Below, in pieces: positions 1 through 64,000 of a stretch of DNA of 64,000 nt (position 1 is the stretch's first letter; every line of letters starts with the position of its first letter). The DNA lies in contig NZ_FNRL01000013.1 of assembly GCF_900107795.1 (NCBI RefSeq), positions 62,001 to 126,000 on the forward strand, in the 5' to 3' direction. Both the position numbers and the translations under genes were made by a program. Under the pieces are notes generated by a model, which was given only the letters and a program-made list of their open reading frames with translations, was not told the DNA's origin and made no database searches. The DNA is from Chitinophaga terrae (ex Kim and Jung 2007) (GTDB lineage: Bacteria; Bacteroidota; Bacteroidia; Chitinophagales; Chitinophagaceae).

Positions 1-2
1 GA

Positions 3-1805
3 TGGCAATGGATGCAGAAATCGTTGCGCGAAAACGTCGGCTACCTGGTATACGGCCGGATCTCCGTATTCAACGGCGTTACCCAGCTGGCGCACCCCGA
101 AATGGACCTGCTGACCGAAGAGATCGCAACAGGAAAACAGTTCCTGGAACCTGTTTACTATACTACTGAAAAATTAAAAGCCAGGGGACTAACGGCAAAG
201 GCTATAGGAAAACTGACCCGGAACCTGCTTGAGCAGATGTCGCCGCTGGAGATCAGGGAAAACATCCCGCCCGACATCCTGCAGCAATACCGGCTGATGC
301 CCAGGTCGATGGCCTATTTCAAGATACACCTTCCAACCGGCGAAGAAGATGCCCGGCAGGCCCAACGCAGGCTGAAATTCGAAGAGCTGTTTATTTCCCA
401 GATCCGCATTTGCCGGCTGAAAATGAAACGCCAGCAACATTCGCATGGTTATATTTTCAATGCAGTAGGAAAATCGTTCAACGAATTTTATAACCATCAC
501 CTGCCGTTCTCTTTAACCGGCGCACAGAAACGCGTATTGAAAGAGATCAGGAACGATACGTTGCATGGCCGGCAAATGAACCGCCTGGTACAGGGAGATG
601 TTGGAAGCGGGAAAACCATGGTCGCATTGCTATCTATGCTGCTGGCAAAAGATAACGGCTTCCAGGCCTGTTTAATGGCCCCTACCGAAATACTTTCCCA
701 GCAACACTATAAAAGCATTGCCGAGTTGATGGCGCCTATGGACGTTAACGTAGCATTGCTTACCGGCAGCATCAAGGGAAAGGCAAGGCGGCAGATACTG
801 GAAAACGTAGCCAACGGCACGGTAGATATCCTGGTAGGCACCCATGCCTTGCTGGAAAAGGAAGTGGTGTTCAAAAACCTTGGCCTGGCCATCGTTGACG
901 AACAACACCGTTTCGGCGTTGCCCAGCGGGCCCGCCTTTGGGAAAAGAACGATATCCCGCCTCATATCCTGGTTATGACGGCAACGCCTATCCCAAGAAC
1001 ACTGGCCATGACCATTTACGGCGACCTGGATGTTTCCGTGATCGATGAACTTCCGCCGGGCCGTAAACCTATCACCACTGTTCACCGTACCGAATGGCAG
1101 CGCCCACAGGTGATGAATTTCATTAAGGAGGAATTGAGCAAGGGCCGGCAGGCATATATCGTTTACCCGTTGATCGAGGATTCTGAAAAGCTGGATTATG
1201 AAAACCTTATGAAAGGTTATGAAGAAGTAAAAGCCTTCTTCCCTGAACCCAAATTCTATATCAGCATGGTGCATGGCCGCCAACCTGCCGAACAGCGGCA
1301 GGCAAACATGCAGCGGTTCGTGACCGGCGATACCCAGATCATGGTCGCTACCACTGTGATTGAAGTAGGAGTTAACGTTCCTAACGCCTCCGTGATGGTG
1401 ATAGAAAGCACCGAACGCTTCGGCCTGTCACAGCTTCACCAGCTTCGGGGCCGGGTAGGCCGGGGCGCCGAACAATCTTTCTGTATCCTCATGACAGGCA
1501 ATAAACTAAGCCAGGATTCAAAAGAACGTATAAACGTAATGGTGCAAACCAATGATGGGTTCATTATCTCCGAAAAAGATATGGAACTCCGCGGACCCGG
1601 CGATATTGAAGGAACCCGTCAAAGCGGCGTCCTGGATTTCAAACTGGCCGATATCGTTGCCGATAAACCGGTTTTAGACGCCGCCAGGGCCAGCGCCGAA
1701 AAGATCCTGGACAAAGACCCCGACCTGATTCTCCCTGAAAATCAAGGACTAAAAGATTTCCTGGCTTCCCAGAGAAGTAAATCTTTATGGAGTAAAATTT
1801 CCTGA
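3..1805 (+). CDS. recG: ATP-dependent DNA helicase RecG (5' end outside window)
   Basis: RecG unwinds and remodels branched DNA such as stalled forks and Holliday junctions. The reading frame is open to the left edge, so the start lies outside; about 600 residues are visible against roughly 700 in the family, so about 100 N-terminal residues are missing. The visible part starts inside the wedge (OB-fold) domain, recognisable by the Gly-rich strand and an AHPEMD motif. Helicase motifs follow: Walker A GDVGSGKT near residue 195 counted from the first ATG at 12, DEQH near 295, TATPIPRT, and the motif VI segment QLRGRVGRG. The DEQH box and wedge domain distinguish it from PriA or Mfd. It ends 137 bp before the next gene. 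Confidence 0.95.
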
Positions 1806-1824
1806 TACTTTTTACGTTTATTAA

Positions 1825-1854
1825 TTGATGTGAGTCGAAACAGCTATATCTTTA
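1825..1854 (+). promoter_or_regulatory. Putative Bacteroidota-type promoter
   Basis: TTG at 1825-1827 is followed after 19 bp by TATCTTTA at 1847-1854. This is one mismatch from the Bacteroidota -33/-7 consensus TTG-N19-TAnnTTTG. It lies about 90 bp upstream of the T9SS cargo gene and would drive that gene together with the PorP/SprF gene behind it. Confidence 0.4.
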
Positions 1855-1942
1855 GCAGTTCTGACCAGCGGCTCCCCGCACAATGAGTTTGGCTTAATTG
1901 ACTTTGCAGGCGTAACAATTTATATGGTTGCTGCGTTTATAA

Positions 1943-4900
1943 GTGGTATATTGTTATTTAAGTTTAAAATTAAATTTGATCCCGTTGAAATTTACTCTCC
2001 CGACCGGCCTTATTGGAATGCTCATTTATCTTTTGTTGCCCTGTACACTCGTCCAGGCTCAAAATCAATACGTGAACTACACGCCATTGAATTTCGTTGA
2101 AAACAAAGGGCAATGGGATAAACCAGTATTGTATAAAGCTGAAATGGGAGCTGCGGAAGTATACTTGGAAAAAACCGCTTTTACTTTCCTGGTACTGAAC
2201 AAAGATGACCTGTATAACTTAAATGACCGGATCCACGGGCACTCACACCGCGGAGATACTATCTATATCCCACGCAACGGTTCAGCGCCGGGCTCCAAAC
2301 CAGCCGAACCCGTTTCCAAATCTTTCCCTGAAGTACGCGGACATGCCTACCGGGTAAATTTCCTCAATGCCAACCAGCAGGTAGCTATAACCACCGACAA
2401 GGAACAGGAAGGGATCAGCAACTACTTCATTGGAAACGACCGTTCTAAATGGGCCACCAATGTTAAATCCTATCAAAGCATCAACTACAATAACATTTAC
2501 AAAGGGATCGATGCACATGTATATTCTGAAGCGTCTCAACTGAAATATGACCTGATCATTCACCCGGGCGCTAATCCGGATGATATCCAGTTGCAGTACG
2601 ACGGAACAACAGGCATGGAAATAAAGAAAGGCCAGTTATATGTACACACGACCGTAGGCGATGTAATAGAACAACTGCCTTACGCCTACCAGTACATTAA
2701 TAATCAGCGTGTACCCGTAAAAGTGAGTTACAAGCTGAATGGAACCAGGTTGGGTTTCAAGGTATCGGGCGAGTATAACAGGGCTTATCCCCTGGTTATT
2801 GACCCCGTATATGTATTTTCTACCGTTTCGGGCTCCCGGTCCGATAACTGGGGATTTACCGCAACCTACGACGACGCAGGTAATTTCTACGGAGGAGGTA
2901 TTGTGTTTGGCGGTTCTTATCCTGTAACTACCGGCGCCGTACAAAGCGCTTTTGGCGGGGGAAAGTTCGATATTGCTATTTCCAAGTTCAATCCCAATGG
3001 TACCCGTCTTATATATGCCACTTTTATAGGCGGCAGCGGGTTAGAGCAACCACATAGTTTGTTTGTAGACCCGCAAGGTAACCTGGTGATCTCCGGTCGT
3101 ACCAACAGTGGCGATTACCCGGCCGATAATGTGGAAGGAACAAGAGGCGGATGGGATATTGCCGTTACCAAACTGAACGCCCTGGGAAGCGGCATCATAG
3201 GAAGCCTGATCATTGCAGGCAGCAATAATGATGGAGTGAATACCGACGAGAACAGGGAAAGAGGGACTTCTGGCCTGTTAAGAAATTATGGAGATGACGC
3301 CAGGAGCGAAGTAGTAATAGATAATGCCGGCTATATTTACGTGGCAAGTAGTACAAACTCTGACGACTTTCCCCGTACTGCCGGCCAGTTTCAGCCAAAG
3401 CTGGCAGGCGGACAGGATGGAGTGATCATGAAGATCAACCCGCTTTGCCGGGCATTGGTCTGGGCCAGTTACCTGGGAGGAAAAGCCAACGATGCCGCTT
3501 ACGTGATTGCACTGAATGGCCTTAACACCTTATACGTAGCTGGTGGAACAATGAGCGATGATTTCCCTATAAAAGGCAAGGTTATTTATCCTGATTACCG
3601 CGGAGGCGAATGTGATGGCTTCGTAGCGCATATTTCCAACGACGGAAAAACTATTTTGCAATCTACTTTCCTGGGGGCCGACAACAGGGCGGCCGACCAG
3701 GTCTACGGCGTGCAGCTGGATAAGAACGGGTTTGTATATGTAATGGGAACAACCAATGGTAACTGGCCTATAAAGCTGGTGAACCCCCGTTATTATAATG
3801 GAAACGGGTTGCAGTTTATCGCGAAACTGCAACCAGATCTTTCAGACTTCGTTTATTCAACCACTTTTGGAAGAAGTAAATCGGTAGTTTCCGCACCTAA
3901 TATTTCTCCCACCGCTTTCCTGGTCGACAGGTGCGAAAACGTGTATGTTTCCGGTTGGGGAGGCGGCATCAATACCCAGTTAAGATATGATAACTCCTCT
4001 ACCGCCGGCATGTTTGCATCGGATGATGCATTGCAAAAGAGCACTGATGGTAAAGACTTTTACTTCTTCGTGTTGCAGCGGGATGGTTCTGCACCGTTAT
4101 ATGGTTCTTATTTTGGAGGAAACGGGCTTTATGAGCACGTTGATGGAGGAACGAGCCGGTTCGACAGGAACGGTATTATTTACCAGGGTATTTGCGCCTG
4201 GTGTAATATAGACCCAAGCGGGTACAAACCCCGGTATCCCACTACTCCGGGCGCCTATTCCAGCACTCCCCCGATGTCGTGTAACTTCGGCGGGTTGAAA
4301 ATTGCTTTCAACCTGGATGGCGTAAAGGTTGGCGTTAAAACCCTCGACAGGAGAAAGAACTATTGCGTACCGGAAAATATCACTTTTGTAGATACTACCC
4401 GTTTGCCGGGAACAGCTCCGGGAACAGCTTATGAATGGCATTTTAACTACGGCACGCCGGATGTACAAGTAGTAAAAGGAGGGCCAGAATTAGATACCAT
4501 TACTCACCCCTTTACAAAAGTAGGGACATGGCGGGTGATGGTCGTAAAATTCGATCCCAGCAGTTGTAACGGTTCCGATACCGCATATATAGACGTGAAA
4601 CTTGGCACTAACCGGGCCGACCTGGTTTTTGACGCTAAACGTCAGGACCCTTGCGACAGTCTGAAATACATGTTCACCAATCTTTCTACACCAGCCGACC
4701 AGTTTAAGGACAGTTCGTTCATACTCGATTTTGGAGATGGTACGGCGCCGCTTTATACAGGTATCGACGCCTTCCCTATTTTCCATTATTATCAGAATGC
4801 AGGTACTTATACAACTACGCTCACACTGGTAGATACTAATTTCTGTAACGCTCCCCAGACTATTACCAGGCAGCTGAGAGTGGCCATTAACGTAGAAGCA

Positions 4901-5644
4901 AGGTTTAACCTGCCTGATACATTATGTAGAGGTACTGAAATACAGATGGAAAATACCTCGCTGGGTGGTGAAACATTTGAATGGACATTCAGTGATAACG
5001 GCCAGAAATCCAATGATCCTTACCCGATACATAAGTTCGATGATTCGGGCAACCACACAGTTACGTTAGTAGTACTGGATCCTAACACCTGCAACAAGGA
5101 AGATACAATTGTGAAGCACGTAGTGGTAATGGATCCTCCAATCGTGGATTTTGAATATTCGCCGCTTAAGCCTGTCGAGAATACGCCGGTGCAGTTCGTG
5201 AATACGTCAATCGGTGCAACGAAGTACCTGTGGGATTTCGGAGATGGAGATACTTCCAGCCAGGTAGATCCTTCTCACCAATACCTGAGAACAGGTACTT
5301 ACCATGTGTGCCTGACGGGAGTGAATGAAGCGGGTTGCAGTGAAACAACCTGTAAGGAAGTAAGTGCAATAGTAGTACCATTGTATGATGTACCTAATGC
5401 ATTTGCGCCTACGGGTAAAAACAATATATTCTACGTTAAAGCTTTTGGCGCCACCAAATTCAATCTGAAAATTTTTAATCGCTGGGGACAAATGGTTTTT
5501 GAAAGTTCTGATCCACGAATCGGATGGGATGGAACATATAAAGGGAATCTGCAGCCGATGGATGCATATGCTTATGTTGTAAATCTTGAATTTACGGATG
5601 GTACCAAAGCCAGCAAAACCGGAAGTGTAACCTTGTTAAGATGA
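1943..5644 (+). CDS. T9SS type B cargo: SBBP/PKD surface protein with gliding-motility C-terminal domain
   Basis: Large secreted surface protein, probably an adhesin or cell-surface filament component. A signal peptide ends in LVQAQ. The N-terminal domain opens with the typical NFVENKGQWD segment (DUF7948-like). The middle third has SBBP-type beta-propeller repeats (YLGG, FGG, and DSxGNxYV-like motifs). PKD-like domains follow (DFGDGTAP, DFGDGDTS). The last 85 or so residues are the gliding motility-associated sorting domain (NAFAPTGKNN, IFNRWGQ, GWDG, ending GSVTLLR), which directs export through the type IX system. The GTG at 1943 gives an awkwardly long leader; a TTG at 1985 would give a cleaner signal peptide, so the start is uncertain. 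The next gene, 7 bp downstream, encodes PorP/SprF, the usual partner of type B cargo. Confidence 0.9.
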   Translation: MVYCYLSLKLNLIPLKFTLPTGLIGMLIYLLLPCTLVQAQNQYVNYTPLNFVENKGQWDKPVLYKAEMGAAEVYLEKTAFTFLVLNKDDLYNLNDRIHGHSHRGDTIYIPRNGSAPGSKPAEPVSKSFPEVRGHAYRVNFLNANQQVAITTDKEQEGISNYFIGNDRSKWATNVKSYQSINYNNIYKGIDAHVYSEASQLKYDLIIHPGANPDDIQLQYDGTTGMEIKKGQLYVHTTVGDVIEQLPYAYQYINNQRVPVKVSYKLNGTRLGFKVSGEYNRAYPLVIDPVYVFSTVSGSRSDNWGFTATYDDAGNFYGGGIVFGGSYPVTTGAVQSAFGGGKFDIAISKFNPNGTRLIYATFIGGSGLEQPHSLFVDPQGNLVISGRTNSGDYPADNVEGTRGGWDIAVTKLNALGSGIIGSLIIAGSNNDGVNTDENRERGTSGLLRNYGDDARSEVVIDNAGYIYVASSTNSDDFPRTAGQFQPKLAGGQDGVIMKINPLCRALVWASYLGGKANDAAYVIALNGLNTLYVAGGTMSDDFPIKGKVIYPDYRGGECDGFVAHISNDGKTILQSTFLGADNRAADQVYGVQLDKNGFVYVMGTTNGNWPIKLVNPRYYNGNGLQFIAKLQPDLSDFVYSTTFGRSKSVVSAPNISPTAFLVDRCENVYVSGWGGGINTQLRYDNSSTAGMFASDDALQKSTDGKDFYFFVLQRDGSAPLYGSYFGGNGLYEHVDGGTSRFDRNGIIYQGICAWCNIDPSGYKPRYPTTPGAYSSTPPMSCNFGGLKIAFNLDGVKVGVKTLDRRKNYCVPENITFVDTTRLPGTAPGTAYEWHFNYGTPDVQVVKGGPELDTITHPFTKVGTWRVMVVKFDPSSCNGSDTAYIDVKLGTNRADLVFDAKRQDPCDSLKYMFTNLSTPADQFKDSSFILDFGDGTAPLYTGIDAFPIFHYYQNAGTYTTTLTLVDTNFCNAPQTITRQLRVAINVEARFNLPDTLCRGTEIQMENTSLGGETFEWTFSDNGQKSNDPYPIHKFDDSGNHTVTLVVLDPNTCNKEDTIVKHVVVMDPPIVDFEYSPLKPVENTPVQFVNTSIGATKYLWDFGDGDTSSQVDPSHQYLRTGTYHVCLTGVNEAGCSETTCKEVSAIVVPLYDVPNAFAPTGKNNIFYVKAFGATKFNLKIFNRWGQMVFESSDPRIGWDGTYKGNLQPMDAYAYVVNLEFTDGTKASKTGSVTLLR

Positions 5645-5650
5645 TGAGCC

Positions 5651-6673
5651 ATGAATCAGATTGCTAAATTATTCACTTGTCTGGCAATTTTGTGTGTTGT
5701 TGCGATGGAAAGTTCAGGACAGGACCTCCATTTCTCACAGTTTTTTAATTCGCCATTGACAACTAACCCCGCTAATACCGGTTTTATCCCGGATGGCAAC
5801 TACCGGATTGGTATCAATTACCGTGACCAGTGGTCTTCAATTCCCGTTCCTTACAGAACCATGTCGGCATTCGGCGATTTCCAGTTATTCAGGGACCGCC
5901 TGGAATATGGATGGGTAGGGATTGGAGGTATGATCCTGAGAGATGTGGCGGGTGCAGGCAACCTGACTTCTACGAAGGCTTATGGTTCTATCGCCTATCA
6001 CCAGCTGTTAGGTTTCAGCAGTTTGTTATCACTCGGGTTCAACGCCGGATCGGCAGGCAAAAGAGTTGATATGTCCAAACTCCTGTTTGCGGACCAGTGG
6101 AACGGCAAGTTCTTCGATTCACAGATCCCTACAGGAGAACTGATCACGCAAAGCAGTGTGAATTATTTCGATCTGCAGGCCGGTATGAACTATGCGTATT
6201 TCCCTAACGACAATATTTATGTGAATGTAGGCTTCTCTGTGCAACACATTAATACTCCCAGGGAAACCTTCTTTGAAGGCAACAACGTTGTCCCCCGCCG
6301 TTATATTGGCTTCCTGAATGCAAGCATTAAAATGAGCGATAAGGTTATTCTGAATCCAGGCGGCTATTATGCGAGGCAGGCAGGGGCGAAGGAGTTGATG
6401 TTGGGAGCTAACGCTGCTTACAATTTATCCGGCGATGGGGTGCAACAGTTATTCGGCGGACTTTATTACAGGGCCAATGACGCAGCTATATTCCTTGTGG
6501 GGTACCAGCTGCAACAGTTCAAGCTGATGTTTAACTACGATATCACTACTTCCAACCTGGCGGCTGCAAACAACCGCAGGGGGGCATACGAGCTGGGTTT
6601 GGTTTACACAGGCCTGTACCAGAACTTAACTTTTTCCCATGCGAGAAGGTCTACCATCTGTCCTTCTTTCTAA
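5651..6673 (+). CDS. PorP/SprF family type IX secretion membrane protein
   Basis: Outer membrane beta-barrel of the PorP/SprF family, known from gliding bacteria to be needed for export or anchoring of particular type B T9SS substrates such as SprB. The protein has a signal peptide, then the hallmark segment DLHFSQFFNSPLTTNPANTG, and a barrel-like pattern of short amphipathic strands to the end. Its length of 340 residues is typical. It starts 7 bp after the adhesin gene and is surely co-transcribed with it, which suggests a dedicated cargo-partner pair. A paralogue lies at 20206-21234 in the same relation to other PKD proteins. Confidence 0.93.
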   Translation: MNQIAKLFTCLAILCVVAMESSGQDLHFSQFFNSPLTTNPANTGFIPDGNYRIGINYRDQWSSIPVPYRTMSAFGDFQLFRDRLEYGWVGIGGMILRDVAGAGNLTSTKAYGSIAYHQLLGFSSLLSLGFNAGSAGKRVDMSKLLFADQWNGKFFDSQIPTGELITQSSVNYFDLQAGMNYAYFPNDNIYVNVGFSVQHINTPRETFFEGNNVVPRRYIGFLNASIKMSDKVILNPGGYYARQAGAKELMLGANAAYNLSGDGVQQLFGGLYYRANDAAIFLVGYQLQQFKLMFNYDITTSNLAAANNRRGAYELGLVYTGLYQNLTFSHARRSTICPSF

Positions 6674-6674
6674 C

Positions 6675-6707
6675 CCGGGATTGTTGACTAAACAACGTCG
6701 TTCCCGG
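6675..6707 (+). terminator. Hairpin after porP/sprF, possible terminator
   Basis: CCGGGA at 6675-6680 pairs with TCCCGG at 6702-6707, and TTGTT/AACAA pair inside. It begins 2 bp after the PorP/SprF stop codon. There is no good T-tract, so termination strength is doubtful. Confidence 0.35.
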
Positions 6708-6826
6708 AAATTATCAATAGAATTTTTAATCATATTTTTAACATAAATAAACAGATATTTGAACCCGGAAGCAACGTAAAACAGATAGTTGCCTGGTCAG
6801 TATAACTAGAAATATTTATAGCTAAT

Positions 6827-7414
6827 ATGAAACGTATATTCCTCAGCCTTTTGTTTATCCTCGCTGTTCACCTGGCAAATGCACAATACTATAAAAGCGC
6901 TGATACGCTTAGAAGGGGAGGATTTGATAAGAGCCGCCTGATCATCGGAGGGTCTTTAGGCGCCGTATTCGGAGACTATACCAATCTTGATATCTCACCC
7001 ATTGTTGGTTATCGCTTTAACGACTATATAGCCGCAGGTATCAACATTAATGGTCAATACGGTAGCTACAGGCTCAGAGATATTAACGATAATACCATTC
7101 AGCGGGATAAATACACCATCTTTGGCGCCGGCGTGTGGGGCCGGGTATACCCGATACCGGTTTTATTCGTACACATTCAACCCGAAAATAACTTCATCAA
7201 TCAATCCAGTACCTATTACAATGGCGCCGGCCAGAAAACCACTTATAAGACCAATTACAGCGTACCAAGTTTATTGGTTGGCGCTGGTTATACCCAGGGC
7301 ATCGGTGGCCGGGTGGGTATAGGAATTTCAATTTTGTACGATGTTATCCAGGATGCGAGGTCGCCTTACCGCAACAACGTGGTATATAGGGTAGGCGCGG
7401 GCCTGGGTTTTTAG
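6827..7414 (+). CDS. Small outer membrane beta-barrel-like protein, function unknown
   Basis: A 195-residue protein with a clear signal peptide (LLFILAVHLANAQ). The rest alternates Gly-rich turns and aromatic-ended strands (LIIGGSLGAVFGDYTN, FGAGVWGRVYP) and ends in a terminal aromatic residue (VGAGLGF), as in small eight-stranded outer membrane barrels. No catalytic motif is visible. It stands alone behind the T9SS pair with a 153-bp gap and is followed by a long non-coding stretch. Similar proteins in Bacteroidota are annotated as outer membrane beta-barrel or hypothetical proteins. The function cannot be read from the sequence. Confidence 0.75.
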   Translation: MKRIFLSLLFILAVHLANAQYYKSADTLRRGGFDKSRLIIGGSLGAVFGDYTNLDISPIVGYRFNDYIAAGININGQYGSYRLRDINDNTIQRDKYTIFGAGVWGRVYPIPVLFVHIQPENNFINQSSTYYNGAGQKTTYKTNYSVPSLLVGAGYTQGIGGRVGIGISILYDVIQDARSPYRNNVVYRVGAGLGF

Positions 7415-7842
7415 CATGCAACGGGCAACCAGGTATGCTCACCCCAGGAGAGCCTGACGATAGTAAACGGGTCGCGAGGCGCCGGGATAACCCTTCTTTT
7501 GCCTGACGAGGGAGATAACGGGAACGTATACAAGATAAATTAGGTTATTGAAAGAATTATATATAAATTAATATTCAATAGCGACCAAAACGATAGTATC
7601 AGGCTTTCTAAAGATATTACCAGCGTATTATTTATTGGTCATTGCCAACATTAGCAACGTTTTCTGCAGCGATGCTTTATCAGCGACGCTGCACGTTCAT
7701 AACGTGTTAAATGGAAAGCGGGTTCCTTTATAGTTACCTGCTTTTTTTGTTTATTGCATCCCACTGTTAGCCAATTATTTTAACTTACAGCTTATTGCAC
7801 CGTATATTATTCAGGTGTGGAGATAAACAAAAAAGTATTCGC
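7415..7842. other. 428-bp intergenic region with hairpins
   Basis: No convincing gene. The first 100 bp are GC-richer with two GCCTGACGA direct repeats; the middle is AT-rich. At 7666-7692 GCAGCG pairs with CGCTGC, at 7692-7706 CACGTT pairs with AACGTG, and a terminator-like hairpin follows at 7715-7748. The three hairpins in a row could be the 3' part of an untranslated transcript or small RNA. Confidence 0.4.
7715..7748 (+). terminator. Rho-independent terminator-like hairpin
   Basis: AAAGCGGG at 7715-7722 pairs (one G-T wobble) with CCTGCTTT, leaving a 14-base loop, and is followed by a run of seven T ending at 7748. It is over 300 bp downstream of the nearest stop codon, so it ends either a long 3' UTR or an unannotated RNA. 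Confidence 0.55.
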
Positions 7843-8541
7843 ATGAACAGCAGTATTAAAAATTTAAAGGAAAGGGACTGGACAGAGACGCGCGCGCACA
7901 GTAGTTGGCAGATCTTTAAGATAATGGCGGAGTTCGTTGATGGATTTGAAAAATTAGCTAAAATAGGCCCTTGTATCTCTATATTCGGTTCTGCACGTAC
8001 GAAACCAGGCAGCAGGTATTACAACCTGGCCCAGGAAATAGCCACTAAACTGGCAGAAGAGGGATTCGGGATCATCACCGGCGGAGGACCCGGTATCATG
8101 GAAGCCTCCAACAAAGGCGCACAGAGCGCACACGGCAAATCAGTAGGCGCCAACATTACCCTGCCGCATGAGCAGCGGCCCAACGATTACATCGATCCGG
8201 AAAACAATCTCAATTTCGACTACTTTTTTGTTCGTAAAGTAATGTTCACCAAATACTCACAGGGATTTGTGATGATGCCGGGGGGATTTGGAACGATGGA
8301 CGAATTTTTTGAAGTAGCTACCCTTATCCAGACCCGTAAAATGGAGGAAACGCCGCTTGTATTGGTAGGCAGGGAATACTGGTCAGGATTGCTGGAATGG
8401 ATCCGTAATGTAATGATGGAGAAAGAAAGTAATATTAACCCGGAAGACCTGGGATTATTGCAGCTGTTTGATACTGCCGACGAAGTAGTGGAGTATTTCA
8501 GGGTATTCTACACCACCAATAAGCTCAGACCAAATTTCTGA
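7843..8541 (+). CDS. LOG family protein (TIGR00730-type Rossmann fold)
   Basis: Member of the LOG/lysine-decarboxylase-like family. Characterised members are nucleoside 5'-monophosphate phosphoribohydrolases that release free base, including cytokinins, from the ribotide. Visible motifs are ISIFGSART near residue 40, ITGGGPGIMEA near 80 and the family signature PGGFGTMDE near 147. The length of 232 residues fits. I chose the ATG at 7843, because translation from the TTG at 7795 would add 16 residues that do not look like the family. It is a single gene with its own upstream region. The real substrate in bacteria outside plant associations is usually unknown. Confidence 0.9.
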   Translation: MNSSIKNLKERDWTETRAHSSWQIFKIMAEFVDGFEKLAKIGPCISIFGSARTKPGSRYYNLAQEIATKLAEEGFGIITGGGPGIMEASNKGAQSAHGKSVGANITLPHEQRPNDYIDPENNLNFDYFFVRKVMFTKYSQGFVMMPGGFGTMDEFFEVATLIQTRKMEETPLVLVGREYWSGLLEWIRNVMMEKESNINPEDLGLLQLFDTADEVVEYFRVFYTTNKLRPNF

Positions 8542-8709
8542 TAACTGGTAATCTTTTTCAGGAAGCTATCCCGGAACTTACAGTATATCAACGTTTCAGG
8601 CCAAACGAAAGAATAAAATCCATGCCTGTAACGTTTATAGATATATTATTCCCGGCGATAGCTTTCTTATTTTAATAACCGTAAGCTTTATGCTTTCCCG
8701 CTTTATCCC

Positions 8710-8717
8710 TAGCTTTG
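8710..8717 (+). promoter_or_regulatory. Promoter -7 element, TAGCTTTG
   Basis: A perfect TAnnTTTG lies 18 bp upstream of the methyltransferase ATG, implying a leader of about a dozen bases. No clear TTG is present at the -33 distance. Confidence 0.5.
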
Positions 8718-8734
8718 CATAAATTTTATAATGT

Positions 8735-9376
8735 ATGGAGCTTGTACCAGCAGCTGTTGAGGCATTTTCGGAAAAGTATACCAGCCCTGAAAGCCAGTTA
8801 CTTTACCAACTGAACAGGGAAACACACCTAAAGGTAGAACAGCCGCACATGTTGAGCGGCCACGTTCAGGGCCGCCTGTTGAGTATGATCAGCCATATGG
8901 TCAGGCCTCAACGAATACTGGAGCTGGGCACTTACACAGGCTATTCGGCCATCTGCCTGGCTGAAGGACTGGCCCCCGGTGGGATCCTGCATACAGTAGA
9001 TATTGATGAAGAGCTGGAAACCATGTGCCGCAGATATTTTGAGGCTACGGGGAACAAAGACCGAATTAAAATGCATATCGGGAAAGCAGCCGATGTTATC
9101 AGTTCTTTAGATGAAACTTTCGACCTGGTGTTTATCGACGCCGATAAAGCAGGTTACGAACAATATTATGATATGGTATGGGAAAAACTCCGGCCGGGAG
9201 CCATTATCCTGGCAGATAATGTACTATACCATGGTCAGGTACTTGACCCGGAAGAACAACAGGGGCGGCAGGCTAAAGCAATGGTGAAGTTCTGTGAGAA
9301 AGTATTGGCAGATGACCGTGCAGAACAGGTATTGCTGACCATCAGGGATGGATTGCTGGTAATCCGGAAAAAATAA
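8735..9376 (+). CDS. O-methyltransferase (class I SAM-dependent, COMT/TrmR-like)
   Basis: SAM-dependent methyltransferase of the caffeoyl-CoA/catechol O-methyltransferase family. Bacterial members methylate small catechol-like compounds or the 5-hydroxyuridine of tRNA anticodons (TrmR). SAM motif I is ILELGTYTGYSA near residue 61, the acidic motif HTVDIDEEL follows, and the metal-binding segment FIDADKAGY lies near 131 with DNVLYHGQV after it. SGHVQGRLL before motif I is typical of the family. The length of 213 residues is normal. It starts 18 bp after a good -7 element and is followed after 24 bp by the glucosaminidase gene, so the two probably share a transcript. The tRNA substrate is plausible but unproven. 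Confidence 0.9.
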   Translation: MELVPAAVEAFSEKYTSPESQLLYQLNRETHLKVEQPHMLSGHVQGRLLSMISHMVRPQRILELGTYTGYSAICLAEGLAPGGILHTVDIDEELETMCRRYFEATGNKDRIKMHIGKAADVISSLDETFDLVFIDADKAGYEQYYDMVWEKLRPGAIILADNVLYHGQVLDPEEQQGRQAKAMVKFCEKVLADDRAEQVLLTIRDGLLVIRKK

Positions 9377-9400
9377 TACGCCCATTAAATCCATACATAC

Positions 9401-10822
9401 ATGCAAGTAAGAAAATTCTTGTTACTGACCTGTTTTCTTATTGGCTTTGTGAACGTTTTGTTTGCGCAGAAGATCACTACGCAACAGTACATTGCTACCT
9501 ATAGAAACTTAGCCATTGAGGAAATGCGCCGTACAGGCGTTCCCGCTGCCATTAAACTGGCGCAGGGTATTGTTGAAACGCAATCTGGCAACGGTACATT
9601 GTGTTTGCAGTCAAATAACCACTTCGGTATCAAATGTAAAAATACCTGGACCGGTAAAACCATTAAATACGACGATGATGAAGCGCAGGAATGTTTCCGC
9701 GTATATGAATCCGCCCGTGATTCGTACCGCGATCACTCGGATTTCCTGAGAAGCAATCCACGTTACGCATTCCTGTTCCAGTTCGATGGCGACGATTATA
9801 AATCCTGGGCCTATGGTCTGAAACAGGCGGGATATGCTACCAATAAAACCTATCCCCAGCAACTTATTAAGGTGATCGAAGATTATAACCTGCAGCAATA
9901 CTCGCTGATCGCTATGGGTAAGATCAAAGCGCCATCAGATGCGTTTCCGGGTACGGATACTTATGCAGAAGCTGCGCCCAGGGAAACCAGGCCTTCTTCA
10001 TCTGCTCCTTCCCGCAGCTCCTCCGGAACGGCTAAAGCAACCAGTTACCCGAAAGGCATCTTCGAGATCAACGGACGCAAGGCGATTTATGCCAAAGCCG
10101 GGGCTTCATTGATTCAACTGGCCAACCAGTATAATAAGAAGCTTCGCAAGCTGGTTAAGTATAACGACCTGGATAATGATAATTCACTTGCCGCTGATAT
10201 GATCATCTTCCTGGAGAAAAAAAGCAAGAAGGGAGCGAAAGAATTTCATAGCGTGGCAAATGGTGAAACCATGCACAGCGTAGCACAGGCAGAAGGAATA
10301 CAACTGAGATGGCTGCGCCGTCGTAATAAAATGAACGAAGGAGAAGAACCAGCCGCAGGTCAGCGCCTGACGCTCGACGGGTTCGCGAAAAGCGCGCCTG
10401 CACTCTCAAAAAATACAAGGGTTATCAGGGAAGAGGACAAAGAACCTCCTTCCAGTGTTGCAGAGGTAGTGGAAGATGCGAAAGAAGAAATAGCGAAAGC
10501 GGCTACGCCTCCTCCGGCAAGGGAAACAACCAAACCAGCAGCCGAGGCGCCAGGTGGAATACCGGTTGCAATGATCGAGGATCTGAAGAAAGCGGGTACA
10601 GTTACCACGTCTTCAACCCCAAAAACAACCCCGCCTCCAGCTCCGGCCCCTGCTCCGAAACCGGCAGCAGGAAACCCGGTGAAATACCATGACGTGCAGC
10701 CTAAGGAAACACTTTATGGAATAGCTAAAATGTATAATAAATCTGTAACCCAGTTACAGCAATGGAATAACCTCGAGAATTTCGATATCAAGATCGGACA
10801 ACGGCTGGTGGTTAATAAATAG
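9401..10822 (+). CDS. Secreted glucosaminidase (GH73) with LysM domains
   Basis: Peptidoglycan hydrolase that would cleave N-acetylglucosaminyl bonds in the periplasm or at the surface. Signal peptide in residues 1-23 (VNVLFAQ). The GH73 domain covers about 28-170; the general-acid glutamate is E59 in GIVETQSGNG, followed by SNNHFGIKC and the conserved SYRDHSDFL. Two degenerate LysM-like segments lie near 220-272 and 280-325, then a Pro/Ala-rich linker, then a clear LysM at about 425-472 (ETLYGIAKMYNKSV). The linker has runs of alternating Ala and Pro. Bacteroidota use such enzymes in cell separation. It follows the O-methyltransferase by 24 bp and precedes hpt by 49 bp. Confidence 0.92.
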   Translation: MQVRKFLLLTCFLIGFVNVLFAQKITTQQYIATYRNLAIEEMRRTGVPAAIKLAQGIVETQSGNGTLCLQSNNHFGIKCKNTWTGKTIKYDDDEAQECFRVYESARDSYRDHSDFLRSNPRYAFLFQFDGDDYKSWAYGLKQAGYATNKTYPQQLIKVIEDYNLQQYSLIAMGKIKAPSDAFPGTDTYAEAAPRETRPSSSAPSRSSSGTAKATSYPKGIFEINGRKAIYAKAGASLIQLANQYNKKLRKLVKYNDLDNDNSLAADMIIFLEKKSKKGAKEFHSVANGETMHSVAQAEGIQLRWLRRRNKMNEGEEPAAGQRLTLDGFAKSAPALSKNTRVIREEDKEPPSSVAEVVEDAKEEIAKAATPPPARETTKPAAEAPGGIPVAMIEDLKKAGTVTTSSTPKTTPPPAPAPAPKPAAGNPVKYHDVQPKETLYGIAKMYNKSVTQLQQWNNLENFDIKIGQRLVVNK

Positions 10823-10871
10823 GCGATCTTTTTTCGCTGATAATTGTTAAATAAGGAAAAGTAGAAGTATT

Positions 10872-11408
10872 ATGTCAGTGATCCAGGTGCATGACAAGCG
10901 ATTTAAACCCTATATCAGCGCTGCGGAAATAACGCAGCGGGTGAAAGAGATGGGAGAACAGATCAGTAAGGATCTTGAAGGAGAGCGCCCTTTATTCATT
11001 GCCATTCTGAATGGCTCGTTTATGTTTGCAGCAGAGATGTTCAAACATATCTCTATAGAGGCTGAGATTTCTTTTGTAAAACTTGCATCATACAAAGGAA
11101 CTAAATCAACCGGTAATGTTATTACGGCGATCGGGTTGGATGAAGATCTCTTCGGTCGTACAGTGGTGATCCTGGAAGATATTATTGACTCGGGAAAAAC
11201 GTTGAGCATGTTCCTGCCACAGCTGGAGCACCAGCAACCTAAGAAATTGCTTGTTACTGCTTTACTGACGAAGCCGGATGCCGTTACGCATCCAATTAAG
11301 ATAGATTATCTTGGGTTCTCTGTTCCTAATAAATTCCTTCTGGGTTATGGATTGGATTATGATGGGTTAGGAAGGAACCTGCCGGAGATCTACCAGTTGG
11401 AAGAGTAG
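10872..11408 (+). CDS. hpt: Hypoxanthine phosphoribosyltransferase
   Basis: Purine salvage enzyme that turns hypoxanthine or guanine plus PRPP into IMP or GMP in the cytoplasm. The PRPP-binding loop VVILEDIIDSGKTL lies near residues 94-107. LNGSFMFAAEM is the early pyrophosphate-binding region, and the C-terminal YGLDYDGLGRNLPEI is typical of Hpt. The length of 178 residues is standard. It is followed by a 17-bp perfect inverted repeat 28 bp after the stop codon. Two other purine genes, a guanine/hypoxanthine-type permease and guaA, lie elsewhere in this window but are not linked to it. Confidence 0.95.
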   Translation: MSVIQVHDKRFKPYISAAEITQRVKEMGEQISKDLEGERPLFIAILNGSFMFAAEMFKHISIEAEISFVKLASYKGTKSTGNVITAIGLDEDLFGRTVVILEDIIDSGKTLSMFLPQLEHQQPKKLLVTALLTKPDAVTHPIKIDYLGFSVPNKFLLGYGLDYDGLGRNLPEIYQLEE

Positions 11409-11436
11409 TATTGGAAAACAAAAGAAGATAATAGAA

Positions 11437-11476
11437 CAAAGAGGCGAAAATGACTTAAATCATTTTCGCCTCTTTG
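11437..11476. repeat. Short GCAAAG-family inverted repeat, likely terminator of hpt
   Basis: A perfect 17-bp inverted repeat, 11437-11453 and 11460-11476, with a 6-base loop. Each arm contains CAAAGAGGCGAAAA, using the same words as the much longer repeats at 15.1, 36.7 and 52.8 kb. It begins 28 bp after the hpt stop codon and could terminate transcription from either side. Confidence 0.75.
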
Positions 11477-11633
11477 CGTTATGTTATCTCATTGATTAGG
11501 TGTGCTTATCTTTTTGAAACGATGAATTAAAGACTAATAAAGACCCTTAAATCTCCTCAAAAAAATCTATTAAGAATCTGCATTTGAGTTATCTAATGAT
11601 TTATTTTCACGTCTGGTAAAAAAATATAGCGTT

Positions 11634-11846
11634 ATGACAGTTGATAACATCACTACAATTATCATTGCTGTAGCTTTTTTCGCAGCAATATTATCTCCTG
11701 TTTCCCAGTTTATAAAAGCTCTTTTTTACAACCCTAAAAAGTTAAGGATTAAAAGTAAAAGCGGGGAAATTGTTGAACTGGATTTAGAAAAGAAAGATAT
11801 AGAAGCAATGATCCGGTTTTTGACTGTTTTATCGGAGTACAAATAA
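11634..11846 (+). CDS. Small membrane protein, function unknown
   Basis: A 70-residue protein. Residues 4-30 form one hydrophobic helix (TTIIIAVAFFAAILSPVSQF). The tail is charged and has a likely beta-hairpin, LRIKSKSGEIVELDLEK, then a short helix ending in LTVLSEYK. I do not recognise a named family. The layout of one membrane helix followed by a small basic/acidic beta-hairpin domain recalls the effector-associated EACC1-type components of bacterial conflict systems, but that is only resemblance. The stretch 11.5-12.3 kb is visibly more AT-rich than its neighbours, which hints at acquisition. The stop codon lies 7 bp before the next small gene, so the two form a unit. Confidence 0.6.
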   Translation: MTVDNITTIIIAVAFFAAILSPVSQFIKALFYNPKKLRIKSKSGEIVELDLEKKDIEAMIRFLTVLSEYK

Positions 11847-11853
11847 TTGACAC

Positions 11854-12234
11854 TTGGAAAAAGTTAAACCCCAGGTATCCTCTGCCAATACAGACAGTAT
11901 TGCAGGAGCAGGCGGAGGAATGTTACTTGTAAAGTTAGCCCAGAACCTATCAGACGAAAATGAATTTAAGTCTTGGTTATTAATTTTGGCTCCTGCATTT
12001 GCGTTATTCATTAAATATATCTGGAATTTTTTCTCTCCGGAAGTGTCTTTTTCAGTAAAGATGTTTAGAGTGAAAAAATCCAGGAATAAGTTAATAGAAC
12101 AAGTTGAGGTGCTACTAAACGATTCTACATTCAGTGAGGAGAATAAAGTTATACTGCGCCAGATCGTTGAGGAAACGAAGATGTCGTCGGTGAAACTGGC
12201 TTCACAGTATTATAAAGCTACTATAGAATCGTAA
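11854..12234 (+). CDS. Small membrane protein paired with the preceding gene, function unknown
   Basis: A 126-residue product using a TTG start, since the frame has a TGA just upstream (11848-11850) and no ATG before residue 22. It has a Gly-rich early segment (SIAGAGGGMLLVKL), one strong membrane helix (WLLILAPAFALFIKYIWNFF) near residues 40-60, then a basic, helical cytoplasmic tail with no Cys or obvious catalytic motif. It does not look like a toxin or holin I can name. It lies 7 bp after the 70-residue gene in the same AT-rich island and is probably co-translated with it. No homology can be asserted from sequence inspection alone. Confidence 0.55.
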   Translation: MEKVKPQVSSANTDSIAGAGGGMLLVKLAQNLSDENEFKSWLLILAPAFALFIKYIWNFFSPEVSFSVKMFRVKKSRNKLIEQVEVLLNDSTFSEENKVILRQIVEETKMSSVKLASQYYKATIES

Positions 12235-12354
12235 AAGCAGGCATGCGGCTTATTACTAAACAATTTAATAACTAAAGTCAGGCGATAGGTAATATTTCTA
12301 TTTACCTTACTTTGAGAAATCATCTTCTTTGCAAGAAATTCAGTATCTTAAAGT

Positions 12355-14118
12355 ATGCGATTATTCTTCTTGCTTATACTTCTGGCAGGTGGAAAACTGG
12401 CAGCACAAACAGTATGGATTGCTGGCGCAGTAGAAGATAGTATTACACATCACCCCATCCCAGGCGCCGTAGTCTGGGTAATAAATGATAACGCTGCAGA
12501 TACTTCACATGCTATCAGGTACCGGACAGTAACCAATGCTTATGGTTTATTCAGCATTGAAATGCCCCATGCCAGCGGCAACCTGTTAATCACCCATCCG
12601 CAATACCAATCAAAAATACTGGCTGTTAAAGCTAAAGATAAGCCATTAGTGGCCCTGGGTCCGCTGCAGCCCGGCGGCGACCCGGTTAAGATAGCCAAGG
12701 CCAAAGCAAGGATACTTGAAAACAGCAATCCTTACTATGGCAACAATGCTATAGGAACACATTCTTTTTATAATGAAACATACGGGGTATTATATGAGAA
12801 CCCTTTTACAAAAACATGGAAACAGCCCTCATCTACGTTTGCCGTAGATGTAGACAGGGCAGCCTATAGCAACATCAGGAGATTCCTGAAACAGAAAGAA
12901 TCTGTTCCGCCTGACGCAGTCAGGGTAGAAGAGATGATCAACTACTTTCATTACCAGTATCCGCCACCCACAGGCACGCAACCATTGAAAGTTTATAGTC
13001 AATACACCGATTGTCCCTGGGCGCCTGGTCACAGGTTGCTGGAAATAGCTATCAGTGCAATGGTGTTGGATGCATCTGCTTTGCCTCCCAGCAACCTCGT
13101 ATTCCTGATAGACGTTTCAGGCTCTATGGGTGCACCAGCCAAACTATCGTTATTACAGGCAGCATTCAGGATATTAACCAATAATCTGCGACCGGTAGAT
13201 AAAGTAGCGATTGTGGCTTACGCCGGGAAACCCGGACTTGTACTGCCTTCTACGCCCGGCGACCAGAAAGATAAGATCCTTAACGCGATCGATAATTTAA
13301 AGACCGGCGGTTCCACAGCCGGTGAAGCGGCCATAAAAATGGCTTATAAGATTGCAGCAGAACAGTATGTAGCTAATGGCAACAACCGTGTAATACTGGC
13401 AACAGACGGCGATTTTAACGTAGGCCAGTCTACCGATGAAGAAATGGAAGCATTGATCTCCGAACAGAAAGAGAGCGGAGTGCTGCTCACCTGTTTGGGA
13501 TTTGGTATGAAGAATTACAAGGACTCCAAGTTGCAAATCCTTTCCCGGAAAGGAAATGGCAACTTCGCGTATATAGATAACCTGGAAGAGGCAAGCAAGA
13601 TATTTGCCCATGAATTTGGCGGTACCATGTTTACTGTTGCCAGGGATGTGCAAGCTACAGTGAACTTCAATCCGGATGCAGTAAGATCGTATAGGCTTAT
13701 TGGTTATGAGAATAAAGTATTGCCGGCCGACAGTACCATTCATAAAGTATACGGTGGCGGCATAATCGGAAGCGGGCATTGTGCAGTAGTGATGTATGAA
13801 ATAATACCTGCTGCGGGGAAAAGTGATTCGCTGGCCAGTGTTCAGATTAAATACAGGTTGCCTGCAGATACTGCGATATGTGAACTCGCTGCCAGTATTG
13901 GGAACAATATGCAGGCCTTTGCCTCAGCATCAGACGATCACCGTTTTGCTGCGGCTGTAGCGTTATTTGGAATGATACTTCGCCAATCTGCATACCTCGG
14001 CGATGGTAATATGGCTATGGTTCAGCAGATCGCTGAAAAGGCCAGGGGAGAAGATCCGGGAGGTTACAGGCAGGAATTCCTGAAACTTCTGAAGCTGGTG
14101 AATAAACGAAAGAAATAG
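12355..14118 (+). CDS. VWA domain protein of the YfbK type, exported
   Basis: Exported protein of 587 residues. After a signal peptide (LILLAGGKLAAQ) comes a carboxypeptidase-regulatory-like beta domain (about 20-105), the von Willebrand factor N-terminal module (FAVDVDRAAYSNIRRFL, about 155-205), a VWA domain with a complete MIDAS motif DVSGSMG near residue 252 and a distal ATDGDFNVG, and the YfbK C-terminal domain (DUF3520) to the end. The MIDAS suggests metal-dependent protein binding. Homologues in Bacteroidota are common and mostly uncharacterised. It converges on the methyltransferase gene behind it, with 2 bp between the two stop codons. Confidence 0.9.
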   Translation: MRLFFLLILLAGGKLAAQTVWIAGAVEDSITHHPIPGAVVWVINDNAADTSHAIRYRTVTNAYGLFSIEMPHASGNLLITHPQYQSKILAVKAKDKPLVALGPLQPGGDPVKIAKAKARILENSNPYYGNNAIGTHSFYNETYGVLYENPFTKTWKQPSSTFAVDVDRAAYSNIRRFLKQKESVPPDAVRVEEMINYFHYQYPPPTGTQPLKVYSQYTDCPWAPGHRLLEIAISAMVLDASALPPSNLVFLIDVSGSMGAPAKLSLLQAAFRILTNNLRPVDKVAIVAYAGKPGLVLPSTPGDQKDKILNAIDNLKTGGSTAGEAAIKMAYKIAAEQYVANGNNRVILATDGDFNVGQSTDEEMEALISEQKESGVLLTCLGFGMKNYKDSKLQILSRKGNGNFAYIDNLEEASKIFAHEFGGTMFTVARDVQATVNFNPDAVRSYRLIGYENKVLPADSTIHKVYGGGIIGSGHCAVVMYEIIPAAGKSDSLASVQIKYRLPADTAICELAASIGNNMQAFASASDDHRFAAAVALFGMILRQSAYLGDGNMAMVQQIAEKARGEDPGGYRQEFLKLLKLVNKRKK

Positions 14119-14120
14119 TT

Positions 14121-15062
14121 TTACTTAACCAGCTTATAACATTTACGGATCAGTTTCTGCTGGAAGTCGAAAGGCAGGGTTTGAGCGGTAATATCCTTGA
14201 TGCTGCTTGCTTCTATATTCTCTGTATCCAATACAAACCTCCTGTAATTGTTACTGAAATAGACTATGCCGCCTTTTTTGGTAGCCATTAATACCTTATT
14301 GAGCAGGGTAACATGATCGCGCTGTATATCCAGGAAATCCTTCATTCTTTTGCTGTTGGAGAATGTAGGAGGGTCCATGATCACCAGGTCGTAAGTATTT
14401 ATTTTCAGGTTATCCAGGTATTGCAATACATCAGCATGTTCGTAGATATATTGAGGTCCTTTAAAACCATTCAGGTGCATATTCTCCTCAGCCCAGGCCA
14501 GGTAGGTTTTAGAGAGGTCTACACTGGTTACTTCTGCCGCTCCTCCTGCGGCTGCGTATACGGAAAAAGACCCGGTATAGCAGAACAGGTTCAGCACTTT
14601 TTTGCCTTCAGCTTCATTTCTCACCATTCCCCTCGTGATCCTGTGATCAAGGAAAAGCCCTGTATCCAGGTAGTCGGAAAGGTTAACCTTGAAGTTTAAG
14701 CCAGCTTCGTGGGCTGTAAGGATATGGCTTTCTGCACTGAGCTTTTCGTATTGGCTTTGACGGTTTTCTTTACGCTGCCGTTGTTTAACCCAGATATTGC
14801 TGGGCGGTATCTCCAATATTTTGCTGATCAGTTCAAGGCAGTTGTCGAGCCAGGCTTCGTGCGCTTCGTCATCCATCCCATGTTTGCGGCTGTATTCAGC
14901 AATATAGGCGTGGTCTTCATATATCTCGATGCTAAAGGGGAATTCGGGAATGTCGTCGTCATATACCCGGTAGCAGGTAATATGTTGGCGACGTGCAGAT
15001 TTGGAAATATGACGGAAAACTTTTGTTAACCTATTCTCGAACATTTGCATTTTAGCATCCAT
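14121..15062 (-). CDS. RlmK-like 23S rRNA methyltransferase (stand-alone)
   Basis: SAM-dependent methyltransferase that closely follows the C-terminal half of E. coli RlmKL, the half that makes m7G2069 in 23S rRNA. Motif I is LNLFCYTGSFSVYAA, followed by the acidic VTSVDLSKTYL, the DPPTFSNSKRM motif, and FDFQRK-like ending residues. The GLFLDHR segment before motif I is a family hallmark. At 313 residues it lacks the THUMP and RlmL half of the fused enzyme. I use the ATG at 15062; a longer start at 15107 would run into the adjacent inverted repeat. A RlmI-like methyltransferase lies 2.2 kb away beyond dnaJ and grpE. The exact RNA target is inferred. Confidence 0.85.
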   Translation of the reverse strand: MDAKMQMFENRLTKVFRHISKSARRQHITCYRVYDDDIPEFPFSIEIYEDHAYIAEYSRKHGMDDEAHEAWLDNCLELISKILEIPPSNIWVKQRQRKENRQSQYEKLSAESHILTAHEAGLNFKVNLSDYLDTGLFLDHRITRGMVRNEAEGKKVLNLFCYTGSFSVYAAAGGAAEVTSVDLSKTYLAWAEENMHLNGFKGPQYIYEHADVLQYLDNLKINTYDLVIMDPPTFSNSKRMKDFLDIQRDHVTLLNKVLMATKKGGIVYFSNNYRRFVLDTENIEASSIKDITAQTLPFDFQQKLIRKCYKLVK

Positions 15063-15072
15063 GGGCGTGAGG

Positions 15073-15240
15073 TTTCGCGCAAAGTTGCCAAGAAGGCAAA
15101 GAAGCATAAGATGTTTTTAATAGAATTTTAAGAAAGCAAAGAAGCATTGATTATTAAAATATAATCGCACTTTGCTTTCTTACTCTTCTTAACAAAAATC
15201 TTATGCTTCTTTGCCTTCCTTTGCTGCTTTGCGAGCAATA
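15073..15240. repeat. Long imperfect inverted repeat, GCAAAG family
   Basis: A nested palindrome fills the gap between dnaJ and the RlmK-like gene. A 21-bp perfect arm at 15092-15112 (GAAGGCAAAGAAGCATAAGA plus T) matches 15198-15218 reversed. Inside it AAGAAAGCAAAG pairs with CTTTGCTTTCTT. The ends are TTTCGCGCAAAG and CTTTGCGAGC. The right end lies directly beside the dnaJ stop codon at 15241. Both flanking genes run leftward, so an RNA copy would form a long hairpin in the dnaJ 3' UTR. Confidence 0.85.
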
Positions 15241-16398
15241 TTAACTAAAGATATCTCTTACTTTTTCAAAGAAACCTTTCTCTGATTTTTCAGGATTAGG
15301 TTTGAAGTTTTCAGAAGATTGCATTTTGTCGAGCATTGCTTTTTCTTCTGAGGTAAGGTTTTGTGGCGTCCATACATTTACATGGATCAGTTGATCGCCT
15401 TTCTCGTAAGAGTTTACGGAAGGGAATCCTTTACCTTTCAGGCGGAAGATCTTACCGCTTTGCGTGCCTGCCGGTATTTTGATCTTCGCTTTACCGTCGA
15501 TGGTCGGCACTTCCAGGGAGGTTCCATAAACGGCGTCCGGGAAGGAGATGTACAGATCGTAGGCAACGTTCAGGCCATCGCGTTGTAATTCCGGATGCGG
15601 TTCCTCTTCTATGAGGATAAGGAGGTCGCCAGGTGCGCCGCCTCTTTCGCCGGCGTTACCTTTGCCGCTCATGCTTAACTGCATGCCTTCCTGTACGCCT
15701 GCCGGGATATCGATGCTTACGGTTTCTTCGCCATACATACGTCCTTCACCTTTACAGTGGGTACATTTGCTGGTTACGATCTGGCCTTCGCCGTTACAGG
15801 TAGGACAGGTAGTTACTGTTTGCATCTGGCCCAGGAAGGTTTGGGTAACCTTTCTTACCTGGCCGGAGCCGCCACAGGTATTACATGTCTGGAAGGCATT
15901 TTTATCTTTTGCTCCGAGGCCGCCGCAGTGTTGGCAGGGAACATATTTTTTTACTTTGATCTTTTTATTGGCGCCTTTAGCTATTTCTTCGTAGGTAAGG
16001 CGGATCTTCACGCGAAGGTTGGAACCGCGTGTACCTCTGCCCCGGCGGTTGCCGCCACGGCCACCACCACCGAAGAAACTTCCGAAGATATCGTCGTTCC
16101 CGAAAATATCCCCGAAGTTGCTGAAGATGTCTTCCATGTTCATACCACCACCGTACCCACCACGGTTGCCATTCATGCCAGCATGGCCAAAGCGGTCGTA
16201 TTGCGCTCTTTTTTCAGGATCGCTCAATACTTCGTATGCTTCGGCGGCTTCTTTGAACTTTTCTTCCGCCTCTTTATTATTAGGGTTGCGGTCGGGATGG
16301 TATTGCATAGCCACCTTGCGATAAGCTTTTTTTATCTCATCCTGAGAGGCGGTTTTGGAAACAACCAGTATTTCGTAATAATCTCGCTTGGTAGACAT
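15241..16398 (-). CDS. dnaJ: Chaperone protein DnaJ
   Basis: Hsp40 co-chaperone that stimulates DnaK ATPase and delivers unfolded clients. The J domain spans about 1-70 with HPD at residues 34-36 (YHPDRNP). A Gly/Phe-rich linker of unusual Gly content follows (about 76-118). Four CxxCxGxG zinc modules lie at about 145-225 ([32 protein letters not shown]), then the client-binding beta domains. The length of 385 residues is standard type I DnaJ. It lies downstream of grpE on the same strand with a 114-bp gap that holds a GC-rich hairpin. dnaK is not in this window. Confidence 0.97.
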
Positions 16399-16416
16399 TA
16401 TAAAAATTGCTTATAA

Positions 16417-16433
16417 CTGGCGCCAGGCGCCAG
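16417..16433 (-). promoter_or_regulatory. GC-rich hairpin between grpE and dnaJ
   Basis: CTGGCGCCAGGCGCCAG can fold with TGGCGC pairing to GCGCCA. It lies 19 bp upstream of the dnaJ start codon in the transcribed gap behind grpE. It has no T-tract, so partial termination, RNA processing or translational control are all possible. Confidence 0.35.
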
Positions 16434-16512
16434 CTTTTATCTGTAAAAAATATTGTTTTACGTCAGCAATAGGCATAGGCCATAAAGTTAGAGGTTATGC
16501 CACATCGTCATT

Positions 16513-17085
16513 TTATTTGCCCACAATTACCTTAGCATGACGGATCAATTTGTCATTCAGGTAATATCCTGGTTGCAGTACATCTACTACTTTTCCTGAC
16601 TGTTCCGGAGTAGGAGCAGGGATTTCAGTGATCGCATCATGCAGATCCGGATCAAACGGAGTATCTAAACTCTCCATTGGCTTAAGTCCTTTGGCTTGCA
16701 GGGTGTTTTTCAGCTTGTTAAATACTAATTTAACACCATCTTTAACAGCCTCAATATCAGTAGTATTTTCTAATTGCTTTAAAGCTCTGTCGCTATCGTC
16801 TAAAACGTCGAGCAAAGATAAGATAACTTCTTTACCCGCTGTTTGCAGCAGTTCTACCTTTTCCTTTGCTGTACGCTTACGATAGTTATCGAACTCTGCC
16901 TGCAATCTCAGATATTTATCACGCAATTCGTTTATTTCCTGTTCTTTTTTCTCCAATTCACCAGCTTCACCTGACTCATTACTAGCATTAGAACTATTGC
17001 TCATGTCTTCTGCCGGTCTGCTTTTTTCGTTTTCGCCGTTGGTAGCCTGACCGTTTGTCTGCATGTCTTTTTCGTTTTCTGTCAT
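16513..17085 (-). CDS. grpE: Nucleotide exchange factor GrpE
   Basis: GrpE releases ADP from DnaK. The acidic, low-complexity N-terminus is followed by a long coiled coil (ELEKKEQEINELRDKYLRLQ) and the C-terminal beta domain, with the expected LLDVLDDSDRAL, HDAITEIPAP and RHAKVIVGK motifs. I start at the ATG at 17085, which gives 190 residues; a longer frame to 17199 would add an arginine-rich leader not found in GrpE. It forms an operon with dnaJ and is divergent from rlmI, so a shared 150-bp region must carry both promoters. I saw no CIRCE element there. Confidence 0.95.
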   Translation of the reverse strand: MTENEKDMQTNGQATNGENEKSRPAEDMSNSSNASNESGEAGELEKKEQEINELRDKYLRLQAEFDNYRKRTAKEKVELLQTAGKEVILSLLDVLDDSDRALKQLENTTDIEAVKDGVKLVFNKLKNTLQAKGLKPMESLDTPFDPDLHDAITEIPAPTPEQSGKVVDVLQPGYYLNDKLIRHAKVIVGK

Positions 17086-17237
17086 AATAAGTAATAATTG
17101 TCTGCACCTCCTAGCAGTCAATTTCTTTGCCAACAGGCGGTTTGCCGACAAAAAGGCAGGATTGGCGCCCGCTTGCCTGAATAATACATAAAATCCCAAA
17201 ATAAAGTGGGAACTTTGCCGCTTCGAATCAGTAGGTA

Positions 17238-18410
17238 ATGACGAAAGTTTTTTTAAAGAAACAAATACAAAACAGGGTTCTGTTAGGGCATCCCTGGGTT
17301 TTTGGTAACGAAGTAGCCGAAATTAAAGGCGATGTAACCCCTGGCGATATAGTTGAAGTTTTCACACATAAAGGTATTTTCGTGGGTAAGGGGTATATCA
17401 ATCCTCAATCCCAGATCCTCGTGCGTATTCTCACCCGCGACCGCAACGAGATCATTAACGATGAATTCTTCTATCAACGTATCCTTAAATGCTGGCAATA
17501 CCGGCAGAAAATAGGATATGTTGAAAACTGCCGGCTGGTGTTTGGAGAAGCGGACGATCTGCCCGCCCTCGTAATAGATAAGTTCAATGACTATTTCGTT
17601 ATTCAGACGATGGCGTTGGGGATAGAAAGATGGAAAGATGCAATTGTTGCTGCACTGAACCGTATTTTCCAACCTAAAGGCATCTATGAACGCAACGATG
17701 TTCCGGTACGCGAGCTGGAAGGCATGCAACAACAGAAAGGCTTCCTGAGCGCGCCTTTCGATACCAATATCATCATCAACGAAAATGGACTGAAGTTCCA
17801 TGTGGATATTGTAAACGGCCAGAAAACAGGCTACTTCCTTGATCAGCAGGACAATCGCCGCGAGATCAGGAATATCGTGAAAGGAGCCGATGTACTGGAA
17901 GCATTCTGTTACACAGGTACTTTCTCCTGCCACGCAGGATATTACGGCGCTAAAAAGGTACTGGGACTGGATATTTCAGAAACGGCTATTCAAACCGCCC
18001 GCCGCAACGCTACCCTGAATGGCCTCGACGATATCTGCAAGTTCGAAGCCATCAACGCTTTCGACCAGTTGAAACAGTGGACGAAAGAAGAAAAGAAATT
18101 TGATGTAGTAATGCTGGACCCGCCGGCCTTTACCAAGAGCCGTGAAAATATCCAGAAGGCGGTAGCAGGGTATAAGGAGATCAATCTTCGTGGTATGAAA
18201 CTTCTGAAGCCAGGCGGGTTCCTGGTGACGGCTTCCTGCACCAACCTCGTAAACCCCGAACTGTTCCTGCAAACAATTGATGCGGCGGCAAGAGATGCCA
18301 AGAAAAGATTAAAGCAGGTAACTTTCCAATCCCAGGCCCAGGACCATCCTATTCTTCGCAATATTGACAATACTACTTATTTGAAATTTCTTATAGTGGA
18401 AGTATCTTGA
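17238..18410 (+). CDS. rlmI: RlmI-like 23S rRNA (cytosine-C5) methyltransferase
   Basis: Class I SAM-dependent methyltransferase with an N-terminal PUA domain (about 2-80, with LLGHPWVFGNEV). E. coli RlmI makes m5C1962 in 23S rRNA. The central EEHE-type domain follows, then the catalytic fold: motif I VLEAFCYTGTFSCHA, acidic VLGLDISE, and the DPPAFTKSR motif. The SCTNL segment near the end is in the place of the family's SCS catalytic region. The length of 390 residues agrees with RlmI. It is divergent from grpE and is followed by a 10-bp inverted repeat. The substrate is inferred from the family. Confidence 0.88.
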   Translation: MTKVFLKKQIQNRVLLGHPWVFGNEVAEIKGDVTPGDIVEVFTHKGIFVGKGYINPQSQILVRILTRDRNEIINDEFFYQRILKCWQYRQKIGYVENCRLVFGEADDLPALVIDKFNDYFVIQTMALGIERWKDAIVAALNRIFQPKGIYERNDVPVRELEGMQQQKGFLSAPFDTNIIINENGLKFHVDIVNGQKTGYFLDQQDNRREIRNIVKGADVLEAFCYTGTFSCHAGYYGAKKVLGLDISETAIQTARRNATLNGLDDICKFEAINAFDQLKQWTKEEKKFDVVMLDPPAFTKSRENIQKAVAGYKEINLRGMKLLKPGGFLVTASCTNLVNPELFLQTIDAAARDAKKRLKQVTFQSQAQDHPILRNIDNTTYLKFLIVEVS

Positions 18411-18413
18411 TAT

Positions 18414-18440
18414 CAGAACAGCCTTAACCCGGCTGTTCTG
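18414..18440 (+). terminator. Hairpin after rlmI
   Basis: CAGAACAGCC at 18414-18423 and GGCTGTTCTG at 18431-18440 form a perfect 10-bp stem with a 7-base loop, 4 bp after the rlmI stop codon. No T-run follows, so it is a weak or factor-assisted terminator. Confidence 0.55.
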
Positions 18441-18487
18441 TATTGCCCTATTACAAGATTATTTGTTTAACCTATACCACATTTTCC

Positions 18488-19507
18488 ATGAAAAAATTAC
18501 TATTAAGTACATTGATGGTGCTGGGCATGAATGCTTATGCACAGAACTTATGGCAGAACAATGGCCCCATTGGCATTGGAACAACTACTCCCGCTACTGC
18601 CCTTGAAATCAAAGACGGAACGTTGAAAATCAGCCGGCCTACAGGGCTGGGAGTGATGATGGATATCAATTCAAATGTCAGTTGGGCCAGGGAATATGGA
18701 ATTACTTCAAGAAGCAAGGGAAAGATGGCGGCCTTTGGAGCTTATGGATATGCCGATACATTGAGATATGCTTATATAGGCGGCGGTTCGCCTACTGATT
18801 CAAACGTTTATAACACTCCCTGGATGGTATTTAAGCCCAATGGTAGTATAGGAATTGGTCCTGGTAACATTAATCCTGTTGCTATTTTGAGTGTGAACGG
18901 TCCGGTAACGGTATGGTCAGGTGTTAGGTCGGGAGACGCCAGGCCTGCAATTGCTGCGGGGTCGATCAAAGGCGAGATCAGGGCAATAGCTCCTGATTGG
19001 GATGCAGGCGACGATGGTTTTCTTAGATTAAGCGCCGGTGGTGGCACAAACCCTCTGACTAAATGCTTCATCGATATTTCGGGATATTCCGTTAACGGTG
19101 AGATGAACCAGAATATCATTCTGGGTACAAACGGAACTGAAAGAATGCGGGTCCTTTCCAACGGAAATGTAGGAATCGGCATGACCGCTCCTGATGTGAA
19201 ACTTGCAGTGAATGGCGATATCAGGGCAAAGAGAATTAAAGTTACTGCAACCGGCTGGCCCGACTATGTGTTCGGTTCTAACTACCAATTGATGGATATT
19301 ATGCAGGTTGCCGCTTTCATTGAAAAGAATAAACACCTTCCGGAGCTGCCTTCCGCCGCCCAAGTAGAGAAAGATGGAGATATAGAACTAGGGGATATGA
19401 ACAAGGTGTTGTTAAAGAAGATAGAAGAACTCACCCTGTATATCATTGAACTAAAGAAAGAAAATACGGCCATGAAAGAAAGGTTAGACAGGAACGGCAT
19501 TGAATAA
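18488..19507 (+). CDS. Secreted tail-fibre-like surface protein, function unknown
   Basis: An exported protein of 339 residues from the ATG at 18488, chosen because the signal peptide (MKKLLLSTLMVLGMNAYAQ) begins there. Repeated motifs of the form GPIGIGTTTP, GSIGIGPGN and NGNVGIGMTAP are the short beta-turn repeats seen in phage tail-fibre and Bacteroidota surface proteins. The C-terminal 90 residues (RAKRIKVTATGWPDYVF, FIEKNKHLPELPS, then a coiled coil of Lys/Glu/Leu) form a conserved cap found on many such proteins, probably a trimerisation module. No enzyme motif was seen. The role is likely structural on the cell surface. Confidence 0.78.
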   Translation: MKKLLLSTLMVLGMNAYAQNLWQNNGPIGIGTTTPATALEIKDGTLKISRPTGLGVMMDINSNVSWAREYGITSRSKGKMAAFGAYGYADTLRYAYIGGGSPTDSNVYNTPWMVFKPNGSIGIGPGNINPVAILSVNGPVTVWSGVRSGDARPAIAAGSIKGEIRAIAPDWDAGDDGFLRLSAGGGTNPLTKCFIDISGYSVNGEMNQNIILGTNGTERMRVLSNGNVGIGMTAPDVKLAVNGDIRAKRIKVTATGWPDYVFGSNYQLMDIMQVAAFIEKNKHLPELPSAAQVEKDGDIELGDMNKVLLKKIEELTLYIIELKKENTAMKERLDRNGIE

Positions 19508-19609
19508 ACGCGGCAAATGAAATCAACAACCGTTACGCGATCCGAATCTGGTACAGGGCCCATCCATTTCATAGCACACCAGACATTATTTTAAACAACA
19601 TCAAATAAA

Positions 19610-19633
19610 AAGTGCTGGCCTTGGCCAGCACTT
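19610..19633. terminator. Bidirectional terminator, perfect palindrome
   Basis: A 24-bp complete palindrome of AAGTGCTGGCC and its complement, flanked by A-rich sequence on the left and lying between two convergent genes. It should work in both directions. Confidence 0.7.
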
Positions 19634-19662
19634 CAAAAGAGTATAAATATTCAATAAGCTGA

Positions 19663-20019
19663 TTATTTTATTACGTTAAACTTTCCTGATTCAACCAGGT
19701 TCCCTCGCTGATCCCGTAGCTGGAAGATGTATAACCCGTTATAATAATTACTCAGGTTTACCGTTGTTCTGCTACTGATGCCTTTCAACTGCTCAATTTT
19801 CTTTCCCAGAAAATTGTACACAATAAGATCATACAAACGATCGTTATTATGCTGTTGCTGAATTTCGAAATTGATAATCGTGGTAGCAGGGTTGGGGTAT
19901 AACTTCACAATCTTACTACCCCCATCCGGATTTGGTTGGGTTTTTTCGCTTTGAGCCTTACCAATTAACGTGGTGAGACTAAAAACCATTAAGAGAAGTA
20001 GGGTAGAGGTTTTCCACAT
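19663..20019 (-). CDS. 118-aa secreted protein consisting mainly of a T9SS type A sorting domain
   Basis: The protein has a signal peptide of about 22 residues (ending LIGKAQ), a spacer of only about 15 residues (QPNPDGGSK), and then a complete type A sorting domain: KLYPNPATTIINFEI, NFLGKKIEQL, LSNYYNGLYIFQLRD, ending ESGKFNVIK. Normal cargo carries hundreds of residues between signal and sorting domain; here there is almost none. It may be a processed surface peptide, a remnant of a larger gene, or a decoy for the secretion machine. The frame is intact with a good -7 promoter element upstream, so I treat it as a real gene. Confidence 0.8.
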   Translation of the reverse strand: MWKTSTLLLLMVFSLTTLIGKAQSEKTQPNPDGGSKIVKLYPNPATTIINFEIQQQHNNDRLYDLIVYNFLGKKIEQLKGISSRTTVNLSNYYNGLYIFQLRDQRGNLVESGKFNVIK

Positions 20020-20043
20020 ATACTATAAAAATAAAATTTTATT

Positions 20044-20051
20044 CAAATATA
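20044..20051 (-). promoter_or_regulatory. Promoter -7 element TATATTTG for the 118-aa gene
   Basis: On the reverse strand this reads TATATTTG, a perfect TAnnTTTG, 24 bp upstream of the start codon at 20019. No TTG was seen at the -33 distance. Confidence 0.4.
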
Positions 20052-20205
20052 TCCTAATTTTTGTTTGATAAAATCCGCCCATCTGAGGACATTGCACACC
20101 TTGTAAAAATAACAAACCACAGGCCATTTTGTTAATATTTCCTAATTTTTTATGTAAAATTTAACGCTTGGAAAGAAATTGATTTATGTGTTGATTTTCA
20201 ATGCG

Positions 20206-21234
20206 TTAGAATCGAGGGCAATTGACGCTTTCCAGGGTTGAGTTCCGGCTGTTCAAAAATCCTTTGAAAACCAGGGAAATTTCGAATCCCCCAAAACTCT
20301 GACTCGCCGTCTTCAACTGCGAAATATTCGCGTCGTAACTCATACCTATTTCGTATTTATCCATATCAAGCTTGATCGTCGGGATCACCGCATCCCCCCA
20401 GCGTAGAAACAGCCCCCCATAGACCGCTCTTGTGGATTCTAATCCACGGTCCATCAACCCATACCCGATCAACGCCCCGCCAATATACTCCGAATATGTG
20501 CCCTGGTGAAGCTGGTTATAATGAGCGATCAGTTTTACCCGCTCCTCAAGTGGTATTGTGATCCCTGCATTAAAGGTGAGTTTAGGGTCCAACTCGATAT
20601 TCTTGTCATTGTAAAAGGAGATCTTGGGCCTGTTAAAATGGAAATATCCTACCCCGATGAAATAATTCACATCTTCTCCAATTACACTGTTATAACTTAA
20701 TCCTACTCCGGCATCAAGATAACTGTATCCTTTAAGCGCCAGCTTCCCCTCTTCACCGGTGGCCGCCCCCGGATCGAACCGGCCATTGGTATACTGGTTA
20801 TCAAATGTCATATGAGAAGGGTCGAATTGCCGCTGCACCAATCCTCCCATGAAACCCATAGAAAGGAAACTGCTTTTATCGGCATTCAGCGATTTATGGT
20901 AGTTCAATGCCGGAAGCACCTGGACCGACTGCAACCTGCTGGTACCAGCCCTGTCGTAAGTGAACTGCAGACCGGTCGTGAGGTAATCGTTCCCTCTGCC
21001 AACAGGAAATTTGATCTCCCCGCTCAGGGTACCCGTCTGGTATGGCACCGTTACGCTGTTCCATTGGTTGCGGTATACCGCCTGCACGCGAACGTCGCCA
21101 TTGAAGATCCCTATCAGCGCAGGATTCCGCAGTATCGGCGTTTCATAGAATTGAGATAAATGTATATCCTGGGCATACAACGATTTTACACCTGTCAGGC
21201 AGGCAATCAATAGTATCCGGTATATGAGTTTCAT
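20206..21234 (-). CDS. PorP/SprF family type IX secretion membrane protein (second copy)
   Basis: Outer membrane partner of T9SS type B cargo. Signal peptide, then DIHLSQFYETPILRNPALIG, the same hallmark as the copy at 5651, and a beta-barrel pattern to the end (342 residues). It is the last gene of a reverse-strand operon behind two giant PKD proteins, separated from the nearer one by 19 bp. The pairing suggests it serves those two cargos. The two copies differ along most of their length, so this is an old duplication or separate acquisition rather than a recent copy. Confidence 0.93.
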   Translation of the reverse strand: MKLIYRILLIACLTGVKSLYAQDIHLSQFYETPILRNPALIGIFNGDVRVQAVYRNQWNSVTVPYQTGTLSGEIKFPVGRGNDYLTTGLQFTYDRAGTSRLQSVQVLPALNYHKSLNADKSSFLSMGFMGGLVQRQFDPSHMTFDNQYTNGRFDPGAATGEEGKLALKGYSYLDAGVGLSYNSVIGEDVNYFIGVGYFHFNRPKISFYNDKNIELDPKLTFNAGITIPLEERVKLIAHYNQLHQGTYSEYIGGALIGYGLMDRGLESTRAVYGGLFLRWGDAVIPTIKLDMDKYEIGMSYDANISQLKTASQSFGGFEISLVFKGFLNSRNSTLESVNCPRF

Positions 21235-21253
21235 GTTTTCCAGGTTAATTGGT

Positions 21254-24103
21254 TTATCTGAGTAAGGTTACGTTCCCTCTTAGTTGAAAAAATTCGTTCG
21301 TATCGCAATAGGCCTCCACAAAGTAGATGTAAACATCTGCCGGCTGAGGCTTCCCGTTGAAATTGCCGTTCCAGCCATTACTGATGTCTTCTACATTGAT
21401 CTTCTCCCGCCTGAAAACTTCCTGTCCCCAGCGGTTGAAAATGCGGAAGGATTTGATCATGTTAATGCCTTTTCCCCGGATATAAAATATATCATTCGTT
21501 CCGTCGCCATTCGGACTGAAGGTATTGGGGATAAACATCGCGTCTGCATTGCAGACCAGGTCTATATTCACCACATCACTTTTCGTACATCCATACTGGT
21601 TAGTACCGGTAACGCTGTAGATCATCGGCTTCCTGATAGCTGCATTGACATAAGGCGAATTTGGATTGTCCAGGTACTCGGTTGGCGACCAGGTATATTT
21701 CACCACGTCCTGGCTGCCGCTGGCCTTCAATGAAACAATACTTCCTACCATCACTGTCTGGTCTTTTCCGGCACTCACTTCCGGAACCGGCTTCACTGCC
21801 ACGCTTACAGATAATGGAGCGCTCATCGGGCACATAGGGTCATTGGTTCCTGTAACCTGGTAGGTGATATCTTCAATCGGGGTGGTGATAGGTTCTGCTA
21901 TATTATCGTTAGTCAGGCCTGTAACCGGTATCCATTTGTAATAGGTAGCTCCTGCCGCTTTCAGTTGCACTGAACTTCCATAACATGCGATCGTATCCTT
22001 ACTCACTGAAAGGTTCACCTTCGGCACTACTACAAGGTCTGTCGAGTCTTTCACCGTACAGCCGAAAGCGTTAGACGACTGCACGATGTAGCGCGTATTC
22101 ACAACCGGCGAGGCAATAGGATCAGTGCAGGTTGTGCAGCTGAGATCCGTGGTGGTCAGCCATTGAACTGTTCCGTCGGAAAGGGCTTTCAGCGCCACGC
22201 TGTTCCCTTCGCAGATCTTGGGTTGCTGGGCGCTGGCTTTCACAAATGGAGTAGGATTGATGTTGATGGTCTTTGTAACGGAGTCCTTGCAGTTACGGGC
22301 ATCCGTTACCACGAGTTTGATATCCTGGTTGCCCGAAGCGCTATATTTGGCCGGTGGCGGTACCTGGGCTGAAGAGCTGATGCCGTTGCCCAGATCCCAG
22401 CTCCAGTCGGTGATCGGAATATTGGTAGAAGGAATAGTTTGGTTGCTGAAGGTCACCGACTGGCCCGCGCAAAGGGGAGCGCCGGTTGTAAAATCCGCTT
22501 TCGGAGCAAGGATGTTGATTTCATTCGGCTTGTCTACGATGTCATCGCAATAGGCAGGATCTTTATAATGAATAACCAGCCGGTTGCTGTAAACTCCCGC
22601 TGCTGCCCATTCTTTGATCTGGGTTTGATCGGTGGTGGTTACAACCGTACCGTCGCCAAACTGCCAGGTGTAGTTGGAAACAAGTCCCAATGGCACATTC
22701 AATACTTCGTAAGTGGCTTTGCTTCCACGGCAGATGGCGCTCACCCCGGAAGTAAAATCCGCATTGAAATAATATACTTTCTGGAAGCTGCTATGTGTAC
22801 AACTGCTTCCGTTTTCGCTGATGGTTAATCGCACGGTATACTCTCCCGGCGTTGAGTAGGCATGTGTGGCGTCTTTGCTTTTCTGCACAGGCGTATTGTC
22901 TCCGAAATCCCACTCGTAAACCGTATTGTTGCTGATGCCGCTGGCGCTGTTGGTAAAAATGAAGAGGCTTTTATCATTACAATCCCTGATCACGTTGAAC
23001 TGTGATACCGGCCCTGTAATGGAAACGGTGGCAGGTGCAGCAGCTGTATAACAACCATTGCTGCCGGCTTTCATGTTTACCGTAAGCGTTCCGTTGGCGT
23101 TGAAATTATGTCGTATATCGTTTTCAGGGCCCGACTGTGTTTGCCCATCGCCAAAATCCCAGGTATAAGTGTCGGCATACTTTGCATCTGCGATCAGTCT
23201 TACCGGTTCTCCAACGCAGGCCGCCGCTGGCGATATGGTGAAACTTACATTGCCGGACGGGTTACCGGTGTGCACATGACGTGCATACGTTTGCGCTACC
23301 GTACACCCGCTCTGCGTAGTAACGGTCAGGCCTATATCATAAGTGCCGGTTTGGGTATAGCGGTGAGAAATAATACCATTATTGGTGGTGGCCGATTGCC
23401 CGTCGCCAAACGTCCAGGCATACGATACGGCAGGGTCGCCCGGCGATGTAATGGCAGTAGCTGAGAAATTGGCGTCAAAAGGTACGCAGCCTTCAACGGG
23501 ATCGCTGAACGTCACAGCCGGTAATGAAATATCTATGTATGCGGTTTTCTTCAGGGTAGCCTGGCATCCGCTCGCATTGGTTACCGTTAACGTTACATCA
23601 AATTTCCCTGCTTTCGTATAGTCGTGCTGTATATAAGCGTTACTGGTGGCGGCCAATGTACTTCCATCGCCGAAATCCCATACCCTGGTTGCGGCGCCGG
23701 GAGTTTCGTCGGTGAAGTTGGCGGTAAAAAGCTTGCAGCTTTTAGTTACATCTGCAGAAAAAGCAACCGCAGGGGTGCTGCCTATAGTGATATCTTTATA
23801 GTAAATGCTGGTACTTACTCCTCCGCTTGTATAATACTGCGCTTCCAGGGTGATCCTTTTTAAACCGCCTGTAGTATAGGTGATCTGTGGATTGGGATCG
23901 GTCGACGTACGGCCATCTCCAAAATCCCATTTATACCCTAATGCTGTACCTGTGCTGGTATTGGTTAAGGTGATAACAACCGGCGAACATAAATTTGCCG
24001 AAGAGGTGGAGTAACTGAAGTTTGCCTGCTGGGCAAACAGGTTGCCGGCAGTGAAAATAAGTATAAGCAATGTCCATGAACACTTTGCCTGTTGGTATTT
24101 CAT
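21254..24103 (-). CDS. PKD-repeat T9SS type B surface protein, 949 aa
   Basis: Exported surface protein. After the signal peptide (AGNLFAQQ) come about seven PKD domains, each marked by a variant of WDFGDG (YKWDFGDG, RVWDFGDG, YAWTFGDG, YTWDFGDG, YEWDFGDN, YTWQFGDG, WSWDLGNG), ending near residue 620. Three Ig-like domains with paired Cys follow. The last 95 or so residues are the gliding motility-associated sorting domain (FIPNTFSPNGDGTNDIFY, IFNRWGQEVF, GNVTLLR). Such repeats form stiff fibres used in adhesion or gliding. It sits between the larger 1611-residue paralogue and porP/sprF in one operon. Confidence 0.93.
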   Translation of the reverse strand: MKYQQAKCSWTLLILIFTAGNLFAQQANFSYSTSSANLCSPVVITLTNTSTGTALGYKWDFGDGRTSTDPNPQITYTTGGLKRITLEAQYYTSGGVSTSIYYKDITIGSTPAVAFSADVTKSCKLFTANFTDETPGAATRVWDFGDGSTLAATSNAYIQHDYTKAGKFDVTLTVTNASGCQATLKKTAYIDISLPAVTFSDPVEGCVPFDANFSATAITSPGDPAVSYAWTFGDGQSATTNNGIISHRYTQTGTYDIGLTVTTQSGCTVAQTYARHVHTGNPSGNVSFTISPAAACVGEPVRLIADAKYADTYTWDFGDGQTQSGPENDIRHNFNANGTLTVNMKAGSNGCYTAAAPATVSITGPVSQFNVIRDCNDKSLFIFTNSASGISNNTVYEWDFGDNTPVQKSKDATHAYSTPGEYTVRLTISENGSSCTHSSFQKVYYFNADFTSGVSAICRGSKATYEVLNVPLGLVSNYTWQFGDGTVVTTTDQTQIKEWAAAGVYSNRLVIHYKDPAYCDDIVDKPNEINILAPKADFTTGAPLCAGQSVTFSNQTIPSTNIPITDWSWDLGNGISSSAQVPPPAKYSASGNQDIKLVVTDARNCKDSVTKTININPTPFVKASAQQPKICEGNSVALKALSDGTVQWLTTTDLSCTTCTDPIASPVVNTRYIVQSSNAFGCTVKDSTDLVVVPKVNLSVSKDTIACYGSSVQLKAAGATYYKWIPVTGLTNDNIAEPITTPIEDITYQVTGTNDPMCPMSAPLSVSVAVKPVPEVSAGKDQTVMVGSIVSLKASGSQDVVKYTWSPTEYLDNPNSPYVNAAIRKPMIYSVTGTNQYGCTKSDVVNIDLVCNADAMFIPNTFSPNGDGTNDIFYIRGKGINMIKSFRIFNRWGQEVFRREKINVEDISNGWNGNFNGKPQPADVYIYFVEAYCDTNEFFQLRGNVTLLR

Positions 24104-24175
24104 AGGTTACACAGGTTTTCCATTTACTATTAATTATACAAATTAACAAAAAATATATATGAAAGTTGGATTTAT

Positions 24176-27100
24176 TTACCTGATAAGCGTAACATTGCCT
24201 TTTACCAGCGTTACTCCTCCTTTATCACACACAATTTCAGCGTAATACACAAAAACATCCGGATTTAATGGCACTCCTTTAAACTTGCCGTCCCAACCTT
24301 TTGAAATGTCGTTGGTACTGATATTTGCCCGCTCATATACCGTCTGTCCCCAGCGGTTAAATATCCTGAACGTTCTTACTGTCTGCATTCCCTGTCCTCT
24401 CACGTAAAATATATCGTTCACTCCATCGCCGTTTGGAGAAAAAGTATTGGGAATGAATATGTTGCTTGTTTCGCAGACCAGCCTGAAATTCACTTCATCT
24501 GTTGCTGTGCAGCCAAAGCGGTTGGTAACCTTAACGCTGTAAGTGATGTCGTCTTTCAGTGTAGCCGTGGGAGTCAGGCAGTTGTAGCAACTTAGTCCTG
24601 TTTGCGGCGTCCATTCCGTACTGATCACATCATCACTGGCCTTAACCGGCAGGTTGAGGATAGTGCCGGATGGCAGTACCTGGTCAGGACCCAGGTCGAT
24701 CTTTGGCGCCTGTCTTACAAATACCCTTGCCAGCGCCGTATCTGTGAAACAATTGCTGTCATTATATCCTACTACCTTGTAGGTAATATTCTTCTCCGGT
24801 TTCGCGATGGGGTTCGCAATATCGCTCCTGTTCAATCCCAGGCCCGGTATCCATTTGAACGTTAATGCACCTCCTGCCTGCATTTCCACACTTTCTCCTT
24901 CACATATTTCCTTATCTACCGCAAATATTTTAAATGGCTGGCTAACCTTTACCGGTACCTGGCCGGTTGTCGTACATCCGAACTCGTTAGTGGCTGTTAC
25001 TTTATATTCGGTATCCAGGTCCGGGTCCACTACCGGCCGGAGGCTTGCCGGGTCTGATATGTGATAATCCGTCCAGGCAACGGTTACATTATTATCGGTA
25101 GTTGCCTGCAACTGCAGTGAAGCGCCCTTACAGATCGTGGCATCTGCCGGGTAAAGGTTCAGGTTAGGCGCAGGATTCACAACTATAGTACTGTTGCTGA
25201 CGGAAGGGCAGCTACCGTCGGCATTCGTTATAGTCAATGATACAGGAACATTCCCTGCTTTATCAACGGTAACAGGCGGGAGTGCCGCTTGCTTATAAGT
25301 AGTGCTGCCTACCTGCCAGGTCCACTGTGTTCCCGTAACATGGTTCTCGTCTGTTCCTGAAAGCTGTAATGTTCCTGAAACGCAAAGCGGGTCAATTGGC
25401 GCTATTGCGGCTTTTGCCTGTGTAGGAATTACAACCGGTAAGATCTTTTCATCTTTACAACCGTAGGCGCTGGTAACAAGCAGCTTTACATTGGCATTGC
25501 CGGGTTGAGGATAAGTAAATGAACCGTCTGATGTTTTGCCGGTATTGTTTGGAGACGCCGGCATGCCATAATCCCATGCGTTTTGGAAAGGAAGGGCCAG
25601 TTCGTCGTTGGTCAGCGTTTTACTATGGTTGGTGAAAGTGATCAATCCTCCTCCGCAGGCGGCCGTATTGTCGACGGTGAAGTCTGCCAGCGCATAGTCT
25701 ACAATGATCTTATCGTTCCCCTGGGCTTTTACTACGCATCCCTGGTCGTCTTCCAGCGAAACCCGCGGGTAATAGATACCCGGTTTCGTATAGGTGTGAC
25801 CGGGAGAAACCGGCGTAGAGGTAACCACTACAGTGCCGTCGTCGAAATCCCACATATAGTTCTGCGTTTTGGCAGCTGTTGCACTGATACTTATATCCAG
25901 CGGCACGCATCCCTGCGTAGGGGTAACCGTCATTGTTCCATCGGGCCCTTTGATGGTAAGCGGAAGCGTGGTGGTACTGCTGCACCCCCCTTCTGCATAC
26001 ACTGTTAAAGTAACATCGTAGGTTCTTGCCCGTGCATATATATGTTCATCAGGATTGTTCTTGGTAGATGTTCCGTTATCGCCAAACTCCCATAACGAGG
26101 TTAGGTAGCCGGTAGATGTATTGGTGAACAGCACTTTTACCGGCGGGCATAGTTCCAGGTCGTTAGGTACCGTGAAACTGGCTTTAGGGTCCGGCACTGT
26201 AATGAATGCTGGTTTGGTGATCTCATCCGTACATCCGAATACGGTAGTGATCCGTAGCGTAACGTCGTATTTCCCGGGGGCCGAATAGGTTTTGGTTGGT
26301 TGTACCCCACTACCGGTAGTATTGTCGCCAAACTCCCAGGCATAGCTGGCAACAGTGCCTGATGACCTATCCATGAAGCTGAATGTTTTGTTTAAACAGG
26401 CAACATTTCCCGGCGCAGTAAAATCGGCTTTTACCTGTTCAAATCGTACGGGTTTCGTAGTAAACGCTTTACATCCGAATTTATCCGTCAACGTTAGTTT
26501 AACAGTATAGTTATTCGTATTGGCGTACTGGTGAATAACATCAGCATTGGTAGTATTATCCTGGGTCTGGCTGTCGCCGAACTCCCATTGCCAGGTAGTG
26601 ATCTGGTTGCCGGTATTGGTAGTGGACCGGTCGCTGAAGATTATCGGTTCATTCTTACAACGCTTGCCTGTAAGATCGAAATCCGGAATAGGGCCGTTCA
26701 CCGTGATGGTAACCTCATTCGAAACGCGTTTGCAACCATTGTTATCGGTGATGGTCAGCGTAACTTTATATTCTCCCGGCGTATTGTAGGTATTGGTTTT
26801 GCCCATGGCCGGGTCAAAATTATTTGCCGGTATAGATTCAAGAAAATTGTTTCCCCAGTCCCATGTATAATTCTGGATATTTCCACGGATCAAAGGCCCA
26901 AGTGTAATGTTAACCGGTTCGCCTATGCAAACACTGGTTTTAGCAGCGGCGATAACGGGGATCTCGTCTATAATATGAATGGTTACTGTATGCGTAGATG
27001 TGCAGGTTCCATTATCGATGGTGAGTGTAACCACTTTATCGCCTGGCGTGGTATAGGTAAAATCCGGATGCTGATCTGTTGATGTGGCGCCATTTTCTCC

Positions 27101-29011
27101 AAACTCCCATAACCAGGTTTTTACCGGAGTGGGAATAGGACCGAAGGTAGAATTGTCTGTAAATTTCCTGTGGTATGGATTAACGCAATCAGGCGTTGTA
27201 GTGAAGTCTGCGATGGGCGGGATGATCTGTATATAATTCAGTTTTGGCATCTGCCTGCGGCAGCCTTTATGAATAGCGGTAAGGATCACATCATGACTTC
27301 CTATCACGTTGAAGGTATGATTAGGATTCATATCTGTACTGGTACTTCCATCTTGCGGGAATTCCCATAACCAGGTTGTTTCATCAACAGGCGTGGAGTG
27401 ATTGGTAAACTGTATCGGATCTTTGGCGCAGGATTTCAACGGGTTGGCTGTGAAGTCGACAACCGGTGGATTGCCTGCCTGCAACGCTACAGTAGCCGTG
27501 GCTATACAACCGGTTACCGTTGTGATCTTTACAGTAGCCACAAAATCTCCTTCTTTCGTATAGGTATGGGTAACAGGATTTCCCGTACCTGTTGTTCCAT
27601 CTCCAAAACTCCATTCATAGCCGGCAATAGGATCGTTGCTGTTCAAGCTGGCGTTAAAATTAACAGGCAAGGGTACACAACCTTCCATGACATCGGTTTG
27701 AATTGTTGCCTGTGGTTGTATAATGTTAATATAGCCAGGTTTATTAACGGTTTGCGAGCAACCCTGTGCATTGGTGGCCGTAAGGCTGATATCATAGCGT
27801 CCTGTTCGTGTGTAAGTATGGGAAGGATTTTCCAAGGTGGAAGTACTCCCATCTCCAAAATTCCAGCGCCATGAAACAGCGCCTGCTGATTGAGCATTGA
27901 ACTGCGTAGTAAGCGGCGCCGCGCAGGCATTTACAGGGCTTCCTATCGGGTCAATAACAGGGCCTGGATTTATATGCACTGTTTGCGTAATCTCTTCTTC
28001 ACAATCTCCCAGTTTCGCCCTCATGGTCACAACATAATCACCTGCTGCAGTAAATTGTTTGCTGGCGTTATTCGTAACCTGCGTGGTGCCGTCAGGAAAG
28101 GTCCAGACAACCGATTCCGGTGTGGGGATAGTGGTATTGGTAAATGTAACTGGCTGCCCTACGCACTGGTTGGAAAAAGTAAAGCCTGGAGTGATTTTCT
28201 CAATGACAATATAATCTTTCTTGACCAGCGACTCCGAACAGGATGCAGTATGAGAGGTAAGGGTAACAGTATATCTTCCTTCTTTGGTATAAGTATGTTG
28301 GAAATCCTGCCCTGAAGTTCCGTCGCCATAGTCCCAGGTATAAGTAACAGGATCGGGACTGTTGTTGACAGTAGAATTGAAAAAGTTTACGGTTAACGGC
28401 GCTGTACAGCTTTGTGTTTTGTCTGCCGAAAAGGAAGGAGTTGGGGGATCTTCTACTTTGATGGGAACAGGATCGCCGGAGCTGCTGCACTTCATCGTGT
28501 TGGTAACAATACTGATCACGTTATAGGTGCCTGCCTGTGTAAAAGTATGGGAAGCATTAGGTCCTGTAGCCCCGCTGCCATCTGCAAAATCCCAGGTGAT
28601 GCTTTCGATGCTGCCGTCGCCGGGGGTAGATTGGTCGGTAAACGAGGCCAGAAATGGCGCACAACCGCTAAGCGTATTGGTGCTGATCTTTACCGTAGGC
28701 TTATTATAAACCTGGATGTCTAATTGCCGGGTGATGGTAGCGCCGGGATAGGTAGCGGTAAACTTCACATGATAGACACCGGGGTTCTGGAAAGATTTGG
28801 AAGGAGCCAGTTCGTTGGTGACATTGGCGCCCAGGCTGAAATCCCATTCCAGCTTCTGGTAGCCGGGATCGACATTGGCCCTGAAATTAACCAGGAAAGG
28901 AGGACATCCGGATAATTTGTCTGCTGAAATAGATACTGATTGCGCCTGCGCCGATAACGCAGTGATAATCAATATCAGGCAGTATAGTGAATAACGAAGA
29001 AGGCTTTTCAT
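24176..29011 (-). CDS. Giant PKD-repeat T9SS type B surface protein, 1611 aa
   Basis: First gene of the reverse-strand operon that ends in porP/sprF. A signal peptide (TALSAQAQ) is followed by about 13-14 PKD domains recognisable from motifs such as WRWNFGDGST, YEWSFGDGTT, WQWEFGDSQT, YAWEFGDNTT and YMWDFDDGTV. Ig-like modules follow, then the same C-terminal sorting domain as the 949-residue neighbour (FIPNTFSPNGDGVNDIFY, IFNRWGQTVY, GNVTLIR). Most PKD units carry a pair of Cys. The predicted form is a long rod displayed on the cell surface. The 72-bp gap to the next gene and the shared strand argue for co-transcription. Confidence 0.93.
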   Translation of the reverse strand: MKSLLRYSLYCLILIITALSAQAQSVSISADKLSGCPPFLVNFRANVDPGYQKLEWDFSLGANVTNELAPSKSFQNPGVYHVKFTATYPGATITRQLDIQVYNKPTVKISTNTLSGCAPFLASFTDQSTPGDGSIESITWDFADGSGATGPNASHTFTQAGTYNVISIVTNTMKCSSSGDPVPIKVEDPPTPSFSADKTQSCTAPLTVNFFNSTVNNSPDPVTYTWDYGDGTSGQDFQHTYTKEGRYTVTLTSHTASCSESLVKKDYIVIEKITPGFTFSNQCVGQPVTFTNTTIPTPESVVWTFPDGTTQVTNNASKQFTAAGDYVVTMRAKLGDCEEEITQTVHINPGPVIDPIGSPVNACAAPLTTQFNAQSAGAVSWRWNFGDGSTSTLENPSHTYTRTGRYDISLTATNAQGCSQTVNKPGYINIIQPQATIQTDVMEGCVPLPVNFNASLNSNDPIAGYEWSFGDGTTGTGNPVTHTYTKEGDFVATVKITTVTGCIATATVALQAGNPPVVDFTANPLKSCAKDPIQFTNHSTPVDETTWLWEFPQDGSTSTDMNPNHTFNVIGSHDVILTAIHKGCRRQMPKLNYIQIIPPIADFTTTPDCVNPYHRKFTDNSTFGPIPTPVKTWLWEFGENGATSTDQHPDFTYTTPGDKVVTLTIDNGTCTSTHTVTIHIIDEIPVIAAAKTSVCIGEPVNITLGPLIRGNIQNYTWDWGNNFLESIPANNFDPAMGKTNTYNTPGEYKVTLTITDNNGCKRVSNEVTITVNGPIPDFDLTGKRCKNEPIIFSDRSTTNTGNQITTWQWEFGDSQTQDNTTNADVIHQYANTNNYTVKLTLTDKFGCKAFTTKPVRFEQVKADFTAPGNVACLNKTFSFMDRSSGTVASYAWEFGDNTTGSGVQPTKTYSAPGKYDVTLRITTVFGCTDEITKPAFITVPDPKASFTVPNDLELCPPVKVLFTNTSTGYLTSLWEFGDNGTSTKNNPDEHIYARARTYDVTLTVYAEGGCSSTTTLPLTIKGPDGTMTVTPTQGCVPLDISISATAAKTQNYMWDFDDGTVVVTSTPVSPGHTYTKPGIYYPRVSLEDDQGCVVKAQGNDKIIVDYALADFTVDNTAACGGGLITFTNHSKTLTNDELALPFQNAWDYGMPASPNNTGKTSDGSFTYPQPGNANVKLLVTSAYGCKDEKILPVVIPTQAKAAIAPIDPLCVSGTLQLSGTDENHVTGTQWTWQVGSTTYKQAALPPVTVDKAGNVPVSLTITNADGSCPSVSNSTIVVNPAPNLNLYPADATICKGASLQLQATTDNNVTVAWTDYHISDPASLRPVVDPDLDTEYKVTATNEFGCTTTGQVPVKVSQPFKIFAVDKEICEGESVEMQAGGALTFKWIPGLGLNRSDIANPIAKPEKNITYKVVGYNDSNCFTDTALARVFVRQAPKIDLGPDQVLPSGTILNLPVKASDDVISTEWTPQTGLSCYNCLTPTATLKDDITYSVKVTNRFGCTATDEVNFRLVCETSNIFIPNTFSPNGDGVNDIFYVRGQGMQTVRTFRIFNRWGQTVYERANISTNDISKGWDGKFKGVPLNPDVFVYYAEIVCDKGGVTLVKGNVTLIR

Positions 29012-29129
29012 TTGACATAGGTAGCCCGAAGGCCGTTGGTCATAGGTACATTCAAAGTATAAAAATAATGATAATGTTTGTAAATCGGGCGGATTAATAT
29101 ATCCGTAACTTTAACAAAAGCGAAGGGAA

Positions 29130-29729
29130 ATGAATTTAGATAGTCAATATTGGGATAACAGGTATTTGCACCAGGAAACCGGTTGGGATATGGGAATGGT
29201 ATCCCCTCCTTTAAAAGCGTATATAGACCAGATCCCCGACCGGGATATTCGTATATTGATCCCCGGTGGCGGCAATAGTTATGAAGCGGCTTACCTTGCA
29301 GGACAGGCGTTTAGCGATGTCACAGTGCTGGACTTTGCACCTTCGCTGACAACGCGCCTGGAGCAGCAGTTCAGGCATACCCGGATAAAGGTGATCAATG
29401 CTGACTTTTTTGATCATACCGGGACATACGACCTGGTGCTGGAACAAACGTTTTTCTGCGCGCTTCCGTCGGCAAGGCGTAAAGATTATGTGCAGCATAT
29501 GTATTCGCTGATCCGGCCAGGCGGACATCTGGCGGGCGTGCTGTTCGACAGGACCTTTGAGAAGGCTGGCCCTCCGTTTGGAGGCAGTGCGGCAGAATAC
29601 GAGGCATTGTTCTCTCCTTTATTCGAAATAAAAACATTGTACCCTTGTTATAATTCACATCCGGCCAGGCAGGGTTGCGAGGTGTTTATCAATTTTGTTC
29701 CGAAGCTGCGTAGCGAGTGTTGCCCGTAA
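29130..29729 (+). CDS. TPMT-like SAM-dependent methyltransferase
   Basis: A 199-residue methyltransferase of the thiopurine/thiol S-methyltransferase family. It begins with the family motif QYWDNRYLHQETGWD, has a SAM motif I of the form ILIPGGGNSYEA, acidic VTVLDFA, and the diagnostic EQTFFCALP, then RPGGHLAGVLF. Bacterial members methylate selenium, tellurium or thiol compounds. The substrate here is unknown. It is divergent from the giant PKD operon and convergent with the M32 peptidase, with a shared terminator between the two stop codons. Confidence 0.85.
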   Translation: MNLDSQYWDNRYLHQETGWDMGMVSPPLKAYIDQIPDRDIRILIPGGGNSYEAAYLAGQAFSDVTVLDFAPSLTTRLEQQFRHTRIKVINADFFDHTGTYDLVLEQTFFCALPSARRKDYVQHMYSLIRPGGHLAGVLFDRTFEKAGPPFGGSAAEYEALFSPLFEIKTLYPCYNSHPARQGCEVFINFVPKLRSECCP

Positions 29730-29733
29730 ACAA

Positions 29734-29778
29734 GAAGCAGTATAAGAGATTGGGTGATCCAACTTCTTATACTGCTTC
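29734..29778. terminator. Bidirectional terminator
   Basis: GAAGCAGTATAAGA at 29734-29747 pairs with its complement at 29765-29778, a 14-bp stem with a 17-base loop, between two convergent genes. Confidence 0.7.
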
Positions 29779-29795
29779 AATTGAATGTTCAGTGT

Positions 29796-31307
29796 TTATA
29801 ACCCGTAAATACCGCTATATTTTTTATTCGCATACTCCATAAACGCGCTGAATTCCAGCGGCTTCCCGGTCACCCGTTCACAGAGTTCATTAGACGTATA
29901 GAACCTGCCGTATGGGTGGATATTTGTGCGCAGCCAATTCAGTAATGGCTGGTAGTCGCCGGTGGCAATGCTTTCGTCCAGCCCCGGCACCTGTTTCTGA
30001 GCTGCCGCAAAAAACTGGGCTGCATAGAAGCTGCCTAACGAATAAGTGGGGAAATAACCAAAGCTGCCATGCGACCAGTGAATATCCTGCAAGATCCCGT
30101 GTACATCGTCGGGTACTTTTACATGCAGGTATTCCTGGTAATACTTGTTCCAGATATCTTTCAGCTCTTTTACATCAATACTGCCATCCATCAATCCTTT
30201 TTCGATCTCATACCGGATCATTATATGAAAGTGATAGGTAAGTTCATCTGCTTCGGTGCGGATCAGGCTTGGTTGTACTTTATTGATGGCTTTATAGAAA
30301 TCGTGCAATGATACGGTTCTGAGGTTCCCGGGGAAAGTGTTCTGCAATTCAGGATAACGGAATTGCCAGAAGTTAAGGCTTCTGCCTACATTGTTTTCCC
30401 AGAGGCGGGATTGCGACTCATGGATCCCCAGGCTGGTGGCTTCTCCGCATGGCAGGCCATACTGGTCGGTTGGCAAGCCCTGTTCGTAAAGTGCGTGGCC
30501 GCCTTCGTGGATGCAACTCCAGGTCATATTGCCGAAATCATTTTCATCTACTCTTGTAGTAACCCTGACGTCGAGCGGGTTAAAGCTAGTAGTGAAAGGG
30601 TGTTCGGAAAGATCCTGGCGGCCGGCCTGCATATCATAGCCCATTTGTTTGAGGAGTTCTATGCCGTAACTCCATTGAACATTTTTGTCGTAATGCGAAT
30701 GGAGGAAGGATTTGTCAACAGGCGGTTGCTTTTCGATTGCAGCCAGGAGAGGAGAAAGAGACGATTTTACTTCCTGGAAAATGGTGTCCAGCTGCCCGGT
30801 GGTCATACCTTTTTCGTACTCGTTCAGGAGAGCGTTATAAGGATGACCAGTAAAGCCCAGCAGCGAGGCTTCTTCGCGTTTCAGTTCTACCATTTTGGAA
30901 AGCGCGGGAGCAAACAACTGGTAGTCGTTGGCTTTCCGGGCTTTGATCCAGGCATGATAGCATTCGTTCGTGGCATCTGACAGAGCGGCTACAAAAGCAG
31001 CGGGGTATTTATTATTTTTTTCGAAGTCTTCCAGCGAGAGCTCAACATTTTTTCGTTCCACGGGGCTAAGCTCATTGTTTTGATGAAGCGCTTGCAGGGT
31101 AGTCCCCAGGTCGGCCGATGTAAACAGCTCGTGAGCTATCCCGCTCAATGTAGTGATCTGCTGACCACGGAATGCGGCGCCCTTTTCCGGCAGGTAGGTT
31201 TCCTGGTCCCATCCCAGTACCGCGATAGCGTATTTCACATCCGCGATCTTTTGCATTCTTGCCTTGTAGTCTGCGTAACTTTCTGCTGTAGATTTGTTGC
31301 CGGCCAT
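29796..31307 (-). CDS. Carboxypeptidase M32
   Basis: Metallocarboxypeptidase of family M32 (thermostable carboxypeptidase Taq type), a cytoplasmic enzyme that trims C-terminal residues. The zinc motif HEGGH is at residues 267-271 (HEGGHALYEQG), with downstream GIHESQSRLWEN carrying the third ligand and TYHFHIMIRYEIEK. The length of 503 residues is typical. No signal peptide. It is divergent from the Nif3-like gene with 48 bp between starts; a perfect -7 element for this strand lies in that gap. Confidence 0.94.
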   Translation of the reverse strand: MAGNKSTAESYADYKARMQKIADVKYAIAVLGWDQETYLPEKGAAFRGQQITTLSGIAHELFTSADLGTTLQALHQNNELSPVERKNVELSLEDFEKNNKYPAAFVAALSDATNECYHAWIKARKANDYQLFAPALSKMVELKREEASLLGFTGHPYNALLNEYEKGMTTGQLDTIFQEVKSSLSPLLAAIEKQPPVDKSFLHSHYDKNVQWSYGIELLKQMGYDMQAGRQDLSEHPFTTSFNPLDVRVTTRVDENDFGNMTWSCIHEGGHALYEQGLPTDQYGLPCGEATSLGIHESQSRLWENNVGRSLNFWQFRYPELQNTFPGNLRTVSLHDFYKAINKVQPSLIRTEADELTYHFHIMIRYEIEKGLMDGSIDVKELKDIWNKYYQEYLHVKVPDDVHGILQDIHWSHGSFGYFPTYSLGSFYAAQFFAAAQKQVPGLDESIATGDYQPLLNWLRTNIHPYGRFYTSNELCERVTGKPLEFSAFMEYANKKYSGIYGL

Positions 31308-31322
31308 AAAAGATTTTTTTTA

Positions 31323-31330
31323 CAAATTTA
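31323..31330 (-). promoter_or_regulatory. Promoter -7 element TAAATTTG for the M32 gene
   Basis: The reverse strand reads TAAATTTG, 15 bp upstream of the M32 start codon, implying a very short leader. No TTG is visible at the usual -33 distance. Confidence 0.4.
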
Positions 31331-31355
31331 GGCCGATGCTCTAATTTTCCGATAT

Positions 31356-32450
31356 ATGAAGATAAAAGAGATCATACAGGTTATTGAAGCATATGCGCCG
31401 CCGGTGTACCAGGAGAGCTATGATAATGCAGGATTGATCTTCGGAGACCCGCAAACGGAGGTGACCAATGTGTTGCTGACATTGGATGCCACTGAAGCGG
31501 TGATCGACGAGGCCATCGCCAAAGGTTGCAATCTTGTGGTGGCGCATCATCCGATCGTATTTGGCGGACTGAAAAAGATCAATGGAAAGAATTATGTGGA
31601 AAGGGTAGCAATTAAAGCTATCAAGAACGATATAGCGGTGTATGCGGCCCATACGAACCTTGACAATGTAAGGAACGGGGTATGTATGGAAATGGGCAGG
31701 CGACTGGGACTTGTCAATTGCCGGGTATTGCAGCCGAAAAAGGGATTATTGAAGAAGTTATTCACATTTGTGCCCGAGGCGGACGCTGAAATGGTAAGAG
31801 CGGCCTTATTTGAAGCAGGGGCGGGGCATATTGGGAACTATAGCGAGTGCAGCTTCAATGCGGCCGGCGAGGGAACGTTCAAAGGGGAGGAGGGTACAGA
31901 CCCATATGTGGGAACCCCGGGAAAACGACATTTTGAGGCGGAAATAAAGTTGGAAGTGATTTTTCCGGTATATTTGGAAGGCAAAATTCTGCAGGCCCTG
32001 CTCAGCGCCCATCCTTACGAAGAAGTGGCGTATGATATAGTGGCTTTGGACAATGCTTATAGCCAGGTGGGTTCGGGATTGATAGGGGAATTGCCGGGTG
32101 AAATGGAAGAAATGGCATTTTTACAACATGTGAAGGCGCAATTCCGGGCCGGTTGTGTCCGGTATACTCCTTTAAGGGGCAAACCGGTTAAAAAAGTGGC
32201 GTTATGTGGGGGTGCGGGAAGTTTCCTCTTAAAATCTGCGATCGGGGCCGGAGCGGATGCGTTTATATCCGCAGATTTTAAATATCATGAATTTTTTGAT
32301 GCTGAGAATCAATTAATTATAGCAGATATCGGACATTTTGAGAGCGAGCAGTTTACGGTAGAATTATTTTATCATATATTGACTGAAAAATTCCGTAATT
32401 TTGCGCCTCTAAAATCTACGATAACAACAAACCCGGTAAATTATTTATAA
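31356..32450 (+). CDS. Nif3-like dinuclear metal centre protein
   Basis: Member of the Nif3/YbgI family of hexameric proteins with a dinuclear metal site, described in E. coli as a GTP cyclohydrolase 1 type 2 homologue; the true function is unsettled. N-terminal motifs YDNAGLIFGD, VVAHHPIVFGGLKK and AHTNLDNV carry the metal ligands; the C-terminal GHFESEQF supplies more. At 364 residues it is the long form with an inserted PII-like domain (about 125-235), typical of Bacteroidota. It is followed after 3 bp by the zinc-ribbon protein, an arrangement widely kept in this phylum, so the two probably work together or at least share a transcript. Confidence 0.92.
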   Translation: MKIKEIIQVIEAYAPPVYQESYDNAGLIFGDPQTEVTNVLLTLDATEAVIDEAIAKGCNLVVAHHPIVFGGLKKINGKNYVERVAIKAIKNDIAVYAAHTNLDNVRNGVCMEMGRRLGLVNCRVLQPKKGLLKKLFTFVPEADAEMVRAALFEAGAGHIGNYSECSFNAAGEGTFKGEEGTDPYVGTPGKRHFEAEIKLEVIFPVYLEGKILQALLSAHPYEEVAYDIVALDNAYSQVGSGLIGELPGEMEEMAFLQHVKAQFRAGCVRYTPLRGKPVKKVALCGGAGSFLLKSAIGAGADAFISADFKYHEFFDAENQLIIADIGHFESEQFTVELFYHILTEKFRNFAPLKSTITTNPVNYL

Positions 32451-32453
32451 TAC

Positions 32454-33206
32454 ATGGCAACCGTAAAAGAATATTCCGTTGAAGAAAAATTAGCCTCTGT
32501 ACTCAGATTGCAGAAGATTGATTCCAAATTGGATGAGATCCAGGTGTTGAAAGGGGAGTTGCCGATGGAGGTAAAAGACCTGGAAGACGAGATCGAAGGT
32601 TTAAATACCCGTCAGGCTCACATCGAAAACGAGGTGAAAGGGATTCAAGACTTCGTTGCCAGCAAGAAAAACGCCATCAAAGATGCGGAAGCGCTGATCA
32701 AGAAGTATGAGAAACAGCAGGACAATGTGAAGAATAACCGTGAGTTTGAAGCAATAACCAAGGAAATGGAAATGCAGGCTCTTGAGATCAAATTGGCAGA
32801 AAAGCATATTAAAGATGCCAATGAAGAGATAAAAGAAAAGAGCCGGGTATTGGAGATGGCGAAGAAAGCAATTGCTGACAAAGAAGCTAACCTGAAGCAC
32901 AAGAAAGGCGAACTGGAAAAGATCATAGCAGAAACAGATAAAGAAGAAAAAGCTTTCCGTAAAGAAAGCGAAGAAGCTAAAACCAAGGTAGACCCACGTT
33001 TACTGCAGGCTTACGAAAAGATCCGTAAGAACTACCGTAACGGTCTGGCTGTGGTAACAGTAGAACGCGATTCCTGCGGCGGTTGTTTCAATGCTATCCC
33101 TCCTCAAAGGCAGGCAGAGATCCGTCAACACAAAAAGATCATCGTTTGCGAACACTGTGGCCGTATCCTGGTAGACAACGACCTGGAAGCCAGTGTTACC
33201 ATCTAA
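32454..33206 (+). CDS. Coiled-coil C4 zinc-ribbon protein (CdsZ/zf-RING_7 type)
   Basis: A 250-residue protein with a long antiparallel coiled coil (about 20-185, rich in Lys and Glu) and a C-terminal C4 zinc ribbon, SCGGCFNAIPPQ then VCEHCGRIL, that contains the two CxxC pairs. The family is conserved in bacteria and often lies behind Nif3-like genes as here; a role in nucleic acid binding or translation has been suggested, but none is proven in this group. It overlaps no other gene and is followed by a strong terminator. Confidence 0.9.
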   Translation: MATVKEYSVEEKLASVLRLQKIDSKLDEIQVLKGELPMEVKDLEDEIEGLNTRQAHIENEVKGIQDFVASKKNAIKDAEALIKKYEKQQDNVKNNREFEAITKEMEMQALEIKLAEKHIKDANEEIKEKSRVLEMAKKAIADKEANLKHKKGELEKIIAETDKEEKAFRKESEEAKTKVDPRLLQAYEKIRKNYRNGLAVVTVERDSCGGCFNAIPPQRQAEIRQHKKIIVCEHCGRILVDNDLEASVTI

Positions 33207-33229
33207 GCGAACAAAGTTATATTATTATC

Positions 33230-33268
33230 AAACGGTTAATAGTTCACCACTATTAACCGTTTCTTTTT
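33230..33268 (+). terminator. Rho-independent terminator
   Basis: AAACGGTTAATAGT at 33230-33243 and its exact complement at 33249-33262 form a 14-bp stem with loop TCACC, followed by CTTTTT. It ends the Nif3-like/zinc-ribbon operon. Confidence 0.85.
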
Positions 33269-33542
33269 ATAACAATCTTACCTTTTCGCAACTTTCTTTC
33301 CTTGCCGGAGTTAAATAGAGAAGCAACTTTTACGCTTTAAAAAATTTACCAATATTTTTAGTTTTGTTTTACTAAATTTATTAGCTTTGTATCGCCTGCC
33401 ACTGCGCAGGTAGCATGCGTAAAAGTTCTTTTATTTTGTGGCAGGAAATTGGTAAGGCGATTAGCCATAAATTGTGAATTCTTTGGGATCTGTGAAAAGA
33501 GAATGTGTGATTAGATCATAAATTGTAGGAATACTTGCCCTT
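33269..33542. other. Intergenic leader region upstream of the TPR gene
   Basis: Together with the terminator this gap is 336 bp and has no gene. It is AT-rich up to the -7 element at 33382, then contains an 8-bp long-range inverted repeat, CCTGCCAC at 33395-33402 with GTGGCAGG at 33438-33445, at the start of the predicted leader. The leader would be about 145 bases, long for this window. Confidence 0.4.
33382..33389 (+). promoter_or_regulatory. Promoter -7 element TAGCTTTG
   Basis: Perfect TAnnTTTG in an AT-rich stretch about 150 bp before the TPR gene. A TTTTG at 33362-33366 is slightly too close to be an ideal -33 element. Confidence 0.45.
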
Positions 33543-35027
33543 ATGCGTATTATTTTTTCTTTGTTGCTGCTACTGAATGTATTGAGTGTGAGCGCCAGAC
33601 AGAAAGTCTATGATTTTAATACCCGTTGCGAACAGGCTTATGACGCTATCATGCAACTGAAATTAAATACAGGTAAGGCCTTGCTGGAAGCTGAAAAAAA
33701 GGAGAACCCGGATAACCTGGCTCCCTATTTCCTTGAAAATTACGCTGATTTCTTTACGCTGTTTTTTAATGAAGACCCTTCTGAATATTCACGTAAAAGA
33801 AGCATGCGCTCCTTCCGCCTGGATAAGATGGAAGAAGGTTCCCCCGATTCGCCTTATTATTTATATACCCAGGCTGCCATTAAATTTCAATGGGCGATGA
33901 TCAAGATCAAGTTCGATGAAAAATGGGACGCCACATGGGAGATCAGGAAAGCCTACATGATGTTGAAAGACAACCAGCAACGCTTTCCTAACTTCGTTCC
34001 CAACAACCTTTTACTGGGCGCTATGCAAACAGTATTCGGCACCATCCCCGAAGGGTATAAATGGATCACTAACATCCTGGGAATGAAAGGAAGCATCAAA
34101 CAGGGAATGGCCAATGTGAATAAGTTCATTGAAAGCAATGCTCCTGAAGCCAAAATGTTCAGGGAAGAATCGTACTACTATTACTGTTATCTTACCTTGT
34201 TCATTGTTAATAAACCTGAAGATACCTGGGCTTTCCTGCAACGCAAACAACTGGATACAAAAAATAATTACCTCTTTGCCCTCATGGTTGCTAACCTGGC
34301 TTTAAACAACCAAAAAGCAGCCGTAGGACTTAAAGTGCTGGAAGAAAGGGCAGATACGCCCGAATATGCGGAGATTGACTACTATAATTACGTAATGGGG
34401 CTGCTGAAGCTCACCAGGCTGGATCCTGACGCCCATGTTTACCTGGAAAGGTTTGTGAATAATTTCAAAGGTAAATTCTATGTGAAAGAATGTTTGCAGC
34501 GGCTTAGCTGGTATTATTACCTGGAAGGCAACCAGGCTATGGCTAATAAATACAGGCAAATGATCCTCACAAAAGGTGGAGTGGAAACAGATGCCGACAA
34601 ACAAGCCTTAAAAGAAGCTAAAACCAATAAATGGCCCAATCCTTTTTTATTGAGAGTAAGATTGTTAAGCGACGGAGGTTTTTTTCCAAAGGCATTAAGC
34701 TTACTTTTAACAAAGAGACCGGCCGATTTTCCTGCACTGGAAGATAAACTGGAATACGCTTACCGTTTGGGAAGGATCTATGATGAGAACGGGCAGGACG
34801 ACCAGGCGATCACCATGTACGAGGCCACAGTAAAAGTAGGGATGAACCGTCCTGAATACTATGCAGCAAGAGCAGCCCTCCAAATGGGATACATATACGA
34901 AAAAAGAAAGGATAAGATTAAAGCCCAGGAATGCTATCAGCAATGCCTGAACATGAAAGGGCATGATTATAAGAATTCGCTTGATCAACGGGCCAAAGCA
35001 GGCTTGCAAAGACTGAGCGGAACCTGA
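33543..35027 (+). CDS. Exported tetratricopeptide-repeat protein, function unknown
   Basis: A 494-residue protein with a short signal peptide (LLLLLNVLSVSARQ). The body is helical throughout with TPR-like pairs, clearest in the last 100 residues (LEYAYRLGRIYDENGQDDQAITMYEA is one such stretch, with YAARAALQMGYIYEKR after it). It has many Tyr and Trp, no Cys-rich or catalytic motif. Similar tetratricopeptide proteins in Bacteroidota lie next to recN, as here (38-bp gap), but their role is unknown. Probably periplasmic or attached to a membrane complex. Confidence 0.8.
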   Translation: MRIIFSLLLLLNVLSVSARQKVYDFNTRCEQAYDAIMQLKLNTGKALLEAEKKENPDNLAPYFLENYADFFTLFFNEDPSEYSRKRSMRSFRLDKMEEGSPDSPYYLYTQAAIKFQWAMIKIKFDEKWDATWEIRKAYMMLKDNQQRFPNFVPNNLLLGAMQTVFGTIPEGYKWITNILGMKGSIKQGMANVNKFIESNAPEAKMFREESYYYYCYLTLFIVNKPEDTWAFLQRKQLDTKNNYLFALMVANLALNNQKAAVGLKVLEERADTPEYAEIDYYNYVMGLLKLTRLDPDAHVYLERFVNNFKGKFYVKECLQRLSWYYYLEGNQAMANKYRQMILTKGGVETDADKQALKEAKTNKWPNPFLLRVRLLSDGGFFPKALSLLLTKRPADFPALEDKLEYAYRLGRIYDENGQDDQAITMYEATVKVGMNRPEYYAARAALQMGYIYEKRKDKIKAQECYQQCLNMKGHDYKNSLDQRAKAGLQRLSGT

Positions 35028-35064
35028 CGTCAATATCCGGGGAACCGGGCATTTAACAGTACTT

Positions 35065-36720
35065 ATGTTACAGCGATTAACTATCAGGAACTACGCCATT
35101 ATCGATTATCTGGAAGTTGATTTTTCTCAAAATCTGAACGTGATCACCGGTGAAACCGGGGCTGGTAAATCTATTTTACTGGGAGCGCTTTCCCTCATCC
35201 TGGGCGAAAGGGCCGATCCCGGCGTTTTATTCGATAAAACCGGCAAATGTATCATTGAAGGCTTTTTTAAAGTTAAAAAAGCGCAGGTGCTGCCGTTCTT
35301 CGAGAAGTATGAACTTGACCTGGAAGACCTGCTGATCATCCGCCGCGAGATCAGCGCCACCGGCAAATCCCGCGCCTTTGTCAATGATACCCCTGTAAAT
35401 ATCTCCCAACTGGGAGAACTTAGCTCTTCCCTGGTTGACCTGCACCAGCAGTTCGATACCCTTGCCCTGGCAAATGCCGACTTCCAGCGGGAAGTAATCG
35501 ACGCCCTGGTAAATAAACCAGTGGAACTGCAACAATATCAACAGATCTTTTCACAGTACCAGCAGGTTCAGAAACGCTATAAACAACTGGTTGAGAACAG
35601 GGATGTAGCTAATAAAGAGCTTGACTATAACCGTTTCCTCCTCGACGAACTCACTGAAGCCAACTTCTATCCAAACGAAATAGAGGAGCTGGATGCGGAA
35701 TTGCAAACGTTAAGTCATGCCGAAGAGATCAAAAACACCCTTAACCGCATCTTCTTCCAATTAAAGGAAGATGAGCAACCTATTCTTCAACAACTGAAAC
35801 AATTACAGGCATCCCTCAGCGGTTTGTCTAACTTCCATAAAGAAATTCCGGCCCTGGCAGAGCGGCTGCTCTCTACCTACGTAGAACTGCAGGATATAGC
35901 CAACGAGGTAGAAAGCATTAACGACCAGGTGTATTACGATGGCGCAAGGATCGAAGTAGTGAATGAGCGCCTTACCACCGGGTACCGCCTCTTTAAAAAG
36001 CATAGCGTACAAACCACCAACGAATTACTGGCTATCAAAGAAGTATTGGAGAACAAAGTAGCTGATGTCCTAAACCTGGATGACCAACTATTAGCATTGG
36101 AACAGGAACAGGCCAGGTTAAAGGAAAACCTCCAACAGCTGGCAGGCCAGATATCTGCTTACCGTAAAGAACAGGCAGCGCCATTTGCTCAACGCGTTAA
36201 TGAACTCCTGGCCCAGGTTGGTATGCCAAATGCAAGGCTGAAAGTAGAAATAACAGCCGGAGAATTGAATCCTCATGGACAAGATACTATCGACTTCCTT
36301 TTCGATGCCAACAAAAGCAACCAGTTTGCACCGGTAGGCAAAGTGGCCTCCGGAGGTGAACTTAGCCGTATTATGTTATGTATCAAGTCGCTGGTGGCTC
36401 AGTCGGTAGCCTTGCCAACCCTCATCTTCGATGAAATCGATACCGGCATCTCCGGTGAAGCAGCCCGCCAGGTAGGCATCATCCTGAAAGACCTGGCCAA
36501 ATCGCACCAGATCATCTGCATCACTCACCAGCCGCAGATAGCCGGAAAAGCAGATGCACACTACTTCGTGTTTAAAGATGCAAAAGCGGATAAAGTGACT
36601 ACCAGCGTTCGATTGCTGTCAGTGGAAGAACGTGTTAATAAGATCGCCCAAATGCTGAGCGGCGAACGCCCTACCGCTGCCGCCCTGGAAAATGCGCGCG
36701 AAATGCTCACGGGGGTATGA
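35065..36720 (+). CDS. recN: DNA repair protein RecN
   Basis: SMC-like ATPase recruited early to DNA double-strand breaks. Walker A GETGAGKS near residues 29-36, a long coiled-coil middle (about 150-360), the ABC-type signature ASGGELSRIML and Walker B TLIFDEIDTGISG. The conserved LHQQFDTLAL follows VDLH. At 551 residues it has normal length. The stop codon at 36718-36720 is immediately followed, with no spacer, by the first base of a 391-bp inverted repeat. No LexA-type operator was recognised upstream. Confidence 0.96.
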   Translation: MLQRLTIRNYAIIDYLEVDFSQNLNVITGETGAGKSILLGALSLILGERADPGVLFDKTGKCIIEGFFKVKKAQVLPFFEKYELDLEDLLIIRREISATGKSRAFVNDTPVNISQLGELSSSLVDLHQQFDTLALANADFQREVIDALVNKPVELQQYQQIFSQYQQVQKRYKQLVENRDVANKELDYNRFLLDELTEANFYPNEIEELDAELQTLSHAEEIKNTLNRIFFQLKEDEQPILQQLKQLQASLSGLSNFHKEIPALAERLLSTYVELQDIANEVESINDQVYYDGARIEVVNERLTTGYRLFKKHSVQTTNELLAIKEVLENKVADVLNLDDQLLALEQEQARLKENLQQLAGQISAYRKEQAAPFAQRVNELLAQVGMPNARLKVEITAGELNPHGQDTIDFLFDANKSNQFAPVGKVASGGELSRIMLCIKSLVAQSVALPTLIFDEIDTGISGEAARQVGIILKDLAKSHQIICITHQPQIAGKADAHYFVFKDAKADKVTTSVRLLSVEERVNKIAQMLSGERPTAAALENAREMLTGV

Positions 36721-37111
36721 TTTCACGCAGAGGGGCAAAGAAAGCAAAGAGGCAGAGATTTGGGTTTCACGCAGAGGAGCAAAGGGGCAAAGAGGCAAAG
36801 GATATATGGACCGGAGCGTATTTTAAGAAGGCAAAGCAATAAAATTAATAGAGATGGAATGATGTATTAATTAATTAAAATAGTTACCATAATACCATCC
36901 GTCTCTTTTGTTTTCTTAAAATGCGCTCCGGTCCATATCTTGCCAAACTCTGCTCCTTTGCGTGCCATAATAGTCGTCATAATGTCATCTCTCTCCTTTG
37001 CTTTCTTAAAATACGCTCCGGTCCATATATCCTTTGCCTCTTTGCCCCTTTGCTCCTCTGCGTGAAACCCAAATCTCTGCCTCTTTGCTTTCTTTGCTCC
37101 TTTGCGTGAAA
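36721..37111. repeat. Very long inverted repeat, GCAAAG family (116-bp arms)
   Basis: Arms 36721-36836 and 36996-37111 are reverse complements over 116 bp with only about three mismatches. The ends read TTTCACGC and GCGTGAAA. The arms consist of CAAAG words at 7-8-bp spacing around a core GGACCGGAGCG. The centre (36837-36995) holds a diverged second copy of the right arm (36905-36964), in direct orientation, so the right side is a tandem duplication. It fills the gap between the recN stop codon and the fabI promoter. No target-site duplication is visible. A small open frame across it is a by-product. Confidence 0.93.
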
Positions 37112-37119
37112 CCAAATCA

Positions 37120-37149
37120 TTGCTTCTTAGCCAGAAACTACTATTTTTG
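37120..37149 (+). promoter_or_regulatory. Promoter of fabI
   Basis: TTG at 37120-37122, 19-bp spacer, TATTTTTG at 37142-37149: a full match to the Bacteroidota consensus, ending 22 bp before the fabI ATG. It begins 8 bp beyond the end of the inverted repeat. Confidence 0.7.
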
Positions 37150-37170
37150 CCGAAATTAATTTTTGACCAA

Positions 37171-37983
37171 ATGGCTCATAACTTATTAAAAGGGAAGAAA
37201 GGTATCATTTTCGGTGCGTTAGATGAAAAATCTATTGCATGGAGAACAGCACTCCGTTGTGTGGAAGAAGGCGCTGAAATCGTGCTTACCAATGCCCCTA
37301 TTGCCCTCCGTATGGGTGAGATCAACAAATTGGCGGAAGCTTGCAAAGCGCCCGTTATTCCTGCGGATGTCACCAACATGGATGATCTGACCAACCTGTT
37401 CAACAAATCTATGGAGCATTTTGGCGGCAAGATCGATTTCGTGCTCCACTCTGTAGCAATGGGTATGAATATTCGTAAAGGCAGAAGCTATACGGACCTG
37501 GATTACGACTTCAATCACAAAACCTTTGATATTTCTGCAATTTCATTACACCGCGTACTGCAAACAGCTTATAAACTGGATGCACTGAACGAATGGGCTT
37601 CTGTAATTGCTTTATCTTATATCGCTGCTCAACGCGTATTTCCTGACTATGGCGAAATGGCTGATGCCAAAGCCCTGCTGGAATCTATTGCCCGCAGCTT
37701 CGGATACCACTATGGCGTTCACAAGAAAGTTCGTATCAACACCATTTCCCAGTCGCCGGTTAAAACTACCGCAGGCGGCGGCGTAAAAGGGTTCGACGGA
37801 TTTATGGCCTATGCAGATCAAATGAGCCCACTGGGTAATGCAACAGCCGACGATTGTGCAAACTACGCAGTAGCATTGTTCTCAGATCTGACCAAAATGG
37901 TGACCATGCAGAACCTGTTCCATGACGGAGGTTTCTCTTTCACCGGAATTTCCCAGTCTGTAGCTAATCAAATGGAAAAATAA
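37171..37983 (+). CDS. fabI: Enoyl-[acyl-carrier-protein] reductase (NADH), FabI
   Basis: Last reductive step of each fatty acid elongation cycle. Short-chain dehydrogenase fold with the FabI-type cofactor region GIIFGALDEKSIAW, and the catalytic Tyr-x6-Lys in FPDYGEMADAKALLES. The substrate-loop and SQSPVKTTAGGGVKGF follow as in FabI. The ATG at 37171 gives 270 residues; an upstream start at 37102 would enter the inverted repeat and precede the promoter, so it is rejected. It is monocistronic with its own promoter and a terminator behind it. Confidence 0.96.
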   Translation: MAHNLLKGKKGIIFGALDEKSIAWRTALRCVEEGAEIVLTNAPIALRMGEINKLAEACKAPVIPADVTNMDDLTNLFNKSMEHFGGKIDFVLHSVAMGMNIRKGRSYTDLDYDFNHKTFDISAISLHRVLQTAYKLDALNEWASVIALSYIAAQRVFPDYGEMADAKALLESIARSFGYHYGVHKKVRINTISQSPVKTTAGGGVKGFDGFMAYADQMSPLGNATADDCANYAVALFSDLTKMVTMQNLFHDGGFSFTGISQSVANQMEK

Positions 37984-38031
37984 GCGGAACAGGAGAACAG
38001 GCAACTGTGCTCCTGTTGCTGTAAAATAAAA

Positions 38032-38058
38032 AAGCCGTTTCCTCTCCGGGAACGGCTT
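38032..38058. terminator. Bidirectional terminator between fabI and the DUF2795 gene
   Basis: AAGCCGTTTCC and GGGAACGGCTT pair over 11 bp (one G-T wobble) with a 5-base loop, preceded by an A-run that becomes a T-run on the reverse strand. It lies between convergent genes. Confidence 0.75.
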
Positions 38059-38105
38059 AAATATTATTTGTCATAGTGTGGGGAGATGGTCAGTAACCCA
38101 ATTGC

Positions 38106-38327
38106 CTAATATTCATCTTCGTTGAAGAAGAAGTCGTCTTGCGACGGATAATCAGACCAAATGTCTTCTATCCCCTCATAAATTTCTCCCTCATCCTCCA
38201 GCTCCTGAAGGTTCTCGATTACTTCGATCGGTGCACCGGAACGAATGGCGTAGTCGATAAGTTCGTCTTTTGTAGCTGGCCATGGAGCGTCCTCCAGGTA
38301 TGAAGCTAATTCTAATGTCCAGTACAT
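38106..38327 (-). CDS. DUF2795 domain protein, 73 aa
   Basis: Small acidic cytoplasmic protein. It opens with MYWTLELASYLEDAPWPATK and continues with helices up to ENLQELEDEGEIYEGIEDIW, then an Asp/Glu/Phe-rich tail. This is the DUF2795 domain, very widely conserved in Bacteroidota as a stand-alone protein. The function is unknown. The gene has the best-formed promoter in the window (TTG-N19-TAnnTTTG), which suggests strong constitutive expression. Confidence 0.9.
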   Translation of the reverse strand: MYWTLELASYLEDAPWPATKDELIDYAIRSGAPIEVIENLQELEDEGEIYEGIEDIWSDYPSQDDFFFNEDEY

Positions 38328-38358
38328 CTTATTAAAATTTTTACTTTTTAATTTTCCG

Positions 38359-38388
38359 CAAAAGTATTATTTAATTTGAAATAAACAA
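38359..38388 (-). promoter_or_regulatory. Promoter of the DUF2795 gene
   Basis: On the reverse strand: TTG (38388-38386), 19-bp spacer, TACTTTTG (38366-38359). Full match to the Bacteroidota consensus, with a leader of about 25 bases. Confidence 0.7.
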
Positions 38389-38427
38389 CTTTTACTATTT
38401 TATTGGTTAATTACGTTTCTTTGGGTT

Positions 38428-39078
38428 ATGCTAACCGCTCGCAATGTTACCAAAAATTATTCCAATTTACCCATCCTTAAAGGGGTAGATATTACCGTTG
38501 GCAAAGGAGAAATCGTGACCATCGTAGGGTCTTCCGGTGCTGGTAAAAGCACCTTGTTACATATCCTGGGCACTTTAGACGCCCCCACTACAGGAGAGAT
38601 CTGGCTGAACGATGTCAATTTGACCGGGTTAAAAGGGGATGCCCTGGCCGACTTCCGCAACCGCCATATAGGCTTCATCTTCCAGTTCCATCACCTGCTG
38701 CCTGAATTTTCAGCCTTCGAAAATGTTTGTATCCCCGGTTTTATTGCCGGAACCAGGAAAAGCCAGGTAAGAGAGAAAGCCCTCTTCCTGCTGGAAACGC
38801 TTGGACTGAAAGACAGGCTGGATAACAAACCTAACCAATTGTCGGGGGGCGAACAACAGCGTGTGGCAGTAGCCCGGGCGCTGATCAACAACCCGGATGT
38901 CGTGATGGCAGACGAACCAACCGGCAACCTCGATTCCCGGAACGCTTATGAATTACATCGCCTTTTCCTGGAGTTGAGAGACAAATTGCAGCAAACCTTT
39001 ATCATCGTCACTCATAACGAAGAACTGGCTCCCATGAGCGACAGGCAACTGGTAATGAAAGACGGCAGGATTATCTAG
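38428..39078 (+). CDS. lolD: LolD-like ABC transporter ATP-binding protein
   Basis: ATPase subunit of the lipoprotein-releasing (LolCDE) or MacB-type family. Walker [10 protein letters not shown] near residue 35, the diagnostic [18 protein letters not shown], signature [10 protein letters not shown] and Walker [12 protein letters not shown]. The length of 216 residues is typical of LolD. No LolC/E permease is nearby, so the partner must be encoded elsewhere, as is common in this phylum. Its stop codon TAG shares the palindrome CTAG with the stop codon of the convergent deacetylase-like gene, so the two coding regions overlap by 4 bp. Confidence 0.9.
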
Positions 39079-39977
39079 TACCCGTAAATTTCAACGGCAG
39101 CTTTAAATGTTTCGCAATGTGCATTCACCACATCTTTAACCTGGGGTGAATAACCTCCGCCCATGGCTACTGCACAAGGTATCTGCAGCCGTTGCAGGGT
39201 GCTGAATACCAGTTCGTCGCGTTCCCGGCACCCCTGCGGCGTTACCTTTAGCTTGCCGAATTTGTCGGTTTCGAGGATATCGACCCCCGAAAGATAGAAG
39301 ACCATGTCTGGTTTTACCCGGTCGATCAGGGTAGGCAACGCATCTTTTAACAACGATAAATAAGTGGAAGTATCCGTACCATCCGGCAGTGGAATGTCCC
39401 AGTCGGAAGTCTCTTTGTGGAAAGGGTAGTTATGTGCGCCATGCATACTAAACGTATACACGTTAGGGTTACCTGCAAAAATGGCGGCGCTGCCATTGCC
39501 CTGGTGAACATCCAGGTCGATGATCAATGCCTGCCGGATCATTTTCCTGTGCAAAAGATAATTGGCGGCAATAGCAAAGTCGTTCAACAGGCAAAAGCCT
39601 TCTCCATGGTCTGCAAACGCGTGATGCGTGCCTCCTGCTACATTCAGCCCTATTCCATGGCTCAGCGCATGTAAAGCAATATCTATGCTTCCCTGTGCAA
39701 TTACTATTTCCCTGAGGGTTAAGGCTGGCGACTGCGGAAATCCTATCTTCCGCTGATCCCTGGGCGCCAGGGTCTGGTCCCTTAACTGTGCCCAGTATCC
39801 GGGGGTATGGGTCAGGCAGATGGTTTCCTCGGTAGCCGGTTCCGGTGCAAACAGCCATTCAGGCTCAATAGCGCCTTCTCTTAACAGCTGGGCGGGTATC
39901 AGCTCATACTTGATCATCGGGAAACGATGATCGGCTGGTAATGGATGGGTGTAAATATGATGATAGGCTATTTTCAT
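39075..39977 (-). CDS. Histone deacetylase family protein (AcuC/HDAC-like)
   Basis: Zinc-dependent deacetylase of the arginase-deacetylase fold, 300 residues. Signature motifs are GGTHHAFADHGEGFCLLND (the paired catalytic His), DLDVHQGNG (Zn ligands Asp and His) and LSGVDILETDKFG with the third ligand. Bacterial members act on acetylated amines, polyamines or proteins; the substrate here cannot be inferred. It is followed on the same strand, 9 bp upstream, by pdeM and may share its transcript, although HDAC-like genes are not a standard part of that repair cassette. Confidence 0.9.
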   Translation of the reverse strand: MKIAYHHIYTHPLPADHRFPMIKYELIPAQLLREGAIEPEWLFAPEPATEETICLTHTPGYWAQLRDQTLAPRDQRKIGFPQSPALTLREIVIAQGSIDIALHALSHGIGLNVAGGTHHAFADHGEGFCLLNDFAIAANYLLHRKMIRQALIIDLDVHQGNGSAAIFAGNPNVYTFSMHGAHNYPFHKETSDWDIPLPDGTDTSTYLSLLKDALPTLIDRVKPDMVFYLSGVDILETDKFGKLKVTPQGCRERDELVFSTLQRLQIPCAVAMGGGYSPQVKDVVNAHCETFKAAVEIYGY

Positions 39978-39986
39978 GCATTTAAC

Positions 39987-40634
39987 TCACTGTGCCCGGA
40001 TAATGGTTTTTCCGGCTATTACAAACACGATATCTGTTTCTGAGGTATCTATAGAGGCATGGCCTGTAAAGTGCCCGAAAGCGGGTAAAATGCCGCAATG
40101 CTTGCCAAAATAAAAACAGGGTAGCCGCAAACGCTGCTTGCCTGTTCCCTGCATCACATAAGCAGGATGCAAATGCCCCGAAAAAGTATACCTGAATCCA
40201 TTCGCCTCATCGCAGGGCTCATGGATGAAATGGATGTCGCGGATCGTCAGGCTCTCATGCACGGTGATCTGCAACTGCTCATATACCGCAGTAGCCATAA
40301 TATCATGATTGCCTTCTACCAGTTCAAAAGTAACATTGGCAAATTGCTGGCGCCAGAGTTTGAAATACTGCACTTCGCTGTTTTCTGCGCTGTGAAACAT
40401 ATCTCCTACAATGATCACTCTCACAGGCAGGTACCTGATAATTAGTTTCTGCAGCCTGAAAAGATCTTCCTGCCCGATACCGGATGGAACGGCAATTCCT
40501 GCCTTCCTGAAATGCGTAGCTTTTCCCAGGTGAATATCTGAAACTATCAACGCCTGCTCTTCTTCCCAGAAAACAGCTTTCTCCGGCAGCAGATGCCAAC
40601 GTTGCCCCTGAAACTCGAATATTTCCCCTACCAC
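39987..40634 (-). CDS. pdeM: Ligase-associated DNA damage response endonuclease PdeM
   Basis: Calcineurin-like metallophosphoesterase of the ligase-associated repair set. Motifs DIHLGKATHFRKAGIAVP, VGDMFHSAENSE, EGNHDIMA and SGHLHPAYV supply the dinuclear metal site. The length of 215 residues is typical. It lies 38 bp downstream of the helicase gene in the same direction, as in other bacteria where helicase, PdeM, exonuclease and ligase form one cassette. Here the exonuclease and ligase genes are 5.6 kb away. Confidence 0.92.
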   Translation of the reverse strand: MVGEIFEFQGQRWHLLPEKAVFWEEEQALIVSDIHLGKATHFRKAGIAVPSGIGQEDLFRLQKLIIRYLPVRVIIVGDMFHSAENSEVQYFKLWRQQFANVTFELVEGNHDIMATAVYEQLQITVHESLTIRDIHFIHEPCDEANGFRYTFSGHLHPAYVMQGTGKQRLRLPCFYFGKHCGILPAFGHFTGHASIDTSETDIVFVIAGKTIIRAQ

Positions 40635-40672
40635 TGGTCCTTTGTTTTATTGCGCTGCAAATTATTAATTTA

Positions 40673-43126
40673 TTAACCGTTAACCGCTATCAATTTTTTG
40701 ATCCGGTCTTCCAGCTTTTCGCTGGTCATGGTATCCCTTAAACTATCCACCTTGATAGGGAAGCAGAAAGGCGTAAGTTTTTCCGGCGTGGTGATAACGA
40801 TCCTGCTCACTGCAATACGCTCCAGCGTTTCCCGCAAACGCGCTTCTTCCATCTGGTAAAAGAAGGCCTCATTAAAAGCCTGCCTGAGCAACAGGTTATC
40901 CGGATCATAATCCTTGAACACATTGAAAAGCAGGGAAGCGGACGATTGTAAATGCCTGTTGGCTTTATGTTTGCCAGGATATCCCTGGAAGATCAGCCCT
41001 GAAATCACGGCGATGTCCCTGAACTTCCTGCGGGCCATTTCCGTGGCGTTCACGCTGGTTTGCAACTCCGTCAGCAGGTTGTCTGTGCTCAACAGCATTT
41101 TGGCATTTTCGGCAGTTACCGGGATCGGCTGATCCGACAGCAGCTCAAATCCATAATCGTTCATGGCAATGGAGAACGTAATAGGTTGTATCCTGCTGAT
41201 CCGGTATGCCAGCAAGGCAGCCATTACTTCATGTACCAGCCGTCCTTCAAACGGGTAAACAAAAAGATGATAACCATCTTTTGTTTTTATCTGTTCTATC
41301 AGCAGTTCATTGTCTTTTGGAATGTGCGATAATTCTTCCTGCAGCCTGAACAGGGGTTGCAATGCGATCAACTCAGGGTCGCTGGTTTTCCGTGACAGCG
41401 CTTCGTTGAACTTCTCCCTCAGCATACGGCCGAGGTTAGACGATAACGGGATCCTGCCTCCCTGGTAACTGGGCACTATCGTGCGTTTGGCGTTCGATTT
41501 CCGCACCAGCACCGTCATGTCCTTGATCATTACAAACTCAAGGTTCCGTCCTGCCAAGGTAAAAGTATCTCCCGGTTGCAATCTCGATATAAAACCTTCT
41601 TCTATCACGCCTACATATCCGCCGCTGAGGAACTTCACATTCAACATGGCATCGCTTACTATGGTACCGATATGCAAACGATGACGCATAGCCATGGTGC
41701 GGTTGCGACAAATATAAAAATCGCCTTCCCGCTCTACTTTTTTGAATTCATCATATCCCCCGAGGGCGTCTCCGCCGGTTGTAAGAAAGGCCAGCAGCCA
41801 GGTCCACTCATCTTCTGTCAGGTCCTGGTAGCAGAAGGTTTTCTTTACTTCTTCATATATTTCACTGGCATAGAATCCGTCTGAAACGGCCAGCGTCATC
41901 AGGTATTGCAACAGCACATCAAACGCCAGCAGAACAGGCATGCGGCTTTCTACCAAACCTTCATTGATCGCGGCTTTCAGGGCGGCTGCTTCTACCAGTT
42001 CCAAGGCATGAGTAGGAAGAAAGAAGATCCTGCTGACAGCTCCCGGCTGGTGACCGCTACGCCCTGCCCGTTGCAGGAACCGGGCAACGCCTTTCGGACT
42101 TCCTACCTGTATGACAATATCCACGGGCCTGAAATCCACTCCCAGGTCCAGGCTGGCGGTACAAACCACCGCTTTCAGGATGCCATTATGCAATGCTTCT
42201 TCTACCCATATCCTTAACTCCTGGTCTATAGATCCATGGTGCAACGCCAGGGCTCCTGCCAGCATAGGGTCCGCTTTCAGCAGCGCCTGGTACCAGATCT
42301 CGGATTGCGACCTGGTATTGGTAAAAACAAGAGTGGTCTGGCTTTCTTCAATAATAGGCAAAGCCTGGGGCAGCATCCTGATGCCCAGGTGTCCCGCCCA
42401 GGGATAATTCTCTATTTCGTCAGGGATCACGCTTTTCAGTGCAATATTCTTTTTGAGATTGGAGCGAATGATAATGCCATCTTTATGATAAGGGCCCAGC
42501 AATACTTCCAGCGCCTCGTCGAGATTCCCGATGGTAGCGGAGATGCCCCATACTTTCAGCGCCCCGGCTTTCAATCCCCTGAGACGGCTCAGCGCCAGTT
42601 CTACCTGGACGCCGCGTTTGCTGCCTATCAGTTCATGCCATTCATCTACCACTACTGTGTGCAGCTTTTTAAAGATGTTCGCGTATTCTTTTTGTCCCAT
42701 CAGCACATGCAGGCTTTCGGGGGTAATGATCAGCACTTCCGGCATCTGCCTTTTCTGCGCAGCACGAACGGAGGTTGCTGTATCGCCGCTGCGGATGCCC
42801 ACTTCCCAGGAAACATTCAGTTCCTGCAAAGCAGTTTCCATAGCCCTGCCTAAATCCTTTGCCAGGGCGCGCAGGGGAGTGACCCACAGCAGTTGCAGGC
42901 CGTTTTTAGTTTTACCGGAGTAATCTTTCGGATGGCTATCTATCCATGAAATTACTGCCCCGAGAAAAAGAGAGAAAGTTTTACCGAATCCGGTAGGTGC
43001 GTTTACAATGCCCGACTTGCCCTGCAAATAGGCTTTCCAGGCATCTTCCTGGAATTTAAAGGGTTTGAGTTCCTTATCTTCCAACCACTTATTTATCACC
43101 TTCCATCCACCCGAACGTTGTTGCAT
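40673..43126 (-). CDS. Ligase-associated DNA damage response DEXH-box helicase
   Basis: Lhr-core-type superfamily 2 helicase of 817 residues. Walker A in NAPTGFGKT near residue 45, DEXH box VVDEWHELIG, SATIGNL, and motif VI in QRAGRSGH. The C-terminal half has the winged-helix and beta-sheet cap of Lhr. The N-terminal KPFKFQEDAWKAYLQGKSG is the Q-motif region of this subfamily. Its partner set is PdeM (next gene), an MBL-fold exonuclease and an ATP-dependent ligase. The upstream neighbour is a divergent permease with only 51 bp between the starts. Confidence 0.94.
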   Translation of the reverse strand: MQQRSGGWKVINKWLEDKELKPFKFQEDAWKAYLQGKSGIVNAPTGFGKTFSLFLGAVISWIDSHPKDYSGKTKNGLQLLWVTPLRALAKDLGRAMETALQELNVSWEVGIRSGDTATSVRAAQKRQMPEVLIITPESLHVLMGQKEYANIFKKLHTVVVDEWHELIGSKRGVQVELALSRLRGLKAGALKVWGISATIGNLDEALEVLLGPYHKDGIIIRSNLKKNIALKSVIPDEIENYPWAGHLGIRMLPQALPIIEESQTTLVFTNTRSQSEIWYQALLKADPMLAGALALHHGSIDQELRIWVEEALHNGILKAVVCTASLDLGVDFRPVDIVIQVGSPKGVARFLQRAGRSGHQPGAVSRIFFLPTHALELVEAAALKAAINEGLVESRMPVLLAFDVLLQYLMTLAVSDGFYASEIYEEVKKTFCYQDLTEDEWTWLLAFLTTGGDALGGYDEFKKVEREGDFYICRNRTMAMRHRLHIGTIVSDAMLNVKFLSGGYVGVIEEGFISRLQPGDTFTLAGRNLEFVMIKDMTVLVRKSNAKRTIVPSYQGGRIPLSSNLGRMLREKFNEALSRKTSDPELIALQPLFRLQEELSHIPKDNELLIEQIKTKDGYHLFVYPFEGRLVHEVMAALLAYRISRIQPITFSIAMNDYGFELLSDQPIPVTAENAKMLLSTDNLLTELQTSVNATEMARRKFRDIAVISGLIFQGYPGKHKANRHLQSSASLLFNVFKDYDPDNLLLRQAFNEAFFYQMEEARLRETLERIAVSRIVITTPEKLTPFCFPIKVDSLRDTMTSEKLEDRIKKLIAVNG

Positions 43127-43165
43127 GCCATGAAATTAGGACAAAATGGTAAATATTGAAACGCT

Positions 43166-43173
43166 TATTTTTG
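43166..43173 (+). promoter_or_regulatory. Promoter -7 element TATTTTTG immediately before the permease start
   Basis: Perfect TAnnTTTG ending 4 bp before the ATG at 43178. If used, transcription would start at or next to the start codon, giving a leaderless mRNA. No TTG at the -33 distance. Confidence 0.45.
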
Positions 43174-43177
43174 CAGC

Positions 43178-44503
43178 ATGCGTTTCTCCTACTTCCGGTT
43201 ATCCGAGAATAATACTACTGCAAAGAAAGAGGTGTTGGCTGGTCTGACTACCTTTTCAACAATGGCTTATATCCTGGCTGTAAACCCGGGCATCCTGTCG
43301 CGAACCGGTATGGACTTTTCAGCGCTCATTACAGCTACCGCGCTGGCGGCGGCTATAGGAACGCTGGTAATGGCTTTCTATGCTAACCTGCCTATTGGCG
43401 TTGCTCCGGGTATGGGATTGAACGCATTCTTTGCCTATACCATCGTTTCATCGATGGGCTATAGCTGGCAGTTTGCGCTGACGGCTGTTTTCCTGGAAGG
43501 CGTCATATTTATTTTTCTCTCGTTGTTCCGGATACGGGAAGCGATTATCCTAAGTATCCCGCATAACCTGAAACATGCCATATCGGTGGGGATAGGGTTG
43601 TTGATCGCGCTGATAGGCATGGCCAATGCCGGGATCATAGAAACGGGCATGCATCATGTGGGAGACGGGAAACTGGATGGAGTGATCCTGAAAATGGGCA
43701 ACATCACCAGCGCGGGCCCGTTGATCGCATTAACAGGCCTGGTTGTAAGCGGTGTACTGCTTTACAGGCAGGTGAATGCCGCTTTGCTGATTGGCATCCT
43801 GGCGGCTACGGTAGTGGGCATACCATTTGGTTTAACCCATCTGCCGGAAAACGGGCATCTTATGAGCCTCCCGCCCTCGATAGCGCCTATCGCCTTTAAA
43901 CTGGAATTTGATAAGATCTTCTCTTTAGATATGCTGCTGATCCTGTTCACATTGCTGATGGTGAACCTGTTTGATACAGTGGGAACATTGATAGGGCTTT
44001 GCAATAAAGCAGGGTTGTTGGATGCGAACGGCCGGATACCAAGGGCCAAGCAGGCATTGATGGCAGATGCAGTAGGTACTACGGCAGCGGGATTGCTGGG
44101 AACAAGCGTGGTTACGGCTTATGTAGAAAGCGCCAGCGGAATTACAGCGGGAGGTAAAACCGGGTTAACGGCGCTCACAGTTGCGGTGATGTTCCTGTTG
44201 TCGTTATTCTTTGCCCCGATATTTGCCATGATCCCTGCAGCGGCTACTGCCCCGGCATTGATCATTGTTGGTATGTTGATGATGGGAGCGGTTACGAAAA
44301 TAGATTTCCATGATGTTACGGAAGCCATCCCGGCATTCCTGGCCATTGTAATGATGCCATACAGCTACAGCATTGCGGAAGGCATTGTTTTCGGGATGTT
44401 GTCTTATGTGCTGCTGAAGGTATTGACAGGCCAGTATAAAACGATAAGCCCCATCATGTATGTGCTGTCAATATTATTCATTATCACCTTCCTGGTGAAA
44501 TGA
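43178..44503 (+). CDS. NCS2-family purine permease (AzgA/GhxP-like)
   Basis: Proton-coupled uptake of guanine, hypoxanthine or adenine. It begins with the family segment ENNTTAKKEVLAGLTTFSTMAYILAVNPGIL, of which TTFSTMAYI is the marker; VAPGMGLNAFFAYT and FDTVGTLIGLCNKAG are the substrate-site motifs of the AzgA branch. About 12-14 membrane helices in 441 residues. Its TGA stop directly abuts the reverse-strand stop of the S66 gene (shared TGATCA). Divergent from the repair helicase. The exact base transported is not readable from the sequence. Confidence 0.93.
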   Translation: MRFSYFRLSENNTTAKKEVLAGLTTFSTMAYILAVNPGILSRTGMDFSALITATALAAAIGTLVMAFYANLPIGVAPGMGLNAFFAYTIVSSMGYSWQFALTAVFLEGVIFIFLSLFRIREAIILSIPHNLKHAISVGIGLLIALIGMANAGIIETGMHHVGDGKLDGVILKMGNITSAGPLIALTGLVVSGVLLYRQVNAALLIGILAATVVGIPFGLTHLPENGHLMSLPPSIAPIAFKLEFDKIFSLDMLLILFTLLMVNLFDTVGTLIGLCNKAGLLDANGRIPRAKQALMADAVGTTAAGLLGTSVVTAYVESASGITAGGKTGLTALTVAVMFLLSLFFAPIFAMIPAAATAPALIIVGMLMMGAVTKIDFHDVTEAIPAFLAIVMMPYSYSIAEGIVFGMLSYVLLKVLTGQYKTISPIMYVLSILFIITFLVK

Positions 44504-45538
44504 TCATTCCTGTAAGGTAACGCCATCGCGGGTTACATTAAGCGTATGCATTGCGCCGCATTTCAGGGCGTAGTTGTTTTTCTGATGGCCGACAGGGAAA
44601 TTAAAGCAGACAGGATAGCGGAATTTTTTTACTTTTTCCATCACCATATCGTATACTGTTCTGCCAAATTCCTCGCCCGGGTCGTCGGGTTTGATCTTGT
44701 TAAAACCGCCGATGATCAGTCCTGCCAGGTTGTCCAGCTTATGGGATCTTTGCAGGGTGCCGAGCAAACGGTCGAGGTTATAGAGATATTCTCCTGTTTC
44801 TTCCAGGAACAATATTTTCCCGTTGGTTTCAATTTCAGAATCCGTTCCCGACATTCCTTGTATAATAGAAAGGTTTCCGCCTGTCAGTATCCCACGCGCC
44901 TGGCCAAGCCTGTTGCGGCTGTCGGCAGGGGCGCTGTACTTCATCTTTTTTCCCGTAAGCGCCTGGTAGATAGACATGATAGTATCCTGCACTATTGGTT
45001 CCGCTTTGGAGAAGTCGTCAGGGAAACTGTTGCACATTTTCGAGTGCAGTGAACTGATCCCGAAATGCCGGCTGATATGGCAATGCAATACGGTGATATC
45101 GCTAAAGCCTATCACCCATTTGGGATGACTTTTGAAATGGGTGAAGTCAAGCTGGTCTATAATCCTGGCGGTTCCATAACCGCCCCTTGCGCACATGATG
45201 GCTTTGATCTTTTTGTCGTCCAGCATTTGCTGCAGGTCGGCCCTTCTTTCTTCATCGGTACCGCCAAAGGTAAAGTCGCGGGCGCCCACGGTTTTACCTA
45301 TCCGTACACGAAAATTCCAGCTTTCGAGGATGCGTATGGCGGGCTGGATATCTTCCCTTTTAATATAACCGGCAGGACAGGTGATCCCGATAACATCGCC
45401 GGGTTGCAGGTAAGGCGGGTTGCTATGTTCCGGTTTATCCGCCGGAAATATGGATAAACCGGAACCTGTAAATGAGGAAAGGGTTGTTACGCCTACGCCG
45501 GTAGTCAGGAGCGTCGACAAAAAATGTTTTCGATTCAT
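44504..45538 (-). CDS. S66 family LD-carboxypeptidase, exported
   Basis: Peptidase family S66, which cleaves the L,D-bond of muropeptides during cell-wall recycling, or microcin-like peptides in the MccF branch. I choose the ATG at 45538, which gives 344 residues with an N-terminal hydrophobic export signal (NRKHFLSTLLTTGVGVTTLS) and avoids overlap with the next gene. Family motifs: ITCPAGYI, MCARGGYGTARIID, VIGFSDITVLH, and LEETGEYLYNLDRLL. A twin-Arg signal is not seen; a lipobox is not clear. It converges on the permease with adjacent stop codons. Confidence 0.9.
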   Translation of the reverse strand: MNRKHFLSTLLTTGVGVTTLSSFTGSGLSIFPADKPEHSNPPYLQPGDVIGITCPAGYIKREDIQPAIRILESWNFRVRIGKTVGARDFTFGGTDEERRADLQQMLDDKKIKAIMCARGGYGTARIIDQLDFTHFKSHPKWVIGFSDITVLHCHISRHFGISSLHSKMCNSFPDDFSKAEPIVQDTIMSIYQALTGKKMKYSAPADSRNRLGQARGILTGGNLSIIQGMSGTDSEIETNGKILFLEETGEYLYNLDRLLGTLQRSHKLDNLAGLIIGGFNKIKPDDPGEEFGRTVYDMVMEKVKKFRYPVCFNFPVGHQKNNYALKCGAMHTLNVTRDGVTLQE

Positions 45539-45569
45539 GTACTTAAAGTAAGTAATATTCTTTACATAA

Positions 45570-45965
45570 TCAGTACGTGGCAACTTCACGAACCGACCAG
45601 TGAGCGATATACTTTTCGTCTTTAAGCTGGATGATGTCGATGATCTTCATGGAGAAACGGGAACCGGGTTTGTCTGCATTCATGAATGGAGCTGCCAGCG
45701 TGCCTTCAATGGTTTTAAAGGTGAACACCTTATCGCCTTCCGCGATCATATCATGGATGGTTAATTTCCTGTCGGGCAGGGCGGGATGCATAAGTTGCAG
45801 GATAAAATCGCGGGTCATCGTGCGGGTGTCCTGGTCTGTTGGCATGTTGTAGTTGATGAATGCCGGGTCTACCAACGATTCGAATGTTTCTTTGTTTCCT
45901 GCGATGAGGAAGTCTTCATTGAACTTTCTTACTACTGCTTTGTTCTTTTCAGTTTGTGATTCCAT
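45570..45965 (-). CDS. SnoaL-like/ester cyclase family protein
   Basis: A 131-residue protein of the SnoaL/NTF2-like fold, started at the ATG at 45965. The order of motifs, KNKAVVRKFNEDF, NYNMPTDQD, KLTIHDMIAEGDKVF and AHWSVREVATY, is typical of proteins annotated as ester cyclase in soil bacteria. Such domains bind small hydrophobic molecules; some are polyketide cyclases, but most have no known substrate. It is next to an AraC regulator of the same orientation (60-bp gap), which might control it. Confidence 0.82.
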   Translation of the reverse strand: MESQTEKNKAVVRKFNEDFLIAGNKETFESLVDPAFINYNMPTDQDTRTMTRDFILQLMHPALPDRKLTIHDMIAEGDKVFTFKTIEGTLAAPFMNADKPGSRFSMKIIDIIQLKDEKYIAHWSVREVATY

Positions 45966-46025
45966 GGTCTTGAAATTTGAAAGCAAATTTACCAGCCATG
46001 GAAGCCAGCAAATAACGGTATCGGC

Positions 46026-46883
46026 TCAGATCATTACTTTATTGGATCTGTCTTGGTTCGGAGTGAGGCCGAAAAGCTGTTTATAAGATTTAATGAAGTG
46101 GGGAACATTGTTATAACCGCATTCATAGGCTATTTCGGCAACCTGTTTATTGGTTTGCTGAAGTAGTATCCGGGCGTGTTCCAGTCGTTGTTCGCTGATC
46201 CATCTGCCTGGCGCCTTATGGAATTGCTGGGTGAAGTCGCGTTTGAAGGAAGCCAGGCTCCTTCCTGAGAGCTTTGCTAATTCGGGTAATGACAAGGGTT
46301 GAAACAGGTGTTGTTTGATGATATAGCCGAGATCTGTTGGCTGCTGAAACGCGATCTGCTGGAAGAACGACAGTACCTGTTGCTGTTGGGGAGATGATAG
46401 CAGGAGCAGGTAAAGTTCATAGAGTTTCAGGTTCAGTACAGTGCCCAGTGCATCGAAATGTTGGGAAAAGTAGTGAAGATAATGTTCACGGAAGTTCTCC
46501 AAAGCCGGGGTAAGCGGGATATTTAAAAATTCTTCGTTGTTGTGGGGAACAGCTTTTGCGTAATTGAATTTAAGGAGGAATTTTTTCAGGTGTTCGTTAG
46601 AAAAGTAAATGAGCAGGCTTTGGAAGTTAAGTCCATCTTCCACAAAATCCGACATTACATAAAATCCTCTCTTCAATACCAGTACTGAACCTTCAGAGAT
46701 CTTAACCGTGGTATTTTCGAAGTGCAGGAGTTTATGACCTTCTATTACAAAAATGAGGACGTTTTCTTCCAGGAAGAGGGTGCGTTTATGAGCCTTTGTT
46801 CTTTGTTTCAGTAAAGCAAAGTGTTGGTTTCCCACTTTCAATGCCTGGTGTCCGTCTATGTTACCGGGAAATTTCAGAAGCAT
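46026..46883 (-). CDS. AraC family transcriptional regulator
   Basis: A 285-residue regulator: N-terminal cupin-like sensor (about 1-130) and C-terminal AraC DNA-binding domain with two helix-turn-helices (LSLPELAKLSGRSLASFKRD and QVAEIAYECGYNNVPHFIKS), ending in LFGLTPNQ. No ligand can be deduced. Gene order suggests it could act on the SnoaL-like gene behind it or on the divergent small exported protein gene. The intergenic region to that gene is 61 bp. Confidence 0.93.
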   Translation of the reverse strand: MLLKFPGNIDGHQALKVGNQHFALLKQRTKAHKRTLFLEENVLIFVIEGHKLLHFENTTVKISEGSVLVLKRGFYVMSDFVEDGLNFQSLLIYFSNEHLKKFLLKFNYAKAVPHNNEEFLNIPLTPALENFREHYLHYFSQHFDALGTVLNLKLYELYLLLLSSPQQQQVLSFFQQIAFQQPTDLGYIIKQHLFQPLSLPELAKLSGRSLASFKRDFTQQFHKAPGRWISEQRLEHARILLQQTNKQVAEIAYECGYNNVPHFIKSYKQLFGLTPNQDRSNKVMI

Positions 46884-46910
46884 ACGTTAAAGTTAAAATA
46901 TTGATGGCAA

Positions 46911-46918
46911 TATTTTTG
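46911..46918 (+). promoter_or_regulatory. Promoter -7 element TATTTTTG
   Basis: Perfect TAnnTTTG 26 bp before the ATG of the exported protein gene at 46945, within the 61-bp gap shared with the AraC gene. Confidence 0.45.
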
Positions 46919-46944
46919 ACATTTGTCTATCTAAAAATCATAAC

Positions 46945-47529
46945 ATGAAACAGTTGATATTAACCCTGGGTTTTTGTTTGTCAGTCTTTTTTTCACAGGC
47001 CCAGCAGACAGCCTGGTTAATTGTTCCTGGTAAATCTATCGGGCAGGTAAAATTAGGTTGGCCGAGGGATAGTTTATCTGTTTTAGGAAAGCCGGATGCG
47101 GGAGATGCAGCAATGATGAAGGCCTGGAATATCTGGTATGGAAGAAAAGGAGATAAGTCAGTAGATTCTGCCCATATCCTGGCTGTGTTTACAGCAATGC
47201 GGGAGGCGGATACCCAATATGTTAAGCAGATCAGGATCACTTCCCCGATGTTTAAGACGGAGAAGCATGTGGGAGCGGGAAGCTCTATTGCTGCGATTAA
47301 AAAAGCTTACCCGGGCCTGGTTTTATCAAAGATCTATGCCTCCGCAGATAAAAAGCGCAAAATTGCTGTGTATGAGGATAAGCAGAGCGGGATAGCGTTT
47401 GAAACGAAGAGTCCAAGGAGCAGGTCTGCTGCCTGTACAACGGTAGTGGTGTTTGAGCCGGGTGAATCGGCAGCCGCGGTGCTGGATTATCATATAGGGT
47501 TTGACGGGATGGAGCCGGTGAAGAAGTAG
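46945..47529 (+). CDS. Exported protein of unknown function
   Basis: A 194-residue protein with a good signal peptide (LTLGFCLSVFFSQAQQ). The mature part is mixed alpha/beta with segments such as LIVPGKSIGQVKLGWPRD and the pair VGAGSSIAAIKKAYPGL and GIAFET, a pattern that looks like two halves of a small repeated fold. Only one Cys in the mature part and no obvious active site. I do not recognise a family. It is divergent from the AraC regulator, with a promoter element between, and converges with the frameshifted outer membrane gene. Confidence 0.75.
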   Translation: MKQLILTLGFCLSVFFSQAQQTAWLIVPGKSIGQVKLGWPRDSLSVLGKPDAGDAAMMKAWNIWYGRKGDKSVDSAHILAVFTAMREADTQYVKQIRITSPMFKTEKHVGAGSSIAAIKKAYPGLVLSKIYASADKKRKIAVYEDKQSGIAFETKSPRSRSAACTTVVVFEPGESAAAVLDYHIGFDGMEPVKK

Positions 47530-47554
47530 GATCTTGTTTTTTAAAAGTTGGTCT

Positions 47555-48155
47555 TTAATACCTGCTTCCAATGTTATAGTTAACACTGACTCCCCCTATC
47601 CCTGCGATATCCGGATTATACCGGTTGTTATTGAACAGCCAGCTAATTTTCAGGCCAACCGACCTGTGGTAAAGCTGCCATCTAACCCCGGTACTTAATG
47701 CAAGCCCGGATATATGTAGTTGGCCCGGGTCGGGCCTCTTCTTCATCAGGGTCTATATGTTCCGTGGGATGCGCTGAGTTATGAAAGCCCCAGCCCAAAC
47801 CGGCGAAAAATCCAGCTTTGTCACGAGCCTTGCAGGTTGCTGCATTACCATAGTTCCAGCTTAACAGAACCGGGGCATTGAACATAAAGATACTGGTCGA
47901 ATTACCGCCGGTGTTACTGTTGTAATTGTCGCCGATGTTCATCCCTGCTGCAATGCTTGTTTCCAGCGAAATTGCGGAATGCTGGCTGAATTGGAGGAAA
48001 TTAAACCTGGGCGTATATATTACTGCGGCTCCCAGGTATTTTCGGGCAGTGAATATTCCTCCGCCAATGGAATGGGAAAATAAAGTTGATTGAGCTATAA
48101 CAGCGGCAGGTAGCAATATAGCAGTACACAACAGGATTGTGTATTTCATGCGCAT
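47555..48155 (-). pseudogene. Outer membrane beta-barrel protein gene with a frameshift
   Basis: The first part (from 48155 to about 47715) has a signal peptide (ILLPAAVIAQ) and barrel-like strands, then runs off into TTYIRACIKYRG and a stop at 47682. The reading frame one base away continues the same barrel pattern (SGLALSTGVRWQLYHRSVGL ... GIGGVSVNYNIGSRY) to a stop at 47555. Joining the two at the short AT repeat near 47710-47715 would restore a protein of about 200 residues ending in a terminal aromatic. The shift is equivalent to loss of one AT unit. It may be a true pseudogene, a switchable gene or a sequencing error. Confidence 0.7.
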
Positions 48156-48182
48156 AGGTAATAAATAGATTATCTGTTTTAC

Positions 48183-48677
48183 TTAAAACACAACCTGGTG
48201 TGTGGTTTTGATCACTGATATCACAAATATACTCTGGGTATGGCTTAGGTTGTCTAACTCGCCCAGTTTGTTCACATAAAATTCACGGTACTCGTCCATA
48301 TCCCGGACCTGCACTTTTATCATGAAATCAAATTCGCCCGAGATATTCAAACATTCGGTCACTTCCGTGAAACTAAGGATTTCCTGGATGAATTTCTTAC
48401 CATATTTCTTGCTATGTTCCTTGAGCGTGATGTAACATAATACGGTGAGGCTTTTATTGATCATCCTGGGGTCTACTATTGCTGCGTATTGTTTGATCAC
48501 GCCTGCCTGCTCCATTTTCCGGATCCGCTCATACACGGGAGTGGTACTGAGATTTAATTGCGCTGCTATGTCGCGTATCGTCATTTTGCCGTCTATTTGC
48601 AGCAGCTTTAAAATGCCCATGTCTTTTTCATCGAGGTGCAGCGGGGCGGGTGTTTCAGTGGTATGTTTTGAGGACAT
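48183..48677 (-). CDS. Lrp/AsnC family transcriptional regulator
   Basis: A 164-residue regulator: N-terminal helix-turn-helix (LDEKDMGILKLLQIDG, LNLSTTPVYERIRKMEQAGV) and the C-terminal RAM ligand-binding domain (CLNISGEFDFMIKVQVRDMD). Members sense amino acids and form octamers. The target genes cannot be named; it lies between the frameshifted outer membrane gene and the ligase gene, and is transcribed in the same direction as both. The gap to the ligase stop codon is 47 bp beyond its own start. Confidence 0.93.
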   Translation of the reverse strand: MSSKHTTETPAPLHLDEKDMGILKLLQIDGKMTIRDIAAQLNLSTTPVYERIRKMEQAGVIKQYAAIVDPRMINKSLTVLCYITLKEHSKKYGKKFIQEILSFTEVTECLNISGEFDFMIKVQVRDMDEYREFYVNKLGELDNLSHTQSIFVISVIKTTHQVVF

Positions 48678-48724
48678 GCTATTTTTTAGAACAAATATCT
48701 GTAAATAATCGAAAATGCAGTTTA

Positions 48725-50323
48725 TTATTCTTTTGATTCATACTTTCTTAGTAGTTCTTTTAAGTCTTCCAGGGTGTTGATCTCATCAACGGGTTTGTCT
48801 TTACGCCACCGGTTGATGCGCGGGAACCGGAGGGCGACGCCGGACTTATGCCTGTTGGAGGCTGCAATACCTTCAAAGGCTATCTCAAAAACCAGTGTAG
48901 GCGTCACCGTTCTTACGGGGCCGAATTTTTCGATGGAATTTTGTTTAACCCACCTGTCCACTTCCGTGATCTCTTTGTCTGTCAGCCCCGAATAGGCCTT
49001 TGTAAAAGGGATTAGCTGGTCGCCGTTCTTTACGGCGAAGGTATAATCAGTATACAGGTTAGATCTTCTGCCGTGCCCTTTCTGGGCATAGATCATTACT
49101 GCATCAATGGTGAACGGGTCAATCTTCCATTTCCACCAATCGCCCCGTTTGCGGCCAACCTGGTAAGGCGCACTCAGTTTTTTCAACATCAGTCCTTCGC
49201 TGCCCTTGGAACGTGCTGTCAGCCGCTGTTCAATCAATTCTTCCCATGACTCAAACCCGATAACAGGCGAAAGCTTCAGTACCGGGTCATTTATCCTGGC
49301 AACCAATTCTTCCAGCTTCGCGCGTCTTTCTGCCAGCGCTTCTTCCCTGATATCACTTTCTTCATATTCCAGCAGGTCATAGCTGAGAAACACCACAGGC
49401 GCTTCCTGTAGTTGTTTTTTTGTGATGTTCTTTCTTCCTATCCTTGTTTGTAATGTTTGAAAAGGCAATGGACTTCCGTCCATAAAGGTGAGTATCTCGC
49501 CGTCTATTACCGTTCCATTTGGCAGCGCAGCCGTGAGTGACTGGAACTCGGGAAATTTTTCCGTGATCAGTTCTTCGCCCCGCGACCATACAAACAGCTG
49601 GTTTTCCCGTTTGATGATCTGCCCGCGGATACCATCCCATTTCCATTCTGCCTGCCAGTCTTTCTCGCTGCCCAGCGCCTGCGGCGTATCTTCCAGGGCA
49701 TAGGCAAGGTAAAAAGGGTAGGGGCGCGAGGCATCCGCACCCGAAGTATGCAAATGCAGCAGGTCTTCTATCGTTACCTGGTAAGGGTTCCAATTGCCGC
49801 TTAACATATGCGAAAGCGTAGGCGCCGGTATCTGGTAGGTTTGCGCCAGGGCATTCACCATCATCTTCTGGGAAACGCCTATACGAAAACCTCCTGTTAT
49901 CAGTTTATTGAAAACAAATCTTTCGTTCCTGTCCAGTGCGTCCCAGGTTTGCAGGATGAAATCATGCTTGACGGATTCATCGGCTTTTTCCAGTCGCATC
50001 AACTGTTCCAGCCAATAGTGAAGAGGAGCGGAGATGGGTTTGGTGCCGGGAGGAAGTAATAATGCAATGGTTTCTGCAAGATCGCCAACAGTATGATAAC
50101 ATTCATCAAATAACCATTCGGGCAGGTTTGCTACTTCTATACACCAATTCCTTAATTGCGTACTGTTAACAGTTCTCTTGGGCCTGCGTCCTGAAAACAG
50201 GGCCAGTACCCAGGTTTTATCTTTATCCGGGGCTGTTGCAAAGTACTGGCTTAAGGCTGCCAACTTTTCGTTGGTTTTGGTACTGTTGCTTAATAGCTTT
50301 ACTAATTCTGAAAACTGTTGCAC
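48725..50323 (-). CDS. ATP-dependent DNA ligase (ligase-associated repair cassette)
   Basis: ATP-dependent ligase of 532 residues, distinct from the NAD-dependent LigA. The adenylated lysine is in EWKWDGIRGQ, followed by the other nucleotidyltransferase motifs (DGEILTF, SYDLLEYEESD, EGLMLKKLSAPY, KWKIDPFTIDAV), then the OB domain with HKSGVALRFPRINRWRKDKP. An N-terminal helical DNA-binding domain covers about 1-200. This is the ligase of the four-gene set with the MBL-fold exonuclease (3 bp upstream), PdeM and the DEXH helicase. Good evidence for a role in DNA break repair; details are unknown. Confidence 0.93.
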   Translation of the reverse strand: MQQFSELVKLLSNSTKTNEKLAALSQYFATAPDKDKTWVLALFSGRRPKRTVNSTQLRNWCIEVANLPEWLFDECYHTVGDLAETIALLLPPGTKPISAPLHYWLEQLMRLEKADESVKHDFILQTWDALDRNERFVFNKLITGGFRIGVSQKMMVNALAQTYQIPAPTLSHMLSGNWNPYQVTIEDLLHLHTSGADASRPYPFYLAYALEDTPQALGSEKDWQAEWKWDGIRGQIIKRENQLFVWSRGEELITEKFPEFQSLTAALPNGTVIDGEILTFMDGSPLPFQTLQTRIGRKNITKKQLQEAPVVFLSYDLLEYEESDIREEALAERRAKLEELVARINDPVLKLSPVIGFESWEELIEQRLTARSKGSEGLMLKKLSAPYQVGRKRGDWWKWKIDPFTIDAVMIYAQKGHGRRSNLYTDYTFAVKNGDQLIPFTKAYSGLTDKEITEVDRWVKQNSIEKFGPVRTVTPTLVFEIAFEGIAASNRHKSGVALRFPRINRWRKDKPVDEINTLEDLKELLRKYESKE

Positions 50324-50326
50324 AAT

Positions 50327-51334
50327 TTAAGATTCGGGATTAGCAATCATTTCTTCATCACCATATTCGGTATTAACAGCAAAGGCCTGGATGCCCGACT
50401 CTGTCAGATACCTGGCAAATGCGTTACTGAAGCCATGTGTAACATATACCTGTTCTGCTTTGGTTGCCTTAACCGCCTGCAAAAGCCCTTGCCAGTCGGC
50501 ATGGTCCGACAATGCAAATCCTGCATCTGCATTGCGCCTGCGCATATTTCCCCTTACCTGCATCCATCCGCTGCAAACGCCCAGCGAATAAGGTTGCATC
50601 TTTCTCAGCCAAACATGATCTTCTGCTGAAGGAGGCGCAATGACCACCGCATTTTTAAAATCAGCTTTGGGGGTGTCGGGAGTGATCCGTTCTACCGGCG
50701 GCAGCGGATATCCCTCTTCCAGTAATGTAGCATGCGGTATGGCAATAGCGCCGTGTACCAGGAACCTGTCAACCTTGTCCTGCAACTGGTATAACAAGCG
50801 TTGTGCCTTTCCCAGGCTGTAAGCCAGTAGAACGCTTGCTTTTTCGTCTTGTTTGTTGTTGCTGATCCACTGAAATATTTTACTGAATATCTGCTCCTGC
50901 GGTTCCCATTGGTAGATGGGCAATCCAAAGGTTGATTCTGTTATGAAGGTATGACACTGCACAGGTTCAAAAGGAATTGATAACCCGTCATTTTCCAGTT
51001 TATAATCGCCGCTTACTACCCATATTTCTCCACGATATGTGACTTTGATCTGTGCTGCGCCTATCATATGCCCTGCGGGATGCAGGGATACTTCTACACC
51101 ATTTATGAAAATTGGTTCATTGAATGCAACGCCCTGCACTTTTATATCATTCCCTAAACGAAGTTTCAGCAAGGGAACTGTAGCATGTTCACAGAGATAG
51201 GATTCGTTGCCCCACTTAGCATGGTCGGAGTGCGCATGTGTAATGATGGCTCTCTTAACAGGTTTCCAGGGGTCGATATAGAAATCGCCTGCTTCACAGT
51301 AGATGCCTTTATCTGTAAACTCCAGTAGTTTCAT
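50327..51334 (-). CDS. Ligase-associated DNA damage response exonuclease (MBL fold)
   Basis: A 335-residue metallo-beta-lactamase/beta-CASP nuclease related to SNM1/Artemis. Metal-binding HAHSDHAKWG near residue 34, GAAQIKVTYRGEIWVVSGDYK, and the C-terminal ALSDHADWQGL with TKAEQVYVTHG. It would trim DNA ends before ligation. Its stop codon lies 3 bp before the ligase start, so the two are translated together. The rest of the cassette (helicase and PdeM) is at 40-43 kb. Confidence 0.92.
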   Translation of the reverse strand: MKLLEFTDKGIYCEAGDFYIDPWKPVKRAIITHAHSDHAKWGNESYLCEHATVPLLKLRLGNDIKVQGVAFNEPIFINGVEVSLHPAGHMIGAAQIKVTYRGEIWVVSGDYKLENDGLSIPFEPVQCHTFITESTFGLPIYQWEPQEQIFSKIFQWISNNKQDEKASVLLAYSLGKAQRLLYQLQDKVDRFLVHGAIAIPHATLLEEGYPLPPVERITPDTPKADFKNAVVIAPPSAEDHVWLRKMQPYSLGVCSGWMQVRGNMRRRNADAGFALSDHADWQGLLQAVKATKAEQVYVTHGFSNAFARYLTESGIQAFAVNTEYGDEEMIANPES

Positions 51335-51355
51335 ATAAATGAATTTACAAAAAAA

Positions 51356-51384
51356 AGGCCATCACTATCTGGTAGCGATGGCCT
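51356..51384 (-). terminator. Terminator of the periplasmic-binding-protein-like lipoprotein gene
   Basis: AGGCCATC at 51356-51363 pairs with GATGGCCT at 51377-51384, with additional CTA/TAG pairs inside. On the reverse strand it is followed by a run of eight T. It lies 23 bp after the stop codon of the gene at 51407. Confidence 0.75.
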
Positions 51385-51406
51385 CACCTTTATATTTACT
51401 ATCTTC

Positions 51407-52714
51407 TTATCTGTTCATCTTCACATCACTGCTATCTCCTTTCTGGATGATATAAATATTCTTATTCTCGAAGTAGGAAGGTATTTCATCCCCGTCTTTC
51501 ACATACACTGGCTGAAAATCGTAGTTGGATATCACTTTTTGCGCATCCGCTACTTTGGCGTTGAAATAAACCCCGTTATTGTAAAGCAATTTCACGAAGT
51601 AAAAAGTATTTTCAAAGCCTTTGTATGCCATATCTGATGGTCGCGCTTTATATGTTCTCCTGAACACATCGTTTACATACCGGCTGTAAGCATCTGTTTT
51701 TTCGTTGAAGTAAGGAGTAGAGTAGTAAACCTGCAAGCCCTTGAATTCAGGATCTTTCAGCTTGAATACATCCCAGGTTGGCATACCAAATACCTGGATT
51801 GGATACGTGGCTGCAACGGTACCCAGTTTGCGGAGCAGGCTTTTGGCGCCTGCTTCATCCAGCGCGGTAACTACAAGAACATTGGTACGATCTGTTAGGA
51901 GTATTGCCGAAATTTCTTCCGGCGTGGTAGCGTCGCTCCATACCAGCTCCCTGATCCTGCTTTTCTTGCTGCTTTGCATCTTATCGTAAGAGGATTTGAA
52001 ATCAGCGGCCAGCTTGGATTCAAACGCTGTGTTCCTGCGTAGCAGTACGATATTCTTATTGGCAAAGGCATTTTGCACATAATCCTGCAATGCTTCCAGG
52101 TGAGTTTTTAAGGTACTGTTGGAAAGGAACAGGAACGGGTTATCTGTTACGCCTGCGTCGTTGGGGAAAGTGGCTGAAACGAAGTTCACTTCCCTGTTTT
52201 TCGCGTAATCGCTCAGTTCCTTCATTTCAGGGTTGGTAACAGCCCCGATGATCAGGTCGGTATTGTCGAGCGCTTTACTACGCACCAGGTTACTTACACT
52301 TTGTTTGCCTTTACTATCGTAAACGGTTACTTTAAGATTGTAACCCAGTTGTTTTAAACTGTCGAATGCGATTTGTGCGCCTTCATAGAATTCAAGTCCT
52401 GGCAATACATATCTTGGCATGGTCCGGCCAGGAATTTCGGTGGAAGTCGCAAAAACTGAATCCAGGTACAAAGGAGCAAAGAAGGCGATATTATAGGAAG
52501 ATTTCTTTACTTCTTTGGCAAAAGCAGGAACGTTGAAAGGAGCTTTTGCTACTGTTTTGGTTTCTTCCGGTTTTTTAGCCGGAGCAGGCTTACTTAAAGA
52601 AGGCGGAGGGCCGTCGACTTTACTGGCGCTTTTCCTGGTAGTGGAGCATGAGCTTACGATCACCAGGCAGGCCAGGGCAGCCATCAGTTGTTTGGTAGCA
52701 GCTATATAATTCAT
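51407..52714 (-). CDS. Periplasmic-binding-protein-like lipoprotein (ABC transporter substrate-binding type I)
   Basis: Lipoprotein of 435 residues, started at the ATG at 52714; an upstream start at 52786 would lie in the inverted repeat. Lipobox ACLVIVSSC with Cys 23. After a Pro/Lys linker comes a two-lobed type I binding fold as in LIV-family binding proteins or LpoA-like proteins (NIAFFAPLYLDSVF, GAQIAFDSLKQLGYNLKV, TDLIIGAVTNPEMKEL). Such genes often lie behind guaA in Bacteroidota, as here. No transporter permease is nearby, so a role in cell-wall or envelope regulation is as likely as uptake. Confidence 0.82.
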   Translation of the reverse strand: MNYIAATKQLMAALACLVIVSSCSTTRKSASKVDGPPPSLSKPAPAKKPEETKTVAKAPFNVPAFAKEVKKSSYNIAFFAPLYLDSVFATSTEIPGRTMPRYVLPGLEFYEGAQIAFDSLKQLGYNLKVTVYDSKGKQSVSNLVRSKALDNTDLIIGAVTNPEMKELSDYAKNREVNFVSATFPNDAGVTDNPFLFLSNSTLKTHLEALQDYVQNAFANKNIVLLRRNTAFESKLAADFKSSYDKMQSSKKSRIRELVWSDATTPEEISAILLTDRTNVLVVTALDEAGAKSLLRKLGTVAATYPIQVFGMPTWDVFKLKDPEFKGLQVYYSTPYFNEKTDAYSRYVNDVFRRTYKARPSDMAYKGFENTFYFVKLLYNNGVYFNAKVADAQKVISNYDFQPVYVKDGDEIPSYFENKNIYIIQKGDSSDVKMNR

Positions 52715-52749
52715 AATTGGCGCTAATTTACAAAAATCATTCCGCTTGT

Positions 52750-53022
52750 TTTCACGCAAAGGGGCAAAAGGGGGGCAAAGAGGCAAAGGATTTTTTTTAA
52801 GGAAAATAAGAAGCTAAGATTGATTGAAGCGAATATTAAGAAAGCAGAAGAGGCGAAGATTATGATAAAACACAATCTTCGCCTCTTCTGCCTTGTTATT
52901 TTTGCTATGATCTTCTTATTTTCTTAAAAATTCGCTTCGATCCAATCTTAGCTTCTTATTTTCTTATTCTCCTTAAAAAAAACCTTTGCCTCTTTGCCTC
53001 ACTTTTGCGCCTTTGCGTGAAA
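52750..53022. repeat. Long imperfect inverted repeat, GCAAAG family (273 bp)
   Basis: Terminal TTTCACGCAAAGG at 52750-52762 and CCTTTGCGTGAAA at 53010-53022. Inner perfect stems: 16 bp at 52774-52789/52983-52998, 18 bp at 52805-52822/52943-52960, and 18 bp at 52844-52861/52874-52891 with a 12-base loop. A core resembling AAGCGAATATTAAGAA corresponds to the core of the 36.7-kb copy. The right end abuts the guaA stop codon (CTA at 53023-53025). It fills the whole 308-bp gap upstream of the lipoprotein gene except 35 bp. Confidence 0.9.
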
Positions 53023-54561
53023 CTACTCCCACTCGATGGTGGCCGGCGGTTTGGAGCTAATGTCGTATACCACGCGGTTGATGCCTTTCACTTTATTGAT
53101 AATGTCGTTAGACATTTTTGCCAGGAATTCGTAAGGCAGGTGCGCCCAGTCTGCCGTCATACCGTCAACAGAGGTAACAGCCCTCAGCGCAACGGTAAAC
53201 TCGTAGGTTCGTTCATCTCCCATTACCCCAACACTTTGTACAGGAAGGAGAATGGTTCCGGCCTGCCATACTTTATCGTATAATTCGGCTTCGCGCAGTC
53301 CTTCGATATAGATAGCGTCGGCTTCCTGCAGCATCTGTACTTTTTCGGGAGTGATAGCGCCAAGGATACGGATAGCCAGTCCCGGACCCGGGAAAGGATG
53401 ACGGCCCAGGAAGATCTCGCTGATGCCGATCTCGCGTCCTACGCGGCGAACTTCATCCTTGAAAAGGAAACGCAATGGTTCTACAAGTTGCATGTTCATT
53501 TTCTCAGGCAAGCCGCCTACGTTGTGGTGCGATTTGATGGTAACGGAAGGTCCGTTAACTGATACAGATTCAATTACATCAGGATAGATAGTACCCTGTC
53601 CGAGGAATGAAATATCTGTTAACTGCGTAGCTTCCTGCTGGAAAACTTCTATGAATAAACGACCAATGATCTTGCGTTTTTGTTCCGGGTCAGAAACGCC
53701 GGCCAGCTGACCGTAGAACAGGTCTTTTGCATCTACTCCTTTTACGTTCAGGCCCATATGTTTATAGGATTCCAGAACGGTATTGAATTCATCTTTTCTC
53801 AGCAAACCGTTATCTACAAATATGCAGAATAGGTTTTTGCCGATCGCTTTATGGATCAGTTCAGCAGCCACGGTAGAATCAACGCCGCCGCTTAAAGCCA
53901 TCACCACTCTTTTATCGCCTACCTGAGCTTTGATCTTCTCAACTGTTTCCTGGACAAAAGCCGCTGGGGTCCAGTCCTGCTTGCAGTTGCAGATATGCAA
54001 CAGGAAATTGCGGAGGATCAGTTTTCCTTCCAGGGAGTGTGTTACTTCCGGGTGGAACTGTAAACCGAACATAGGGTTCGGGGCGCCTTCGGTGCATTTG
54101 AAAGCGGCAACCGGGATATTTTCTGTAGTGGCGATCACTTCAAAATGAGGAGGGATACGTTTGATGGTATCTGAGTGACTCATCCACACCTGGCTTTTGG
54201 CAGAAATATCAAATAACAGCTTTTCCTCTCTGTCGGCGTGCAACATAAATGCCCGGCCATATTCACGGATATTGCTTTTTGCAACTTCTCCACCAAAATT
54301 TTTAGCCATCAGCTGGGCGCCGTAGCAGATACCTAAAACCGGCACTTTTTCAGCAATGGCGGCAATGTCGATATTTGGCGCCTGGGGATCGTTCACCGAG
54401 AAGGGACTACCTGATAAAATAACGCCTTTAATAGTTTCGTCCCACTGGATAGGCTGGAGACAAGGTTTAATTTCGCAATAAACGTTCAGTTCACGGATAC
54501 TACGGGCAATCAATTGCGTATACTGGGAACCGAAATCGAGGATAAGAATCTTTTCTGTCAT
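53023..54561 (-). CDS. guaA: GMP synthase (glutamine-hydrolysing)
   Basis: Converts XMP to GMP with ATP and glutamine. N-terminal class I amidotransferase with Cys 79 (GICYGAQ) and the downstream HPEVTHS; PP-loop ATP pyrophosphatase [15 protein letters not shown]-terminal dimerisation domain ending in the canonical PPATIEWE. From the ATG at 54561 it has 512 residues; the upstream start at 54591 is not needed. A -7 element ends 7 bp before this ATG. The stop codon abuts the 273-bp inverted repeat directly. Confidence 0.97.
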
Positions 54562-54568
54562 GGTGGTG

Positions 54569-54576
54569 CAAAGATA
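54569..54576 (-). promoter_or_regulatory. Promoter -7 element TATCTTTG of guaA
   Basis: The reverse strand reads TATCTTTG, a perfect TAnnTTTG, ending 7 bp upstream of the guaA start codon. This spacing implies an almost leaderless transcript. No TTG at the standard -33 distance. Confidence 0.45.
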
Positions 54577-54656
54577 TAGTCCTTCTTTCAATTTTCGGGT
54601 TTCGTAAATTCGAATTTCATAAAATTCTGATGTATCTTGAATTATAATCTAAACCC

Positions 54657-55391
54657 ATGACAACAACCAAATTTTTCCTCAAACCGGGCATTGCTTTATT
54701 AGCCCTTCTCCAGATCGCCTCTTGTAATTTCGCCCAAAACCGTGTAAAAGGGAGTGGACATGTAGTAAAAGAAGACCGTCAGATATCGAATTTCCGCCAG
54801 CTGAAAGTAGAAGGCAGCATGGATGTGGAACTCGTACAGGCAGGTAATACCACGGCTAAAGTGGAGGCAGACGACAATATCGTGCCTTTGATCGAACTGG
54901 TTTCGGAAGGCGATAAACTGATAGTACGGATTAAAAAGGGCTATAATATTAATACCCATAATAATATGGTCGTTTACCTGACCACACCTGAACTCTATGA
55001 GGCTTCCCTGGCCGGTTCAGGGGATGTTGAATTAAAGGGAAAATTCACGTCGAAAGACGAGATCAAACTGAATTTATCAGGGTCCGGCGACCTCAAAGGC
55101 GGCGAGATTGATGCGCCTTCTGTAAAAGCCGGTATTGCCGGATCGGGTGACCTATCTGTGAAAGGCCAGACAAAAGAGGTGGAGCTGAGTATTGCCGGTA
55201 GTGGAAATTTCCGGGGCGACGAATTGCTGGCAGAAGATGTCAGCGTTAAAATTGCCGGCAGCGGAGATGCATCCGTTTATGCCAGCGTAAAACTGGAAGC
55301 AAAGATTGCGGGAAGCGGTAATGTGAACTATAAAGGATCTCCCCAGGTTACTACGAAAATTGCCGGCTCAGGCGAGGTCAGGAAGCGTTAA
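54657..55391 (+). CDS. Head GIN domain lipoprotein (DUF2807)
   Basis: Exported protein of 244 residues with a lipobox-like QIASC at residues 19-23. The DUF2807 (head-GIN) domain forms a right-handed beta-helix, here seen as regularly spaced AGSGDV, SGSGDLKGG, AGSGNF and AGSGEV repeats roughly every 20 residues. The opening (KGSGHVVKEDRQIS, FRQLKVEGSMDVEL) matches the family start. Very common in Bacteroidota, probably surface or periplasmic; the function is unknown. Monocistronic, divergent from guaA with 95 bp between. Confidence 0.92.
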   Translation: MTTTKFFLKPGIALLALLQIASCNFAQNRVKGSGHVVKEDRQISNFRQLKVEGSMDVELVQAGNTTAKVEADDNIVPLIELVSEGDKLIVRIKKGYNINTHNNMVVYLTTPELYEASLAGSGDVELKGKFTSKDEIKLNLSGSGDLKGGEIDAPSVKAGIAGSGDLSVKGQTKEVELSIAGSGNFRGDELLAEDVSVKIAGSGDASVYASVKLEAKIAGSGNVNYKGSPQVTTKIAGSGEVRKR

Positions 55392-55481
55392 TTCCCAATA
55401 TTTACAAATTTTTAACAATTTCCCTATCATAATTCTAAGGGAAAGTAAGTTATTTAGAACATCAAAATAATTTAAAGTCCT

Positions 55482-55542
55482 TGTGCCCAGGTACAGCATT
55501 CGCAAATTTATGCCGGCTGATGCTGTACCTGGCTGGGGCACA
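55482..55542. promoter_or_regulatory. Strong hairpin upstream of darA
   Basis: AGGTACAGCAT at 55489-55499 pairs with ATGCTGTACCT at 55520-55530, and TGTGCCC at 55482-55488 pairs with the GGGCACA that ends at 55542, with a 4-base bulge. No T-tract in either direction after the hairpin, so it is not a classical terminator. It may be a protein-binding dyad or part of a leader. Confidence 0.45.
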
Positions 55543-55619
55543 AAAAAAGGCTCTTCATATTACGAACCCCAATTCTTATCAACATTTCACGTCAAATTAT
55601 CATTAAATTACATAAATGA

Positions 55620-55648
55620 TTGTTGTTTTTTTGTATGTTTACGGTTTG
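55620..55648 (+). promoter_or_regulatory. Putative promoter of the flexirubin operon
   Basis: TTG at 55620-55622, 17-bp spacer, TACGGTTTG at 55640-55648 (TA and TTTG separated by three bases rather than two). It lies 24 bp upstream of darA. Confidence 0.4.
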
Positions 55649-55672
55649 AATTGTTGAACTCCTATTCCTTTT

Positions 55673-56593
55673 ATGAACGAAAGACCGAAGGTCCTGGTCG
55701 TATATTTTACGCAGACAGGACAATTGAAAAGGATAATTGATCATGTGCTGGCTCCGTTGGAAGGCAAAGCAGATATCACATTTGAACAGTTAGTACCAGT
55801 GACGCCATTCCCTTTTCCCTGGGGGAAACAGCAGTTTTATGATACCATGCCGGAAACAGTGAAAGGTATCCCCAGAGCGATCGAACCGATCAAAACGGAT
55901 CCAAACCAGCATTTCGACCTGGTTATACTGGCTTATCAACCCTGGTTCCTTTCTCCTTCCCAGCCAACTGCCGCTTTCCTGCAAAGTGAAGCCGGTAAAC
56001 GTTTGCTGAAAGGTAAAAAGGTAATTACCCTGCTGGGTAGCCGGAACATGTGGCTGAATGCACAGGAAAAAGTAAAACAATACCTTAGGGAGGCCGGTGC
56101 AAACCTGGTGGGGAATATTGTGTTGGTCGACAAATCTCCGAACCTGGTATCCCTGATCACTATCTTACGTTGGGCGTTCAAAGGAAAAAAAGAAGCAACC
56201 CGTTTCCTGCCGCAGGCTGGCGTACAGGAAAACGAAATATTAACCTCAAGCCGTTTTGCCGCGCCAATCGAGCGCGCGTTAACAAGCAACGAATGGGATC
56301 AGTTACATCCGCAGCTTTTATCGCTGAATGCTGTAGAGTTATTGCCTAACTTAGTTGTGCTGGAAAACAGGGGCATTAAGGCATTCCGCTTCTGGGCCAA
56401 CTTTATCAGTGCAAAAGGCGGTCCCGGAGCTCCGTCCCGCCAGGGTCGTGTAAGCATGTACAGAGGCCTGCTGCTGGTAGGTATATTTGTTTTATCGCCC
56501 ATTACACTTATCTCCTCGATTTTTCAACTGAACTTCAGGAGAGGCCAGCTAAACCAGGAAGTAGAATACTATAAGGGAATTACATTACGCTAG
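55673..56593 (+). CDS. darA: Dialkylresorcinol-forming enzyme DarA
   Basis: A 306-residue protein of the DarA family, which together with DarB builds the 2,5-dialkylresorcinol half of flexirubins. It opens with a flavodoxin-like segment VLVVYFTQTGQLKRIIDHV (phosphate-binding loop TQTG) and has a later LLGSRNMWLNAQEKVK. Family work describes DarA as acting after DarB, as aromatase or condensing partner. A membrane helix near the C-terminus (GLLLVGIFVLSPITLISSIF) ends in a short cytoplasmic tail, so it is anchored in the inner membrane. It is the first gene of the cluster; darB follows after a 177-bp gap. Confidence 0.85.
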   Translation: MNERPKVLVVYFTQTGQLKRIIDHVLAPLEGKADITFEQLVPVTPFPFPWGKQQFYDTMPETVKGIPRAIEPIKTDPNQHFDLVILAYQPWFLSPSQPTAAFLQSEAGKRLLKGKKVITLLGSRNMWLNAQEKVKQYLREAGANLVGNIVLVDKSPNLVSLITILRWAFKGKKEATRFLPQAGVQENEILTSSRFAAPIERALTSNEWDQLHPQLLSLNAVELLPNLVVLENRGIKAFRFWANFISAKGGPGAPSRQGRVSMYRGLLLVGIFVLSPITLISSIFQLNFRRGQLNQEVEYYKGITLR

Positions 56594-56770
56594 ATAGCGC
56601 TAGCCGGCAAAATCCTGTCCTGTAGCAAACTGGAAGCGTATTTGCTGTAATTCCGTTTAGAATTTTATATTTACGTCCTATGTACAACTCATTCTAAACA
56701 CAAATACATCACTGCGAACTGGCGCCTTACATGAGGCAGAGAGGTTCATTAAAGAAGAACAATATTCAAA

Positions 56771-57907
56771 ATGAAGGAAGTTTATATTACCAGGCTGTCT
56801 AAATTTTTACCTAATCAGCCTGTTGAAAATGAGGAAATGGAAAGCATTCTCGGTATGGTTGATGGGAAACCTTCACGTGCGCGTTTAAAGATCCTGGGTA
56901 ATAATAAGATCAAGACCCGTTATTACTCGCTGGATAAAGAAGGCAATTCTACCCATTCCAACGCTGAAATGACAGCCAACGCAGTAAGCCAGTTGTTTGA
57001 CGAAAAATTTCCTATAGATAAACTGCAATTGCTCGCATGCGGTACTACCTCGCCTGACCAACTGCTGCCCAACCACGCAGCTATGGTACACGGTATTTTA
57101 AAATGCCAGCCGGTTGAGCTGATCGCCGCCACCGGGGCATGCGCCGCCGGCATGCAGGCTTTCAAATATGCCTGGATGTCTATCCGTTGCGGTAACACCT
57201 CTAACGCAGTGAGCACCGGTTCCGAAAAATTCTCTGCCTGGATGCTGGCCCGCAAATTCCAGCCGGAAGCAGAAAATTTAAAGAGCCTCGACGAAAACCC
57301 CATCATCGCATTCGAAAAAGACTTCCTCCGCTGGATGCTTTCAGACGGTGCAAGTGCAGCGCTGTTCCAGGATAAACCGAATGAAGACGGCTTGTCGCTG
57401 CGTGTAGACTGGGTAGAGATCCTCTCTTACGCCAACGAACTGGAAACCTGTATGTATGCAGGCGCCATCAAAAACCCTGATGGCACTACCAAAGGTTGGA
57501 TCGATATGACGCCGGAGGAGTGGGGACAACACAGCGTATTCTCTTTCAAACAAGACACCCGTCTGCTGGGTAAAAACATAGTACCATCAGGTGCACAGAT
57601 GTGGAAACAACTGGTAGAGCGTTATGGCATTGATCTCAATGAAATTGATTTCTTCCTGCCACACCTTTCTTCCGAATTCTTCCGCTTAAAGATCGATGAA
57701 GAGATCACCCGTATCGGCGTGCCTATTCCATTGGAGAAATGGTTCACCAACCTGGCTCACGTGGGCAATGTGGGTACCGCTTCACCGTACCTGATGCTGG
57801 AAGAACTGATGAATACAGGCCGCCTGAAAAAAGGTCAGAAGATCGTGATGATGGTGCCGGAAAGCGCCCGTTTCTCGTACGCTTATGCACATATTACAGT
57901 AGTGTAA
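56771..57907 (+). CDS. darB: DarB-type beta-ketoacyl-ACP synthase III
   Basis: KAS III-fold ketosynthase that joins two fatty-acid-derived units into the ring precursor of dialkylresorcinol. The triad is complete: Cys 124 in ATGACAAGMQAF, His 298 in LPHLSSEFF, and Asn 333 in AHVGNVGTAS. The length of 378 residues fits DarB better than the approximately 320-residue FabH. The His context differs from FabH (no QANxRI), as expected for this branch. It is followed after 27 bp by a small unknown gene. Flexirubin identity is supported by darA before it and the BtrH/ACP/ketosynthase genes behind it. Confidence 0.88.
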   Translation: MKEVYITRLSKFLPNQPVENEEMESILGMVDGKPSRARLKILGNNKIKTRYYSLDKEGNSTHSNAEMTANAVSQLFDEKFPIDKLQLLACGTTSPDQLLPNHAAMVHGILKCQPVELIAATGACAAGMQAFKYAWMSIRCGNTSNAVSTGSEKFSAWMLARKFQPEAENLKSLDENPIIAFEKDFLRWMLSDGASAALFQDKPNEDGLSLRVDWVEILSYANELETCMYAGAIKNPDGTTKGWIDMTPEEWGQHSVFSFKQDTRLLGKNIVPSGAQMWKQLVERYGIDLNEIDFFLPHLSSEFFRLKIDEEITRIGVPIPLEKWFTNLAHVGNVGTASPYLMLEELMNTGRLKKGQKIVMMVPESARFSYAYAHITVV

Positions 57908-57934
57908 AACACTCATCGTTTAAAAACTGCCGTC

Positions 57935-58333
57935 ATGAAAAAAGAAGAAGTACCACAGGATGGTGATAACCTGCACCAGGGTACATTCAAACAGATTATG
58001 TACGCGGTGGATAACACCGGGAACTATGTGCCGGTGCAAAGCGCTGGCTGGGAACCAGAGAATATTGCACTGGGCCAGGCCTGGGAAGAAGTAAACGAAA
58101 AAGTAAAAGCAGCGCTGGCAAGAGTACGCGCAGGAGAAATAAGTCCTGTTGCCTACTACATGGAAAAGAACCTGATGGATCTGGCCCTGCTGGCAAGTTA
58201 CGTCGGCAAATTTCAATGGCAGGTGAAAAGACATATGAAACCCGCCGTGTTTAAGAACCTTTCTCAAAAGATGTTGTCACGTTACGCCGCCGCATTTAAG
58301 GTAAGCGTAGCTGAACTAAAAGAACCAATTTAG
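57935..58333 (+). CDS. Small protein of unknown function in the flexirubin cluster
   Basis: A 132-residue soluble protein, helical, with many Lys and Glu. It contains WEPENIALGQAWEEVNEKVK and ends with KNLSQKMLSRYAAAFKVSVAEL, which resembles the last helices of an XRE-type helix-turn-helix, though the rest does not. I do not recognise a family. The same position between darB and a BtrH-like gene suggests a specific role in the pathway or its control. A strong terminator-like hairpin begins one base after its stop codon. Confidence 0.65.
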   Translation: MKKEEVPQDGDNLHQGTFKQIMYAVDNTGNYVPVQSAGWEPENIALGQAWEEVNEKVKAALARVRAGEISPVAYYMEKNLMDLALLASYVGKFQWQVKRHMKPAVFKNLSQKMLSRYAAAFKVSVAELKEPI

Positions 58334-58366
58334 AAAAGCAACGAATGAACTTCATTCGTTGCTTTT
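58334..58366 (+). terminator. Strong hairpin inside the flexirubin cluster
   Basis: AAAAGCAACGAATGAA at 58334-58349 and its exact complement at 58351-58366, with the top pairs open as the loop, ending in TTTTT. It begins directly after the stop codon of the 132-aa gene and ends 15 bp before the BtrH-like gene. It looks like a true rho-independent terminator within a row of co-directional genes, so it probably limits read-through from the darAB part. Confidence 0.8.
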
Positions 58367-58381
58367 TCTCAAAGCATAATT

Positions 58382-59386
58382 ATGAGTAATTCCTCTTTCC
58401 AGCACCACCAGACTGCCCATTGCGAGAGTGGCGTGATCTCCAATTTATTGGGACATTACGGGCTGCAGATCAGTGAACCAATGGCATTTGGTATAGGTGC
58501 AGGTATCTTCTTTGGTCACCTCCCGTTTGTAAAAGTGAACGGTGTTCCGGGTACTACCTACCGTATCTGGCCGGGAGCTATTTTTCAACGGGTCTGTAAA
58601 CGACTGGGTATCAAAATGGAGATAGAAAGATTTTCATCTCCTGAAAAAGGAATGGAGGCGTTAGATAAGATCATAGGGGAAGGAGTGCCGGTAGGACTTC
58701 TTTCCAGCGTATACTATTTACCTTATTTTCCTCCTTCTTACCGTTTCCATTTTAATGCACATAATTTAGTGGTATATGGAAAGGAAGATGGACAATACCT
58801 GGTGAGCGACCCGGTGATGGAAACATTGACCACCATTGATCCGGAAAGCCTGGTGCAAGCCCGCTTCGCTAAAGGATTTCCGGCTCCCAAAGGAAAGATG
58901 TACTACCCGGTAGATGTACCAACCTCTGTTTCCTTCAAGCTGCCTATCAAAGCAGGGATAGAACAGGCATGTCATTACATGCTGAAAATACCCGTGCCGC
59001 TGTTTGGCGTAAAAGGGATCAGGTACCTCGCAAAAAAAGTAGCAAACTATGCTGAAAAACCAGGGGATCGTAAAGCAACCCTCTACCTGGGTAATATCAT
59101 CCGTATGCAGGAAGAGATAGGCACAGGCGGGGCAGGCTTCAGGTTCCTGTATTCGGCATTTTTACAGGAAGCAGCGGAATATCTGAATAAACCGGAATTA
59201 AGTAAACTGGCAACTGAATTTACAGCAACAGGCGACCTGTGGCGGAATTTTGCTTTTTCGGCCGGCCGGGTTTGCAAAAGCAGATCAGCAGATGCTGTAT
59301 CGTATAAAGAACTGAGCGAGATGCTGCAACAATGCGCTGCCTCAGAAGAAGTGTTTTTCAGGAAACTTGCACAGGTAAAGCTCTGA
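58382..59386 (+). CDS. BtrH N-terminal domain protein, putative acyltransferase
   Basis: A 334-residue protein with a BtrH-type domain at its N-terminus. BtrH transfers an acyl group from an acyl carrier protein to an amine in butirosin synthesis. The papain-like triad is visible: Cys 14 (TAHCESGVISNLL), His 127 (FNAHNLVVYG) and Asp 143 (LVSDPVMET). The C-terminal half is helical and unrelated to BtrH. Such genes are regular members of flexirubin clusters. Given the presence of an ACP and ketosynthases, I infer that it joins the aryl polyene acyl-ACP to the dialkylresorcinol hydroxyl. This reaction is not proven. Confidence 0.82.
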   Translation: MSNSSFQHHQTAHCESGVISNLLGHYGLQISEPMAFGIGAGIFFGHLPFVKVNGVPGTTYRIWPGAIFQRVCKRLGIKMEIERFSSPEKGMEALDKIIGEGVPVGLLSSVYYLPYFPPSYRFHFNAHNLVVYGKEDGQYLVSDPVMETLTTIDPESLVQARFAKGFPAPKGKMYYPVDVPTSVSFKLPIKAGIEQACHYMLKIPVPLFGVKGIRYLAKKVANYAEKPGDRKATLYLGNIIRMQEEIGTGGAGFRFLYSAFLQEAAEYLNKPELSKLATEFTATGDLWRNFAFSAGRVCKSRSADAVSYKELSEMLQQCAASEEVFFRKLAQVKL

Positions 59387-59436
59387 TCTTCAAGCATAAT
59401 TTTTGAATTAATCACAGCATCCCCAACAATATTACT

Positions 59437-60183
59437 ATGTCCGGCATTGTTGTAAAAAATTTATGTAAGACCTATAAAGGGAGTATAGAACCTACACTGA
59501 AAGGATTGTCTTTTCAGTTTAGAGAAGGAGGCATTGCGGGTTTATTAGGTCCGAACGGCGCCGGAAAAACTACTACCATTTCTATTTTATGCGGTATTAC
59601 CAGGGCCGACAGCGGGTCTGTTACCATTTTTGGTACGCCGCAGGATGCCGCCCACCGCGAAGCCATCAAACATATTATCGGGATAGTGCCGCAACAGATC
59701 GCTTTATACCCGCAGTTATCTGCCGTTCAGAACCTGACCTATTTCGGAAACCTCTACGGTTTTAAAGGGAAAGCGCTGCAGGAAAAAATAATGTATTACC
59801 TGGAGCTGTTCGGGCTGGCGCATAGCGCAGATAAGGAAATATATAAATACAGCGGCGGGATGAAACGGCGTGCAAATATCATTGCCGCCATTTTGCATGA
59901 TCCCAGATTGCTGATCCTCGACGAGCCAACAGCGGGAGTGGATGTGCAATCGCGCAACCTCATCCTGCAGTTCCTGAAAGACTACAATGCGCGGGGAGCA
60001 AGTATCCTGTATACTTCCCACCTGCTGGAAGAAGCGCAATCGATCTGCGAAGAAATTGCAATCGTAGATAACGGGAAGATGATCGTACACGGCAACCCGA
60101 ACGAACTGATTTTAAAACATTCACAGTGCAGCAATCTGGAAGATGTTTTCCTGCATTATACAGGAGAAGCACTTAGAGACTAA
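59437..60183 (+). CDS. ABC transporter ATP-binding protein (ABC-2 type) of the flexirubin cluster
   Basis: ATPase subunit of an exporter. Walker A LLGPNGAGKTTT near residue 36, signature YSGGMKRRAN, Walker B LLILDEPTAGVD and switch His in YTSHLLEEAQ. The length of 248 residues is typical of ABC-2 exporters. The next gene, 5 bp downstream, encodes the membrane subunit. Flexirubins are found in the outer membrane, so a role in moving the pigment or its precursors across the inner membrane is likely. Confidence 0.92.
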   Translation: MSGIVVKNLCKTYKGSIEPTLKGLSFQFREGGIAGLLGPNGAGKTTTISILCGITRADSGSVTIFGTPQDAAHREAIKHIIGIVPQQIALYPQLSAVQNLTYFGNLYGFKGKALQEKIMYYLELFGLAHSADKEIYKYSGGMKRRANIIAAILHDPRLLILDEPTAGVDVQSRNLILQFLKDYNARGASILYTSHLLEEAQSICEEIAIVDNGKMIVHGNPNELILKHSQCSNLEDVFLHYTGEALRD

Positions 60184-60188
60184 CGGCT

Positions 60189-61484
60189 ATGTTAAGATTA
60201 CTGGCAACAATACGTAAAGAATGGCAACTGCTGTTGAGGGACAAGACAGGGATTATTTTGCTGTTCATCATGCCCGTAGTACTGATCACTGTAATGGCGC
60301 TGATCCAGGATGCGCCGTTCCGCGATTACCAGGATATTAAATTTGATCTGCTGACGGTAGATAACGACCATGGCAAATTAGGAAGATATGTAAAGGAAGG
60401 CCTCTCCAAAAGCGGGCAGTTTAATATCATCGATTCGCTCGACGGGCAGCCGTTAACAGCCGGGCAGGCCCGCGACCTGGTGAACAGCGGGAAATACAAG
60501 ATCAGCATCATTGTACCGCAGGGCGCTACGGCTGAAATTGTCAGCAACGCCAATAAGATAGTGAACGATATTACGAAGAGAATGGGCGTGCCAGGTTCAT
60601 TGCCTGTAAAGCAGCGCACCGATTCTGTTAATGTAACGATCTACTTTGATCCGGCCGCCAAAAAAGCCTTCAAAGGGGCTATTCACCAGGCCGTAGATAA
60701 TTTCCTGACGCAGGTAGAAACAGACCTGCTGCTGGACCGGATCAAACAGCAGCTGAGAAGAAAAGACAGCACACAGGTAGCAACTTCCGATAGTTTTTCT
60801 ATCCGCCTGCAGGCGGTAGGGCTCAAGGAGTTGAGCACAGGCGCAGGCAAACAGCTGGATATCATTTCCAATTCTGTACAACATAACGTACCTGCCTGGA
60901 GCATTTTTGCGATGTTCTTCATTGTTATCCCCATCGCGGGGAATATGATCAGGGAGCGGGAAGACGGAAGTTTGCTGAGAATGAAACTGATACCCGGTGC
61001 GTACCTGGATATACTTGGAGGCAAGATGCTGTTCTTTGTAGGAGTGTGCGTATTGCAGTTTTATTTGATGATGCTGGTAGGAATTTACCTGATGCCGTTG
61101 CTCGATCTGCCCAGGCTGGTGATGGGCTACCACCAGGGCGCAACGCTGGTTGTGGCAATAGGGATAGGATTGGCCGCTACTTCTTATGGAGTACTGATTG
61201 GCACAGTTTTTAAAACACCCAACCAGGCGCTTAATTTCGGCGCTATTTCCATCGTGATCTTTTCGGCTATCGGGGGCATATGGATACCGCTGGAAGTAAT
61301 GCCGGAGAAGATGCAGGTGGTAGGCCACCTGTCGGCCCTCAGCTGGGGCCTGGATGCCATCAACGACATTTACCTGCGGAACGGAGATATTGCCATGGTA
61401 TGGAAGAAAGTGTTGATGCTGGTAGGCGTAAGTGTTGTAATGCTGGCAGTTGCAGGGTATATTGAAAAAAGAAGATTGAACTGA
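60189..61484 (+). CDS. ABC-2 type transporter permease of the flexirubin cluster
   Basis: Membrane subunit of 431 residues. One helix near the N-terminus (GIILLFIMPVVLITVMALI), a large extracytoplasmic domain of about 190 residues, then five helices (VPAWSIFAMFFIVIPIAG, GKMLFFVGVCVLQFYLMMLV, and later ones) of the ABC2_membrane_3 type. The conserved EREDGSLLRMKL between the large domain and the helices is a family mark. It forms a transporter with the ATPase before it. A 95-bp gap separates it from the acyl carrier protein gene. Confidence 0.9.
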   Translation: MLRLLATIRKEWQLLLRDKTGIILLFIMPVVLITVMALIQDAPFRDYQDIKFDLLTVDNDHGKLGRYVKEGLSKSGQFNIIDSLDGQPLTAGQARDLVNSGKYKISIIVPQGATAEIVSNANKIVNDITKRMGVPGSLPVKQRTDSVNVTIYFDPAAKKAFKGAIHQAVDNFLTQVETDLLLDRIKQQLRRKDSTQVATSDSFSIRLQAVGLKELSTGAGKQLDIISNSVQHNVPAWSIFAMFFIVIPIAGNMIREREDGSLLRMKLIPGAYLDILGGKMLFFVGVCVLQFYLMMLVGIYLMPLLDLPRLVMGYHQGATLVVAIGIGLAATSYGVLIGTVFKTPNQALNFGAISIVIFSAIGGIWIPLEVMPEKMQVVGHLSALSWGLDAINDIYLRNGDIAMVWKKVLMLVGVSVVMLAVAGYIEKRRLN

Positions 61485-61579
61485 TAAATATTTTCAAAAC
61501 AAGGGTAAAACCGTATTTTTACCACCCACAAGGACATTCGCCGGTTGCGAAGCACAGGCGATAAACCTACAACATCATT

Positions 61580-61837
61580 ATGGAAGATTTAAAAACAAAA
61601 CTGAAAGAACAAATCATCGAAGCGCTTAACCTTCAGGACACCAAGCCGGAAGATATTGACGACAACGCGCCCCTGTTTGGTGAAGGATTGGGCCTCGACA
61701 GTATCGACTCCCTTGAATTGATGGTATTGCTGGAAAGACAATATCACATCAAAGTAGAAGATCCGAGGGAAGGACGCAAGATCCTGCAATCTGTTCAGTC
61801 TATGGCCGATTTTATCCAGTCAAAACAGCCAGCATAA
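61580..61837 (+). CDS. Acyl carrier protein of the flexirubin cluster
   Basis: An 85-residue ACP. The phosphopantetheine serine is Ser 41 in GLGLDSIDSLELM, the standard LGxDS motif region; flanking helices carry many acidic residues. It is followed after 15 bp by the ketosynthase, and would carry the growing aryl polyene chain. It is clearly not the housekeeping AcpP, which has a different motif context (GADSLD) and lies with fabF elsewhere. Confidence 0.93.
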   Translation: MEDLKTKLKEQIIEALNLQDTKPEDIDDNAPLFGEGLGLDSIDSLELMVLLERQYHIKVEDPREGRKILQSVQSMADFIQSKQPA

Positions 61838-61852
61838 GTTTAAGCGAAGTTC

Positions 61853-63067
61853 ATGGCGGAAAGAGTGTTTATAACAGGCGTAGGGATGATCACCGCCATT
61901 GGTGATAATGTTACCGAAAATTTGCAGCAACTTTTAGCGCAGCAAAGCGGCTTGGGGTATACCCGTTATATCGATACTATTTACAAAGATGTATTGCCGG
62001 TAGGAGAGGTAAAACACGCGAACGAGTCGTTGTTTCAGCTGGCTGGGCTTCCGCCGCAGGAAGGGCTGACCCGTACTACCCTGTTAGGACTCATTGCCAT
62101 GCGCGAAGCGTTGGAAGATGCAGGGATCAGCGAATTGAACTCTGTGCCCGCAGGCTTTATCAATGCCAGTACGGTAGGGGGAATGTGCGATACCGAACGG
62201 GTATATTTTGATATCATTGACCCCGGAAAAGAAGGATCATTTCTTCAATACATAGATACGCTCGACTGTGCCGACTGTACGCAACGTATAGCCGATATAG
62301 TTGGATTCAGCGATCATATTGCCACAATCAGTACAGCCTGTTCATCATCAGCTAATGCGCTGATGTTTGGAGCGCGCATGATCAAGCAGGGCTTGTATTC
62401 CCGCATGGTTTGCGGAGGAACGGAAGCGCTGACCCGTTTTACGCTGAACGGGTTCAATTCGCTGAAGAATGTGGATAAACAGTTCTGCCGGCCATTCGAT
62501 CAGCAGAGAACAGGTCTGAACCTGGGAGAGGGCGCCGCTTACCTGGTGCTGGAATCCGAATCTTTTGCAAAAGCCAATAACAGCCGGATACTGGGAGAAC
62601 TTTCCGGTTACTGCAATACTAATGAGGCATTTCATCCTACATCTCCATCCCCGGATGGCGACGGCGCTTTCGACGCTATGCGCAAGGCGATGGAAATGAG
62701 CGGTATTGCACGGGAAGATGTTTCCTACATCAATGTGCATGGTACGGCTACGCTGAATAATGATATTTCCGAAGGCAAAGCGTTGGAAAGATTGTTTGGA
62801 ACAGATGTTCCGCCATTCAGTTCCACGAAGCCGTTCACTGGTCATACGCTGGCCGCTGCCGGCGCTATTGAAGCGATCTACGCTTTGCTGGCCATCAGGG
62901 AAGGGCTTATCTACCCTAATCTCAATTTCTCCGAAAAGATGGAGGAGTTGCAGATCACCCCGGTAACAACCCTGATGCAGGGAGTTGCCATCAATCATGT
63001 TATTTCAAATTCTTTTGGCTTTGGGGGGAATAATGCCTCTCTTGTGATCAGCAAATATGAAGGGTAA
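61853..63067 (+). CDS. Beta-ketoacyl-ACP synthase (KAS II-like) of the flexirubin cluster
   Basis: Condensing enzyme of 404 residues for chain extension of the aryl polyene. The triad Cys 163 (STACSSSANAL), His 296 (VHGTATLNND) and His 331 (KPFTGHTLAAAGAIEA) is complete, and the C-terminal SFGFGGNNASLVIS is the usual end. It overlaps the next ketosynthase-like gene by 11 bp, which suggests a coupled heterodimer as in aryl polyene and type II polyketide systems. Confidence 0.92.
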   Translation: MAERVFITGVGMITAIGDNVTENLQQLLAQQSGLGYTRYIDTIYKDVLPVGEVKHANESLFQLAGLPPQEGLTRTTLLGLIAMREALEDAGISELNSVPAGFINASTVGGMCDTERVYFDIIDPGKEGSFLQYIDTLDCADCTQRIADIVGFSDHIATISTACSSSANALMFGARMIKQGLYSRMVCGGTEALTRFTLNGFNSLKNVDKQFCRPFDQQRTGLNLGEGAAYLVLESESFAKANNSRILGELSGYCNTNEAFHPTSPSPDGDGAFDAMRKAMEMSGIAREDVSYINVHGTATLNNDISEGKALERLFGTDVPPFSSTKPFTGHTLAAAGAIEAIYALLAIREGLIYPNLNFSEKMEELQITPVTTLMQGVAINHVISNSFGFGGNNASLVISKYEG

Positions 63068-64000
63068 GTGTTACATACAAGGAATGGCAGCTATTTCGCC
63101 GCAGCCAACGTTTGAAGAGAATTGTTTTTCTTCCCCTATCTCGTTTTCTACTACCAACCTGCTTCCCTGCCTGGAACCTGATTACAAACCTTTCATTCCG
63201 GCCAACAGCCTGCGCAGGATGTCACGCGTCCTGAAAATGGGACTGGCGGCGTCGTTGAAGTGTATTGCCGATAGCGGGATCAAGGTTTCAGGACCTATCG
63301 TTACAGGCACAGGTAAAGGAAGTTTGCAGGATACTGAAAAGTTCCTGAAAGAAATAGTTACTTACAAGGAAACAGCATTAAATCCAACTCCGTTCATCCA
63401 GTCGACCTATAACTCCGTAAACGGCCTGATCGCCCTGCAACAGAAGTGTACTGCTTACAACAACACTTTTGTGCATCGCGGGTTCTCGTTTGAAAATGCG
63501 TTGCTGGACAGCATGATGTTGTTACAGGAAGGCGAAGATCATGTGCTGACAGGCGCTTTCGAAGAGATCACCCGGGAGCATTTCTACATTAAAAGCAGGA
63601 TCGGGTTCTGGAAAGAAGAGCAGATCGATAGCCGCGAGCTGCTTTCCCATCATTCTCCGGGCTCTGTCGCCGGGGAAGGCGCTGCTTTCTTTATGCTGAC
63701 GAACCAGCCTACAGAAAAAAGCTATGCATCCATAACAGGGTTAAAGCTCTTATATAAGCCTGCAACAGAGAAATTATTGTCGGCCCTCCAAACGTTTGCA
63801 CCAGCTGTCGACGCTGTGATCACAGGCAGAAATGGGGATAGCAGGTTTGATCATTTTTATGATACCGTGGAAAAATATTTTGGAAACACGCCACAGATCC
63901 CGTTTAAACAGCTATGTGGCGAATATGATACTGCCAGTGCATTTGGTATGTGGTTAGGGGCGCATTTGCTTCGTGCGCAGGAGTTGCCGCAGGCATGGAT
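63057..64000 (+). CDS. Ketosynthase-like partner (chain-length-factor type), 3' end outside window
   Basis: The start is the ATG at 63057, overlapping the preceding gene by 11 bp. About 314 residues are visible before the window ends. The fold follows ketosynthases (NSLRRMSRVLKMGLAASLKCI, GSVAGEGAAFFMLT), but where the active-site Cys should be, near residue 134, it reads CTAYNNTFV instead of TACSS, so the catalytic Cys is replaced by Tyr. This is the pattern of chain-length factors that pair with an active ketosynthase. The tight overlap with the complete ketosynthase supports such a pair. Confidence 0.82.
   Translation, partial: MKGKCYIQGMAAISPQPTFEENCFSSPISFSTTNLLPCLEPDYKPFIPANSLRRMSRVLKMGLAASLKCIADSGIKVSGPIVTGTGKGSLQDTEKFLKEIVTYKETALNPTPFIQSTYNSVNGLIALQQKCTAYNNTFVHRGFSFENALLDSMMLLQEGEDHVLTGAFEEITREHFYIKSRIGFWKEEQIDSRELLSHHSPGSVAGEGAAFFMLTNQPTEKSYASITGLKLLYKPATEKLLSALQTFAPAVDAVITGRNGDSRFDHFYDTVEKYFGNTPQIPFKQLCGEYDTASAFGMWLGAHLLRAQELPQAW

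What the first reader, a model, noticed from the sequence alone, without database searches (positions are those of the whole stretch)
36721..37111. Family of very long GCAAAG inverted repeats; largest copy between recN and fabI
The two arms of 116 bp differ at about three positions. This is far longer and more perfect than a terminator needs, yet it is too small and without target duplications to be a known transposon. The arms are built of CAAAG words at 7-8-bp spacing around a GGACCGGAGCG core. The middle holds a diverged, directly repeated copy of the right arm, so the element has grown by duplication. In RNA it would form a hairpin of over 100 bp, a long double-stranded RNA. I am not aware of a defined function for such elements, although similar GCAAAG-rich intergenic stretches are familiar in bacterial genomes as sources of spurious proteins.
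Basis: partly seen in the sequence, partly recalled or inferred. Interest (0 to 1): 0.65.

Follow-up and report, generated by a model that had tools for sequence, protein, structure and literature searches.

The report
Stop-codon-anchored word palindromes replacing gene terminators
In a soil bacterium of the genus Chitinophaga, an estimated two hundred long mirror-image DNA repeats built from short words mostly sit right at the stop codons of genes, where a close relative has either its own version of the repeat or an ordinary transcription terminator, and the two halves of each repeat change together; what moves them and keeps them matched is unknown.

Summary
TTTCACGCAAAG occurs 234 times in the 6.63-Mb genome (reversed control 2); 110 of 112 long palindromes in 1.65 Mb belong to it. 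The host is a Chitinophaga near C. silvatica. A typical copy is a ~180-bp near-perfect palindrome. The arms covary (22 of 47 pairs changed on both sides; 97.7% paired, 90.2% shuffled), yet sense-strand G.U mismatches do not exceed A.C, so matching looks DNA-level rather than RNA-selected. Ends sit on stop codons: 110 of 154 stop-side ends lie within -4..+14 nt, mode 0; 81 of those stops are TAG. At 19 orthologous sites C. silvatica has its own, differing element (11), a terminator by rule (6) or another stem-loop (2): the elements replace terminators. Other Chitinophagaceae carry analogous palindromes of other words. Best reading: bidirectional terminator hairpins that spread by copying, arms kept identical by DNA template switching. 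The mobiliser is unknown; no Y1/RAYT transposase was found in this genome. New variant of a known kind.

The parts
35065..36720 (+). recN (551 aa); its TGA stop at 36718-36720 directly precedes TTTCACGC
36718..36836 (+). left arm of the palindrome
36996..37114 (-). right arm of the palindrome
36808..36818 (+). conserved core GGACCGGAGCG; in many copies of this genome it is found in one arm only, in this copy in both arms
36879..36938 (-). diverged internal repeat (83% to 36969-37028) holding a third core copy
36721..37112 (.). whole element, from TTTCAC after the recN stop to GTGAAAC
37142..37149 (+). TATTTTTG, conserved upstream of fabI in many relatives; fits the recalled Bacteroidota -7 box. 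The poly-T stretch that relatives have upstream of it is absent here
   Evidence: 33 relatives viewed; promoter consensus recalled
37171..37983 (+). fabI (270 aa)
52750..53022 (.). second copy; its right end abuts a TAG stop on the minus strand (distance 0)
15072..15239 (.). third, smaller copy

Best explanation
The feature is one of roughly 220 copies (estimate) of a palindromic repeat that spreads within the genome and takes the place of ordinary intrinsic terminators at gene 3' ends. SHOWN: a copied unit GTTTCAC...GTGAAAC with sharp edges; abutment on stop codons; terminators or stem-loops at the orthologous empty sites; co-variation of the arms; species-specific versions at shared sites. 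INFERRED: it works as a bidirectional terminator and 3'-end hairpin for the flanking genes. The two arms are kept identical at the DNA level, by polymerase template switching or hairpin-templated copying, rather than by selection on an RNA stem. Growth and rewriting run outward until purifying selection stops them at the last tolerated base, the third base of a stop codon. The element's first base G would turn TA(A/G) into TAG, while TGA is left whole. What copies the element to new sites is not known.
For: Copying: 95-96% identical whole elements at unrelated loci, with similarity ending at GTTTCAC/GTGAAAC in 13 aligned copies. One of that group, L058:15107, lies at a site where C. silvatica has a plain terminator. 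Position: 49 of 107 elements lie between convergent ORFs against 211 of 1283 ORF pairs (p 1.7e-11). 110 of 154 stop-side ends are within -4..+14 nt of the stop, mode 0, against 2 of 63 start-side ends. Stops TAG 81, TAA 16, TGA 13 against background 295/674/207 (p 6e-24). Replacement: of 19 own-element sites mapped in C. silvatica, 11 carry an element (10 by rule, 1 by eye), 6 a terminator by rule, 2 other stem-loops by eye. In reverse, 12 of 17 mapped silvatica elements are shared, 5 are silvatica-only. Convergent gaps with an element: 0 of 53 have a terminator outside it; without one and >=20 bp: 65 of 103 do (53 shorter gaps not scored). DNA level: no significant G.U excess; within-copy arm identity median 0.934 v 0.78 between copies; 22 of 47 pairs changed on both sides, 185 cells v 55 shuffled; core orientation relative to the gene 14 v 13. 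Template switching homogenises inverted-repeat arms (PMC8604942 and PMC3820800, start of abstract).
Against: No expression or term-seq data. A simple stem plus T-run rule finds a terminator inside only 32 of 109 elements, against 18 of 109 block-shuffled ones: weak support for termination. No canonical U-tract follows the full hairpin. Template switching alone does not explain spread to new sites. The stop anchoring may reflect a targeting rule rather than selection. TAG is also enriched where 1-14 bases separate it from the element end (27 of 44), which the first-base-G idea does not cover. A G before TAG is enriched (37 of 81 v 83 of 295, p 0.0045), an unexplained hint of a GTAG tag. In codirectional outer arms G.U is slightly above A.C (48 v 38, not significant), so weak RNA selection is not excluded. 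A few stops go the other way: own TAA or TGA where C. silvatica has TAG.
Confidence: 0.55

Rival explanations
1. A non-autonomous transposon of the REP/RAYT or MITE type, moved in trans by a transposase; stop-codon abutment is a by-product of target choice and selection.
For: Patchy bursts across the family: 234 copies of the word here, 1 and 0 in the two congeners of the draw, 61 v 1 within another genus. Near-identical dispersed copies with sharp ends. GTAG REPs often give TAG stops to flanking ORFs (PMC3733652, passage), and GTAG is enriched here. 17 of 18 genomes with >=10 copies hold a Y1 transposase v 89 of 129 others (p 0.024).
Against: No Y1_Tnp match in this genome nor in C. dinghuensis or C. 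japonensis; C. silvatica has one partial match, over the cut-off. Start-side ends lack TAG (4 of 64 v 69 of 154 stop-side). No gene shaped like a mobiliser was recognised by eye between closely spaced copies of the sample. No target duplication recognised by eye. The palindromes are far longer than REPs. The old terminator is lost rather than displaced at the sites mapped.
Confidence: 0.25
2. Ordinary intrinsic terminators elongated by selection, with arms co-evolving through compensatory mutation of the RNA hairpin.
For: Location at 3' ends and replacement of terminators; strong covariation.
Against: G.U intermediates do not significantly exceed A.C. Core orientation is independent of transcription (14 v 13). 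Whole elements are copied between loci at 95-96% identity.
Confidence: 0.12
3. A low-complexity or assembly artefact.
For: Arms are made of repeated words; two contigs carry the word at the same offset from their start.
Against: 234 v 2 for the reversed word. Other genomes (C. silvatica, C. dinghuensis) hold 167 and 114 of TTTCNCGCAAAG, reversed controls 2 and 8. Covariation reached by 0 of 500 shuffles.
Confidence: 0.01

Closest known systems
GTAG/CGTC REP elements and BIMEs (REP/RAYT)
   Same: Palindromic, mostly outside genes, species-specific high-copy families; can supply TAG stops to flanking ORFs (PMC3733652, passages seen; BIME name recalled)
   Different: REP stems 5-13 bp (same paper) v median arm 76 bp here; no RAYT/Y1 match in this genome; no tag at start-side ends; replaces terminators
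Bidirectional intrinsic terminators
   Same: Same place and, by inference, same job; found at orthologous empty sites
   Different: Much longer, dispersed copied family, no canonical U-tract after the full stem, arms match at DNA level
MITEs, BOX/RUP-type small repeats (recalled)
   Same: Small, non-coding, dispersed, no transposase of their own
   Different: No target duplication or related transposase recognised; the whole element is the palindrome
Quasipalindromes corrected by template switching (PMC7202029, PMC8604942, PMC3820800: abstracts' start)
   Same: Arms made identical
   Different: Here in a dispersed, copied family at stop codons

Membership tests
REP/RAYT (GTAG REP) | Y1 tyrosine transposase (RAYT) in the genome | tested here: not met
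   PF01797: 0 matches in own genome
REP/RAYT (GTAG REP) | short stem (5-13 bp) | tested here: not met
REP/RAYT (GTAG REP) | GTAG tag at the foot as part of the element | tested here: not met
   TAG at 4 of 64 start-side ends v 69 of 154 stop-side ends; G before TAG in 37 of 81: belongs to the gene side, though GTAG is enriched
MITE | target-site duplication | tested here: inconclusive
   none recognised by eye; no empty site from the same species was available
MITE | related autonomous transposon in the genome | tested here: inconclusive
Intrinsic terminator | position at gene 3' end | tested here: met
Intrinsic terminator | stem followed by U-tract | tested here: inconclusive
   32 of 109 v 18 of 109 block-shuffled
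Intrinsic terminator | ends transcription | not testable with these tools
   needs term-seq
integron attC sites | cassette array | tested here: not met
   copies lie beside chromosomal genes in blocks collinear with C. silvatica; integrase and core-site consensus not tested (recalled)
Rfam families | match at gathering score | tested here: not met
   E-value search of window 36400-37400: 8 matches, all below gathering score, 7 of them microRNA precursor models

The most novel reading that the evidence does not exclude
A dedicated, still unknown process in Chitinophagaceae writes long palindromes from lineage-specific words of about 7-8 bases at gene ends. It overwrites the intrinsic terminator from the second base of the stop codon outward, and keeps rewriting all copies of a genome to the current vocabulary, so that sister species share the sites but not the sequence.
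Probability: 0.25. Interest if true: 0.9.

Novelty: new variant of a known kind. Interest (0 to 1): 0.68.

Why it matters
If right, a bacterium has exchanged many of its ordinary terminators for a spreading palindromic repeat, a case where a selfish or self-templating DNA element takes over a routine function. It makes an old question testable: are long bacterial palindromes kept symmetric by RNA selection or by DNA template switching? The G.U/A.C comparison on copied families addresses it with sequence alone. It also suggests that GCAAAG-like intergenic stretches are a structured element, not noise.

Tried and rejected
Long dsRNA function: no significant G.U excess. RAYT: no Y1 match here, although the family-wide association (p 0.024) runs the other way. 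Loss of SbcCD as the cause: SbcD over the cut-off in 19 of 147 family genomes, none here; 1 of 18 genomes with >=10 copies has it, not significant (p 0.47). Plasmid carriage: no match for one typical copy (phages and viral contigs not searched). Known RNA family: none at gathering score. TA target duplication: start-side ends lack TA/TAG. An element-borne TAG: TAG is rare at start-side ends, and core orientation is random to the gene. Strand bias of the C. japonensis word: the listing showed plus hits only, but it is capped and the whole counts are even (254 and 266), so no claim. Literature: the searches listed no description of this family; the complement of the 12-mer appears in three unrelated papers (listing only). 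Of PMC4060949 and PMC3733652 I saw passages; of PMC8604942, PMC3820800 and PMC7202029 the start of the abstract in the listing.

Limits: genes are ORFs of >=100 aa, no gene finder. Element ends were set by motif search. Loci were mostly chosen because they hold copies, so density rests on 12 chunks of 20 kb chosen without regard to known copies (8 family copies in 240 kb, range 95-435 for the genome). The first scan let runs of N count as inverted repeat: one of the 110 (L117:13738-14217) borders such a run; without it there are 109 elements, 109 of 153 stop-side ends in range, stops 81/16/12, contexts 49/52/5, and nothing changes. Of 110 elements only 19 could be mapped within 1.5 kb. A looser first mapping (3 kb limit, 14 sites) holds four more sites with a terminator-like hairpin by eye but extra inserted DNA; they are not counted. 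In one search, 14 of 31 silvatica candidates were unmapped and dropped. C. silvatica stretches were chosen for elements or synteny, which inflates sharing; the 11 pairs were listed by hand. The shuffles are one two-base-block shuffle per element.

Full report
OBSERVATION. The palindrome is as described: arms 36718-36836 and 36996-37114, 119 nt, 97% complementary, fold z-score -25.9, with an inner 60-nt direct repeat at 83%. It lies between recN (TGA at 36718-36720) and fabI (ATG at 37171). The genome (6.63 Mb, 64 contigs) holds 234 exact TTTCACGCAAAG, against 2 for the word read backwards. In 1.65 Mb (80 stretches, 68 chosen for known copies, plus the window), 112 long inverted repeats were found and 110 are of this family; one of the 110 borders a run of N. 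Median span is 191 bp, median arm 76 bp. Twelve 20-kb chunks chosen without regard to known copies hold 8 family copies, i.e. about 220 genome-wide (range 95-435).

ANATOMY. A typical copy runs GTTTCACGCAAAG - GCAAAG/GCATAAG words - T/A-rich stretch - GCAAAGG - variable apical stem and small loop, then back, ending GTGAAAC. Thirteen similar copies aligned with 60 bp of flank lose recognisable similarity outside GTTTCAC/GTGAAAC, apart from outer layers of the same word in some. One arm often carries GACCGGAGCGAATTTTAAG and the other TTTTAAGGAAAATAAG, so many copies are asymmetric inside: by a rule with 4 mismatches, 57 of 112 inverted repeats show the core in one arm only, 8 in both arms, 47 in neither. 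The window copy has it in both arms. Many copies have extra outer layers of TTTCACGCNNAGG, usually on both sides.

CO-VARIATION. Forty-five copies were aligned, the 45 best of 69 that passed a similarity and length filter out of 110. Of 47 consensus pairs, 22 have changes on both sides; 97.7% of cells pair (shuffled 90.2%, 0 of 500 shuffles reach it); 185 cells are changed on both sides (shuffled 55); sliding the partner by 1-3 columns drops pairing to 49-61%. Within-copy arm identity over 60 nt is 0.934 at the median (104 copies), between copies 0.78. In codirectional elements, where the sense strand is known, outer-arm mismatches are 48 G.U and 38 A.C (p 0.33); over whole elements 113 and 106 (p 0.69); in convergent ones, where no bias is expected, 16 v 23 and 91 v 81. 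RNA selection should favour G.U. The near parity points to matching at the level of DNA. Core orientation relative to the upstream gene is 14 v 13 in the codirectional asymmetric copies, also against a strand-specific RNA role.

POSITION. Of 107 elements with two flanking ORFs, 49 are convergent, 53 codirectional, 5 divergent (one more lay inside a called ORF, two lacked a neighbour); all ORF pairs of the sample give 211/851/221. Of 154 stop-side ends, 110 lie within -4..+14 nt of the stop, 24 are deeper (the ORF reads into the element), 20 are farther. Of 63 start-side ends 2 fall in that range. The 110 stops are 81 TAG, 16 TAA, 13 TGA against 25% TAG in the background. The commonest junction is TAG|TTTCACGC; TGA|TTTCACGC is also seen. 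Where 1-14 bases lie between, 27 of 44 are still TAG. TAG is rare at start-side ends (4 of 64), so it belongs to the gene rather than the element. G before TAG is somewhat enriched (37 of 81 v 83 of 295), unexplained.

RELATIVES. The fabI search returned 80 relatives; the closest is C. silvatica (97% FabI identity). Aligned DNA is about 78% identical. In the recN-fabI gap C. silvatica has its own palindrome of the same style. Most other Chitinophaga viewed have a T-run and ACTATTTTTG before fabI, some with other hairpins in the gap; here the T-run is gone and the element stops before ACTATTTTTG (33 relatives viewed). Of 19 own-element sites mapped in C. silvatica, 11 carry an element there (one called by eye, L054:10061), 6 a terminator by rule (one, L049:8053, in a long gap and weak), and 2 other stem-loops by eye. 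In reverse, 12 of 17 mapped silvatica elements are shared and 5 are silvatica-only; at 4 of these 5 this genome has a terminator-like stem by eye, at the fifth a small TTTTCACGCAG stem. Taking those 5 against 207 element-free 3' ends aligned, sharing is far above chance (p 2e-10), though the stretches were partly chosen for elements. Yet orthologous elements are hardly more alike than other own-silvatica pairs (median score 42 v 38; own-own 68, silvatica-silvatica 54; 11 pairs): sites are inherited, or are preferred, while sequences are species-specific. In C. silvatica the outer CTCGC/CGAGC layer starts 0-3 nt after the stop in 11 of 14 stop-side ends; the 14 stops are 10 TAG and 4 TAA. Protein C-termini mostly keep their length: 22 of 34 gene ends compared are equal. 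At 9 of the 34 the own stop is TAG where C. silvatica shows TAA or TGA; a few go the other way, among them recN itself (own TGA, silvatica TAG).

BREADTH. Word counts are patchy. Among 147 family genomes (own included) 18 have 10 or more copies; the two congeners in the draw have 1 and 0. C. silvatica has 167 and C. dinghuensis 114 of TTTCNCGCAAAG; four other species have 4-11. C. japonensis has 520 of TTTGGNATTTGG, nine others 12 or fewer. In 801 kb around fabI from 79 relatives, 19 long palindromes were found; by eye 12 of them are built of repeated short words that differ from species to species (e.g. ATTTGGTTATTTG, AGTGTGAG, GTGAATA), and 4 are versions of one site in related species. Sixteen of 21 stop-side ends are within 11 nt of the stop. 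So the style, not the sequence, is widespread.

FUNCTION AND MECHANISM. Of convergent gaps with an element, 0 of 53 have a terminator outside it; of those without one and at least 20 bp long, 65 of 103 do (53 shorter gaps not scored). The element fills the gap, so by inference it ends transcription there or little else does. That is the main argument for a terminator role; direct terminator scoring is weak (32 of 109 v 18 of 109 shuffled). Spread by copying is shown by 95-96% identical copies at unrelated loci, one of them at a site empty in C. silvatica. Arm identity by template switching is inferred; the process is known (PMC8604942 and PMC3820800, start of abstract). The pile-up at stop codons fits an outward-overwriting process stopped by selection at the last tolerated base, or an unknown targeting rule; I cannot decide. 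A Y1 transposase match is absent here, in C. dinghuensis and in C. japonensis, and partial in C. silvatica, although in the family draw high-copy genomes hold one more often (17 of 18 v 89 of 129, p 0.024). SbcD is missing here and over the cut-off in only 19 of 147 family genomes, a permissive but not explanatory background.

COMPARISON. The nearest known kind is the REP element, whose GTAG tag often supplies TAG stops (PMC3733652, passage). Stem length, tag and transposase tests fail, so I do not file it as REP. It works, by inference, like a bidirectional terminator. No description of this family was listed in the searches.

Noticed in passing
L135 8509-8654 and genome G154 (C. japonensis): A separate palindromic vocabulary: TTTGGNATTTGG, 520 hits (reversed control 6), against 12 or fewer in nine other species.
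   Followed up: partly
L133 5827-5923, 6981-7126, 8717-8833 (C. solisilvae): Three palindromes of ATTTGGTTATTTG-like words in 10.8 kb, one with its right end exactly at a stop.
   Followed up: partly
L137, recN-fabI gap (C. rupis): GTCCATGGTCCATAG word palindrome in the orthologous gap.
   Followed up: no
L214 5690-5851 (C. silvatica): A different long palindrome, GGGCGGGGCTTGCCCCCGCCC with an inner GATGAAAC, unrelated to the words here.
   Followed up: no
L054 16443-16763; L039 17360-17932; L074 11223-11780: Nested or tandem copies within copies: the family's growth by duplication.
   Followed up: no
window 36867-37115, minus strand: 82-aa ORF made of the repeat (KGAKKAKR...), likely a spurious protein source.
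   Followed up: no
G000:C23:333-344 and G000:C28:333-344: The word lies at the same offset from the start of two contigs, suggesting that the assembly breaks at, or duplicates, a copy.
   Followed up: no
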